Below are positions 1-48,586 of a stretch of 48,586 nucleotides of DNA, in pieces. A program made the translations under genes and the position numbers. The stretch spans positions 1 to 48,586 of the forward strand of contig RGZI01000004.1 of the NCBI GenBank assembly GCA_010031635.1. The letters run 5' to 3'. How positions within the stretch are numbered: the first letter of the stretch is position 1; every line of letters begins with the position of its first letter. The notes beneath the pieces were generated by a model. It was not told the origin of the DNA and ran no database searches. It saw nothing but the letters and a program-made list of their open reading frames with translations. This DNA comes from Actinomycetota bacterium (GTDB lineage: Bacteria > Actinomycetota > Actinomycetes > Nanopelagicales > Nanopelagicaceae).

Positions 1-3000
1 AAACAACTAGCGGAGCAGTTGCAAAGCCATACTCTTCAGCACCAAGCAATGCGGCAATCACAACATCGCGTCCAGTTTTAAGTTGTCCATCTGCCTGAAC
101 CACAATTCGATCGCGTAAACCATTTAACATCAAAGTTTGTTGCGTTTCAGCAAGCCCTAACTCCCACGGAGCTCCAGCATGCTTCAAGGAAGTAAGCGGA
201 GATGCTCCGGTTCCACCATCATGGCCAGAGATTAAGACTACGTCGGCATGAGCTTTGCTAACTCCAGCAGCAACAGTTCCTACGCCAACTTCAGCAACTA
301 ATTTTACGTGAATTCGTGCTTTGTCATTAGCATTTTTTAAATCGTGAATTAATTGGGCTAAATCTTCAATGGAGTAAATGTCATGGTGAGGTGGAGGTGA
401 AATCAATCCAACTCCAGGAGTTGAATATCTAGTTTTTGCAATCCATGGATAAACCTTTTGGCCAGGTAGCTGACCACCCTCACCCGGTTTAGCACCTTGT
501 GCCATCTTGATCTGAATATCATCAGCGTTAACAAGGTATTCACTTGTCACGCCAAATCGTCCACTTGCAACCTGCTTAATTGCAGATCTCTTTGAATCAC
601 CATTTGCGATCTTCAGGTAACGCTCTGGGTCTTCCCCACCTTCGCCAGTGTTAGATTTTCCGCCTAATCTATTCATCGCGATGGCTAGAGTTTCATGCGC
701 CTCTTGAGAGATGGATCCGTAAGACATGGCGCCCGTTGAAAACCGCTTTACAATCTCTGAAATTGGTTCTACCTCATCAATTGAGATAGCGGCTTTGTTT
801 GAACTCTTAAAAGTAAACAGCCCGCGTAAAGTCATTAAATCTTTAGTACGCACATCAACTTTCGTTGTATATTTCTTGAACAGTTCATACTGTTTATTTC
901 GGGTTGAATGTTGCAACAAGAACACAGTTTCTGGATCGAAAAGATGTGGTTCTCCATCTCGTCTCCATTGATACTCACCGCCAGTCAAAAGTTTTTTAGA
1001 GCCAGGAATTTCACCACCCGGTGGATAAGCAATGTGATGACGTGCGATCGCCTCATCAGCGACAGTCTCAAGATCTATTCCACCAAGGCGTGAGGTAGTT
1101 CCGGAGAAATACTCATCAATTAATTGATGAGACAAGCCGACTGCTTCAAAAACTTGAGCCCCGGTATATGAGGCAATTGTTGAGATTCCCATCTTTGACA
1201 TAACTTTCAAGACTCCCTTGCCGAGGGCCTTGATTAAATTGCGTACAGCTTTTTCTGGAGTGGTTCCGGTAATTACGCCTTGATGTACAAGATCTTCAAC
1301 GCTTTCCATGGCAAGGTATGGATTAACCGCTGCTGCTCCATATCCAATCAAAAGTGCAACATGGTGGACTTCGCGTACATCCCCAGCTTCAATTACTAAT
1401 CCAACTTGGGTTCGCGATTTTTCGCGAATTAAATGATGGTGAATCGCTGAAGTTAAAAGCAACGAAGGAATAGGTGCATTCTCAGAATCTCCATCGCGAT
1501 CTGAGAGGACAATAATGTGTGCACCATCTTTTATTGCATCACTGACTTCACGTCTAATCTCTTCGATTCGGGCACGTAATCCTTCCCCACCCTCTGAAAC
1601 TTGAAACAATCCACGCACAATATGAGACGCAAATCCTGCTTGGTTTCCATCCGCATTTACGTGAATAATTTTTGCCAACTCGTCATTATCTATAACTGGA
1701 AATGGCAGTTGGATCTGGCGGCAGGAAGCAGCTGTTGGATCTAAAAGATTTTGCTCAGGACCAAGTGAAGCACCTAAGCTGGTAACTAATTCTTCACGGA
1801 TCGCATCAAGTGGAGGGTTTGTCACCTGAGCGAAAATTTGCGCAAAATAATCAAAGAGCAATCTTGGTCGTTTAGACAAAACAGCTATTGGAGTATCAGA
1901 ACCCATTGATCCAAGCGGCTCAAGTCCGGATTTTGCCATTGGCGCCAAAATTATTCGCAACTCTTCTTCGGTAAAACCGAATGCACGTTGTCTTCTTACC
2001 ACGGATGAGTGTGGATAAATAATATGTTCACGTGCTGGCAAATCTTCTAACCGCACCATCCCAGCTTGTAACCATTCTCCATACGGAGCAGCGTTTGCTA
2101 GGCCATCCTTAATCTCTTCATCTTCAACAATTCGACCTTGCTCGATATCTACCAGGAACATCCGACCAGGTTGCAATCTGCCTTTACGTACAACATCCTC
2201 TGGTTTAAAATCTAATACGCCAACTTCACTGGCTAGTACAACTAATCCATCCTTTGTGACCCAATATCTAGATGGACGCAATCCATTACGATCTAAGACA
2301 GCGCCAATTTGGTTTCCATCAGTAAAAGTAACGCAGGCAGGTCCATCCCATGGCTCCATTAGAGCGGAATGGAAAGAGTAAAAATCCCGTCTTAATTGCG
2401 AGATATTTGTGTTGTTTTCCCATGCTTCAGGAATCATCATCAGCATCGCATGTGGCAACGAACGACCACCTAAATACAACAGTTCAAGTACTTCATCAAA
2501 TGAAGCCGAGTCAGATCCACCTTCGGCAACAATTGGGAATAACCGTTTTAAATCACCAGGAATTAGATCACTTTCTAGCAAACTTTCGCGTGCCTTCATC
2601 CAATTTCGATTTCCTTTAACTGTATTGATTTCGCCATTATGCGCGATGTAACGATATGGATGTGCAAGTGGCCATGAAGGAAATGTGTTTGTCGAAAAGC
2701 GTGAGTGCACCAAAGCAAGTGGTGAATGTAAGCGCTCATCAGAGAGATCTGGGAAGAATTCTTCTAACTGTCCAGTTGTAAGCATGCCTTTATATACAAG
2801 TGTCCGAGAAGATAGAGATGGAAAATAAACAGCTAGCTCATGTTCAGCTCTTTTGCGAAGTGCAAATGCAAGTCGTTCCAGAACTAATTCACTTTCATTT
2901 TTTAAACCTGAAACAAAGAGTTGCTTGAAAATTGGCATTACTGATTTTGCCGTTTTGCCGAGAATGGAAGAATTTACTGGAACATCACGCCACCCAAGAA

Positions 3001-3364
3001 CTTTTAATCCCTCTTCTTGAGCAATCGCCTCAATCCGCGCTATCGGCGCATCAGATGCTAAGAATGCGATACCGGCGGCATATGAGCCAACTTTTGGTAA
3101 ATCAAAATCAGTTACGGCACGTAAAAATAAATCCGGAATTTTAATTAGAATTCCAGCACCATCGCCGCTATCTGTTTCAGCACCAGATGCACCGCGATGC
3201 TCTAGGTTCCGCAGCGCCGTTAACCCTTGCGCCACAATTTCATGAGTGGCTTTCCCGGTGAGGGTAGCCACCATCGCAACGCCGCAAGAATCCCGCTCAT
3301 TTTCAGGGTTGTATAACCCAGAAGCTGGTGGGAAATTTGAGAATTTGCTTTTCATGCTTGCCAT
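1..3364 (-). CDS. gltB: glutamate synthase large subunit (partial, 3' end outside window)
   Basis: Large subunit of NADPH-dependent glutamate synthase, which makes glutamate from 2-oxoglutarate and glutamine-derived ammonia in the cytoplasm. I translated the minus strand: about 1121 codons are present out of roughly 1500 usual for the family. The class II glutaminase domain begins at Cys27 (motif [10 protein letters not shown]), so about 26 residues form the expected cleaved propeptide. [34 protein letters not shown] and [15 protein letters not shown] follow. The FMN-domain stretches [32 protein letters not shown] and [12 protein letters not shown] are present. The window stops just before the expected iron-sulfur cysteine cluster. 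ATG at 3364 is preferred over ATG at 3355 because an AGAAGGA lies about 14 nt upstream. It follows the VIT gene by about 120 nt, so it probably has its own promoter. gltD is not visible. Confidence 0.97.
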
Positions 3365-3437
3365 TAAATTTGCGCCTGTCCTTCTAGACTAGTAAGTAAT
3401 TTCTTTAGAAGCGGGACAGCGCTGGCCCGAGACCGCA

Positions 3438-3472
3438 ATCATAACCGAAAAATCTCCGGCTTGAGAACTCAA
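3438..3472 (-). promoter_or_regulatory. candidate gltB promoter with inverted repeat at the -35 position
   Basis: On the minus strand a good -10 hexamer, TATGAT, occupies 3443-3438, about 75 nt upstream of gltB. The -35 position holds no good TTGACA but is covered by an inverted repeat with 5-bp arms, TTGAG-AA-CTCAA (3461-3472). This arrangement suits a regulator that binds at -35, but no regulator is identified. The remainder of 3365-3486 shows no gene and no U-tract terminator. Confidence 0.35.
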
Positions 3473-3486
3473 AAATTTAACAAGCC

Positions 3487-4197
3487 TTACAAGATAGTTG
3501 TATGGACCAATTGCCCAATTCCAGCAGTAACCGCCATTGCTAGTGATCCCCCGAGCAAAATGCGCACGGTTGGACGCAAAGCCCCTGTTCCAGCAATTTT
3601 TGCCCCAGCGATTCCGGCCGCGATCAGGCCCAACAATGTGATCGCCACAATTGTTGTTGTTCGCCCGTTTGGAGTTGGAGCGAACATTCCCAGCATTGGA
3701 ATTAATCCACCCAATGTGAATGCTGCTGCCGAGGCTATCGCTGCTTGCGTAGGACGAGCCCTGGTTTTGTGATGTTGACCAAGCTCATCTCTTAGGTGTG
3801 CCGCTAGCGCATCATGATCATGCATCTCTTTGGCAACTTGCAACGCTAACTCTTTTGACAATCCCCGTGCAACATAAATTTCGGCTAACTCTTCGAGTTC
3901 GCCATCTGGATCTATAGCTAAGTGATCCGCCTCAATTTTGCGATCGGCGTCTTCAATATCAGTTTGTGAACTAACAGAGACATATTCGCCAGCAGCCATA
4001 GACATAGCACCAGCTGCGATACCTGCAAATCCTGCAGTAACAATTGCATTTGTTCCAGCCTGGGCCGCTGCTACGCCAATCACCAAACTCGCAGTAGAAA
4101 CCAACCCATCATTTACGCCCAAAACCGCAGCTCGCAACCATCCAGAACGGTGAGTGCGGTGCTCTAAATTTCTGATGTAAACATCTTTAAGAGGCAT
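3487..4197 (-). CDS. VIT1/CCC1-family iron/manganese transporter
   Basis: Predicted membrane transporter of the vacuolar iron transporter (VIT/CCC1) family, 236 aa, likely moving Fe2+ or Mn2+ across the cytoplasmic membrane. The family signature is clear: GVNDGLVSTASLVIGVAAA at about residues 28-46 in the first helix, then AGAMSMAAGEYVSVSSQTD at about residues 62-80. An acidic cytoplasmic segment rich in Asp, Glu and His (about 80-140) corresponds to the metal-binding region, followed by three C-terminal hydrophobic helices. Start ATG 4197 lies 9 nt after the lgt stop, so the two are probably co-transcribed and coupled. Substrate identity cannot be read from sequence. Confidence 0.9.
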   Translation of the reverse strand: MPLKDVYIRNLEHRTHRSGWLRAAVLGVNDGLVSTASLVIGVAAAQAGTNAIVTAGFAGIAAGAMSMAAGEYVSVSSQTDIEDADRKIEADHLAIDPDGELEELAEIYVARGLSKELALQVAKEMHDHDALAAHLRDELGQHHKTRARPTQAAIASAAAFTLGGLIPMLGMFAPTPNGRTTTIVAITLLGLIAAGIAGAKIAGTGALRPTVRILLGGSLAMAVTAGIGQLVHTTIL

Positions 4198-4206
4198 GAG
4201 GCTAGA

Positions 4207-5025
4207 TTATCTCTTTTGGCTTACTTTTCGCGCCACAAACCATGCGCTAAATCCAACAAAGATCACAAGCGAACTCCAAAAGTTTAGCCGCATCCCTAAA
4301 ACATGCGCACTCGAATCAATCCGCAATACTTCGATCAACCCTCTCCCAAGGGTGTACAAAGCCACATATGCGATGAACAAAGTGCCTGCTTTAGCTCTTC
4401 CAAAAAATCCAGCCTTGTCAGCCATGATCAAAAGTATGGCCACAGCCACACACCAAAGTGATTCATATAAAAAAGTTGGGTGAAATGTTGTAAAGGCTGC
4501 GTATCCGTTTGGTCGACTGGCAATTGGAACTTGCAAAGCCCATGGGGCATTTAATGGTTTTCCAAATAACTCTATATTGAACCAATTGCCCCATCTTCCA
4601 ACTGCTTGGGCAAGTAATACTCCGGGAGCCAGCGCATCAAGAAATACTCCAAAAGTTGGTAGTTGTGGCTTACTTTTTAATAGAGATCTAAATCCCACCC
4701 AAGCCCCAACAGTGCCAAGTGAAATTGCGCCCCAGATTCCTAATCCACCACGCCATATTGCTATTGCGTCTAAAGGGGAAGAGAAAGTGCCCCAAGATGT
4801 AATCACATGATAAATCCGCCCGCCAATAATTCCAGCGGGTACTGACCAGAAAGCAACTGTAGCTACATCACCAAGATCTCCACCACGATTTACAAATCGC
4901 TTATCACCAACTCGAACCGCAATAACTATTCCAGCGATTATGCAAAGTGCATAAAAATGTAAAGTTAAAGGTCCAATGCTGACTGCAGACAAATTGGGCG
5001 AGGGAATCGCAGCCCAATTACTCAC
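4207..5025 (-). CDS. lgt: phosphatidylglycerol-prolipoprotein diacylglyceryl transferase
   Basis: Lgt transfers a diacylglyceryl group from phosphatidylglycerol to the lipobox cysteine of prolipoproteins at the cytoplasmic membrane; LspA, also in this window, acts next. At 272 aa it is close to family length with about seven hydrophobic segments. Conserved pieces are HFYALCIIAGI near residue 23, GGR at 68-70, the Lgt signature GRWGNWFNIELFG at 143-155 (essential Arg at 144), and HPTFLYESLW at 182-191. The start is GTG at 5025, 7 nt after the stop of the DsbA-like gene. Lgt next to trpA is the usual actinobacterial arrangement; here two redox genes sit between them. Confidence 0.97.
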   Translation of the reverse strand: MSNWAAIPSPNLSAVSIGPLTLHFYALCIIAGIVIAVRVGDKRFVNRGGDLGDVATVAFWSVPAGIIGGRIYHVITSWGTFSSPLDAIAIWRGGLGIWGAISLGTVGAWVGFRSLLKSKPQLPTFGVFLDALAPGVLLAQAVGRWGNWFNIELFGKPLNAPWALQVPIASRPNGYAAFTTFHPTFLYESLWCVAVAILLIMADKAGFFGRAKAGTLFIAYVALYTLGRGLIEVLRIDSSAHVLGMRLNFWSSLVIFVGFSAWFVARKVSQKR

Positions 5026-5032
5026 TGGACTT

Positions 5033-5716
5033 TTACTTTATGCCAGCTGCGACTAATAATTTCATAAACTCTGGAGCAGAATAGTAAGCACCGCTAGCGC
5101 GATCAACTTCTTTTCCATTTATAAAAACTGTTGGAGTGGAATTTATATTTTGTTTTGAACCTTCGCTACCAACATTTCCAACCCAGCCGGCATACTTGCC
5201 TTTATTTACACATGCTTCAAATTCTGGACCTGTGACACCTGCTGCAGCTGCAGTGGCGATAACACCTTCATTGCTCCAGGCTCCAGAATTTTCAGCTGGT
5301 TGATTTTTATACATTAATGCGTGGTACTCAAGGAATTTCCCTTGGTCCGCAGCACACGCTGCCCCATTCGCTGCGTAAACTGATTCTGGACCTAAAAATG
5401 AAAGTGGATGGAAAACAATTTTTGCTTTCTTCTCGACAACAAGAGCCCTTAATGCGTCACCATTTGTTCCCTCAAATGCTTTGCAACTTGGGCATTGAAA
5501 ATCTTCCCAGATATCAATTACAGGTTTTAAGTCTCCATTAAAAACAATTCCATAGCCATCTTTTACTGAGGCGGCAGTTGGAAGTACTGCTGTTTTCTTG
5601 CTCGTATTATTAAAGATAGAAATGCCTGCCCCTACGACAACAACTAACGCAACCATGCCAATAACTAACCATCTTGTTATTGGATCTCCTGAAGATTTGC
5701 CCTTGTTATCGACCAT
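5033..5716 (-). CDS. membrane-anchored DsbA-like thioredoxin-fold oxidoreductase
   Basis: Extracytoplasmic thiol-disulfide oxidoreductase, 227 aa. A single N-terminal anchor (about residues 15-34) is followed by a thioredoxin fold with CPSC at Cys75/Cys78 in the context EDFQCPSCKAFE. The cis-proline loop STPTVFINGKEV near the C terminus is typical of the DsbA/DSBA_2 group, and two further cysteines lie in the inserted helical domain. I chose ATG 5716 over the in-frame TTG at 5722 because a GGTAGGA Shine-Dalgarno lies 7 nt before the ATG. It sits 9 nt after the MauE-like gene, a plausible redox partner. Whether it oxidises or reduces its targets cannot be told from sequence. Confidence 0.92.
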   Translation of the reverse strand: MVDNKGKSSGDPITRWLVIGMVALVVVVGAGISIFNNTSKKTAVLPTAASVKDGYGIVFNGDLKPVIDIWEDFQCPSCKAFEGTNGDALRALVVEKKAKIVFHPLSFLGPESVYAANGAACAADQGKFLEYHALMYKNQPAENSGAWSNEGVIATAAAAGVTGPEFEACVNKGKYAGWVGNVGSEGSKQNINSTPTVFINGKEVDRASGAYYSAPEFMKLLVAAGIK

Positions 5717-5725
5717 TCTCAAATC

Positions 5726-6202
5726 CTACCTTGACCCCGCCTCTAAAGCCCACTTGGTATGTGGTCGCCAATATAAATAAACCGCCAAAAGGGTAAGTCC
5801 GAAATCACGTAATATTTCTTGCAAATACTTAGTTTCTCCGGGGGCTACCTGACCGCCGCCGCCAAAACATCCACAATCAATAGACAAGCCACGCGCCCAG
5901 GCTGAAGAGATCGCCAAAATAAAAATAAACATTAGCGATCCTGCAAAAAAAGCTGATAGCCGAGTTGCGACTCCTAAAATTAATAACGCTCCCAAACCTA
6001 CTTCAAACCATGGAAGTGCGTATCCAAATAGATTTGCAACACTAATAGGCAAAAGTTCATATGCCCGCATGGCAGCAGCGGCTTTATAAGGGCTGGTGAC
6101 CTTTAATGCACCGGCGACAAGAATGACACCGCCAAGAGTTAAACGAACTAATAATCCAAACCAATTGAGTCGGGTCGGTGTAATAAACCTTGCTAGATTC
6201 AT
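5726..6202 (-). CDS. MauE/DoxX-like redox-associated membrane protein
   Basis: Four-helix integral membrane protein of 158 aa in the MauE/DoxX superfamily. Visible features are the GGVILVAGALKV helix near residue 24, an ALPWFEVGLGALLILG helix near residue 62, and the paired cysteines Cys110/Cys112 in the IDCGCFGGGG motif typical of MauE-like proteins. Family members are thought to pass reducing equivalents to, or re-oxidise, periplasmic thioredoxin-like proteins; the adjacent DsbA-like gene supports that (inference). ATG 6202 overlaps the trpA stop by 4 nt, so it is translationally coupled to the trp operon although functionally unrelated. Confidence 0.88.
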   Translation of the reverse strand: MNLARFITPTRLNWFGLLVRLTLGGVILVAGALKVTSPYKAAAAMRAYELLPISVANLFGYALPWFEVGLGALLILGVATRLSAFFAGSLMFIFILAISSAWARGLSIDCGCFGGGGQVAPGETKYLQEILRDFGLTLLAVYLYWRPHTKWALEAGSR

Positions 6203-6999
6203 CGCGCTTGTCTTATTCCATCAGCCAAACTTTTCGTCAAAGTGGCTAATTCTTCCAAGCCTTTTTCAAAATCTGAATTTTCAAGTAGAACTTTAATTAA
6301 AGCTGATCCAACTATTACCCCATCAGCATAAGTTGCGACTTCTTTTGCTTGCTCTGGAGTCGAAACACCCAAACCAACGCACACCGGAGTTTGTACCGAT
6401 TTGCGAATCCGCGCGACTAATTCTTTTGCCGATGATGAAACACTCGTTCTGGTCCCAGTTACTCCCATTAAACTTGCTGCATAAACAAATCCAGAACATG
6501 CTGAAGCAACTTGGCTTAACCGTTCAGGCACTGAACTCGGTGCAGCAACAAAAATGTTATTGATGCCGGCTCGATCACTTTCTCTGATCCAAGGATTGGC
6601 TTCTTCGAGAGAAAGATCTGGTGTAATGACGCCAGAACCATTGGCAGATTTAATCGCATCTGCAAATTTAGAAATTCCATATTGTTCAATTGGATTCCAG
6701 TAAGTCATCACAACAGCAGGAACTTTTAAATTCGTTGTGAATCCTAAAATTTCTAGAACTTCGCTGGCACCTGTACCGTTTGCCAACGCTATATCTGCCG
6801 CTTCTTGAATAATCGGACCGTCCATTATTGGGTCGCTGTAAGGAAAGCCGATTTCAACAATATCGACGCCATTTTTTACTAATACTTCAATTGCTGCCTT
6901 GCTTTTTTCTACGGTAGGAAATCCAGCTGGAAGGTAAGCAATAAATGCAGCTCTATTTTCGCTTTTTAACTCTGCAAGCCGTTCTGCTAGATGGGTCAT
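6199..6999 (-). CDS. trpA: tryptophan synthase alpha chain
   Basis: Alpha subunit of tryptophan synthase, cleaving indole-3-glycerol phosphate to indole and glyceraldehyde 3-phosphate; indole is channelled to TrpB. It is a 266-aa TIM barrel with AYLPAGFPT near residue 18 and the signature VEIGFPYSDPIMDGP, which carries the catalytic Glu and Asp. The phosphate-binding loops GLGVSTPEQA and DGVIVGSALIK lie near the C terminus. Its ATG overlaps the trpB stop by one base (TAATG), giving tight coupling and equal stoichiometry with TrpB. Length and motifs are normal. Confidence 0.98.
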   Translation of the reverse strand: MTHLAERLAELKSENRAAFIAYLPAGFPTVEKSKAAIEVLVKNGVDIVEIGFPYSDPIMDGPIIQEAADIALANGTGASEVLEILGFTTNLKVPAVVMTYWNPIEQYGISKFADAIKSANGSGVITPDLSLEEANPWIRESDRAGINNIFVAAPSSVPERLSQVASACSGFVYAASLMGVTGTRTSVSSSAKELVARIRKSVQTPVCVGLGVSTPEQAKEVATYADGVIVGSALIKVLLENSDFEKGLEELATLTKSLADGIRQAR

Positions 7000-8228
7000 T
7001 ACGATTTCAAATCTGCAAAATAATTAGCTGCAGTCTCAACATCCTTATCACCACGTCCACTTAAATTTATTAATAGGGTCGCATTTGGGCCTAACTCATT
7101 ACCAACTTTCATTGCACCCGCTAAAGCATGTGCGGTTTCAATCGCTGGAATAATTCCCTCAGTTCGAGAAAGAAGCGAGAACGCCTCCATCGCTTCTTTA
7201 TCGGTAATTGGGCGATACTCCGCTCTCCCGATGTCATGTAAGTATGAATGCTCTGGACCTACACCCGGATAATCAAGGCCGGCTGAAATTGAATGAGATT
7301 CACGGGTTTGTCCATCTTTATCTTGAAGCATGTAAGAACGTGCGCCATGTAATACGCCAGGTCTGCCACCGCTAATCGCACTTGCATGACGGCCGGTCTC
7401 AATTCCATCGCCACCTGCTTCAAGCCCAATTAACCTGACGGATGTATCTTCAATGAATGGGAAAAATATTCCAATTGCATTTGAGCCACCGCCCACACAA
7501 GCAAGTACTGCATCTGGAAGTTTTCCGGTTAGTTCAAGTACCTGAGCCCTCGCTTCATCACCGATGATTCGGTGGAAATCTCGAACCATGGTTGGAAACG
7601 GATGTGGTCCCGCAACTGTTCCTAAAATGTAATGCGTATCTGCAACATTTGTTACCCAATCCCGCATCGCTTCATTTATTGCATCCTTTAGCGTGCGTGA
7701 ACCTGAAGTAACAGGCACTACTTCTGCTCCTAGCAATCTCATTCGGGCAACATTTAAAGATTGACGCTTGGTGTCTTCTTCACCCATGTAAACAACACAA
7801 TCAAGACCCATAAGTGCAGCCGCCGTTGCAGTTGCAACTCCATGCTGCCCCGCACCAGTTTCTGCGATAACGCGACTCTTACCCATTCGTTTAGTTAAAA
7901 GAGCCTGACCTAACACATTATTTATTTTGTGTGAACCGGTGTGATTTAAATCTTCTCTTTTTAAAATAATCCTTGCCCCACCGGCATAGCAAGCGAATCT
8001 TTTTGCTTCCGTGATGATGCTTGGCCTACCTGAATAAGTACGGTGCAGCTCATCTAGTTCAGCTATGAATGTTGGATCAGATTGGGTTTGGATATGCATT
8101 TTTGCAAGGTCATCAAGCGCTGCAACTAAAGCTTCCGGTACAAACCGGCCGCCATATTCGCCAAAATGACCTGTTGCGAAGACAGGCTTCTCCCCAGTTA
8201 AGTTGGCGGTATCGGCTGTAGTAGTCAT
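6999..8228 (-). CDS. trpB: tryptophan synthase beta chain
   Basis: PLP-dependent beta subunit that condenses indole with serine to give tryptophan. 409 aa, normal length for TrpB1. The N-terminal [13 protein letters not shown] matches the family, and the Schiff-base lysine is Lys101 in [11 protein letters not shown]. The PLP phosphate loop GGGSNAIG and the substrate-loop glutamate in [10 protein letters not shown] are intact. It starts two bases downstream of the trpC stop region, so trpC-trpB-trpA form one coupled unit. Confidence 0.98.
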
Positions 8229-8230
8229 GG

Positions 8231-9034
8231 CTATACCTTAGAGATATTCGGGGTATCGGCGCGATTTATAAAATCTCGGATCATCTGGGCTGGGTCTCCA
8301 TCTTTAACAAGGGCTTCTCCCACCAAGATCGCCTCGGCGCCACTTTTGCGATAGGAAATTACATCAGCTAGCGAACTTATTCCTGATTCGGCTACTTTTA
8401 CTACTCCTTCAGGGATCGCCAAGGCTAATTTATCAAAGGCGCCTAGATCTATTTTTAAAGTGGTTAAATCACGAGCATTTACCCCAATGATTTCTGGGTC
8501 AAGGGATAACGCCCTTTCTACCTCTTCAAGAGTGTGAGTTTCAACTAACACTTGCATTCCAAGTGATTTTGAAATTGCGAAGAATTCACTGAGTTGCAGA
8601 TCAGATAATGCTGCAACGATCAACAAAATAATATCGGCACCATAAGCCCTTGCTTCAAATATTTGATATTCATCAACCGTAAAATCTTTACGTAAAATTG
8701 GAATATTGATTGCTGATCTAACGGCTGCTAAATCTGCAAGTGAGCCACCGAATTTGCGGCTTTCAGTCAAGACACTCACCGCAGTAGCTCCACCTGTTTG
8801 ATAGCTAAGTGCTAGAGCTGCAGGATCCGATATTTGCGCAAGTGCGCCTTTACTTGGAGATGATCGCTTTACTTCGGCAATCACAGATAAGTTAGAACTT
8901 TGAAGTGATGGAAGTACATCTATTACTGGATTGACCTCAGATATCTTTGCAACTAATTCATTTAATTCAACTAACTTTTTACGTTCTGCTAAATCTTCTC
9001 TTACACCTTGGATTATTTGGTCTAGGACGTTCAA
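8231..9034 (-). CDS. trpC: indole-3-glycerol phosphate synthase
   Basis: Closes the indole ring, converting carboxyphenylamino-deoxyribulose phosphate to indole-3-glycerol phosphate. Monofunctional TIM barrel of 267 aa. Motifs are [13 protein letters not shown] (catalytic Glu and Lys), ILRKDF, GVNARDL and VAESGI. I chose the TTG at 9034, giving a protein that begins [18 protein letters not shown] as TrpC proteins usually do. An in-frame ATG at 9061 would add nine residues and overlap the previous gene by 23 nt. TTG lies 4 nt after that stop. No TrpF domain is fused; PriA, encoded upstream, probably supplies the TrpF activity. Confidence 0.95.
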
Positions 9035-9038
9035 AATT

Positions 9039-9236
9039 TTACCGTTTAGCTTTCTGACCATATCCCAGTTGACGAAGAACTAAGCCGACAAAAGGGGATG
9101 CAACGGTCACAATAATTCCAATAATTGCAACATTTACATCTGCTACAACAAAAGCCACGCTTGCCACAGTTGAGCCGAGGATTGCCAAAATAGTTGTCAC
9201 CCAGGCAGCGACTGTATGACCATGATTGTTATCCAT
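9039..9236 (-). CDS. HGxxPAAW-type small membrane protein of the trp region
   Basis: Small protein of 65 aa with two hydrophobic helices (about residues 12-30 and 34-54) and a positively charged tail (YGQKAKR). The N-terminal HGHTVAAW matches the HGxxPAAW motif of a family found almost exclusively beside actinobacterial trp genes, with Val replacing the usual Pro. Function is unknown; a role linked to tryptophan or an intermediate is only suggested by location. A strong Shine-Dalgarno, AGAAGGAG, lies 4 nt before the ATG, stronger than most in this operon. It lies between the 43-aa ORF and trpC. Confidence 0.85.
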   Translation of the reverse strand: MDNNHGHTVAAWVTTILAILGSTVASVAFVVADVNVAIIGIIVTVASPFVGLVLRQLGYGQKAKR

Positions 9237-9293
9237 TTGGCTCCTTCTGCTTACTCAGTTGCGGCTCGGTAACTTGGCTGCCTTGGCTTAATT

Positions 9294-9425
9294 CTAGAGG
9301 GTTGGATCCACCCCTTTATCCAAAGCGCGCCAAGGGTCTTGAACGGAGCGCTCGTATTTAGCCGGAAGCTTTTTTGAACCACTTTTACGCAGAAATCTGA
9401 AAAAACCTTTGAAAAAGGATCGCAT
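9294..9425 (-). CDS. 43-aa ORF resembling only the C-terminal tail of the Trp-region membrane protein
   Basis: Minus-strand ORF I translated by hand, 43 codons from ATG 9425 to TAG 9294, filling the otherwise empty gap between trpE and the HGxxPAAW gene. The N-terminal half is basic and aromatic (MRSFFKGFFRFLRKSGSKK) and the C-terminal half reads DPWRALDKGVDPTL. From memory, the Trp-region conserved membrane protein (TIGR02234-like) found at exactly this position in other Actinobacteria ends with a similar W-ALD-G-DPT tail. Here the membrane domain would be gone and only the tail kept. The Shine-Dalgarno is weak (GAAAG, 2 nt before ATG). It may be a real micro-gene or an eroding remnant. Confidence 0.55.
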   Translation of the reverse strand: MRSFFKGFFRFLRKSGSKKLPAKYERSVQDPWRALDKGVDPTL

Positions 9426-9444
9426 CGCTTTCAATTTATTCAAT

Positions 9445-10926
9445 TTATATAACTAAATTCTTTGCAGCAGCAATAGCGCCCAATACAGCCGCAGCCTTAC
9501 TCAAACACTCATTATCTTCACTTTCTGGAATTGAATCTGCCACAATTCCAGCACCTGCTTGTACATATGCAATTCCATCTCTGATAAGTGCGGTGCGAAT
9601 TGCGATTGCGGTATCAAGATTGCCGTTGAAGTCAAAGTAACCGATGCATCCGCCATACAAACCCCGCCTAGTAGGTTCTAATTTTTCAATAATTTCCATA
9701 GCGCGGGGTTTCGGAGCGCCTGACAAAGTTCCCGCTGGAAATACCGCTGCAAGGGCGTCAACTACAGATATCTCATTATTTAATTCGCCAGTTACTGTTG
9801 AAACAATGTGCATGACATGCGAATAACGTTCGACATTCATGAATTCAATTACCTCTACAGAGCCGGCTTTGCATACGCGGCCTAAATCATTGCGTCCTAA
9901 ATCGACCAGCATTAAATGTTCGGCACGTTCTTTAGGGTCCGCGATCAACTCATTACCAATTTCGATATCTTCTTCCGCCGTAATGCCTCTGTGTCTAGTG
10001 CCGGCAATTGGATGAATCATGGCTTTACGATCTGAGATTTTTATCAAAGCCTCTGGACTTGAACCGACGATATCTACACCATCATGAAATCTGATCAGGT
10101 ACATATATGGACTTGGATTATGCAAACGCAACATTCGATAAACATCAATCGAACTTGCCTCGCAAGGGGTGGAAAAACGTTGCGAAAGCACGACTTGGAA
10201 TGCTTCACCAGATCTGATTTCTTCTTTTATTAACTCTACATTTTTTCTAAAATCTGCTGATGATGTGGCGCGAGTAAAATCAGCCTTACTTTTTTCACCG
10301 ACAACGTCTACTTGTCCTGCCAATGGCGCCAAAAGATCTTCATGCATTTTCTCAATGCGCTCTACTGCATTTTCCCAAGCTTGATCAACTCGTTCACTCG
10401 TACCATCCCAATTAATAGCATTTGCAACAAGTAAGACTGTTCCATCAGAATGGTCAAATACCGCTAAATCGGAAATTAATTGGAAAGCCATCTCTGGAAG
10501 ATGAAGATCATCTTTGGCTAAATTCGGTAACTTCTCCATCCTTCTGACCGCGTCATAACCAAGGTAACCAACTAATCCACTCGCCAGCGGAGGCAGTCCA
10601 GAAATCTCCGCACTTTTTAGATGAGAAGTTGTGATCCGCAATGCCTCTAGCGGATCTATACCTTCTGGTGCACCGGCAGGTTTGCTTCCTTTCCATACTG
10701 CTAATCCGTGTTCTTCAGTTAGCGTTGCTTGACTATTAACGCCAATGAATGAATATCTTGACCAAATCTTTCCATTCTCAGCAGATTCAAGTAAAAAAGT
10801 GCCAGGCCGTTCTTGAGCTAACTTCCGATATAAAGATAACGCTGTTTCGCCATCGGCTAAAAGTTTGCGCGTTACTGGAATAACATTATTTTTTTTAGCA
10901 AGTTCACGAAACTCTTCTACTCTCAT
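9445..10926 (-). CDS. trpE: anthranilate synthase component I
   Basis: Converts chorismate plus ammonia to anthranilate, the first step of tryptophan synthesis; the glutamine amidotransferase partner TrpG is not in this window. 493 aa. The N-terminal [18 protein letters not shown] carries the LLES element of the tryptophan feedback site, so the enzyme is probably Trp-inhibited. The chorismate-binding domain has [31 protein letters not shown] and [20 protein letters not shown] 10926 overlaps the hisI stop by 4 nt (ATGA), so trp genes are translated directly behind his genes. Confidence 0.97.
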
Positions 10927-11261
10927 TCTGAAATCTCAATCTCATTTGAGAAACATGAGTGGGTTCCGGTATGGCATGCGACGCCTTTTTGATGCACCCG
11001 AAGCAATATTGCATCGCCGTCACAATCTACTGATGCGGAAACAACTTCTTGCGTATTCCCAGATGTTGCGCCTTTAACCCATAATTCATTTCTACTTCTG
11101 CTCCAATAAGTTGCTTTGTGACTTTCTAATGTTTTTTCAAGAGCCTCACGATTCATCCATGCGAGCATCAAAACTTCATTGCTTTCATCCTCTTGAACTA
11201 CAACCGCCACAAGGCCATTTTCGCGATCAAGTAATTTCGCTAAATCAGCGGAGATTTTCAT
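10923..11261 (-). CDS. hisI: phosphoribosyl-AMP cyclohydrolase
   Basis: Opens the adenine ring of phosphoribosyl-AMP, the third step of histidine synthesis. 112 aa from the chosen start. Motifs are [28 protein letters not shown], the metal-binding SVDCDGDA and the zinc-site [10 protein letters not shown] chose ATG 11261 ([11 protein letters not shown]) because GGGGGAG lies 9 nt upstream and other actinobacterial HisI proteins begin here. An in-frame ATG at 11297 would add 12 residues with a poorly spaced AAGGG. There is no HisE fusion; hisE and hisG are elsewhere. Confidence 0.96.
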
Positions 11262-11304
11262 CTGGCTATTCTCCCCCATCTGAGGCCATTCCCGCATTTG
11301 CCCT

Positions 11305-12063
11305 TCATCGGATCAGATATCCAGCAGAGCGTAAGAAATCCTTGACCTGTGAAATCCGATAGACCCCAAAGTGAAAAACGCTCGCCGCCAGAAGTGCATC
11401 TGCACCAGCATCAATCGCCCGTGAAAAATCTTCAAGCGCGCCTGCGCCACCACTGGCAATCATTGGGGTGGAAATATGTGGTCGTAGAAGTTGGATCATC
11501 TCTAAGTCATAGCCCGCTCGCGTGCCATCAGCATCCATTGAGTTAAGTAAAATTTCTCCTACGCCCAAATCGCAAGCTTGCTTAACCCATTCAATTGCGT
11601 CAATCCCGGTGCCCCGTGTTCCTCCGTGAGTTGTAAGTTCAAAACTGCTTGCAGTTGCACCTCGTCTTGCATCTACTGATAAAACTAATACTTGAGCTCC
11701 AAAATGTTGATTAATCTCACTTAACAGTTCAGGTCTTTCAATAGCTGCGGTGTTAACTGAAATTTTATCTGCACCGGCTCTCAACAATTTATCAACATCA
11801 GCCACTGTGCGTACCCCGCCACCAACAGTTAATGGGATAAAAACTTGTTCAGCAGTACGACCAACAACATCATAAGTGGTCTGCCGATTGCCGGTACTTG
11901 CACTGATCTCAAGAAAAGTTAATTCATCTGCACCTTCGAGATCGTAAACCCGAGCCATCTCAACTGGATCCCCGGCATCTTTCAGGTTTGTAAAATTAAT
12001 ACCCTTTACAACTCTTCCTTCAGTCACATCTAAACACGGAATAATTCTGATCGAAGGATTCAC
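11305..12063 (-). CDS. hisF: imidazole glycerol phosphate synthase, cyclase subunit
   Basis: Cyclase half of IGP synthase; it uses ammonia from HisH to form imidazole glycerol phosphate and AICAR. 252-aa TIM barrel with catalytic Asp12 in [16 protein letters not shown] and Asp131 in VLSVDARRG, plus phosphate-site loops TVGGGVRT and IASGGAGA. The start is GTG at 12063, overlapping the priA stop by one base (TAGTG). Its partner hisH lies just beyond priA in the same operon. Confidence 0.98.
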
Positions 12064-12785
12064 TATTGACTAACTTTCGCTAACGCTTCACCCAGAGTAA
12101 ATGCACCTGCGTATAGGGCCTTACCAACGATTGCTCCTTCGACTCCTATTGTCGTTAATTCTCGAAGTGCTTCAAGGTCAGCAAGTGATGAGACTCCACC
12201 ACTTGCAATAATGGGACGATCAGTCACCGCTGCAACTTCTCTTAATAATTTGATATTTGGCCCCATCAATGTTCCATCTTTCGCTACGTCAGTTAACACA
12301 TAACGTGCACAACCATCACGATCTAATCTTTCAATCGTTTCGAAAAGATTTCCACCTTCAGTAGTCCATCCACGTGCAGCAAGAGTGTGTCCACGAACAT
12401 CAAGTCCTATCGCAATCCTCTCGCCATATTTAGCAATTACTTGCGCAGTCCAATCCGGATTCTCTAGCGCTGCAGTGCCAAGGTTTATCCGAGCACATCC
12501 AGTTGCCAATGCCCGTTCAAGGGATTCGTCGTCGCGAATTCCACCAGAGAGCTCAACTTTCACATCTAGCACGCCAACAACCTCAGCCAGAAGCGCGGCG
12601 TTACTACCAATTCCGAAAGCGGCATCAAGATCTACAAGGTGGATCCATTCCGCGCCAGCGTTTTGAAAATCTAATGCTGCATCTAGTGGGTTTCCATACT
12701 TTGTTTCATTTTCAAGGGCTCCTTGCACCAAGCGAACTGCTTGGCCATCTTTAACATCAACAGCAGGTAAAAGAATTAAGCGCAT
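12063..12785 (-). CDS. priA: bifunctional HisA/TrpF isomerase PriA
   Basis: Actinobacterial PriA catalyses both the HisA step (ProFAR isomerisation) and the TrpF step (phosphoribosyl anthranilate isomerisation), which explains the absence of trpF between trpE and trpA. 240 aa. The sequence follows mycobacterial PriA closely: LILLPAVDV with Asp10, [37 protein letters not shown] (Asp129), the ARGW arginine loop and LTDVAKDGT (Asp166). I chose ATG 12785 rather than the TTG at 12797; the ATG overlaps hisH by 10 nt and gives the usual N terminus. Dual activity is inferred from similarity and context. Confidence 0.95.
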
Positions 12786-13399
12786 TTTGCTAACCAATTT
12801 TCGATCAATTTAGCACCGGCATCTCCAGATTTTTCAGGATGGAATTGCGTAGCACTAAGCGGACCATTTTCAACAGCAGCAATAAATTTTCCACCGTAAT
12901 TGCTCCAACTTACTTTCGCTTTTTTCAATGGTGAGTGCGGATCTTCTTCCCAGTTTTGTGATGCAAAAGAGTGCACAAAATAAAATCTTTCTTTTTCTAC
13001 GCCAGCAAATAGTGCGCTTTCTGGTGCGACGTCAATCAAATTCCAACCCATATGTGGAAGTTTTGGATCTTGCAATTTAGTAACGGTCCCATTCCATTGC
13101 CCTAATCCTGGAGTTACTACGTCGTGCTCATCACCAAATGAAAAAAGAGTTTGTGCGCCTACGCAAATACCCAATGTTTGTAAATTCTTAGTCATCCGAG
13201 CATCGATAATTGCATCTGCTCGATGCTTGAGTAGACCTTCCATACAAGTTGCGAAAGCGCCAACCCCTGGAATGACTAAGCCGTCAGCATTAATGCATTT
13301 TTGAAAATCATTGGTGACTTCAACTTGAGCACCATGCCTTGAAAAAGCCCGCTGAGCAGATTTAATATTTCCAGAACCATAATCCAAAATTGCTATCAA
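12776..13399 (-). CDS. hisH: imidazole glycerol phosphate synthase, glutaminase subunit
   Basis: Class I glutamine amidotransferase that feeds ammonia to HisF. 207 aa. Catalytic Cys79 lies in [11 protein letters not shown] (more often GICLGMQ), with the oxyanion region IPGVGAF at about residues 43-49 and the His-Glu pair in [12 protein letters not shown] near the C terminus. Its 3' end contains the priA start codon. ATG 13399 overlaps the hisB stop by 4 nt. The Val-Ala substitution next to the nucleophile is mild and should not abolish activity. Confidence 0.97.
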
Positions 13400-13980
13400 A
13401 GAACGCCCTTGGTTGAGGGAACTCCAGCTACGCCATCAAGTCTGACCGCATCGCGCAATGCACGCGCAACCGCTTTGAATTGTGCTTCCATTACGTGATG
13501 GGCATTTCGTCCTTCTAAGACGCGGATATGTAAAGCGATGTGAGCTTCGGCAACCAATGACTCCCAAATATGACGCGTCAAAGTGGTGTCGTAAGTTCCA
13601 ATCAATTCAACTATTTCAGGTTGACGGTGGACTAAGTAGGGCCTTCCAGAAAGGTCAACTGCAGCGGTAACCAGAACTTCATCTAGCGGGACTGTTGCAT
13701 CACCAAACCTCCTGATGCCAACTTTGTCGCCGAGTGCTTCACGCAACGCTTGTCCAAGTGCCAAAGATGTATCTTCTACGGTGTGATGTGAATCAACTTC
13801 AACATCGCCTTTGGTAATTACTTTCAAGTCAAAGCCACCATGCTTACCTAATTGATTTAGCATGTGATCGAAAAAGGGAACTCCAGTTTCTATCTCAATT
13901 ACACCAGTGCCATCCAACTCCAATTCAACATGAACTGAAGATTCTTTTGTGGCCCGTTTTACGATCGCTTTGCGGCTCAT
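13396..13980 (-). CDS. hisB: imidazoleglycerol-phosphate dehydratase
   Basis: Mn-dependent dehydration of imidazole glycerol phosphate to imidazole acetol phosphate. 194 aa, the monofunctional form without an N-terminal HAD phosphatase domain, so histidinol phosphatase must be encoded elsewhere. The duplicated metal-binding motifs [14 protein letters not shown] and [14 protein letters not shown] are intact, as is [18 protein letters not shown]. Overlaps hisC and hisH by 4 nt each. Confidence 0.98.
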
Positions 13981-15104
13981 TTTTCCCCTTTCAATACTCT
14001 AAGAATCTCACGAAGTGCTGCTAAGAAGCGGTCATTTTCACTTGGAGTTCCGATAGTTACCCGTAGGTGTCCCGCGATCCCTACGTCCCGGACCAACACC
14101 CCAACCTTTACCAACTCTTGCCAAACCTGCTTCTCGTTATCGATCGAAAAAAGCAAGAAATTAGCAGAGCTGGGAACAACTGTTAATCCAAGATTCTGCA
14201 ACTCCGCCACCACTTTATTCCGCTCAATTTTGAGTTGCTCAACTTCAGCTAGTAATTCACTTTGAAATTCAAGTGCCACTTTGGCTAGAAGTTGGGTTGG
14301 AGTGCTCAAGTGATAAGGCAAACGTACTAATTGAAGTGCGTCAACAACTTCTTTACCAGCGGCCAAATACCCCACCCTCACACCTGCGAATGAAAATGCC
14401 TTACTCATCGTACGAATTACCACTAAATTCAAATACTTACTTAAAAGTTCAATAGTTGAAGGCTGCTCTGAGAACTCTGCATACGCTTCATCAATTATCG
14501 TCAGTCCTCCGACTTGCGCAGTCGCCTCAATAATTTTGCGGATATCAGAAATTGCCGTACTGGTTCCAGTTGGATTATTTGGTGTAGTTATAAAAACTAA
14601 TTTAGGTTTTTGAGTTGAAATCTCTTTTAGTGCAGATGAAAGATCTATACTAAAATTACTTAAACGCTCTCCAGTGATCCAATTTGTTCCGGTGCTTCTG
14701 GCGATATTTTCATGCATTGAATATGAAGGTGTGAAACCAAGAGAATTTACACCTGCTCCAGCAAATGCCAAGAAAAGGGTTTGGATAATTTCATTACTTC
14801 CGTTTGCAGCCCAGATTTGATCGACACTTAAATTGACGCCAGTGGTCGAACTTAAATACTTCGCTAACTCTGATCTCAGTTCAATTGCATCTCTATCGGG
14901 ATATCTATTAAAATCTTTTGCAGAATTAGCTATCGCCTCTGAAAGTTTTTTTACTAAGGCCGGTGATAAAGAAAATGGATTCTCATTTGTATTTAACTTA
15001 ACTTCTAGCGGCAGCTGCGGAGCTCCGTATGGTGATTGATCCTTTAGATCTTCGCGTAATGGCAACCAGTTCGGCCAATCTAGGGGGGAATCGTAATTAC
15101 TCAT
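13977..15104 (-). CDS. hisC: histidinol-phosphate aminotransferase
   Basis: PLP-dependent fold-type I aminotransferase converting imidazole acetol phosphate to histidinol phosphate. 375 aa. The PLP lysine is Lys235 in [16 protein letters not shown]. Other family features are KLNTNENPF near residue 36, ANGSNEII (99-106), TTPNNPTG (173-180) and the aspartate in IIDEAYAEF (203-211). ATG 15104 overlaps the hisD stop by 4 nt. Normal length; no oddities. Confidence 0.97.
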
Positions 15105-16435
15105 GATTTACCATTGGATGTGAATCGAGCGCTCATCGCCTCGCCATGGGCTGGAAGATCCTCTGAATTTGCCAAAGTAATTACATTCTCGGCAATATCT
15201 TTAAATGCTTGCTCGTTGTACTCAACAAAATGAATTCCGCGCAAAAATGTTTGAACTGACAACCCACTTGAATGGCAAGCACATCCCCCGGTAGGCAGTA
15301 CGTGATTTGAACCTGCGGAGTAATCGCCTAAGGAGACTGGAGTGAAAGGTCCAATAAAAACCGCACCTGCATTGCGGATCAACTTAGCAACATTTACTGC
15401 ATCTACCGTTTGAATTTCTAGATGTTCTGCTCCATACGCATTTACAACCGCTAATCCGTCTTCTAGGTTTGCAACAATCACAATTGCAGATTGAATTCCA
15501 TTGAGCGCCGTACTTATTCGTGCACTATGTTTTGTCTTTTTAACTCGTGAAGCAAGTGCTAATTCAACTTCATCGGCAAGTTTAGTGCTAGTAGTTACTA
15601 AGACTGCAGCCGCAATTGTGTCGTGCTCGGCTTGACTGATTAAATCTGCAGCCACATTTTCTGCATCGGCCGACTCGTCAGCCAGAATCGCGATTTCAGT
15701 TGGCCCAGCTTCCGAATCAATTCCAATCAGACCTCGTAAAGCTCTCTTTGCTGCAGCAACATAAATATTTCCAGGACCGGTAACAATGTCAACTGCTTCG
15801 CACCCGGCGCCGTATGCAAACATTCCAATGGCTTGCGCTCCCCCAACAGAATAAATTTCATCAACTCCAAGAAGTGCGCAGGTTGCTAAAATTGTTGGGT
15901 GCGGATATCCACCGAAATCTTTTTGCGGAGGTGATGCAACTGCAAAAGATTTGACTCCGGCAATTTTTGCTGGAATCACATTCATCATCACACTACTTGG
16001 ATAAACGGCTTTGCCACCGGGAACATACAGTCCAACGCGATCGACTGGAATCCATCGTTCAACTACATAACCACCCGGGACGACATCTGTTTTCTTTTCA
16101 TTACGTTTTTGGTCATTGTGCACTTTTTCAATTCGCTTTATAGCTTCGACTAACGCTTCCTTGATTTTAGGGTCTAATTCATCAAGTGCCTTCTGAATTA
16201 TTTGTGCTGGTACTCGCAATTCCGGAATTTTTACGCCGTCAATTTCAGCGGTAATCGCGATAACTGCCTTTTCTCCCTCATTTTTAATTCGCTTTAAGAG
16301 CGGCTGCACAACCACAAGAGCGGCCTCAATATCCATCTCGGCTCGTGGCAATAAATTGCGAATATTGGCTCTACTGAAATCTTGATTTCCAGTCAGATCA
16401 ATTTTGCGGATCAATCGATCTGTTGTTGTACTCAC
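15101..16435 (-). CDS. hisD: histidinol dehydrogenase
   Basis: NAD-dependent oxidation of histidinol to histidine, the last step of the pathway. 444 aa. Motifs are [15 protein letters not shown], the glycine-rich [29 protein letters not shown] and the catalytic-base region [11 protein letters not shown]; the Zn-ligand segment near HVLPTGGCA is present. The start is GTG 16435. It is the first gene of the his-trp run, 49 nt after dnaE1, so a promoter between the two is likely. Confidence 0.98.
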
Positions 16436-16484
16436 CTGCTTACTCTACCGAACCAATTCGGTCGGAGGTCGGAACAATTGATTG
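16436..16484 (-). promoter_or_regulatory. dnaE1-hisD gap: hairpin and possible leaderless -10
   Basis: On the minus strand a 6-bp hairpin (arms ACCGAA and TTCGGT, loop TTGG, 16462-16447) is followed by TAGAGT at 16447-16442, then six bases and the GTG of hisD. A TANNNT hexamer six bases before a start codon is the layout of leaderless actinobacterial transcripts. No U-tract follows the hairpin, so it is not a good intrinsic terminator. No convincing -35 is visible. Confidence 0.3.
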
Positions 16485-19400
16485 CTAAACCAAACAAGCT
16501 GGTCCCAATAATGCTTTTAGATCAGCGCTTAAACTCGGAGAAACGCTCACCCGCAAGCCATCATCGATCTTCATGACGGTACTACTCGTTGGGCTGTCCA
16601 ACTTGAGGTGGACCTCGGTAGCCCCTGGGTGAGAGCGCAAAACTTCTTTCATTCGATCAATAATCGGAGGAGTGCACCTGGCGAATGGAAGTGAAACTAT
16701 CAGCGGGCCACGACGTTCTTGGGATAAATCTGGAAGTGATAAATCCAGAGCCATGATTCGCGGTGTGTCTTCGCGTCGGTCAACTCTACCGCGCACAACT
16801 ACTACTACATCCTCTGAAAGTGAAGTTGCATGTTGTGAATAGGTACTTGAAAAAAACATCACATCAATTGCACCAGCTAAATCTTCGATAGTAACGATTG
16901 CCCAAGAGGCGCCCGCCTTAGTAACTTTTCGTTGAATTGATGTTACCAATCCGCCAATGGTCACAATGTCATCATGACCAACTTCATCACCTGATATTTC
17001 GCTGATCGGGCGATCCACTAACGCTGCCAACGTCGATTCGATTCCAAGCAACGGGTGATCTGAAACGTAAAGTCCAAGCATTTCGCGTTCATGTGCAAGC
17101 AGTGTTGCTTTATCCCATTCTTCGATCGGGTACTTCAACTCTAATCCAGTGACTTCATCACCTGTTGTCGAACCAAACAAGTCGTATTGTCCGAGTGCTT
17201 CAGCTCGCTTTGATTCAACCACGCTATCTAACGCTTCTAAATAAATTGCCATCAATCCACGTCGGCTATGACCTAGAGAATCAAATGCTCCGGCTTTAAC
17301 TAAAGATTCGATAGTTTTCTTGTTGCAAACATTTCCATCTACTTTTGCTAAAAAATCATCAAATGAGGTGAACTTGCCTTTTTTAATACGGGTGGCAGCA
17401 ATCGATGCAACCACTCCTTCGCCCACATTTCTAACAGCAGCTAATCCAAACCGGATATCTTCGCCTCGAGGTGTGTAATCAGCATCAGATTCATTTACAT
17501 CTGGTGCTAAAACTTTAATTCCCATCCGCCTTGATTCATTTAGATAAAGGGCGCTCTTATCTTTGTCATCACCAACACTTGTTAGTAGAGCGGCCATGTA
17601 CTCCGCTGGATAATTAGCTTTTAAGTAACCCGTCCAATAAGAGACCATTCCATATCCGGCGCTGTGCGCACGGTTGAATGCGTAATCAGAGAATGGCACC
17701 AAAATTTCCCAAAGCATTTCAATTGATTGGTCTGAATAACCGCGCTCACGCATTCCAGCTTGGAAAGGGATGTACTCCTTATCGAGAATCTCCTTTTTCT
17801 TCTTTCCCATGGCTCTACGGAGAAGGTCTGCGCCACCAAGTGAGAATCCCGCTAATTTTTGCGCTATTGCCATTACCTGTTCTTGGTAAACGATCAATCC
17901 ATAAGTGTCCCCTAATATCTCTTGCAAGGGCTCGGCAAGTTCGCGATGGATTGGCAAAACCGGTTTCCGTTTATTTTTTCGATCTGCATAATCATTGTGA
18001 GCATTAGCGCCCATTGGCCCAGGTCGATACAAGGCTATAACAGCCGAAATATCTTCAAATGAATCTGGGGCAAGTGAGCGAAGTAATGATCTCATAGGTC
18101 CACCATCGAGTTGAAATACTCCAAGGGTTTCACCGCGAGCTAACATTTCAAAAGTTTTTTTATTATCTAAAGTTAAATCTTCTAATTTGAAAACTTCATC
18201 CTTATTCAACTTAATATTTCTGAGACAATCATCTAGAACAGTTAAGTTTCTTAACCCTAAGAAATCCATTTTGAGTAAACCAAGTGCTTCACATGCACCC
18301 ATATCAAATTGGGTGATGATTGATCCATCAGCTTCACGTCTTTGAATTGGTATCACATCAAGCAAAGGTTCTTTACTTAAAATTACTCCAGCGGCGTGAA
18401 CTCCCCATTGCCGTTTTAACCCTTCAAGTCCTTTTGCGGTATCTATTACTCGCTTTATATCTGGATCTGCGTCGTACAAAGCGCGCACTTCGCCAGCTTC
18501 TACATATCTATCATCATCTGGATTGAAAACTCCAGCAAGAGAGATTTCTTTACCCATCACTGATGGAGGAAGTGCTTTAGTTACTCGCTCACCTATGGCA
18601 TATGGATAACCCAACACTCTTGTAGCGTCTTTAATTGATTGCTTTGCTTTAATAGTTCCATAAGTAATAATTTGGGCAACGCGTTCTTCACCGTACTTCT
18701 CAGTTGCATACCTAATCATTTCGCTGCGGTGACGCTCATCAAAATCTAAATCGATATCAGGCATTGAAATCCGCTCTGGATTTAAGAAACGCTCAAAAAG
18801 TAAGCCGTGCTTAATTGGGTCAAGGCCGGTTATCTCAAGTGCATAAGCGACAACTGAGCCGGCTGCCGAGCCACGTCCTGGACCAACTCGAATTCCCCGA
18901 TCATGTGCATGCCGTACTAAATCTGCAACAACTAAAAAATACCCTGGGAATCCCATTTGGCACATGACAGAAACTTCAAACTCTGCCCGCGCTCGATGCT
19001 CTTCTGGGACACCATCTGGGAATCGTTTCAGTAAACCACGGGCCACTTCCTTAGCAAGCCATGACTCTTCCGTCTCCCCTTTTGGTACTGGGAATTGTGG
19101 CAAGAGATTTTCACCTTCACGGAATGAGATTTCACAACGCTCGGCAATAAGTAAGGTGTTGTCGCAAGATTCTGGAATTTCTTTAAATAGTTCTCGCATC
19201 TGTGCTGCTGATTTTAAATAAAACTCTCCGTTTTCAAATTTAAATCTCTTTGGATCAGCCAAAGTAGATCCTGATTGAACACACAACAGAGCTTCATGTG
19301 CCACGCTATCTTTTTCATAGGTGTAGTGCAGATCGTTAGTAGCTAATAATGGTAATTTCAAATCTTTTGATAATTTTATTAAATCTTCACGAACGCGGTT

Positions 19401-20033
19401 TTCAATTGAAATTCCATGATCCATTAATTCCAGAAAATAATTCTCTTTACCAAAAATATCTTGGTAATCAGCTGCAGCTCGCTTGGCTTCGGCATATGCA
19501 CCCATTCGTAAGCGCGTTTGAATCTCGCCACCAGGACAACCAGTGGTGGCGATTAGTCCAGTTGAGTACTGCGAAAGTAATTCGCGATCCATCCGCGGTT
19601 TGTAGTAATACCCTTCAAGAGATGCCAATGAAGATAATCTAAATAAATTATGCAGTCCCACATTATTTTCGGCCAAAATTGTCATATGGGTATAAGCGCC
19701 ACCACCAGAAACATCATCTTCGCCACCTTCAGCCCATTTAACCCGTTTGCGTTCATGGCGTGATCCAGGAGCGACGTATGCCTCTATACCAATGATTGGT
19801 TTTACTCCGGCATTTTGTGCTTCTTTATAAAATTCATAAGCGCCAAATAAATTTCCATGGTCGGTGATTGCAATCGCAGGTGCTCCAGAAACAGCTACCT
19901 CTTTAACTAACTCCTTTACCCGCGCAGCTCCATCAAGCATCGAGTACTCACTATGTACATGTAAGTGCACAAATTGTTTAGAGGGGTCTGTCTGAGATGC
20001 CACTTGCTTAGACTCAGATGCAGGAGTGCTCAC
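16485..20033 (-). CDS. dnaE1: DNA polymerase III alpha subunit, replicative
   Basis: Catalytic subunit of the replicative DNA polymerase III, 1182 aa. The PHP domain occupies about residues 20-290 (HLHVHSEYSMLDGAARV, ITDHGNLFGAYEFY). The polymerase palm has GPGRGSAAGSVVAYAL and PDIDLDFDERH with Asp426 and Asp428 as metal-binding aspartates. The helix-hairpin-helix and OB-fold regions follow, the latter near IVTIGGLVTSIQRKVTKAG (about residues 1020-1040). Start is GTG 20033, 11 nt after the rluD-like stop, with no clear Shine-Dalgarno. A second polymerase, DnaE2, is encoded at the other end of the window. No intein or frameshift is seen. Confidence 0.98.
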   Translation of the reverse strand: MSTPASESKQVASQTDPSKQFVHLHVHSEYSMLDGAARVKELVKEVAVSGAPAIAITDHGNLFGAYEFYKEAQNAGVKPIIGIEAYVAPGSRHERKRVKWAEGGEDDVSGGGAYTHMTILAENNVGLHNLFRLSSLASLEGYYYKPRMDRELLSQYSTGLIATTGCPGGEIQTRLRMGAYAEAKRAAADYQDIFGKENYFLELMDHGISIENRVREDLIKLSKDLKLPLLATNDLHYTYEKDSVAHEALLCVQSGSTLADPKRFKFENGEFYLKSAAQMRELFKEIPESCDNTLLIAERCEISFREGENLLPQFPVPKGETEESWLAKEVARGLLKRFPDGVPEEHRARAEFEVSVMCQMGFPGYFLVVADLVRHAHDRGIRVGPGRGSAAGSVVAYALEITGLDPIKHGLLFERFLNPERISMPDIDLDFDERHRSEMIRYATEKYGEERVAQIITYGTIKAKQSIKDATRVLGYPYAIGERVTKALPPSVMGKEISLAGVFNPDDDRYVEAGEVRALYDADPDIKRVIDTAKGLEGLKRQWGVHAAGVILSKEPLLDVIPIQRREADGSIITQFDMGACEALGLLKMDFLGLRNLTVLDDCLRNIKLNKDEVFKLEDLTLDNKKTFEMLARGETLGVFQLDGGPMRSLLRSLAPDSFEDISAVIALYRPGPMGANAHNDYADRKNKRKPVLPIHRELAEPLQEILGDTYGLIVYQEQVMAIAQKLAGFSLGGADLLRRAMGKKKKEILDKEYIPFQAGMRERGYSDQSIEMLWEILVPFSDYAFNRAHSAGYGMVSYWTGYLKANYPAEYMAALLTSVGDDKDKSALYLNESRRMGIKVLAPDVNESDADYTPRGEDIRFGLAAVRNVGEGVVASIAATRIKKGKFTSFDDFLAKVDGNVCNKKTIESLVKAGAFDSLGHSRRGLMAIYLEALDSVVESKRAEALGQYDLFGSTTGDEVTGLELKYPIEEWDKATLLAHEREMLGLYVSDHPLLGIESTLAALVDRPISEISGDEVGHDDIVTIGGLVTSIQRKVTKAGASWAIVTIEDLAGAIDVMFFSSTYSQHATSLSEDVVVVVRGRVDRREDTPRIMALDLSLPDLSQERRGPLIVSLPFARCTPPIIDRMKEVLRSHPGATEVHLKLDSPTSSTVMKIDDGLRVSVSPSLSADLKALLGPACLV

Positions 20034-20044
20034 GACGGTTGAGA

Positions 20045-20995
20045 TTATCGCTTTGGGGTGCCGGCAACGCGCAAAAGCCCAAGAGCTGCTTCCAAGTCGG
20101 CCGGATATTTAGAGGAAAATGTCACTGACTCCCCACTTGCTGGGTGGGTGAAATTTAACCGAACCGCATGCAGCCACTGTCTACTCAATCCCAGCCGGCT
20201 CGCCAACGTGGGGTCGGCTCCATACATGAGATCTCCAACCAATGGGTGACGCAAAGCTGCAAAGTGAACTCTAATTTGGTGAGTGCGGCCAGTTTCCAAT
20301 TCAATCTCAACAAGTGTTGCTCCAGGAAAAGCCTCAACAGTTTCATAGTGGGTAATGCTGGGTTTCCCATCAGCAACAACCGCAAATTTAAACTCTTCGC
20401 GCGGGTGGCGATTTATAGGTGCATCAATTGTTCCCCGAGTTGGATCCGGATGGCCTTGCACAACGGCGTGATAAATTTTTGAAACTTCGCGAGCCCGAAA
20501 TTGTTCCTTAAGACTTGAATAAGCATTCTCAGATTTTGCAACAACCATTAACCCTGTAGTGCCAACATCTAATCTGTGCACAATCCCCTGTCTTTCAGCT
20601 GGACCTGAAGTCGAAAGTGCAACTCCCCGGCTTGCGAGAACGCCAACAATTGTTGGCCCAGTCCACCCAACGCTTGGATGTGCAGCAACACCAATTGGCT
20701 TGTCGATAATAAGTAGGTCACTGTCCTCATAAATTATTTCAAGCTCTGAAACATCGGTAGCCACAATTTCAAGAGGTACTCGCACAACCGTACTGATCAC
20801 AACTTCAATTAAATCGCCAGCGTTAACTCGATGAGATTTATTTACTTCGCGACCATTAATACTGATGGCGCCATTTTCCGCCATTTCTGCAACAGCGGTC
20901 CGTGAAAATCCCAACATTCTTGCAAGTGCACTGTCTAATCGTTCCCCATCGACGCCTTCTGGGGCGCTAATACTTCTTACTTCAGTTTCACTCAT
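20045..20995 (-). CDS. rluD: RluA-family 23S rRNA pseudouridine synthase (RluD-like)
   Basis: Large-subunit rRNA pseudouridine synthase of the RluA family, 316 aa. An N-terminal S4 RNA-binding domain (about residues 15-75, LDSALARMLGFSRTAVAEMA) precedes the catalytic domain, whose active-site Asp is in HRLDVGTTGLMVVAKS. The C-terminal GRTHQIRVHFAALRHPLVGD completes the family signature. I chose ATG 20995, overlapping the lspA stop by 8 nt, rather than TTG at 21001. Its place after lspA and before dnaE1 is standard in Actinobacteria. Which uridines it modifies is not deducible; RluD is the closest label. Confidence 0.93.
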   Translation of the reverse strand: MSETEVRSISAPEGVDGERLDSALARMLGFSRTAVAEMAENGAISINGREVNKSHRVNAGDLIEVVISTVVRVPLEIVATDVSELEIIYEDSDLLIIDKPIGVAAHPSVGWTGPTIVGVLASRGVALSTSGPAERQGIVHRLDVGTTGLMVVAKSENAYSSLKEQFRAREVSKIYHAVVQGHPDPTRGTIDAPINRHPREEFKFAVVADGKPSITHYETVEAFPGATLVEIELETGRTHQIRVHFAALRHPLVGDLMYGADPTLASRLGLSRQWLHAVRLNFTHPASGESVTFSSKYPADLEAALGLLRVAGTPKR

Positions 20996-21512
20996 CTTCA
21001 ACTACGACCGTTCGAATTGGAACTTCGCGCCATGATAGGAAAATCATCAAAGCTACTGAGGTCACTATAAATGAATCTGCAACATTGAATAACGGCCACT
21101 TAGGTAATCTGACCCAATCAACAACTTCCCCTTGCATAAATCCTGGTGCTCTAAATAATCGATCTGCCAAATTTCCACAAATTCCACCTGTGAGTGAGCC
21201 AAAGCCGAGTGCCCAGAGTGGGTGCGAAATTCTAGGGATGTACCAAATAATTGCTACCAAGGCACAGATTGCAAGCATTGTCAGAACCACTGTTAGGCCA
21301 GTAAATGAACTGAAGGCAGCCCCTGAATTTCGCGCAAATTCGAGTCGTAGAAAATTTCCAATAATCGATCGAGAACTTTTTCCTTCAAGCGTGTTTGTTG
21401 CCCACTTCTTAGTTGCTAAATCTAAGATAAAAATAAATAGGGCAGTTCCACTAACGATTTTTATCTTAGTATTGACTAACGTCTTTCCTCTTTTTGTTTG
21501 CAGATCATGCAA
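20988..21512 (-). CDS. lspA: lipoprotein signal peptidase (signal peptidase II)
   Basis: Membrane aspartyl protease that cleaves the signal peptide from diacylglyceryl prolipoproteins after Lgt action. 174 aa with four hydrophobic segments. The catalytic dyad is Asp117 in GNLADRLFR and Asp146 in FNVADSFIV; the conserved LEFARNSGAAFS lies at about residues 57-68. ATG 21512 overlaps the upstream zinc-finger gene by 37 nt and has no Shine-Dalgarno, yet no other ATG, GTG or TTG lies close behind the AGAGGAAAG that ends that gene. Translation probably depends on coupling. Confidence 0.95.
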   Translation of the reverse strand: MHDLQTKRGKTLVNTKIKIVSGTALFIFILDLATKKWATNTLEGKSSRSIIGNFLRLEFARNSGAAFSSFTGLTVVLTMLAICALVAIIWYIPRISHPLWALGFGSLTGGICGNLADRLFRAPGFMQGEVVDWVRLPKWPLFNVADSFIVTSVALMIFLSWREVPIRTVVVEDE

Positions 21513-22294
21513 AGTGTGGCGCGAGGGAATACTTGCAATCGTGCTTTACCAATTGCATTTCCACAATCTTCGCACTTTCCGTACGAACCAGCAGTTATTC
21601 GATCGAGTGCGTGCTCAGTTTGCATCACCATATCTCTTGCGTTGTACACAAGTGATATTTCATGCTCACGTTCAAAAGTTTTTGCGCCTGCATCTGCTTG
21701 GTCATCTCCGGCACCATCACCTGAGTCTTGCAATAAATCTTCTGCTTGCGCTTCAGCAAGTACAAGTTCAGCACGCAAACGAATTAATTCTTTTGATAAC
21801 TCAACTTTCATCTCTTTCAACTCGGAATTGCTCCAAGGCGCTTCAGTTGCTGCCGCAACAAGTGGAGTAGGAATGTCGCGCAAAGGTTTCAACGTTCCAG
21901 CTTTGGATGTTCGCTTCTCAATTTTCGCTGGTGGCGGAAGAGTTAATCTTCTTTGAAATCCATCCGCGGCAGCTGTTGCTGCTGCATTTTTCGGCAAATT
22001 TTTAGGTGGTTCGACAACTGTGGGAACCGGATTATCTTTTTTAGGAAATGGCTTTCCAGGGGCTTTTACCGCTGCCGCTTTTTTGACCGGTTTAACCAAC
22101 TTAACTGGCTTAACTGGCTTAACTGGTTTAACAGGGGCTTTTTTTACCGGTTTGGCTGGAGCTTTTTTTATTACTTTTTTTACCGCTTTTTTTACCGGTT
22201 TAGCTGGGGCTTTTTTAGCTGGTTTGCTCCCCTTCACAGATTTTTTGGCTGGTTTAGCTGGTTTAGTTGGCTTGCGCTGCTTATTTGTGCCCAT
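21476..22294 (-). CDS. TraR/DksA-type zinc-finger protein with histone-like Lys/Pro/Ala tail
   Basis: Two-part protein of 272 aa. Residues about 4-90 are a low-complexity basic tail of repeated KPAK, KPVK and KKAP units resembling histone H1 or HupB/HrdB-type tails. Residues about 140-272 hold a coiled-coil-like acidic segment (ELSKELIRLRAELVLAEAQAEDLL) and a C-terminal DksA zinc finger with Cys241, Cys244, Cys262 and Cys265 (CEDC...CMIC). DksA-type proteins bind the RNA polymerase secondary channel; whether this one does is unknown. I chose ATG 22294; an upstream in-frame start at 22375 would add 27 unlikely residues. The gene is divergent from ileS and upstream of lspA. Confidence 0.85.
   Translation of the reverse strand: MGTNKQRKPTKPAKPAKKSVKGSKPAKKAPAKPVKKAVKKVIKKAPAKPVKKAPVKPVKPVKPVKLVKPVKKAAAVKAPGKPFPKKDNPVPTVVEPPKNLPKNAAATAAADGFQRRLTLPPPAKIEKRTSKAGTLKPLRDIPTPLVAAATEAPWSNSELKEMKVELSKELIRLRAELVLAEAQAEDLLQDSGDGAGDDQADAGAKTFEREHEISLVYNARDMVMQTEHALDRITAGSYGKCEDCGNAIGKARLQVFPRATLCMICKQKEERR
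22092..22136. repeat. 9-nt tandem repeat in the basic tail coding region
   Basis: Five consecutive 9-nt units close to TTAACTGGC on the plus strand; on the minus strand they encode repeated three-residue PVK/VKP units. The two central copies are identical. Slipped-strand length variation of the tail is possible here. Confidence 0.8.
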
Positions 22295-22299
22295 GGCGG

Positions 22300-22316
22300 C
22301 ACAGGTTAGTCCTGTG
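22300..22316. promoter_or_regulatory. inverted repeat just upstream of the TraR/DksA-type start
   Basis: Perfect 6-bp arms CACAGG and CCTGTG around a 5-nt TTAGT loop, 5 nt before the ATG at 22294. In the minus-strand transcript it would form a small hairpin over the ribosome-binding region, where no good Shine-Dalgarno is seen. It could equally be an operator, or chance. Confidence 0.35.
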
Positions 22317-22384
22317 GAGGTCAATGAGCCATTACTAGCCTTTCGACTCGCTAGACTCCCCCTCGACGCTGGCACTCACTAGCG

Positions 22385-22632
22385 TCAAACGTACTGATCA
22401 GGGCGATCACCCTGGGAGCGTTCGGAAGATTTATCGATATTTTGCGCGATTACTTCGTAATTTCGCAATATTGTTGATGAGGTAGAACCGGTTGAGTTAA
22501 GAGGTTGTCTGGCCCGCAAGCGGCATTGAGATGCAGCCATCGGGTTGGGGAACAAGGTGGGTGGTACCGCGCATCGCGTAAGTGAGCGTCCCTCCAGATA
22601 GCTGATTTAACTATCTTGGAACGAGGAGCCTG
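22385..22632 (+). promoter_or_regulatory. translational T-box leader of ileS
   Basis: The hallmark T-box sequence GGTGGTACCGCG lies at 22560-22571; its TGGT (22562-22565) matches the ACCA end of tRNA-Ile. GGTGGG upstream can pair with CCCTCC (22590-22595) as antisequestrator. Alternatively CCTC (22591-22594) can pair with the GAGG of the ileS Shine-Dalgarno (22623-22628), stacked on a 9-bp hairpin (22593-22601 with 22611-22620). There is no U-tract, so control is probably translational. A short 5' hairpin CAGGG-CGATCA-CCCTG (22399-22414) presents ATC at 22406-22408, a likely isoleucine specifier in an ultrashort stem I. A further hairpin spans 22437-22471. Uncharged tRNA-Ile would free the ribosome site. 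Confidence 0.88.
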
Positions 22633-25600
22633 ATGAACGCGGATAAAGGTAAATCTTCAGGGGAGCTGACGCACACCAGTTACACAGCCCTGTCTGCCCA
22701 AATTGATTTACCATCAATGGAACATCAAATCCTCGAATTTTGGCGCACTGGAGAAATTTTCGCCAAGAGCACCGCTGCTCGCGATATTCCGGGTGCCCGG
22801 GAATGGACTTTTTACGAGGGTCCTCCGACAGCAAATGGATTACCTGGAACTCATCACATTGAAGCCCGCGTATTTAAAGATCTCTTCCCGCGGTTTCACA
22901 CAATGAAAGGTGCATTTGTTCCGCGTTTTGCGGGATGGGATTGTCACGGATTGCCGGTTGAACTCGCTGTTGAAAAAGAATTAGGTTTCACCGGTAAATC
23001 AGATATTGAAAAATATGGTGTTGCAGAATTTAATGAGAAATGTCGCACATCAGTACAACGTCATGTTGGCGCTTTTGTTGAAATGACAGAGCGTATGGGC
23101 TTCTGGGTTGATTTTGAAAAAGCTTATTGGACTATGTCACCCGAATACATAGATAGTGTTTGGTGGTCAATCAGCGAGATTTGGAAAAAAGGACTTTTAG
23201 TTCAGGACCACCGTGTCGCACCGTACTGTCCGCGTTGTGGAACTGGATTATCCGATCATGAACTTGCACAAGGCTATGAAAATATAACTGACCCTTCTGT
23301 ATTTGTTTCATTTCCGATTACCTCTGGCCACTTAGCAGAGATTGATGCCAAATTACTGGTTTGGACTACAACTCCGTGGACACTAGTTTCAAATACTGCA
23401 ATTGCTGTGCATCCAGAAGTCAAATATCTAGTTGCAAAAACTGAAGAAAATGAAATCTATGTAGTTGCGGAACCTTTAGTTAAAATCCTGGGCGAAAATC
23501 TGCAAATCATCGAGGAGATTTCTGGAAAAGATTTAGAACATACCAAATATAAAAGACCCTTTGATTTTGTTGAGATACCAGAGGCTCATTTTGTGGTACT
23601 GGCTGATTATGTGACAACTGAAGATGGAACTGGCTTAGTCCATCAATCACCCGCATTTGGTGCCGAAGATTTGATCGTTTGTCGCAAATACAATTTGCCG
23701 GTAGTTAATCCCATCGCTGGCGACGGAAAGTTTCTAAGTGAAGTTCCAGTTGTTGGAGGTATGTTTTTCAAAGATAGCGACAAAGTATTAGTTAAAGAGT
23801 TGAAAAAGCTTGGGGTCCTCTACAAGCATCTGCAGTATCAACACTCATACCCGCATTGCTGGCGGTGCCACACCCCATTGATGTATTACGCACAACCATC
23901 TTGGTACATCCGGACTACCGCAATCAAAGAAGCGCTGATGCGCGAAAACGCAAGTACTGATTGGCATCCAGAAACCATCAAGAGCGGAAGATATGGTGAT
24001 TGGCTTGAAAATAACATTGATTGGGCGCTCTCGAGAAACCGCTATTGGGGCACTCCGCTACCAATTTGGCGATGCGATGAAGGCCATCTTGAATGCATTA
24101 GCTCTCGAAAAGAATTAAGCGCGCGGACAGGCAATGATTTAGATGAATTAGATCCACACCGTCCTTTTGTTGATGAGATTTATTTTGATTGTCAGCAATG
24201 TGGTGGCCAGATGAAGCGCGTACCTGAGGTAATCGACTGTTGGTATGACTCAGGGGCTATGCCTTTTGCGCAATTGGGGTACCCGCACAAAGCTGGCTCA
24301 ATAGCGGAGTTTGAAAAAACTTATCCCGCTGATTTCATCTGTGAAGCGATCGACCAAACACGAGGTTGGTTCTACACAATGATGACCATAGGAACATTAG
24401 TTTTTGATAAATCCTCATACAAAACTGTGCTCTGTCTCGGACATATTTTAGATAAAGATGGTCGCAAGATGAGCAAGCATCTTGGAAATGTTTTAGAGCC
24501 AATGCCTTTGATGGATAAACATGGGGCTGACGCCGTACGTTGGTACATGTTGGCTGCTGGATCACCTTGGGCATCTCGTCGCGTCGGTCATGATGCTATT
24601 TCTGATGTAGTCCGTAAAACTTTATTAACTTATTGGAATACCGTTTCCTTCCTAACTCTTTACGGAAAAGCCGCTGATTTCAAACCAACAGGTGTATTGA
24701 ACTCTGAAAATACTCTTGATCGTTGGATAATTTCACAACTTAACCGCACCATCGACGAGTGTGATCGCTCTTTCACAGATTTTGATTCACAAAGCGCAGG
24801 TCGCGCCTTGGCAACATTTATTGATGAATTATCAAATTGGTATGTCAGACGTTCTCGTCGCAGATTTTGGGACGGCGATGCACAAGCACTAGAAACTTTG
24901 CACCATTGCATTAAATCACTTACTTTAATCATGGCCCCAATGGTGCCTTTCATCACGGAAAAAGTTTGGCAAGATGTAATCAAAGTTGTCCAACCAGATG
25001 TAGCTGATTCAGTTCACTTAGCTGATTGGCCAATCTTCAATCAAGGTTCAGTTGATCTAGCACTAGGTGATGCAGTAGCCGCTACGCGCAGATTGGTAGA
25101 GCTTGGTAGGGCTGCCCGCGCCGAGTCCGGAGTAAAGATTCGGCAACCTCTTGGCCGGGCACTCATCTCTGGTTTTGCCAGATTAAGTCATGAATTACAA
25201 AGCGAGATTGCCGATGAGTTAAATGTCCATCGAATAGAAGATCTATCGAGTGCTGATGGCGAACTTGTTGATTACTCAATTAAGGCAAATTTCCGAACCC
25301 TTGGTACTAAATATGGTGCAAATGTACAAGAGATTGCAACTGCATTGTCAAAACTTAACGCCGCTGATGTTGTGGACAAAGTGCGCAGTGGCCAGCCACA
25401 AATTATTCTCAGCAATGATTCCAAATTTGAAGTCAGTGAAGAGGATCTAATTATTACTGAGACTCCACGCACTGGGTGGGCGGTGGCTTCTCATGATGGT
25501 GAAAGTGTTGCCATTGATTTAACCATCACGCCAGAGTTGCATCAAGAAGGTGTTATTCGCGAGATTATTCGGGCCATTCAAGAGGAACGCAAAAATGCTG

Positions 25601-25782
25601 GTTTTGATGTCTCTGATCGGATCAAATTGATTTGGAATGGTTCGCCTGAAGTTAGCGACGCCCTCGAAAGCGGAATAAAACTTATTTCGGAAGAAGTTCT
25701 AGCTTTGGAAGTTGCCAAAGATCCATCCTTGAAATTTGCTGATGGGGAGCTAGAACTAGGGTTGAAACTTTTGCGGCTATAG
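22633..25782 (+). CDS. ileS: isoleucyl-tRNA synthetase, long (IleRS2-type) with GTHH signature
   Basis: Class Ia synthetase charging tRNA-Ile, 1049 aa, the length of the eukaryote-like IleRS2 group. The HIGH element is altered to GTHH at residues 72-75 (LPGTHHIEARV) and the second signature is KMSKH at 612-616. The CP1 editing domain contains WTTTPWTLVSNTAI and SPAFGAEDL; zinc-type cysteine pairs are seen in YCPRCGTG and HCWRCHTP. The anticodon-binding and C-terminal domains follow. Start ATG 22633 has GAGGAG 4 nt upstream, controlled by the T-box leader. It is the largest plus-strand gene and overlaps the convergent yggT stop by 6 nt. Confidence 0.98.
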   Translation: MNADKGKSSGELTHTSYTALSAQIDLPSMEHQILEFWRTGEIFAKSTAARDIPGAREWTFYEGPPTANGLPGTHHIEARVFKDLFPRFHTMKGAFVPRFAGWDCHGLPVELAVEKELGFTGKSDIEKYGVAEFNEKCRTSVQRHVGAFVEMTERMGFWVDFEKAYWTMSPEYIDSVWWSISEIWKKGLLVQDHRVAPYCPRCGTGLSDHELAQGYENITDPSVFVSFPITSGHLAEIDAKLLVWTTTPWTLVSNTAIAVHPEVKYLVAKTEENEIYVVAEPLVKILGENLQIIEEISGKDLEHTKYKRPFDFVEIPEAHFVVLADYVTTEDGTGLVHQSPAFGAEDLIVCRKYNLPVVNPIAGDGKFLSEVPVVGGMFFKDSDKVLVKELKKLGVLYKHLQYQHSYPHCWRCHTPLMYYAQPSWYIRTTAIKEALMRENASTDWHPETIKSGRYGDWLENNIDWALSRNRYWGTPLPIWRCDEGHLECISSRKELSARTGNDLDELDPHRPFVDEIYFDCQQCGGQMKRVPEVIDCWYDSGAMPFAQLGYPHKAGSIAEFEKTYPADFICEAIDQTRGWFYTMMTIGTLVFDKSSYKTVLCLGHILDKDGRKMSKHLGNVLEPMPLMDKHGADAVRWYMLAAGSPWASRRVGHDAISDVVRKTLLTYWNTVSFLTLYGKAADFKPTGVLNSENTLDRWIISQLNRTIDECDRSFTDFDSQSAGRALATFIDELSNWYVRRSRRRFWDGDAQALETLHHCIKSLTLIMAPMVPFITEKVWQDVIKVVQPDVADSVHLADWPIFNQGSVDLALGDAVAATRRLVELGRAARAESGVKIRQPLGRALISGFARLSHELQSEIADELNVHRIEDLSSADGELVDYSIKANFRTLGTKYGANVQEIATALSKLNAADVVDKVRSGQPQIILSNDSKFEVSEEDLIITETPRTGWAVASHDGESVAIDLTITPELHQEGVIREIIRAIQEERKNAGFDVSDRIKLIWNGSPEVSDALESGIKLISEEVLALEVAKDPSLKFADGELELGLKLLRL

Positions 25783-26061
25783 AAGAACGACAAAACGCAT
25801 CAAAAGTTGAACTCCAAAAAATAGCAATACAAATGCCAAGTCAATATTTACTGATCCGACTCGCAGTGGTGGTATAAATTTACGTACAAATACCAATGGT
25901 TTTTCAGTAACTGTAAATATGAACTCTACAAGTACTAGGGCGATTCCTTTTGGACGCCAATTTCGGGCAAACATCTGTACATAATCTAAAACCAAACGAG
26001 CGATTAATGCGATTATAAATAGTTGCAGAACTGTGTACAAAACTAAACCAAGCGCTGCCAT
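25777..26061 (-). CDS. yggT: YggT-family membrane protein
   Basis: Small integral membrane protein of 94 aa with two hydrophobic regions (about residues 4-25 and 72-92) and the family stretch FVRKFIPPLRVGSVNIDLAFVLLFFG. YggT/YlmG proteins sit beside sepF across Gram-positive bacteria and are linked to division or membrane organisation; the molecular role is unclear. It is the last gene of the dcw transcript here, converging on ileS. In other Actinobacteria divIVA usually follows, but it does not here. Confidence 0.92.
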   Translation of the reverse strand: MAALGLVLYTVLQLFIIALIARLVLDYVQMFARNWRPKGIALVLVEFIFTVTEKPLVFVRKFIPPLRVGSVNIDLAFVLLFFGVQLLMRFVVLL

Positions 26062-26070
26062 TAGATTTGA

Positions 26071-26574
26071 TTAACTCTGATTAAAGAAGCTCGCCTCTGC
26101 GGCAGCTACTTTCTCTTCAGGTGAAACTTTTACATTTGGTGGTGACAAGAGAAAGACGCTCTTTGTTACTTTCTCAATAACTCCACGATGTCCGAAAACT
26201 AATCCAGCTGCAAAATCAACTAAACGCTTTGCATCTGCATCATCCATTTCAGTTAAGTTCATAATCACAGGGGTGTATTCACGGTAATGCTCCCCAATTG
26301 TCCGCGCATCGTTATAACTACGTGGATGCAAAGTCACGATCTTTTCAATTGGAGCATCCAGGTCTAGAGCTAGAGCTGGTGCTTGAGTTGCTTGAGTTGA
26401 AGGGTGCACTAATTCAACAGAACGACGGCCACTTGAAACTAGATTTGGCATTACTGGGCGTGGACGAACAGCTGGTGCAGATTTAGGAGTTGAAGGCGTG
26501 AAACTCTCTTCACCTTCACTTCCGTCATCAACAAGTCCAAGATAAAGGGCCATTTTACGTAAGGGACTCGACAT
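26071..26574 (-). CDS. sepF: cell division protein SepF
   Basis: Membrane anchor for FtsZ in bacteria that lack FtsA. 167 aa from ATG 26574. The N-terminal MSSPLRKMALYLGLVDD is the amphipathic membrane-targeting helix; an acidic/Pro-rich linker follows; the C-terminal core (about residues 75-150) has KIVTLHPRSYNDARTIGEHY, VIMNLTEMDDADAKRLVDF and HRGVIEKVTKSVFLLSP. An in-frame start at 26625 would add 17 residues before the targeting helix and overlap yggS, so I rejected it. No ftsA is present in the cluster, as expected for Actinobacteria. Confidence 0.95.
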   Translation of the reverse strand: MSSPLRKMALYLGLVDDGSEGEESFTPSTPKSAPAVRPRPVMPNLVSSGRRSVELVHPSTQATQAPALALDLDAPIEKIVTLHPRSYNDARTIGEHYREYTPVIMNLTEMDDADAKRLVDFAAGLVFGHRGVIEKVTKSVFLLSPPNVKVSPEEKVAAAEASFFNQS

Positions 26575-26593
26575 GACTATAACGATACCTGTC

Positions 26594-27313
26594 TTATGCG
26601 CGTGATCCGAGGATTGAACTGCCAACTCTTAAATGTGTCGCGCCGGCTGCGATCGCTGCGGCAAAATCACCACTCATCCCGGCAGAGATCCAATCAGCAT
26701 CTGGAAAGGCCCGTAAAAAAGTCCCGCTAATGGTTTTAAGTGCAGTAAAAGCCAATTCAGGGGCGACATCTAATGGCGCTACGGCCATTAATCCTTGCAG
26801 TTTTAATCCTGAATACTCCTTAACCTTTTCCCCTAATTCAATCAACTCCTCCGGCGCTACTCCCCCACGGTCTGGTCGAATCGGAAGATCTAAAGAGAGT
26901 TGTAAAAGCAGTGAGATTGGTTTTTCTAACTCTATGGACAATTGTTGTAGCGGCAGCAAGTATTTTTTTTGATCAAATGAATGAATGAAATCTGCCCAAG
27001 TTGCAATTGATCGTAATTTATTTCTTTGTAACTGTCCTTGAAAATGCCACTTAACTTCTTTTTTCTCATCATCTGCGACGTGATTTTTGAACTCTTCAAC
27101 TTTAGCCTTAGCCTCTTGATCTCGATTTTCGCCAAAATTTCGAATTCCTAAGTCATAAAGATGCACAACGTCACTAGCTGGAAAATTTTTTGTAACAACG
27201 ATTAAAGTTATTTCAGATCTCTCTCGATTGCTCTTTTCGACGGCAAGGCAAATCTCACGTTCTACCGCAGCTAAATTTTGAGAAATCTCATTTCGTCTTG
27301 CGCTACTAGACAT
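26594..27313 (-). CDS. yggS: YggS-family PLP homeostasis protein
   Basis: Alanine-racemase-N fold protein that binds pyridoxal phosphate and buffers its cellular level; not known to be an enzyme. 239 aa. The PLP lysine is in LIVVTKNFPASDV near residue 40, followed by GIRNFGENRDQEAKAK and WHFQGQLQRNK. The C-terminal MSGDFAAAIAAGATHLRVGS is the phosphate-binding strand. The usual Met-Ser-x-Asp motif is kept as SAGMSGDF. ATG overlaps the pgeF stop by one base (TAATG). Confidence 0.95.
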   Translation of the reverse strand: MSSSARRNEISQNLAAVEREICLAVEKSNRERSEITLIVVTKNFPASDVVHLYDLGIRNFGENRDQEAKAKVEEFKNHVADDEKKEVKWHFQGQLQRNKLRSIATWADFIHSFDQKKYLLPLQQLSIELEKPISLLLQLSLDLPIRPDRGGVAPEELIELGEKVKEYSGLKLQGLMAVAPLDVAPELAFTALKTISGTFLRAFPDADWISAGMSGDFAAAIAAGATHLRVGSSILGSRA

Positions 27314-28002
27314 TAACGTCTTCCGTGCACCACTACTCCGGCTTGGCGGCCGGTGAGCTTGTCTCGACGGTATGAGAAAAAAGATTGATCTTCATGAGTG
27401 CAAACACCATTCCATTTTCCAGGAATTTGCGCAGTGGACAAAATAGAGATGATTGCTTTTGGGATATCAATACTTGGAGCAGATCTGCGCGTCTGACTAG
27501 CGGCTATCGGCATGAAATCTTCAGCTTCATCGCGCATTTCCTCTGAGACTTCATAGCATTTTCCACAAATAGTTGGACCAATCTGAGCGCTAATTCCAAT
27601 AGCACCCATGTCGCGCATTTGAACCAATACCTTGTCAACAATATCTGCCAATAATCCTTTGCGCCCCACATGTACAGCAGCAGAAACTTGCTTGCTGGAA
27701 AGTAAAAGTGGAGCACAATCTGCAAACATTACAGCTAGGCCATAATTTAATTCCCTAGTGATCAAAGCATCGGCAGTTGGAGAGATTAAAGGGTCACTTT
27801 CTTTATCAATTATCGCAATTTCATTTCCGTGAACTTGCTCCATAAAAAACAATTTTGCAGGAGCAACTTCAACTTTTGCGGCTAATGCTGCACGGTTTTT
27901 TGCAACCGCAACAGGATCATCCCCGACATTAGTTGACAAATTGAAGGTAGCAAATGGTGCCGCGCTAGCGCCACCATTTCTATCGGTGTAGTAAAACTTC
28001 AT
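27313..28002 (-). CDS. pgeF: peptidoglycan editing factor / multicopper polyphenol oxidase-like protein PgeF
   Basis: YfiH/DUF152-family protein, 229 aa, in the standard place between ftsZ and yggS. Family metal and active-site positions are visible: His in FMEQVHGNEI, Cys in VMFADCAPLLL and His in AAVHVGRKG. The last is usually AVHAGWRG, so Trp-Arg is replaced by Arg-Lys. IGPTICGKCYEV and CTHEDQSFFSYRRD also fit. In E. coli PgeF removes mis-incorporated L-serine from UDP-MurNAc-peptides; applying that here is inference. ATG 28002 directly abuts the ftsZ stop. Confidence 0.92.
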   Translation of the reverse strand: MKFYYTDRNGGASAAPFATFNLSTNVGDDPVAVAKNRAALAAKVEVAPAKLFFMEQVHGNEIAIIDKESDPLISPTADALITRELNYGLAVMFADCAPLLLSSKQVSAAVHVGRKGLLADIVDKVLVQMRDMGAIGISAQIGPTICGKCYEVSEEMRDEAEDFMPIAASQTRRSAPSIDIPKAIISILSTAQIPGKWNGVCTHEDQSFFSYRRDKLTGRQAGVVVHGRR

Positions 28003-29145
28003 TTACTTGAGGAAATCTGGGATATCCAACTCTTCAACTGATCCGTCTTCTTCAAAGACAATGCGTTTACGTTCGCGCGGTGGAGCAGTAGTGATTGAGG
28101 CTGCGATATCAATTGGGTCACTCTTTTCATTACTTGAGGGTACCGCTACTGGAGCTGCCGCAGAAACACTTGGTGGAGGTGAGATAATTTTTGTAGGTTC
28201 TCCACCTTCAAACCCTGCGGCAATCACAGTCACCCGCACTTCATCCCCCAATGCATCATCAATTACAGTGCCATAAATAATATTTGCATCTGGATGAGCC
28301 GAAGCTGCTACTAATTCTGCAGCCTCACTTATTTCAAATAAACCTAAATCAGAACCTCCAGCAATCGACAGGAGTACTCCATGTGCACCATCTATTGAGG
28401 CTTCAAGTAATGGGCTGGCGATAGCACTCTCGGCGGCACGAGTTGCACGCGCTTCGCCACGAGCAGAACCAATACCCATTAATGCTGATCCAGCATCTTT
28501 CATAACGCTGCGAACATCTGCAAAATCTAGATTGATTAAACCAGGCGTAGTGATCAAATCTGTAATTCCCTGCACACCGGCAAGCAGTACTTGATCCGCG
28601 CTTTTAAATGCTTCGAGTGCGGTTATGTTGCGATCTGAAATCGACAAAAGTCGATCATTTGGAATCACTATTAATGTATCGACTTCTGCACGTAAATCTG
28701 CGATTCCTTCATCTGCTTGAGAGGCACGACGCTTGCCTTCAAAGGTAAATGGTCGAGTAACAACGCCAACTGTTAGTGCTCCTAATTCGCGCGCAATTTT
28801 TGCAATGATTGGTGCACCGCCAGTTCCAGTTCCACCACCTTCACCTGCAGTTACAAAAACCATATCTGCACCACGTAACACTTCGGTAATTTCATCAATA
28901 TGATCTTGCGCAGCCTGTCTTCCAATATCCGGAGATGCACCTGCGCCAAGTCCACGAGTTACCGCACGTCCGATATCTAATTTCACATCAGCATCGCTCA
29001 TCAATAAAGCTTGAGCATCAGTATTAATCGCAATAAATTCAACACCTTTTAATCCAACATCTATCATGCGATTAACTGCATTTACTCCGCCTCCACCAAT
29101 ACCAACTACTTTGATAACTGCTAAATAATTTTGTGGTGTAGCCAC
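28003..29145 (-). CDS. ftsZ: cell division protein FtsZ
   Basis: Tubulin-like GTPase that forms the Z-ring. 380 aa. [15 protein letters not shown] lies near residue 15 and the tubulin signature [10 protein letters not shown] at 103-112; the T7 loop is around [12 protein letters not shown] Pro/Ser-rich linker (about 320-365) leads to the C-terminal peptide [10 protein letters not shown], which in Actinobacteria binds SepF. The start is GTG 29145 with a near-perfect AAGGAGG 7 nt upstream, the strongest ribosome site in the cluster, consistent with high FtsZ demand. Confidence 0.98.
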
Positions 29146-29167
29146 GGAACGTCCTCCTTAACGAAAC

Positions 29168-29190
29168 CTCACTCTCTAGTTGAGAGTGAG
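29168..29190. promoter_or_regulatory. 9-bp hairpin in the ftsZ leader
   Basis: Perfect inverted repeat: arms CTCACTCTC and GAGAGTGAG with a 5-nt loop, lying in the 143-nt ftsQ-ftsZ gap and ending 8 nt before the AAGGAGG of ftsZ. No U-tract follows, so it is not an intrinsic terminator. It may stabilise a processed ftsZ mRNA or tune translation. Confidence 0.6.
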
Positions 29191-29211
29191 TGAGTTCGCA
29201 AAACCTGGCTG

Positions 29212-29240
29212 AAGGTAGGGGGGAATTGCTCTGGCTACAA
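29212..29240 (-). promoter_or_regulatory. weak candidate ftsZ promoter
   Basis: TTGTAG (29240-29235), a 17-nt spacer and TACCTT (29217-29212) on the minus strand. Both hexamers are imperfect. Transcription from here would give a leader of about 60 nt that includes the 9-bp hairpin. FtsZ-proximal promoters are common in Actinobacteria, but the sequence support is weak. Confidence 0.28.
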
Positions 29241-29288
29241 ACACCTAGCAAATCTTTTTTTCTGTGTCGCGAACTTTAGTAAAAGAAT

Positions 29289-29972
29289 TTATCTAACAGT
29301 AGGAGCTAAAGGTGAGGAGATATCAAAAATTTTGACTCTCTTATTCTTAAGATCTGCCAAAAGTGCATTTAAAACCTCAATTTTCAAATCCTGCTCTTGT
29401 GTGCCGCCCCAGATTATTTGTACCCCTAAGGTCAAATTGAAAGTTATTGAATCTCGGGTTTTAGCGTCGATAGAAATCACTCGCTTTTGGATCTTTGGGG
29501 GCAGGGAATGAAAGACCCGCAAAGTTTGAGTAAGTAATAGCTTGGATGTTGAGGCCCTAATAATTGGTACTCCGCGCGGAACTTGACTCACTTTTGCAAA
29601 AGTCACTCCTGAGGAATCTCCCACAAGGTACCCGCCTCCAGGAGCCGTAACCGCTATTTCAATTTTTCGCAGCTTCAAATCGATGACTACCGTGCCTGGC
29701 AATTTCCGATTAACTTTTACATCCAATATTTGCGGAAGAGCAAGTAACTTTCTTTTTACAGCAGTTGAATTAACACGTGCCATGGGCTGCCCTTTTTTAA
29801 TTCCACTTAATTTTATAATTTCCTTCACAGACAACTTCGAAATATTTTGCGATTTGGTAACTCCGGCAACCTTAATTTGATCTATGTTCATTAATCCTGA
29901 CCATCCCAAGAGATAAGCCAAGAGAGATACTAAAACAACAGCGCCAATCAAAAATATTTTTTTACGATTCAT
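29289..29972 (-). CDS. ftsQ: cell division protein FtsQ/DivIB
   Basis: Bitopic divisome scaffold, 227 aa. There is a short basic N terminus (MNRKK), one membrane helix at about residues 6-24, then a POTRA domain beginning at IDQIKVAGVTKSQNI and a beta-domain with VNRKLPGTVVIDLKLRKIEIAV and YLVGDSSGVTFA. The cytoplasmic tail is unusually short compared with most actinobacterial FtsQ, consistent with genome streamlining. ATG 29972 overlaps the murC stop by 11 nt. Confidence 0.95.
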   Translation of the reverse strand: MNRKKIFLIGAVVLVSLLAYLLGWSGLMNIDQIKVAGVTKSQNISKLSVKEIIKLSGIKKGQPMARVNSTAVKRKLLALPQILDVKVNRKLPGTVVIDLKLRKIEIAVTAPGGGYLVGDSSGVTFAKVSQVPRGVPIIRASTSKLLLTQTLRVFHSLPPKIQKRVISIDAKTRDSITFNLTLGVQIIWGGTQEQDLKIEVLNALLADLKNKRVKIFDISSPLAPTVR

Positions 29973-31359
29973 CTGAATTGGCTGCTTCAGCTAATCTCGT
30001 GAGTATCTGCATTCCAAGTGAGGTCACATCTCCGGCGCCCATGGTTATGATCAAATCATTTGCATTAGCCGCAGATACTGCCAACTCAATCGCAGTCACT
30101 ATGGAGGGTTCAAAATCAACTTTGGTTCCCAATGCTCGGATCTTCTCGGCGATTACCGAGCTGCTGGCGCCAGGAATGGACTCCTCGCCTGCACCATAGA
30201 TATCCAATAAAATTACTTGATCTGCATCTGCTAAAGAGGATGCAAACCCCTCAGTAAACGCAAGCGTGCGTGAATAACGGTGCGGTTGAAAAATAACGAT
30301 GATCTTTCCCTCTTCAACAACCTCTCGGGCCGTGGCAATAGTTGCGCTTACCTCGGTTGGATGGTGCGCATAATCATCAAAGACTCGAATATCTCTAACA
30401 TTTCCTTTTAACTCAAATCTACGACGAACCCCCTGAAATTTGGAAAGTCCAAGGATCAATTGATTTGGATTTAAGCCTAAAGCCAATCCAGCGGCTAATG
30501 CCGCCGTGGCATTTAGAACATTATGCCTTCCTGGAATATTTAAACTTACTTCACCAAGTACTACTCCTTGCCAGGTAATTCTAAAAAAAGAACCATTGGC
30601 AGCTGTCGCAACGTGGGAAATGCGCACTTGTGCACTTTCGGATTCTCCATAAGTAATAAGATTTAGATTCAGTTTCTTATCTGATTTGACTGAATTAGCT
30701 AGTTCATTTCCGCCAGCATCATCTATACAAATCACTAAGAACTCATTTATCGAATTAACAAAATCAAAAAAAGTTTCCTGTAATTGTTTTTTAGAAGAAA
30801 AATGATCGACATGGTCAATTTCGACATTTGTAATTATGGCCCCAAATGGGTTGTAAACCAAAAAAGAACTATCAGATTCATCAGCTTCTGCTATAAAAAT
30901 ATCCCCATTGCCATGATGTGAATTTGAATTTGAATCATTTGGGGTCCCTCCGATTGCGAATGAAGGATCAACTCCACACTCTTGAATCGCAACTGCCAAC
31001 ATTGAAGTTGTTGTAGTTTTTCCGTGAGTCCCGGCAACTGCAACAGATCTGTAGCCTTTCATCAATTCACTCAAGGATTGCGCCCGTGAAAGTACGGGAA
31101 TACCCGATTCCAACGCTGCCTTCAATTCGGGATTACTTACTTTTATAGCAGCAGATACCACTACTGTTTTTGCCCATGAGATGTTATCTAGATGGTGACC
31201 AATTTCAATTTTTGCACCAAGTGTTCGCAAACTTGCAATAACGATGGAGTCTTTTGCATCGGAACCTGAAACTTGCACTCCGCGATCCAAAAGTATTCTC
31301 GCGATAGCACTCATACCCGCACCCCCGATGCCGATAAAATGCACGGGTTCATTTAGCAT
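29962..31359 (-). CDS. murC: UDP-N-acetylmuramate--L-alanine ligase
   Basis: Adds L-Ala to UDP-MurNAc, the first amino acid of the peptidoglycan stem. 465 aa Mur ligase: N-terminal GIGGAGMSAIARILLDRG, ATP-loop AGTHGKTTTTSM, central EADESDSSFLVYNP and C-terminal DDYAHHPTEV. The usual lysine carbamate region is present. ATG overlaps the murG stop by one base (TAATG). Confidence 0.97.
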   Translation of the reverse strand: MLNEPVHFIGIGGAGMSAIARILLDRGVQVSGSDAKDSIVIASLRTLGAKIEIGHHLDNISWAKTVVVSAAIKVSNPELKAALESGIPVLSRAQSLSELMKGYRSVAVAGTHGKTTTTSMLAVAIQECGVDPSFAIGGTPNDSNSNSHHGNGDIFIAEADESDSSFLVYNPFGAIITNVEIDHVDHFSSKKQLQETFFDFVNSINEFLVICIDDAGGNELANSVKSDKKLNLNLITYGESESAQVRISHVATAANGSFFRITWQGVVLGEVSLNIPGRHNVLNATAALAAGLALGLNPNQLILGLSKFQGVRRRFELKGNVRDIRVFDDYAHHPTEVSATIATAREVVEEGKIIVIFQPHRYSRTLAFTEGFASSLADADQVILLDIYGAGEESIPGASSSVIAEKIRALGTKVDFEPSIVTAIELAVSAANANDLIITMGAGDVTSLGMQILTRLAEAANSDES

Positions 31360-32453
31360 TAAAACTCCCCCTTGTGCGAATCCAAAATCTTTTCAGCAAT
31401 TAAATCAACAAAATCTGCAGCAGCAGACAATTTAGTACTTTTATTTGCAATAGCATTGTTTGAGAATTCCACAAATGAGTTATTAATTTCTAATACTGTT
31501 GATAATAAATTATCCGAATTGCACTTACTGTTTAGTAGGATTTTTGCACTTCCACGGGTGACAAATTTCTCAGCATTTACTACCTGTTCGCCATTACCAA
31601 CCGACAATGGAATAAACACTGCTGGCAATCCCATAGCTTCGATCTCTGCACAAGTTCCTGCCCCTGCTCTTGCAATAATGAAATCTGCTGCCAAATAAGC
31701 CAACTCCATCGTTGCTAAGTAAGGAATTGGTTTATAACCAGCAGAATCTATTGCCTTGACATTACCCACGCCAACCAAATGCAAAATAGAAACATTCTCA
31801 TTATTTAAGCGCGTGCTGATCGCAACTACCGCATCATTAATCTTCTGTGATCCTAGAGAGCCGCCCATAACTAGTAAAACTTTTCCCTCAGAATGCAACC
31901 CCAACTCTTTACGCGCTGCTGCTTTAGCTAAAATTAAATCTGGTCCAGTCAGTTTTGCCGCTTCGACAATTCTATTTCGCATCGGAAAACCAACAACATG
32001 TTGATCATTCCAATTGTTGATCGGGTTGAAAACTGCGACTACTTTCGCCCACTTACGGCCAACTCGATTTGCAAGTCCCGGAACTGAATTAGCTTCATGG
32101 ATTGCGGTTGGAATGCCGAGCATTCGGGCAGCTATGTATACCGGAGTTGCAACATAACCTCCAAAGCCTACGGCTAATGTTGCATTTCGCAATAAAAATA
32201 AGGATTTAATTATCGCCGCGCAAAAACGGGGGAAGAAAGTAAGTGAAGCCAAATTTATCTTACGTGGAAAATTAGCTTTCGGTAAATATTTGATTTGATA
32301 ATTCTCCGCAGGCACAAGTTTTTCATCAGCTCCACCTTTTGAACCAATAAAAAGAATATCTGCTCTGTTAAATCTTTTTTTAATTTCATTTGCAACTTCC
32401 AGGGCAGGCAGTACATGGCCGGCTGTGCCACCCCCGGCAATTATTACCTTCAT
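31359..32453 (-). CDS. murG: UDP-GlcNAc:lipid I N-acetylglucosaminyltransferase
   Basis: Peripheral membrane GT28 glycosyltransferase converting lipid I to lipid II on the inner face of the membrane. 364 aa. The N-terminal GGGTAGHVLPALEVA and HEANSVPGLANRVG define the acceptor domain; the C-terminal nucleotide-sugar site has GSLGSQKINDAV, ARAGAGTCAEIEAMGLPAVFIP and GEQVVNAE. Overlaps ftsW by 4 nt (ATGA). Normal length. Confidence 0.97.
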   Translation of the reverse strand: MKVIIAGGGTAGHVLPALEVANEIKKRFNRADILFIGSKGGADEKLVPAENYQIKYLPKANFPRKINLASLTFFPRFCAAIIKSLFLLRNATLAVGFGGYVATPVYIAARMLGIPTAIHEANSVPGLANRVGRKWAKVVAVFNPINNWNDQHVVGFPMRNRIVEAAKLTGPDLILAKAAARKELGLHSEGKVLLVMGGSLGSQKINDAVVAISTRLNNENVSILHLVGVGNVKAIDSAGYKPIPYLATMELAYLAADFIIARAGAGTCAEIEAMGLPAVFIPLSVGNGEQVVNAEKFVTRGSAKILLNSKCNSDNLLSTVLEINNSFVEFSNNAIANKSTKLSAAADFVDLIAEKILDSHKGEF

Positions 32454-33649
32454 TTTTTTCCCCGGTTAAAGACAAACAATGGTGGTCGCTTATCTAAAAT
32501 CGCTTTGGCACCTGGCTCGCGTCTGGCTGCCCCAGTTAGGAAACCTAAAGCCATCATCGAACTAATTAAAGCCGAGCCTCCATATGAGATAAATGGCAAT
32601 GGCACACCAACTACTGGAAACATTCCAATAACAGATGCAATGTTGATTGTTGCTTGAACGCTTATCCATGCAACTATTCCGGCAACCGCATATCTGGTAA
32701 ATGGGTCCTTGGTTTTAATTGCCACATTTATCCCAGCCCAAACAAAAGCTAGGAATGCTAACAAGACTAGAACTGTTCCAAATAGACCCATCTCTTCGCC
32801 TATGACCGCAAAAATAAAATCAGTGTGGGCTTCAGGACCAAGATTTCCCCACTTCTGGCGGCTTCCCCCTAGACCAACTCCAAAAATCCCACCAGAGGCT
32901 AACGCCATGATGCTATGGGCTGGCTGCCAACCTGCACCATGATAATTGTTTTCCGAAAAAGGGTTTAAGAATGAACTAAGTCTTGCCAATCTAGATTGCT
33001 TAGTCATCAATGCACCAAATAATAAAACTGCTCCGACAAAAGATATACCGAGAAGATGATGAAATTTCATTCCTGATAAAAATAACAATGCCATCAAAAT
33101 TGCTGCCAGAATTAAAGTGGTTCCCAAATCTCCACCTAGAAGTATTGGAGCTGTTATCAAACCAAAACCCATAATTAATGAGTAAACCGCACGTTTTTTA
33201 TCAATTTCACCTTTCTCAAGTCGCGCTAATACTTGAGCGGCCCAAATAGTGATTCCAAACTTTGCGATTTCACTTGGTTGAATGGTAAATAATCCAAGAT
33301 TAATCCAATTTCGATTGCCATTAATTTCAATTCCAATTCCAGGTATAAAAACGGCGATCTCAAGTCCAAAAACTAAAAACAACAAAGCTGGAATTAGCCG
33401 CTTCCAGGCTTTTGGTGGAATTTTGAAAGTTAACCACATCGGAATCAGGCCAATACAAAACCACATAAATTGCCGACCCGCAATTGAAAATGAGGATCCA
33501 GAGGTGAAATATGAACGAATTCCAGAGGCTGACAAAACCATTATCAACCCTAATACGATCAAAACTCCTGCAGAACCAAGCAGCCAATTGTAAGCAGCAG
33601 TCGGATTGGAAAAAATATTATTTTTCACTGCCAGATTATTTTTCTTCAT
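32450..33649 (-). CDS. ftsW: SEDS-family septal glycosyltransferase FtsW
   Basis: Polytopic peptidoglycan polymerase of the SEDS family, 399 aa with about ten membrane segments, acting with FtsI. Family hallmarks are NGNRNWINLG, the loop GGDLGTTLIL that includes the catalytic Asp, and the C-terminal GVPLPFISYGGSALISSM. Location between murD and murG identifies it as FtsW rather than RodA. It overlaps murD by 4 nt. The C-terminal cytoplasmic tail is short and basic. Confidence 0.96.
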   Translation of the reverse strand: MKKNNLAVKNNIFSNPTAAYNWLLGSAGVLIVLGLIMVLSASGIRSYFTSGSSFSIAGRQFMWFCIGLIPMWLTFKIPPKAWKRLIPALLFLVFGLEIAVFIPGIGIEINGNRNWINLGLFTIQPSEIAKFGITIWAAQVLARLEKGEIDKKRAVYSLIMGFGLITAPILLGGDLGTTLILAAILMALLFLSGMKFHHLLGISFVGAVLLFGALMTKQSRLARLSSFLNPFSENNYHGAGWQPAHSIMALASGGIFGVGLGGSRQKWGNLGPEAHTDFIFAVIGEEMGLFGTVLVLLAFLAFVWAGINVAIKTKDPFTRYAVAGIVAWISVQATINIASVIGMFPVVGVPLPFISYGGSALISSMMALGFLTGAARREPGAKAILDKRPPLFVFNRGKK

Positions 33650-35031
33650 TTGCTACTTCCAATTAATTGTTTAACTTTTTCAGAAAATAATTCTCCTCGA
33701 TGTGCATAAGAAGTAAATTGGTCCATAGAAGCGCAAGCCGGTGCTAATAGAACTACATCTCCACTTACTGCTAACTCCATGGCCTTTGAAATTAAATTCT
33801 CCATCAGTTTATCGGCTGAAATGCCATCAATTAAATATTTTGGAATTTCTGGAGCATATTTAGCAAGGGCATTTGAAATCAACTCTCGATCGGTGCCGAT
33901 TAATAGAACCGCCTTTAGTCGATTTGATTTACTTTTTACCATTTCATTCATATCTGCGCCTTTGGCTAAACCACCTGCTATCCAAATGATCGATGAAAAA
34001 GCTGCGAGCGAAGCATTTGCTGCGTGCGGATTAGTCGCCTTTGAATCATTTATCCAGCGAATGCCAGCTGAATTTTCAATCTCTTCAATCCGATGATGTC
34101 CAGGAGTAAAATCTCTCAGACCCTTGGCAATCGATTCTGCATTTACTCCACAACTTCGGGCTAACGCCATAGCCGCTAACGCATTGGAAACATTGTGCGG
34201 CGCTTGTGGATTTATGTCAGAAAGTTCTGCAAGTGCGATCGCCTCTTGCGGATCATCAACAAAGGCACGATCAACTAATAATTCCTCAACTACCCCAATC
34301 TCACCTGGTCGTGGCGCATCGAGAGTGAATTTAACTACTTTGCGTTCACCTTCGAAGTCGATGCTATTCAATTGTCGATCATCACGATTAATTATGATCT
34401 GACTTGCACCATCGGTGATGCGTTTCTTGGCCGCTAGATACTCAGGAAAAGAGCCATGCCAATCTAAATGATCATCAGCGATATTTAAAATAGCGGCACT
34501 TTGGAGTCGTAGATGTGTCGACCAATGCAATTGGAAAGAGGAAAGTTCAATAATCAAATAGTCAACTTTATCTTCACCAGTAATTACTTCAATCACTGTT
34601 TTACCTATATTGCCACATGCCACAGCTTTTTTTCCATCAGCAAGAAACATAGACTCGGCCATACTCACAGTTGTGGTTTTTCCATTAGTGCCAGTGAGCC
34701 CAATCCAAATTTTAGGTCTAGTGCTTTCCTGATCAATTCTCCACGCGTATTCAACTTCACTAATTACTTCGCAACCACTACTTAAAGCGCGAATTAAGAC
34801 AGGATGATTTGGCTTCCATCCGGGAGATGTAATAATCAATTTTGGCAGGATTTCGGGTTGATCAAAAGTTACTTGGATATTGGCAATCAAGCTAATTTCA
34901 CTTGCTTTACTTTGCATCGCTGCCGAAGCATCTTCTTCATATACTAAAATCTGCTTACCTAATTTAGCTAATGCTTTAGCAGTGGCTACTCCGGTTACCC
35001 CTAGCCCTGCAACCAAGATTTCTTTTTCCAT
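33646..35031 (-). CDS. murD: UDP-N-acetylmuramoyl-L-alanine--D-glutamate ligase
   Basis: Adds D-Glu to the stem peptide. 461 aa Mur ligase with N-terminal VAGLGVTGVATAKALAKLG, ATP loop GLTGTNGKTTTVSM, LIIELSSFQLHW and the C-terminal HRIEEI and NDSKATNPHAA, the latter carrying the ligand positions. The ATG at 35031 directly abuts the mraY stop. No fusion or truncation. Confidence 0.97.
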   Translation of the reverse strand: MEKEILVAGLGVTGVATAKALAKLGKQILVYEEDASAAMQSKASEISLIANIQVTFDQPEILPKLIITSPGWKPNHPVLIRALSSGCEVISEVEYAWRIDQESTRPKIWIGLTGTNGKTTTVSMAESMFLADGKKAVACGNIGKTVIEVITGEDKVDYLIIELSSFQLHWSTHLRLQSAAILNIADDHLDWHGSFPEYLAAKKRITDGASQIIINRDDRQLNSIDFEGERKVVKFTLDAPRPGEIGVVEELLVDRAFVDDPQEAIALAELSDINPQAPHNVSNALAAMALARSCGVNAESIAKGLRDFTPGHHRIEEIENSAGIRWINDSKATNPHAANASLAAFSSIIWIAGGLAKGADMNEMVKSKSNRLKAVLLIGTDRELISNALAKYAPEIPKYLIDGISADKLMENLISKAMELAVSGDVVLLAPACASMDQFTSYAHRGELFSEKVKQLIGSSK

Positions 35032-36090
35032 TTAGCCAGCAACCCAATCGCCGTAAAACAAACCTAATCCAGCAGCAACACAAAGTCCGGCGATAATCCA
35101 AAAACGAATAACGATTGTTACTTCACCCCAGCCCATTAATTCGAAATGATGTTGCAGAGGCGCCATGCGAAATAGACGTTTTCCTTTAGTTACTTTGAAA
35201 TAACCAACTTGCAAAATTACTGACAAAGTAATTATTGCAAATAATCCGCCAATAAGAGTTAATAAGAGTTCAGTTCGTAAAGTTACGGCTAATCCTGCTA
35301 GAGCGCCGCCTAACGCAAGGGCGCCGGTATCTCCCATAAAAATTTTTGCTGGGCTGGCATTCCACCAGAGGAATGCAAAAGTTGCACCTGCGAGTGCTGC
35401 TGATAAAACCGCTAAATCCAGTGGGTCGCGAACTTGATAACATTTTAATCCAGGCGAAATGTTACAACTTTGACCAAACTCCCACACACCAATCAGCACA
35501 AATGCCAAAAAGCTCATGACAGATGCACCGGTAGCTAGTCCATCTAATCCGTCAGTTAAATTTACTCCGTTACTTGTAGCCACAATCATCAAGAAAACCC
35601 AAACAACTACAGCGAGAGCGCCTAATTTAAGCGAGGTGTCCCGGACTGTAGATAAATGTAATGAAACAGGATTTAATCCAGTGTCATCCGGAAAATTTAA
35701 ACCCGCCCAAGCAAAGGAAATAGCAAAGAGACTTTGGCCAAAGATTTTCCATCTTGCCCGTAATCCTAAAGAGCGTTGACGTGAAACTTTAAGCCAGTCA
35801 TCTAGAAAACCAACAAAACCTAAACCTAACATTAATGCCAAAACTAAAAGTGCAGATACTGTCGGTTCTCTGCCGGTAAGTAAATGTGAAATAAAATAGG
35901 CAAAAACTACTGAAAATATGATAACTGTTCCACCCATAGTTGGGGTGCCGCGCTTGGTGTGATGTGTAGTTGGTCCATCATCTCTTATAAATTGCCCATA
36001 ACTTTTCTTAACTAAAAGTTTGATTGCAAGTGGCGTAGCGAACAAGGCAAACAAGAAAGCGAGCGCACCAGAAAGTAAGATTCCTTTCAT
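35032..36090 (-). CDS. mraY: phospho-N-acetylmuramoyl-pentapeptide transferase
   Basis: Integral membrane enzyme attaching phospho-MurNAc-pentapeptide to undecaprenyl phosphate to give lipid I. 352 aa with about ten hydrophobic segments. Signature motifs are [18 protein letters not shown] near residue 37, [24 protein letters not shown] and [16 protein letters not shown]; the Asp-rich cytoplasmic loops carry the Mg site. ATG 36090 lies 6 nt after the murF stop. Confidence 0.98.
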
Positions 36091-36096
36091 GAGCGG

Positions 36097-37485
36097 TTAT
36101 CCTTCACTTTTATCAATAGGTAAGTCATTTAAGTCCCCAATTAGAAGTTCTGCTAATTTTTCTAACCCCTCAGCTCTAGAACCTTTGATAAGTATCACAT
36201 CTCCGGCTTCACTTCCCGTTGCTATTTCCCGTGCGCTCTCAATATTTTCAACTAATAAAATTTCAGTAGAACCTAACTCGATTTCGCCCAAGTATTCCCG
36301 CGTGCCAATGGCCACCAAATGATCAATCTCTAAATCAATGGCTTTGCGACTAACCTTGTGATGTCCTGAAAGTGAATGTTCACCCAGTTCATGCATCTTT
36401 CCTAAAAATGCCCAGGCTCGCCCACCTCGCTCTTGTGCAAATAGACGCAGCGAATCAAGGGCTGCATACATGCTTTCCGGATTCGCGTTGTAGGAATCGT
36501 TAATAATCAACCTTCCTGCTATTTCATGTAATTCCATGCGCCATTTGCTCGAACTCTCGGCTGTTGAGAGCCCTGCACTGATTTTGTCAATTGGCATATT
36601 AAAAGCAGTTGCAATTGCTGCGGCAGCCAACGCATTTGCAACTTGATGTCTACCTGCTTGTCTAAGTGCAACGCTTTCACGACCAAAGGAAGTAACTAAA
36701 TCAAAATGAGCAAAACCTTCGCGAATTTCAATGTCAGTGGCTCTGATATCATCATTTGATCTTTCACCAAAAGTCATGACTTTTGCTTTTGTTAAATTCT
36801 GCATATTAATTGTAAAATCATCGTAAGAACCTAAAATTGCAGTTTTGGCTGGTTCTAAGTTAATTACCATTTCACTCTTTGCAGTAGCGATTACCTCTTG
36901 TGAACCAAAAACTCCGATATGGGCACTACCTACCCCAAGAACAACTCCAATGTCTGGAAGAAATCTTCGCTCAAGTTTGGCGATGTCTCCTACATTTCTT
37001 GCTCCCATTTCTAAAATACAAAATTTGGTATTTTCATGACATTCTAAAATCGTAATCGGCACACCTAAATCATTATTGAATGAAGATTTTGGTGCAATGG
37101 TTTCACCGATCATCGATAATAAATGCTTAGCTAAATCTTTAGTTGTAGTCTTTCCATGTGAGCCAGTTATTGCGATCACATTCATTCCAGGAATCATGTG
37201 TCTTACATGAGCGGCTAATTTTGTAATAGCTTCAACAACATCTACTACCACGATACAGCTCGGCCCGACTTCACGGTTGCAAATAACTACGCCCGCTCCG
37301 GCCGAGAGCGCCTCAAGAGCAAAATCATGACCATCTACCTGTTCACCTTTGAGTGCTAAAAATATGCCATTTGGAATGATTTCTCGAGAATCAAAAAATG
37401 CGGGTCCAGTAATTAATTTTTTCCCGTCTCCTACTACTTGTCCGTCAACTACTTCTGAAATTTGAGAAATTGTTAATGGAATCAT
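36097..37485 (-). CDS. murF: UDP-N-acetylmuramoyl-tripeptide--D-alanyl-D-alanine ligase
   Basis: Adds D-Ala-D-Ala to the UDP-MurNAc tripeptide. 462 aa. N-terminal FDSREIIPNGIFLALKG, ATP loop AITGSHGKTTTKDL, APKSSFNNDLGVPITIL and LEMGARNVGDI are characteristic, with INDSYNANPESM in the C-terminal half. The common GTNGKT P-loop is GSHGKT here, acceptable for MurF. ddl is not in this window. ATG overlaps the murE stop by 4 nt. Confidence 0.97.
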   Translation of the reverse strand: MIPLTISQISEVVDGQVVGDGKKLITGPAFFDSREIIPNGIFLALKGEQVDGHDFALEALSAGAGVVICNREVGPSCIVVVDVVEAITKLAAHVRHMIPGMNVIAITGSHGKTTTKDLAKHLLSMIGETIAPKSSFNNDLGVPITILECHENTKFCILEMGARNVGDIAKLERRFLPDIGVVLGVGSAHIGVFGSQEVIATAKSEMVINLEPAKTAILGSYDDFTINMQNLTKAKVMTFGERSNDDIRATDIEIREGFAHFDLVTSFGRESVALRQAGRHQVANALAAAAIATAFNMPIDKISAGLSTAESSSKWRMELHEIAGRLIINDSYNANPESMYAALDSLRLFAQERGGRAWAFLGKMHELGEHSLSGHHKVSRKAIDLEIDHLVAIGTREYLGEIELGSTEILLVENIESAREIATGSEAGDVILIKGSRAEGLEKLAELLIGDLNDLPIDKSEG

Positions 37486-38981
37486 TTTGTGGACCTAGCG
37501 GACCTAATGGCATTTTTTAATTCCACTCTGTCATCAAATGGATAAATTTTTCCCATAATCTCTTGACCAGTTTCATGGCCCTTGCCGAGTATTAACACAC
37601 AATCATTTTGTGATGCATGACCTACTGCTAATTTAATTGCTTCTCGCCTATCAACGATTACAAAATGATTCTCTTTTAGTTCAATGCCTTGATGCATCTG
37701 AATAAGAATTGAAAGGGGATCTTCACTTCTTGGATTATCACTTGTAAAGATCGCTATATCCGCACCTGAAATTAAAGAGTTACCCATTAGCGAGCGTTTT
37801 GTAGTATCCCTGTCTCCACCACACCCTAGTACAGCAATTATTTTTCCTTTTGTAGTTCCCCGAACCGCTTTGAGGGCCGCAGTTACTGCATCTGGAGTAT
37901 GCGCATAATCAACTATTGCAGAGAAGGTTTGGCCAAGATCAATTGATTCCATTCTTCCTGGTGCGCCTCTTGCCGTGTTAAGTGCATCAGCTGCAGCCAA
38001 TGGATCGATTCCACTTTCTACGGCAAGAGCAAGTGCCATCAATAGATTGGCACCGTTGTAATCTCCAATTAATGGACTCTCAATTGAAAGCAAAATACCG
38101 CCAGGCCCGGTGATAGTAAGTTGAACTTTAGAGTTATTTGAAGAAGTTTCGATAATTTTCCAATTGGCTTGATCATTATGTGTAGAGACTGAAATTTTTT
38201 CAATTTCGGTCTCATCAAATAAACGTTTTCCCCAAGGATCGTCAACATTTATAATCGCTTTTTCAGCAAAACCAAATTTAAATAACCGACTTTTTGCTTG
38301 ATAATAATCTTCCATATTTTTATGGAAATCTAAATGGTCTTGACTCAAGTTCGTAAAAGCCACAACTGAAAATTTACTTCCATCAACTCTATTTAGAGCT
38401 AAGGCATGACTAGAGACTTCCATCACCACATTTAAATTATGTCTTTCTCTCATAATGGCAAATGTTGATTGTAATTCAGGAGCTTCGGGAGTCGTTCGTA
38501 TTGTTGGAAAAACTTCATCGCCAATCCGGGTTTCAACAGTGCCGATCAATCCAGAAGTTCTGTTGTTAAACTCCCAAATTTGTTGCAATAGATAAGAAGT
38601 TGTCGTTTTGCCGTTTGTTCCAGTTATTCCAATTACATTTATAGCACTGGAGGGGTTTCTATAGAATTTATCAGCAATTATTCCTAGCCAAAATCTTGGA
38701 TTTTCTACACGAATGACTGGTACCTGAGTTTTGATTTCCACTGACGAGTCGGTAAGTACAGCGACTGCTCCATTTGCGACTGCCGATTTAACAAATTCGG
38801 CTCCATGTACTTTTAACCCTGGAAGCGCTACAAATAAATCCCCTGCAATAACATCATTTGAATCTAGCGTGAGTCCTTGTATCATCAGATCCTTATTTAC
38901 TGATGACGCTTCTGAAGATCCAATTAAGTTTGCGATTTCACTCAAAGTAAGTGAATACTCTAAAAGCAAATTTGATCGCAT
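37482..38981 (-). CDS. murE: UDP-N-acetylmuramoyl-tripeptide synthetase (meso-DAP type)
   Basis: Adds the third stem residue. 499 aa. The ATP loop is GITGTNGKTTTSYLL and the substrate motif is DNPR in FTSDNPRSEDPL, the signature of meso-diaminopimelate-adding MurE, so the cell wall is predicted to be DAP-type. N-terminal DSNDVIAGDLFVALPGLKVHG is typical. I chose ATG 38981, 8 nt after the ftsI stop, rather than the overlapping TTG at 38993. Confidence 0.96.
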   Translation of the reverse strand: MRSNLLLEYSLTLSEIANLIGSSEASSVNKDLMIQGLTLDSNDVIAGDLFVALPGLKVHGAEFVKSAVANGAVAVLTDSSVEIKTQVPVIRVENPRFWLGIIADKFYRNPSSAINVIGITGTNGKTTTSYLLQQIWEFNNRTSGLIGTVETRIGDEVFPTIRTTPEAPELQSTFAIMRERHNLNVVMEVSSHALALNRVDGSKFSVVAFTNLSQDHLDFHKNMEDYYQAKSRLFKFGFAEKAIINVDDPWGKRLFDETEIEKISVSTHNDQANWKIIETSSNNSKVQLTITGPGGILLSIESPLIGDYNGANLLMALALAVESGIDPLAAADALNTARGAPGRMESIDLGQTFSAIVDYAHTPDAVTAALKAVRGTTKGKIIAVLGCGGDRDTTKRSLMGNSLISGADIAIFTSDNPRSEDPLSILIQMHQGIELKENHFVIVDRREAIKLAVGHASQNDCVLILGKGHETGQEIMGKIYPFDDRVELKNAIRSARSTK

Positions 38982-38989
38982 CTTAAATC

Positions 38990-40789
38990 TCAATTCCTGA
39001 CTGATGCCGCAGCAGTAATTTTTTCTTGCTTTTTTAAAGTTGCTGCATCTAATGGAAATGGTTCATTTGTATTGCCTGTAGGTGCTACCTGATAACTCTT
39101 AAGAGCGTAAGACATGACTTCTTTGAATATTGGACCACCCAGAAACCCACCCCAGTGCATTCCCTTTGGGTCTTGAATAGTTACGCTCATAACAAAACGT
39201 GGCTTATCTGCCGGTGCAAATCCAATAAATGAAGCGGTGTAACCACTGTAGCAACGGCACTTGTCATTAAATCTACTTGCAGTTCCAGTCTTTCCGGCGA
39301 CTCTATACCCTGGAATCTGAGCACTCGGAGCAGTTCCACCTTCAGCAACAACACTCTCCATCATCAAACTTAAAGTGGTCGCAACATCTTTATCAATTAC
39401 TCTCACACCAGAATCATTTATCTTCGGTGTGTAATGACCATTTTGATTACTAGTTCCAGCAACGATATGAGGAGCGGCGCGAACTCCACCATTTGCAATC
39501 GTTGCAAAAACGCTTGTCGCTTGAATGGTGGTAAGTGAATAACCTTGCCCGAATGCCACAGTTGGTGCGGTAGATCTTGACCATTTGTTTACTGGACTAA
39601 AAATTCCAGGACTTTCTCCGGGTAATCCCATATTTAACTGTTGTCCTATGCCAAATTTAGTTAGATATGAGTAAAGAGTGTCTTCGCTCATCTTTTCGCC
39701 GATTTGAATTGTTCCAACGTTACTGGATTTAGCTAAAATTCCAGTAGAAGTTAATTTCCATATGGGATGTGATTCGTGATCGTGAAAAATTCGATCGGCC
39801 CTTTTTATTGTGTAAGGGATTGTGAAGAGTGTGGTGGGATTAATAACTTTTTCTTGAAGTGCAGCGGCAAATGTCATGACTTTTCCAGTTGAACCTGGCT
39901 CATATGCTTCTTGTACGGCTGGGATCTGCAACAGATTTGATTTAGTCACATTAAATTTATTTGGGTCAAAGGTAGGTGCAGTAGCTAATGCCAAAATTTC
40001 GCCAGTTGCTGGATCCATTACAACCGCTGTGATCGATTGCGCACGAGTGCTTTTGGCGACACTTGCTATTGCATTCTCAGTAATCCATTGTAAATCTCTA
40101 TCAATAGTTAACCGAATATTTGTGCCAGCTTTTGCCGGTATTAAAGATTGTCGTGCTGATGGGATTGATGGTCCTTTGCCACTTGCATAAGTTAAAACTC
40201 CATCAGTTCCAGTTAGAACAGAGTTCATCGAAGCTTCAATACCGCCGCCACCAACGCCTTCAGAATTTACAAATCCCAAAGTATTTGCCGAGAGAGTTTT
40301 GCCTGGATAATCTCGTTTAAATCCACGTTGGGTAAAAAATCCGCCAATCCGTTCTGACATTGGCTTGCCTGAGTTGTTCAGAGCAATGACTTCTTTAATC
40401 TTTATCCATTGTGCTGGAGTAATATCTTTTGCCACATAGACAAATTTTCTGGTACCAGTTAATCTACTTTGGATTGCGCTAGTAGATGCATTGATAATTG
40501 GTGCTACTAACTTTGAGGTCACTCTAGGGTCTCCAATTAAATTTTGATCAACAACCAGATCTAACGCATCGATGCTGCGTGCCAAGACATTTCCATTACG
40601 ATCTATTATCTCACCGCGTGGAGCTGGCAAATCTACAGTTTGATTTAATTCACTCGCAGCTTGCTGGGCTCGCCCTTGTGCATTTACTGCTTGAACATCA
40701 ACTAATCTAACAAAAAAAGATAGGAAGATAATAAGTACTAAGAAAAATGAGATTCGCAATCTGCCTTGGGCCATACGCAGCGGACTCAT
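38990..40789 (-). CDS. ftsI: penicillin-binding protein, septal transpeptidase FtsI
   Basis: Class B PBP that crosslinks septal peptidoglycan with FtsW. 599 aa. An N-terminal membrane anchor (about residues 12-30) is followed by a dimerisation/pedestal domain starting at APRGEIIDRNGNVLARS. The transpeptidase domain contains the nucleophile Ser300 in PGSTGKV, SSN in AKSSNVGT and the KTG triad at 500-502 (VAGKTGTASRF). No PASTA domain is evident. ATG overlaps the ftsL-like stop by 4 nt. Confidence 0.97.
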   Translation of the reverse strand: MSPLRMAQGRLRISFFLVLIIFLSFFVRLVDVQAVNAQGRAQQAASELNQTVDLPAPRGEIIDRNGNVLARSIDALDLVVDQNLIGDPRVTSKLVAPIINASTSAIQSRLTGTRKFVYVAKDITPAQWIKIKEVIALNNSGKPMSERIGGFFTQRGFKRDYPGKTLSANTLGFVNSEGVGGGGIEASMNSVLTGTDGVLTYASGKGPSIPSARQSLIPAKAGTNIRLTIDRDLQWITENAIASVAKSTRAQSITAVVMDPATGEILALATAPTFDPNKFNVTKSNLLQIPAVQEAYEPGSTGKVMTFAAALQEKVINPTTLFTIPYTIKRADRIFHDHESHPIWKLTSTGILAKSSNVGTIQIGEKMSEDTLYSYLTKFGIGQQLNMGLPGESPGIFSPVNKWSRSTAPTVAFGQGYSLTTIQATSVFATIANGGVRAAPHIVAGTSNQNGHYTPKINDSGVRVIDKDVATTLSLMMESVVAEGGTAPSAQIPGYRVAGKTGTASRFNDKCRCYSGYTASFIGFAPADKPRFVMSVTIQDPKGMHWGGFLGGPIFKEVMSYALKSYQVAPTGNTNEPFPLDAATLKKQEKITAAASVRN

Positions 40790-41232
40790 TCCTTCGCTCC
40801 TTTATCTTTGGCAACAACTTCTTCTACTTTCGGTTGATTTAAGATTAAGAAATCAGGGGTGCCACTCGGAACCATCCCCAGGAGTCGTGCCTTTTTTGCT
40901 AAGGATTCTGGTGATGAGATGCGTGCTAAATTTTGAGAATTTGCTTCTTCAAGGTCAGCTAAGTGAATTGCTTCAAACTTAAGTCGGTGTAACTTGATGG
41001 AATCTTGATTAAGAGCCAAATTAAGACCCATGACAGCAACTAATGCAAAAATCATGGCTCCAAAAATTATTGAATTAAATGCTACTTTTGTTACGGACCT
41101 TCCTTCGCTTGGTCGCAGATCAGCAACTAGGCGTAAAACAGGATCTGGCAATCTATGTAGGCGAGGAATGGAATTTATTGAATTAGCTGAAATTTTTCGC
41201 GCAGGTGAACTTTTAAGAGCGGTTATCGCCAT
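40786..41232 (-). CDS. ftsL: FtsL-like bitopic divisome protein
   Basis: 148-aa protein with a basic N-terminal cytoplasmic tail of about 49 residues, one membrane helix (about 50-73) and a short extracytoplasmic helix predicted to be coiled coil (KLHRLKFEAIHLADLEEANS). The LARISSPESLAKKARLLGMVPS stretch resembles the end of FtsL/DivIC-type proteins. Sequence identity to FtsL is always low; assignment rests on topology and on its place between rsmH and ftsI. ATG 41232 overlaps the rsmH stop by one base. Confidence 0.8.
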   Translation of the reverse strand: MAITALKSSPARKISANSINSIPRLHRLPDPVLRLVADLRPSEGRSVTKVAFNSIIFGAMIFALVAVMGLNLALNQDSIKLHRLKFEAIHLADLEEANSQNLARISSPESLAKKARLLGMVPSGTPDFLILNQPKVEEVVAKDKGAKE

Positions 41233-42173
41233 TAGGCAGCCACTCCCCCCACTTTTTCAATTGCGCGTAAACGCACTGAAGTGGCACGCGGATTTTCGGA
41301 AATTTCAACCTCTGATGCACTCTCGCTCTGTCTGGTTAGTAAGCGATAGTCGGCTGGCGTTGGCTCAATTGGCAATCCATGTGGGACAGATGATGTTGAA
41401 ACTGCAGTAAAGGCACGTTTCACAATTCGGTCTTCTAACGAGTGGTAGGAAAGCACAACCATTCGGCCGTTTTGATTTAGGATATTTAATGCTGCTGGAA
41501 TTGCTCTTTCAAGTATCGAAATCTCATCATTAATAAATATCCGCAATGCTTGGAATGTGCGTTTAGCGGGATGTCCACCAGTTCTGCGAGTTGCAGCAGG
41601 GATACTTTCGCGAACTACTTCAGCCAAGCGACTGGAATTTGTAAATAATTCAACTTCGCGTTCTTTAATGATGCGATCTGCAATTCGAGATGCAAATCGT
41701 TCTTCACCATACTCGCGAAAGATTCGTGCTAACTCTTTTCCGCCAAATGTATTTATAACTTCAGCAGCTGTAATTCCATCTGTAGAATCCATCCGCATAT
41801 CAAGTGGTGCATCCTGTGCGTAAGAAAATCCACGCTCCGGCTCATCAAGTTGCATTGATGAGACTCCTAAATCAAAAAGAATTCCATCAACTCCGCTGTA
41901 TCCAGCAGCAGCGATAACTTGTGGCATCTGATCATAAATAGCGTGGATTAATGTGATACGCCCATCAAATTTCGCTAATCGAGTTTTAGCATGATCAATT
42001 GCGGTTAGATCGCGATCAATTCCAATAAGATGAATATTTGGAAAGTGAGTTAGTAATTCAAATGAATGACCGCCAGCACCGAGAGTTGCATCTACAACTA
42101 ATGCATTATTTTTCGTTAGCGCAGGGGAAAGTAGCGCAAGTGATCGCTCAAGTAATACTGGCTGATGTAACAC
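41232..42173 (-). CDS. rsmH: 16S rRNA (cytosine1402-N4)-methyltransferase
   Basis: SAM-dependent methyltransferase (MraW) modifying C1402 of 16S rRNA in the decoding centre. 313 aa. N-terminal HQPVLLERSLALL, the SAM loop VVDATLGAGGHSFELL, GILFDLGVSSMQLDEPERGFS and the C-terminal HPAKRTFQALRIFIND and LSYHSLEDRIVKRAF are all present. Start GTG 42173 is preceded by GGGGAG 4 nt away. It is separated from mraZ by 153 nt holding a structured element. Confidence 0.98.
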   Translation of the reverse strand: MLHQPVLLERSLALLSPALTKNNALVVDATLGAGGHSFELLTHFPNIHLIGIDRDLTAIDHAKTRLAKFDGRITLIHAIYDQMPQVIAAAGYSGVDGILFDLGVSSMQLDEPERGFSYAQDAPLDMRMDSTDGITAAEVINTFGGKELARIFREYGEERFASRIADRIIKEREVELFTNSSRLAEVVRESIPAATRRTGGHPAKRTFQALRIFINDEISILERAIPAALNILNQNGRMVVLSYHSLEDRIVKRAFTAVSTSSVPHGLPIEPTPADYRLLTRQSESASEVEISENPRATSVRLRAIEKVGGVAA

Positions 42174-42224
42174 TTCACTCCCCTCTTTCTGGTCTTACTT
42201 TCTTTCTAAAACTCCCTTGATTCG

Positions 42225-42330
42225 CTAGCTCGAAACTTTGGACACCGCCGCCGGACGGATTGATCGGCGCCGGGGAAGGGGCGTCGATGCGCTATAGCTA
42301 GCCGCGGCAGTGACCGAAGTTTCGAGTTAG
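42225..42330. ncRNA. structured element in the mraZ-rsmH gap (mraW-motif candidate)
   Basis: A 106-nt GC-rich island in AT-rich surroundings. An outer 17-position stem pairs 42225-42241 with 42314-42330. An inner 9-position helix pairs 42243-42251 with 42304-42312. An apical 9-position hairpin pairs 42263-42271 with 42280-42288. It lies where the actinobacterial mraW RNA motif (a published 5' UTR motif of mraW operons) would be expected; I cannot verify a match. Read as plus-strand RNA there are three G-U wobbles and one A-C mismatch; as minus-strand RNA one G-U and three A-C, so strand is uncertain. One arm overlaps the mraZ stop codon. Confidence 0.65.
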
Positions 42331-42758
42331 AAAAATCCTGGGAATACCTCCTCAGATACATCTGCGAAGCCCTTTTCGCGATCTGCGAGGTAGGACTCCC
42401 AAGCGGTTGCATCCCAAATCTCAACGCGAGTATTTGCGCCAATTACGACGCACTCTTTGTTGAGGTCGGCATAGGTACGTAGAGACGGGGGAATCGTCAC
42501 TCGACCTTGCTTATCGGGAATCTCGTCATGTGCTCCGGCAAACATCACGCGCATGTAATCGCGCGCAGATTTAGCGGTAACTGGGGCTTGGCCCATTGCT
42601 TGAGTTAGTGAGGCAAACTCTTTTGCGGGCCATACATAAAGGCACCGTTCTTGGCCTTTGGTAATAACTAGGCCGGCAGCTAATTCATCGCGGAAACGGG
42701 CCGGAAGGATTACCCGCCCTTTTTCATCGAGACGGGGTTGGTAAGTACCAAGAAACAC
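42327..42758 (-). CDS. mraZ: transcriptional regulator MraZ
   Basis: AbrB-fold DNA-binding protein that represses the dcw operon from its first gene. 143 aa, the normal length, with two tandem SpoVT/AbrB domains: [22 protein letters not shown] near the N terminus and [20 protein letters not shown] near residue 80. I chose GTG 42758 ([10 protein letters not shown]) since AAGGGG lies 6 nt upstream and MraZ proteins begin this way; a GTG 18 nt further upstream was rejected. Its probable operator lies just upstream. Confidence 0.96.
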
Positions 42759-42833
42759 TTGAAACCCCTTCCCCACTTTTAAAACTTTTTACGCCAGAAC
42801 ACCTGGTCTTGAACTCAGCTATTGGCGTTAATC

Positions 42834-42909
42834 CCCCACTTTACTCCACTTATCTCCACTGTCAACCACCTTCCCCCCTTAATCTCCCCTTTTCACCCCA
42901 CCCCTCCAA
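42834..42909. repeat. 10-bp-phased GTGGAG-type box array (MraZ operator)
   Basis: Every 10 bp from 42834 the plus strand repeats a CTCCAC-like hexamer: CCCCAC, CTCCAC, CTCCAC, AACCAC, CCCCCT, CTCCCC, CACCCC, CTCCAA. On the minus strand the best copies read GTGGGG and GTGGAG. MraZ proteins bind direct TGGGN-type repeats separated by 5 nt, that is a 10-bp period, so the first three or four copies fit a MraZ operator lying over the -10 and spacer. The upstream copies are degenerate. Confidence 0.72.
42838..42865 (-). promoter_or_regulatory. mraZ (dcw operon) promoter
   Basis: On the minus strand a perfect -35 TTGACA (42865-42860), a 16-nt spacer and a -10 TAAAGT (42843-42838). Transcription would start near 42831, giving a leader of about 70 nt. 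This is the best sigma-A-type promoter I can see in the window and precedes 17 co-directional genes. Confidence 0.65.
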
Positions 42910-42916
42910 CAGGTCA

Positions 42917-42940
42917 TCTGGCCGACCTGGCCGATCTGGC
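42917..42940 (+). repeat. 9-bp direct repeats between the divergent mraZ and flavin reductase genes
   Basis: Two complete copies of a 9-mer ending CTGGCCGA followed by a partial third (CTGGC). It lies about 50 nt before the flavin reductase start and could be a binding site or neutral repeat; no regulator is identified. Confidence 0.5.
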
Positions 42941-42974
42941 ACTTATTGAATTCGTGCCCGAACCGCCTTGCCCC

Positions 42975-42980
42975 TACCGT
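42975..42980 (+). promoter_or_regulatory. possible leaderless -10 of the flavin reductase gene
   Basis: TACCGT ends six bases before the ATG at 42987. With an AGGA only one base from the ATG, no usable ribosome site exists, so a leaderless transcript beginning at or near the ATG is plausible. No clear -35. Confidence 0.35.
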
Positions 42981-42986
42981 TAGGAC

Positions 42987-43475
42987 ATGGCCAAAAATCT
43001 TGATCCGAAGAGTTTCCGTGCCCTCATGAGTGGCTGGATAACTGGGATTGCATTAGTGACCACTAAAGATGAAACAACTGGGCGAAATATCGGAATTGTC
43101 TGCAACTCTCTAACTTCGGTTTCGCTGGATCCACTTTTAATTTCTTGGTGCGTCGACAAAAAAGTTAAATCATTTCCAGATTGGGAAAATGCAAAACAAT
43201 GGAATGTGCATATTTTGGCCGCGGGCCAAGAGGATTTAGTAAAGCGATTCACCGCTCCAGTTGCAGACCGTTTTGACGGTCTAGATATTTCTTTTACAGA
43301 TTATGGAATACCGATTTTGCCAAATGTCGAGACTTATTTCACTTGCAATACTTTTGCCAAGCATGAAGCTGGTGATCACTTAATTTTAATTGGCGAAGTA
43401 ATCGATTATCAAGATTCTATTACTCAGCCATTGACATTTTTCCGCGGTAAATTCTTACCCGGCCCACATGCTTAA
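42987..43475 (+). CDS. flavin reductase-like FMN-binding protein
   Basis: 162-aa protein of the flavin reductase (FMN-binding split barrel) family, which reduces FMN or FAD with NAD(P)H and often supplies a monooxygenase. N-terminal RALMSGWITGIALVTT and the flavin-contact region GIVCNSLTSVSLDPLLISWC are characteristic, as is the C-terminal AGDHLILIGEVIDYQ. No monooxygenase gene is nearby, so the acceptor is unknown. It is monocistronic, divergent from mraZ and convergent with DUF3040; its stop is 10 nt from the opposing stop with no terminator hairpin seen. Confidence 0.9.
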   Translation: MAKNLDPKSFRALMSGWITGIALVTTKDETTGRNIGIVCNSLTSVSLDPLLISWCVDKKVKSFPDWENAKQWNVHILAAGQEDLVKRFTAPVADRFDGLDISFTDYGIPILPNVETYFTCNTFAKHEAGDHLILIGEVIDYQDSITQPLTFFRGKFLPGPHA

Positions 43476-43485
43476 TTAATCTGAG

Positions 43486-43863
43486 CTAATAACCTGAATT
43501 ATTATCGCCGAATTGCCGCTTTTCCCATCGTTGTTCAAGTTTTGACATCCAAGATGATTTAGCGCCTTTGATTTTTCTGCCTCTAATACCGTCATTCATC
43601 GACGGCTGGCGAAAGCCAGTTATTAAGCGATAAATTCCAAATAATGAAATAACAAAACCAAGTACTCCTACCGGAATTGTTTGTGATATCAATCCGCCAA
43701 ACAATGTTGCAAAACCAATTAATAGCAATGAAAGATTTAGCAAAGTTGAACGTGATGTGCGGGTGCGCGCTCCAGTTAAAGTTGAAACTAAACGTGGATC
43801 ATCTTTGGCTAACTGCTCCTCCATTTGCGCAAGCAAGCGCTCTTCATGCTCTGATAGTGGCAT
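43486..43863 (-). CDS. DUF3040 membrane protein
   Basis: 125 aa, an actinobacterial family of unknown function often located between mraZ and dinB. The N-terminal MPLSEHEERLLAQMEEQLAK is the diagnostic stretch, followed by LVSTL and two hydrophobic helices (about residues 42-60 and 64-82) and a basic C-terminal tail. I chose ATG 43863 because GGGAAG lies 6 nt upstream and the family begins at MPLSEHE; the TTG at 43893 was rejected. A TATGAT -10-like hexamer lies at 43907-43902. Confidence 0.92.
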   Translation of the reverse strand: MPLSEHEERLLAQMEEQLAKDDPRLVSTLTGARTRTSRSTLLNLSLLLIGFATLFGGLISQTIPVGVLGFVISLFGIYRLITGFRQPSMNDGIRGRKIKGAKSSWMSKLEQRWEKRQFGDNNSGY

Positions 43864-43901
43864 CTCACGCTTCCCTTCCAACAATTCGCTCAACTACCAA
43901 A

Positions 43902-43907
43902 ATCATA
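43902..43907 (-). promoter_or_regulatory. candidate -10 for the DUF3040 gene
   Basis: TATGAT on the minus strand in the 49-nt gap after dinB, about 38 nt before the DUF3040 ATG. No matching -35 is visible, so this is a weak call. Confidence 0.3.
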
Positions 43908-43912
43908 GTAGG

Positions 43913-45118
43913 TCAACCTGAGCCCGGCAGATCTGGGGGCTCCAGGAGTCTGGCCGGAGCTACCGCTTCGCCTCCAAAACGATCTCGAACAGCATCAATA
44001 GCCGCCTCCACCTCACTCCAACCTTTGTCGCGGGCCCCTAATTCCGGCTGGGCGGCTAGCGGCTGGCCAGTTAATGCCACCAACCCCTCCAGCCTGATGC
44101 CGATCAATCGCACTCTGGCCCGTTCCAAATTTAAGGCCAGATAGAGCGCCTTTGCTTGGCTATAAATCTCTTGTGTCGCGCTGATCGGCAAAGGCAAAGT
44201 TTTGCTTCGAGTAATTGTGGTGAAATCTCCAAAACGTACCTTTATAGAAATTGTTCGCGCCATAAATTGCTCATCACGCAATCTTCGGGTTGCCCGATCG
44301 GTCACGCGCAACAACTCTCCTAAGATTTCTTCTTGATTATCTAAGTCGCTAGAAAATGTTTCTTCTGCACCAATACTTTTTTCCGGTTCATTTAAAACTA
44401 TCGATCGATAATCGCGTGCCCAGGCCAATTCATAAATAGTTGCACCGGCGCTCTCACCAACAGCTCTGATTAAAGTAGCGCGTGAAGTATTTGCTATATC
44501 GCCAATAGTTTTTAATCCCAACTTGCTTAAGATTTCTCCAGTTTTCTCGCCCACTCCCCATAATTCATTTATTGGAAGTGGATGCAAAAAGGTAAGTGTT
44601 CGATCTGGTGGTATCTCTAACATTCCATTTGGTTTACATCTACTTGATGCTAATTTTGCAATCAATTTAGTACTGGCAATTCCGACCGAACAAGTAATTC
44701 CTTCTTGGCTTTCAACTTTTTGGCGAATGGCAGATCCAATCTCACGTGGTGTGCCAAGTAAGCGTTTGGCTCCAGCGACATCTAGGAATGCTTCATCTAC
44801 CGATATTGGCTCTACTAAGGGTGTGAAGTTTCTAAAAATCTCCATAACTTTTTCAGATACCTCGCTGTATCTGCGCATATCTGGTTCAACAAAAATCGCA
44901 TGAGGAGCTAACCGCCTGGCTTGCCCAATAGGCATAGCAGCTCTAATTCCGAATTTTCGGGCCGCATAATTTGCTGAAGTAACAACAGATCGTGGCCCTG
45001 TTCCGACGACAACAACTTTTCCACGCAACTCTGGGTTATCTCGTTCAGCAACAGATGCAAAAAATGCATCCATATCAATATGCAAAATTGTCGCCTGTTC
45101 GGCTTTTATTTCTTCCAT
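43913..45118 (-). CDS. dinB: DNA polymerase IV (Y-family translesion polymerase)
   Basis: Error-prone Y-family polymerase for lesion bypass, 401 aa. The palm has the metal-binding Asp15 in LHIDMDAFFASV and Asp108-Glu109 in PISVDEAFLDV; SANYAARKFGIRAAMPI is the finger region. A helix-hairpin-helix (WGVGEKTGEILSKLGLKTIGDI) leads to the little-finger domain. No obvious beta-clamp motif is seen at the C terminus. ATG 45118 lies one base after the dnaE2 stop, so the two translesion polymerases are co-translated. Confidence 0.97.
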   Translation of the reverse strand: MEEIKAEQATILHIDMDAFFASVAERDNPELRGKVVVVGTGPRSVVTSANYAARKFGIRAAMPIGQARRLAPHAIFVEPDMRRYSEVSEKVMEIFRNFTPLVEPISVDEAFLDVAGAKRLLGTPREIGSAIRQKVESQEGITCSVGIASTKLIAKLASSRCKPNGMLEIPPDRTLTFLHPLPINELWGVGEKTGEILSKLGLKTIGDIANTSRATLIRAVGESAGATIYELAWARDYRSIVLNEPEKSIGAEETFSSDLDNQEEILGELLRVTDRATRRLRDEQFMARTISIKVRFGDFTTITRSKTLPLPISATQEIYSQAKALYLALNLERARVRLIGIRLEGLVALTGQPLAAQPELGARDKGWSEVEAAIDAVRDRFGGEAVAPARLLEPPDLPGSG

Positions 45119-45119
45119 A

Positions 45120-48100
45120 TCAGTGATGAACTGGCTCCTTTCGCATACTTGCTTGATTAATCAGAATACTCAAGTAAGCGCGGACTGCTTCGATATCTTG
45201 CCCGCTATCTCGCCAGATTTCATAAACCTCGCCTAAATCCCAAGCGCAATGCGCCCTGACTGAAACCCCACGCGCTCCGGTTCTGCGCAGAAAACCATAG
45301 ACCAGCAACAGATCAGAGTTATAAAGGATGCGCGCTGAGTGAATCTGCGTGCTTTCAAAAAAAGTTGAGTCACTACAACCACTTCCATCTTCTAAACTCA
45401 AAAAAATCGTACGTTTTCCAGAGCGAACGGGTGGTGATTGCAATGCAACTTTAACTCCAGCCAAAAAAATTCCAGTATTGGTACGGAAGTTAAGAAAATC
45501 TTTAACTCTTACTGCACCTATCTGATTTAAAAGTTTTGCATAAAAAGAAAGTAGGTGACCACTTACATCAAGTCCCAAAATCTCTATCTCGCTTTTAACC
45601 TCTTCAGCTAATGTCAATTTAGGCAGACCGCTTGGTGTCAATGTTGGGGCGTCGAAGAAAAGCGAACTCTGCGAACTCCCAATCTGTTTTCCTTTATTCC
45701 ATTTTTGGATATCTGAGTAATGAAGCAAAAGATCTCTTCGAGTTAACTCACTCTCTTTGTTTATTTTATATAACCGATCAAAAGCCCCTAAGTGAATAAG
45801 ACTTTCTGTTGTCTTGGTGCTCGCTCTTGCCCTAAGGTGAAAATCAGATATATCTAAGTAAGGCTGTCCTTCAACAATACTTTCAATTTCATTAGAAGTA
45901 ATTCCATGTAAATCAGAAAACGCAAGTTGTATCCCATATTTAGATACATCTCTAACAACTCTGTACTGCTCTTTAGATTTATTTACATCGACATTGAGAA
46001 GTTCAACCCCAAGTTGACGAGCTTCATCCAATAGCAATCGTTTTGGATACATTCCTGGGTCATGGGTCAAGATTCCAGCGATAAAAGCAGCTGGGTAATG
46101 AGTTTTCAACCATGCTGATTGATAAGTAGGAAGTGCAAAAGCGGCAGCATGGGCTTTGCAAAAACCAAATGAAGCAAATGCTTGTAATACCTCCCATACC
46201 TCAACCGCAACTTGCAATGAATATCCACGCCCAGTAGCAATTGGAATAAACCAATCTTTGAATCTTTCCTGTTGATCAAAATTACTCAGAGCCCGGCGAT
46301 ACTCATCTGCTTGCGCAAGACTCACTCCAGTCATTTTCGAAATAATCCGAATTACTTGTTCATGAAATACAACGACCCCTTGAGTCTCAAGTAAAATTTC
46401 ATGCAAGGAAGGATCAATTAAACGTGGTTTTGAAAAACCTTGACGTGCATTTAGAAAAGGGGTGATCATGTCGCTTTTCACTGGACCTGGGCGAAACAGC
46501 GAGATATCAATAATTAGATCATTGAAAGTTTCTGGGCCAAATTTTCCAATCAGCTCACGTTGTCCTGGGCTCTCAATCTGAAAGATCCCAAGAGTTCGAG
46601 TTGTTCGTATCAATTCAAAAGTCTTAGCATCATCAAGTTCGATTTCATCAAGATCAATATCTCTCTCATCTACCCGTTTGATTTCACTTAGCGAGTAAGA
46701 GATAGCAGATTGCATTCGAACACCTAAAATATCTAACTTAAGCAAGCCAACAGCTTCGACATCATCTTTGTCCCATTGCAACATTGGATAGCCAGATCCA
46801 CTTAGTTGAGCTGGCGCCCGCTCTAACAATTTACTATCTCCCAAAATTACAGCGCATGGATGCATTGAGATATTTCGCGGCAACCCATCTAAACGTTGCG
46901 CCAAGCCAAGAGCCATTGCTATTTCATTGGAAGTTATTTGAATATGACGGAGTTCTGGTAAATCTTTTATAGCGGCATTGATATTACGGGCCCGTATGTG
47001 CGGCATTGCTTTTGCTAAAGCATCTACCTCTACCGCTGGCAAGCCCATCGCGGCTCCAACATCACGAATTGCATGTCTTGCTCGATAAGTTTCGAACATA
47101 CCAACAGTAGTCGCCCGAATCACTCCATCTTTATTATATTTTGCAAACACATCCTCATAAATTTCTAACCTGCGCGCTGATTCTACATCTATATCTATAT
47201 CTGGAAGAGCTGAGCGAAGTGGTGAACAAAATCTTTCCATTAGTAATCCATGTTTTAATGGCTCAACTGTAGATATACCAAGCAAATAGCAGATTAAAGA
47301 TCCAGCACCACTTCCACGCGCAGCTACCCTGATTCCTTTACTGCGTGCTGCCTCAACTATGTCAGCCACTGCTAAAAAATATGGTTCGTATCCAAGTTTT
47401 TTTACTGTTTCCAATTCATCTCTTAATCGTGAGATCGCTTTCGGTAAATCATCTCCTTGATACCTACTGTTTATTCGCCCATCACATCTATCGAGTAACT
47501 GTTTTTGCATTTCTGCTACTGAATTTGCATTAACTGTTTGGGCTTCAGGTAAGTGAATTCCTCCCAAACCAATGTCATCACTTGGTGATAAATATGCTCG
47601 TTGTGCCCATTCATAACTTTCTTGTAGCAATTTTTTACTGTCATACTCCCCTGCTGCTTTAGAAATCTCATCCGCTACATACTGCATCTCTAATTGGCTT
47701 TTTAAATACCCCTCACTAGTTTTACGTTCAACACTTTGCGCGCTCAATGGCATCAATTTTCTAGCAGCATCTAAAATATCAACCACAGGTCCATCTTCAC
47801 GATCGAGCATTCGCACTGAATTACTTATTACTGCAGGAATTCCCATCTGATTCGCAAAGAGTAATGATCGTGCAGCATGTGCAGTTGTAAGTTCTCCTTC
47901 TCCAGGAGCTAAATGAGATACAACTTCAATAGCAATTGATCTGGGTTGCGCTAATTCACGCCATCTATTTAGCGCAGCTTTTGCTTGATCAATACGACGG
48001 GATGCTAAAGCTCTTCCTACATCTGAATTTGGACCCAGCAATAACAAAACACCTGCACTGTGTTGTGCAAAATTCTCATAAGTTAAAAGTTGTTCTTCTA

Positions 48101-48461
48101 CTCCAGATACCATCTTTACTAAATTGCGCCATCCATGATTTTGTGAAGTTGCCATAACTGTTACGCGCGAAAAATTGTTCTCAACAAAATTGCCACCTTT
48201 TGCTGGAGTTGAAGCAGCTTTTGTTTTACGCGTTGGTGCAACCTCTAAATTGCATCCAATAATTGGAGTGATTCCAGCGCGCTGACAAGATTGAGTAAAC
48301 CTAATTGCACCGGCGAGCGCATTTCTGTCTGTAAGTGCCAAAGCTGGCATGCCAAAAGTTGCTGCGCGCTCGACTAATTGATTTGGTTGAGCGCTTCCAT
48401 ATTTAAATGAGAAGCCACTTGCTACTTGTAAATGCACATAAGGGATTGCCGAGTTACTCAT
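45120..48461 (-). CDS. dnaE2: error-prone DNA polymerase III alpha subunit DnaE2 (ImuC)
   Basis: Second C-family polymerase, 1113 aa, used for damage-induced mutagenesis in Actinobacteria. A PHP domain starts at YVHLQVASGFSFKYGSAQP; the shorter, divergent PHP (TDRNALAGAIRF instead of TDHGNL) distinguishes it from dnaE1. The palm has ARGSGAGSLICYLLG and PDIDIDVESARR. A C-terminal OB-fold lies around FLNFRTNTGIFLAGV. I chose ATG 48461 (MSNSAIPYVHLQ) over GTG 48473; it overlaps the previous gene by 8 nt. imuA/imuB would have to lie upstream, outside the window. Confidence 0.95.
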   Translation of the reverse strand: MSNSAIPYVHLQVASGFSFKYGSAQPNQLVERAATFGMPALALTDRNALAGAIRFTQSCQRAGITPIIGCNLEVAPTRKTKAASTPAKGGNFVENNFSRVTVMATSQNHGWRNLVKMVSGVEEQLLTYENFAQHSAGVLLLLGPNSDVGRALASRRIDQAKAALNRWRELAQPRSIAIEVVSHLAPGEGELTTAHAARSLLFANQMGIPAVISNSVRMLDREDGPVVDILDAARKLMPLSAQSVERKTSEGYLKSQLEMQYVADEISKAAGEYDSKKLLQESYEWAQRAYLSPSDDIGLGGIHLPEAQTVNANSVAEMQKQLLDRCDGRINSRYQGDDLPKAISRLRDELETVKKLGYEPYFLAVADIVEAARSKGIRVAARGSGAGSLICYLLGISTVEPLKHGLLMERFCSPLRSALPDIDIDVESARRLEIYEDVFAKYNKDGVIRATTVGMFETYRARHAIRDVGAAMGLPAVEVDALAKAMPHIRARNINAAIKDLPELRHIQITSNEIAMALGLAQRLDGLPRNISMHPCAVILGDSKLLERAPAQLSGSGYPMLQWDKDDVEAVGLLKLDILGVRMQSAISYSLSEIKRVDERDIDLDEIELDDAKTFELIRTTRTLGIFQIESPGQRELIGKFGPETFNDLIIDISLFRPGPVKSDMITPFLNARQGFSKPRLIDPSLHEILLETQGVVVFHEQVIRIISKMTGVSLAQADEYRRALSNFDQQERFKDWFIPIATGRGYSLQVAVEVWEVLQAFASFGFCKAHAAAFALPTYQSAWLKTHYPAAFIAGILTHDPGMYPKRLLLDEARQLGVELLNVDVNKSKEQYRVVRDVSKYGIQLAFSDLHGITSNEIESIVEGQPYLDISDFHLRARASTKTTESLIHLGAFDRLYKINKESELTRRDLLLHYSDIQKWNKGKQIGSSQSSLFFDAPTLTPSGLPKLTLAEEVKSEIEILGLDVSGHLLSFYAKLLNQIGAVRVKDFLNFRTNTGIFLAGVKVALQSPPVRSGKRTIFLSLEDGSGCSDSTFFESTQIHSARILYNSDLLLVYGFLRRTGARGVSVRAHCAWDLGEVYEIWRDSGQDIEAVRAYLSILINQASMRKEPVHH

Positions 48462-48586
48462 CTTCAGCAGCACTCTTACTTATCGCTTTACGTACCTGCC
48501 ATTGCCCACTTAGCTCATCACGTTCGACATGAAAGGTAATTAACATTCCTTCTGGTGCGGCTTCAACTGCCCAAAAAGATTTTGCT
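48454..48586 (-). CDS. 3' end of an unidentified gene upstream of dnaE2
   Basis: Open minus-strand frame entering from the right edge and stopping with TAA at 48456-48454; about 43 residues are visible, including FWAVEAAPEGMLITFHV and SGQWQVRKAISKSAAEDE. The stop overlaps the dnaE2 ATG by 8 nt, so coupling is likely. The W-VEA-G...GxW pattern loosely recalls the small DUF6504-type proteins found between imuB and dnaE2 in Actinobacteria, but too little is present to name it. Confidence 0.6.
   Translation of the reverse strand, partial: AKSFWAVEAAPEGMLITFHVERDELSGQWQVRKAISKSAAEDE

Follow-up and report, generated by a model that had tools for sequence, protein, structure and literature searches.

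Does a frame of 43 codons lying between trpE and the next gene encode a protein, and what would so short a protein do? The question is raised by a 48,586-nucleotide stretch of Nanopelagicaceae DNA (GenBank contig RGZI01000004.1; hereafter the window), where a sequence-only reading had placed such a frame between trpE and the HGxxPAAW gene. PF09534 (Trp_oprn_chp)/TIGR02234 is an uncharacterised four-helix membrane protein of the actinobacterial Trp region, and that reading took the frame for what is left of it. The placing was correct. The micro-ORF (MRSFFKGFFRFLRKSGSKKLPAKYERSVQDPWRALDKGVDPTL) is an exact ATG-to-stop frame at positions 9294-9425 of the minus strand, with trpE as its upstream neighbour (9445-10926) and, downstream, the gene of an HGxxPAAW/DUF6704 small membrane protein (9039-9236; NF041681, 53.3 bits, cut-off 33) and trpC (8231-9061), all on the minus strand. 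The window comes from a lake actinobacterium. Among the closest named records to its TrpE are a Lake Baikal MAG of Candidatus Nanopelagicaceae, at 97% identity, and three MAGs of actinobacteria at 95-98%.

The start codon of the micro-ORF is uncertain, giving a product of 43, 46 or 49 aa. The ATG at 9423-9425 is common to three of the five genomes of the genus; the TTG at 9432-9434 (frame 9294-9434, minus strand, 46 aa) is the sole start codon common to all five, and a further in-frame TTG lies at 9441-9443 (49 aa). The conserved TTG follows the trpE stop by 10 bases in the window and by one base in three other genomes of the genus, and the micro-ORF is probably translated by coupling with trpE. 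Relative to G001, G002 and G004, the window carries a 9-base insertion near the trpE stop (9432-9447), which separates the stop from this TTG. No promoter-like sites were found around the micro-ORF, a single terminator-like site near it was within chance expectation, and Rfam returned no RNA families from 8900 to 9700. For an ORF overlapping the micro-ORF (9251-9382, minus strand), no family match was found.

ORF length by itself was uninformative because 52 ORFs of at least 40 aa overlap positions 5500-15000 of the window. Conservation was decisive. The frame is intact, at 48-49 aa, in all four other genomes of the genus (E 1e-23 to 1e-29), and dN/dS in close relatives, the check named in the sequence-only reading, was 0.13 over the whole micro-ORF across the five genomes. 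The value was 0.195 for the 17-codon front half and 0.018 for the 30-codon second half, hereafter the tail, with one amino-acid difference and with 11 of the 12 variable columns at third codon positions; the neighbouring HGxxPAAW gene gave 0.094 for comparison. Amino-acid changes were so few in none of 10,000 random placements of an equal number of changes. The tail was matched in 157 of 201 genomes of the family and in 88 of the 99 near-complete ones. The micro-ORF is a real, conserved coding gene under purifying selection. Frames of its size are common in the window, as a chance open frame would require, but conservation at the protein level across the family refutes that explanation and leaves it practically no probability. 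It is also very improbable that the micro-ORF is a remnant undergoing decay, or that it serves only as a spacer for translational coupling of trpE to the next gene. Its shortness and its start just past the trpE stop would fit either, but the tail is highly constrained and has invariant residues, no broken frames were seen in relatives, the motif also occurs in the intact family, and in G053 the tail exists as a lone relocated gene beside a tRNA on a separate contig (L102:2953-3108, minus strand).

The tail (KYERSVQDPWRALDKGVDPT; 9300-9359, minus strand) has the pattern KYERS..DPWRALDKGVDPT, a case of the general motif R/K-Y-E/D-R ... W-x-x-L-x-x-G-x-D-P-T/S. It matched positions 163-180 of the 180 in Pfam PF09534 with E values of 0.01 (49-aa frame) and 0.008 (43-aa frame), scoring 16.4 bits against a cut-off of 29.6 and thus falling below the curated threshold. 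Among 50 family tails, 43 matched PF09534 (best E 7e-7), and only three reached TIGR02234, weakly; the micro-ORF itself matched neither TIGR02234 nor any other NCBIfam model, nor the HGxxPAAW/DUF6704 profile, which its neighbour at 9039-9236 does match, and a PDB sequence search found nothing. A profile-profile comparison of the 50 family tails with 23 full-length proteins was far stronger (hhalign 96.5%, E 8e-10). When a tail-only profile was run on proteins outside its building set, against 1,592 stop-to-stop frames drawn from 30 out-of-family genomes and from the full-length case within the family (G017), all 28 best matches were PF09534 proteins. The 50 family tails all have Y, W, D and P, with L and G at least 90% conserved; W, G, D and T are invariant in the same tail of the 23 aligned full-length proteins, whose tail feature, RY..p...W.ALDrGeDPT, is present in the micro-ORF. 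The table of tails was gathered with a motif regular expression and is no proof of the motif by itself; the searches that took the window ORF or the Pfam profile as query are independent of that expression. Judged by these comparisons, the micro-ORF tail and the C-terminal tail of PF09534/TIGR02234 are homologous, in line with the resemblance that the sequence-only reading had noted. By family thresholds the micro-ORF is not itself a PF09534/TIGR02234 protein, and it is a descendant retaining the family's tail and place.

The four transmembrane helices of the family are absent from the micro-ORF, where the maximum 19-residue hydropathy was -0.27 and no helix rose over the threshold. Its front half is instead a basic, Phe-rich amphipathic helix (residues 2-15; 9381-9422, minus strand), much as had been proposed from the sequence. 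The Fauchere-Pliska moment of this half is 0.66, a value reached by ~0.2% of 5,000 shuffles, and its net charge is +6. AlphaFold2 modelled the same residues as a helix and the remainder as coil (mean pLDDT 71). The helix is predicted to bind the membrane in place of a transmembrane helix, and MRSFFKGFFRFLRKSG is a candidate anchor peptide, a putative lipid-binding helix.

The sequence-only reading had the membrane part lost and the tail retained. This part of its account is supported, but the loss was not a single event; the micro-ORF stands at the end of a graded reduction across the family. PF09534 scored over the Pfam cut-off in 218 of the 247 near-complete Actinomycetes genomes sampled, and the 20 misses listed all belong to the family of the window. 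In about 130 genomes of this family, we read the interval between trpE and trpC or its counterpart. Other families have a full-length protein of about 180-250 aa, and Ca. Nanopelagicaceae has one such case, G017. Two-helix forms of about 85-98 aa occur in genera g6, g7, g10 and g11, and one-helix forms of 48-66 aa in g2, g3, g4, g5, g8, g12, g15 and g16, with a one-helix form fused to TrpC in g13; the window's genus (g1) has no transmembrane helix. The anchor was probably reduced repeatedly, since the TrpC tree requires at least six changes of anchor state (by a quick method, with many weak forks). The tail is absent from genera g17 and g9. The data are mostly MAGs, so that a missing gene may be a missing contig. 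Apparent tail loss in two further genomes was set aside as a probable assembly gap: in G034 the MauE match sits at a contig end, and in G014 the tail, MauE and DsbA are missing together. Positive charge is higher after the helix in all 87 one-helix forms (mean net +4.8 vs +0.2), and by the positive-inside rule this suggests that the tail lies in the cytoplasm.

What does the tail work with? The sequence-only reading had it binding a Trp enzyme, and trp genes accompany the tail gene in nearly all Actinomycetes examined; the tail adjoins trpE or trpC in most genomes, its start codon lying just past the trpE stop. Besides position, the sole point in favour of a tail that tethers TrpC or TrpE to the membrane is G016, where TrpC carries a one-helix tail protein as an in-frame N-terminal fusion (L116:150-1124, plus strand). 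This fusion comes from a single MAG, and co-directional neighbouring genes readily fuse. The wider survey does not support the claim of a Trp-enzyme partner. Five genomes that are 91-99% complete (G018, G028, G050, G110 and G116) have neither trpE (E<=1e-100) nor trpB (E<=1e-20) in genome-wide searches, on which their trp-less status rests, and all five keep the tail (E 1e-16 to 1e-21). The tail is under constraint in the trp-less genomes of g11, g15 and g2, with pN/pS of 0.05 in three g11 genomes, a small set, and of 0.11 in three g15 genomes, likewise a small set with synonymous sites near saturation. Conversely, trpE, trpC, trpB and trpA are consecutive without the tail in g17 (the whole run was read in two genomes), and no convincing tail was found elsewhere in the ten g17 genomes searched. 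The tail also leaves its usual place: trpE and trpC overlap with no tail between them in G029, G059, G140 and G209, where it lies on another contig (on the his-MauE side in G029), and G053, with its lone tail gene, has no trpB and carries the MauE-DsbA-lgt block after dnaE, with neither his nor trp genes intervening. Tethering of a tryptophan enzyme is thus unlikely. Since the tail persists in relatives without tryptophan genes, it is probably the working part of the protein, and its partner is probably something other than a Trp enzyme.

The gene order in most trp-less genomes, hisF/hisI - tail - MauE - DsbA - lgt (hisI - tail - DsbA in G116), points to another candidate set. Outside the family, full-length PF09534 genes were also seen right after hisI in clusters that no longer contain trpE (L238, L239 and L240, in G076, G085 and G096). 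The tail protein could act with the envelope genes downstream of trpA (MauE/DoxX-like, DsbA-like and Lgt), for instance as an accessory in assembly or redox reactions. The MauE/DoxX-like membrane protein, at 5726-6202 (minus strand) in the window, has its gene next to the tail ORF in most relatives without trp genes, and MauE is missing too from g17 and g9, the genera confirmed to have no tail (Fisher p 2e-4 over 99 near-complete genomes, uncorrected for relatedness). The MauE-like gene had no match in 82 of the 201 family genomes (including g17, g9, g7 and parts of g4 and g8), while the adjoining DsbA-like gene was found in 185. Its absence from 27 of the 88 near-complete tail-positive genomes weakens the case for MauE as an obligate partner, a simple deletion of the intervening trp genes explains the his - tail - MauE order, and the tail is predicted to be cytoplasmic, which DsbA is not. 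We consider joint action with these envelope genes rather improbable. HGxxPAAW was rejected as an obligate partner, being under the cut-off in most tail-positive Nanopelagicaceae genera.

Collectively, these results favour, with moderate confidence, the reading of the micro-ORF as a minimal PF09534/TIGR02234 descendant, a membrane-tethered cytoplasmic docking tail with a non-Trp partner. The cytoplasmic tail would be the working part, a short docking element for a cytosolic or membrane-peripheral partner, and the remainder of the protein would merely keep it at the inner membrane face. Most Actinomycetes would anchor this element with four helices and most Nanopelagicaceae with two or one; in the window's genus the basic amphipathic helix would do so. 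The partner would be distinct from the adjoining Trp enzymes, and the trp location an inherited position. We infer docking from the greater constraint on the tail than on the anchor, an anchor of four, two, one or no transmembrane helices, the cytoplasmic site and a low-confidence linker; the tail could have another activity. The linker appears in the AlphaFold2 model of a full-length PF09534 protein (L031; pLDDT 89), which is ordered TM1 - two strands - TM2 - TM3 - strand - TM4 and comprises a confident four-helix bundle, the low-confidence linker and a short helix covering the W-x-x-L-D motif. Such a linker and motif helix are as expected of a docking element. In Foldseek, claudins and TARPs made up nearly all of the best PDB matches to this model (probability up to 1.00, E 0.02, TM-score 0.47-0.53), suggesting that the actinobacterial PF09534 family may have a claudin-like fold.

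We put at even odds a broader proposition, that tryptophan is of little relevance to this "Trp-associated" family, which would instead provide nearly all actinobacteria with a membrane-anchored docking tail. On this view the streamlined Nanopelagicaceae form a natural deletion series, in which the (possibly claudin-like) four-helix domain proves dispensable and even replaceable by an amphipathic helix. The series confines the selected part to about 20 residues and eliminates the obvious guess at a partner. The micro-ORF matters because the family is so widespread, with Rv1610 in the corresponding place of the mycobacterial trp operon, while a literature search found nothing on the function of PF09534/TIGR02234.

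The micro-ORF is a new variant of a family already known but uncharacterised. With PF09534/TIGR02234 proteins it shares the position after trpE, the C-terminal tail motif and a tail that its charge predicts to be cytoplasmic, and the graded series, including the full-length copy in the same family, backs its descent from them. It differs from them in having no transmembrane helix or extracytoplasmic strands and in scoring under the Pfam cut-off. The HGxxPAAW/DUF6704 protein (NF041681, PF20447) resembles it as a small membrane protein of uncharacterised function in the same gap, but is unrelated in sequence. Closest are the one- and two-helix forms of other Nanopelagicaceae genera, mostly 48-98 aa long, which share both tail and locus; they keep one or two transmembrane helices, in place of which the window's genus has an amphipathic one.
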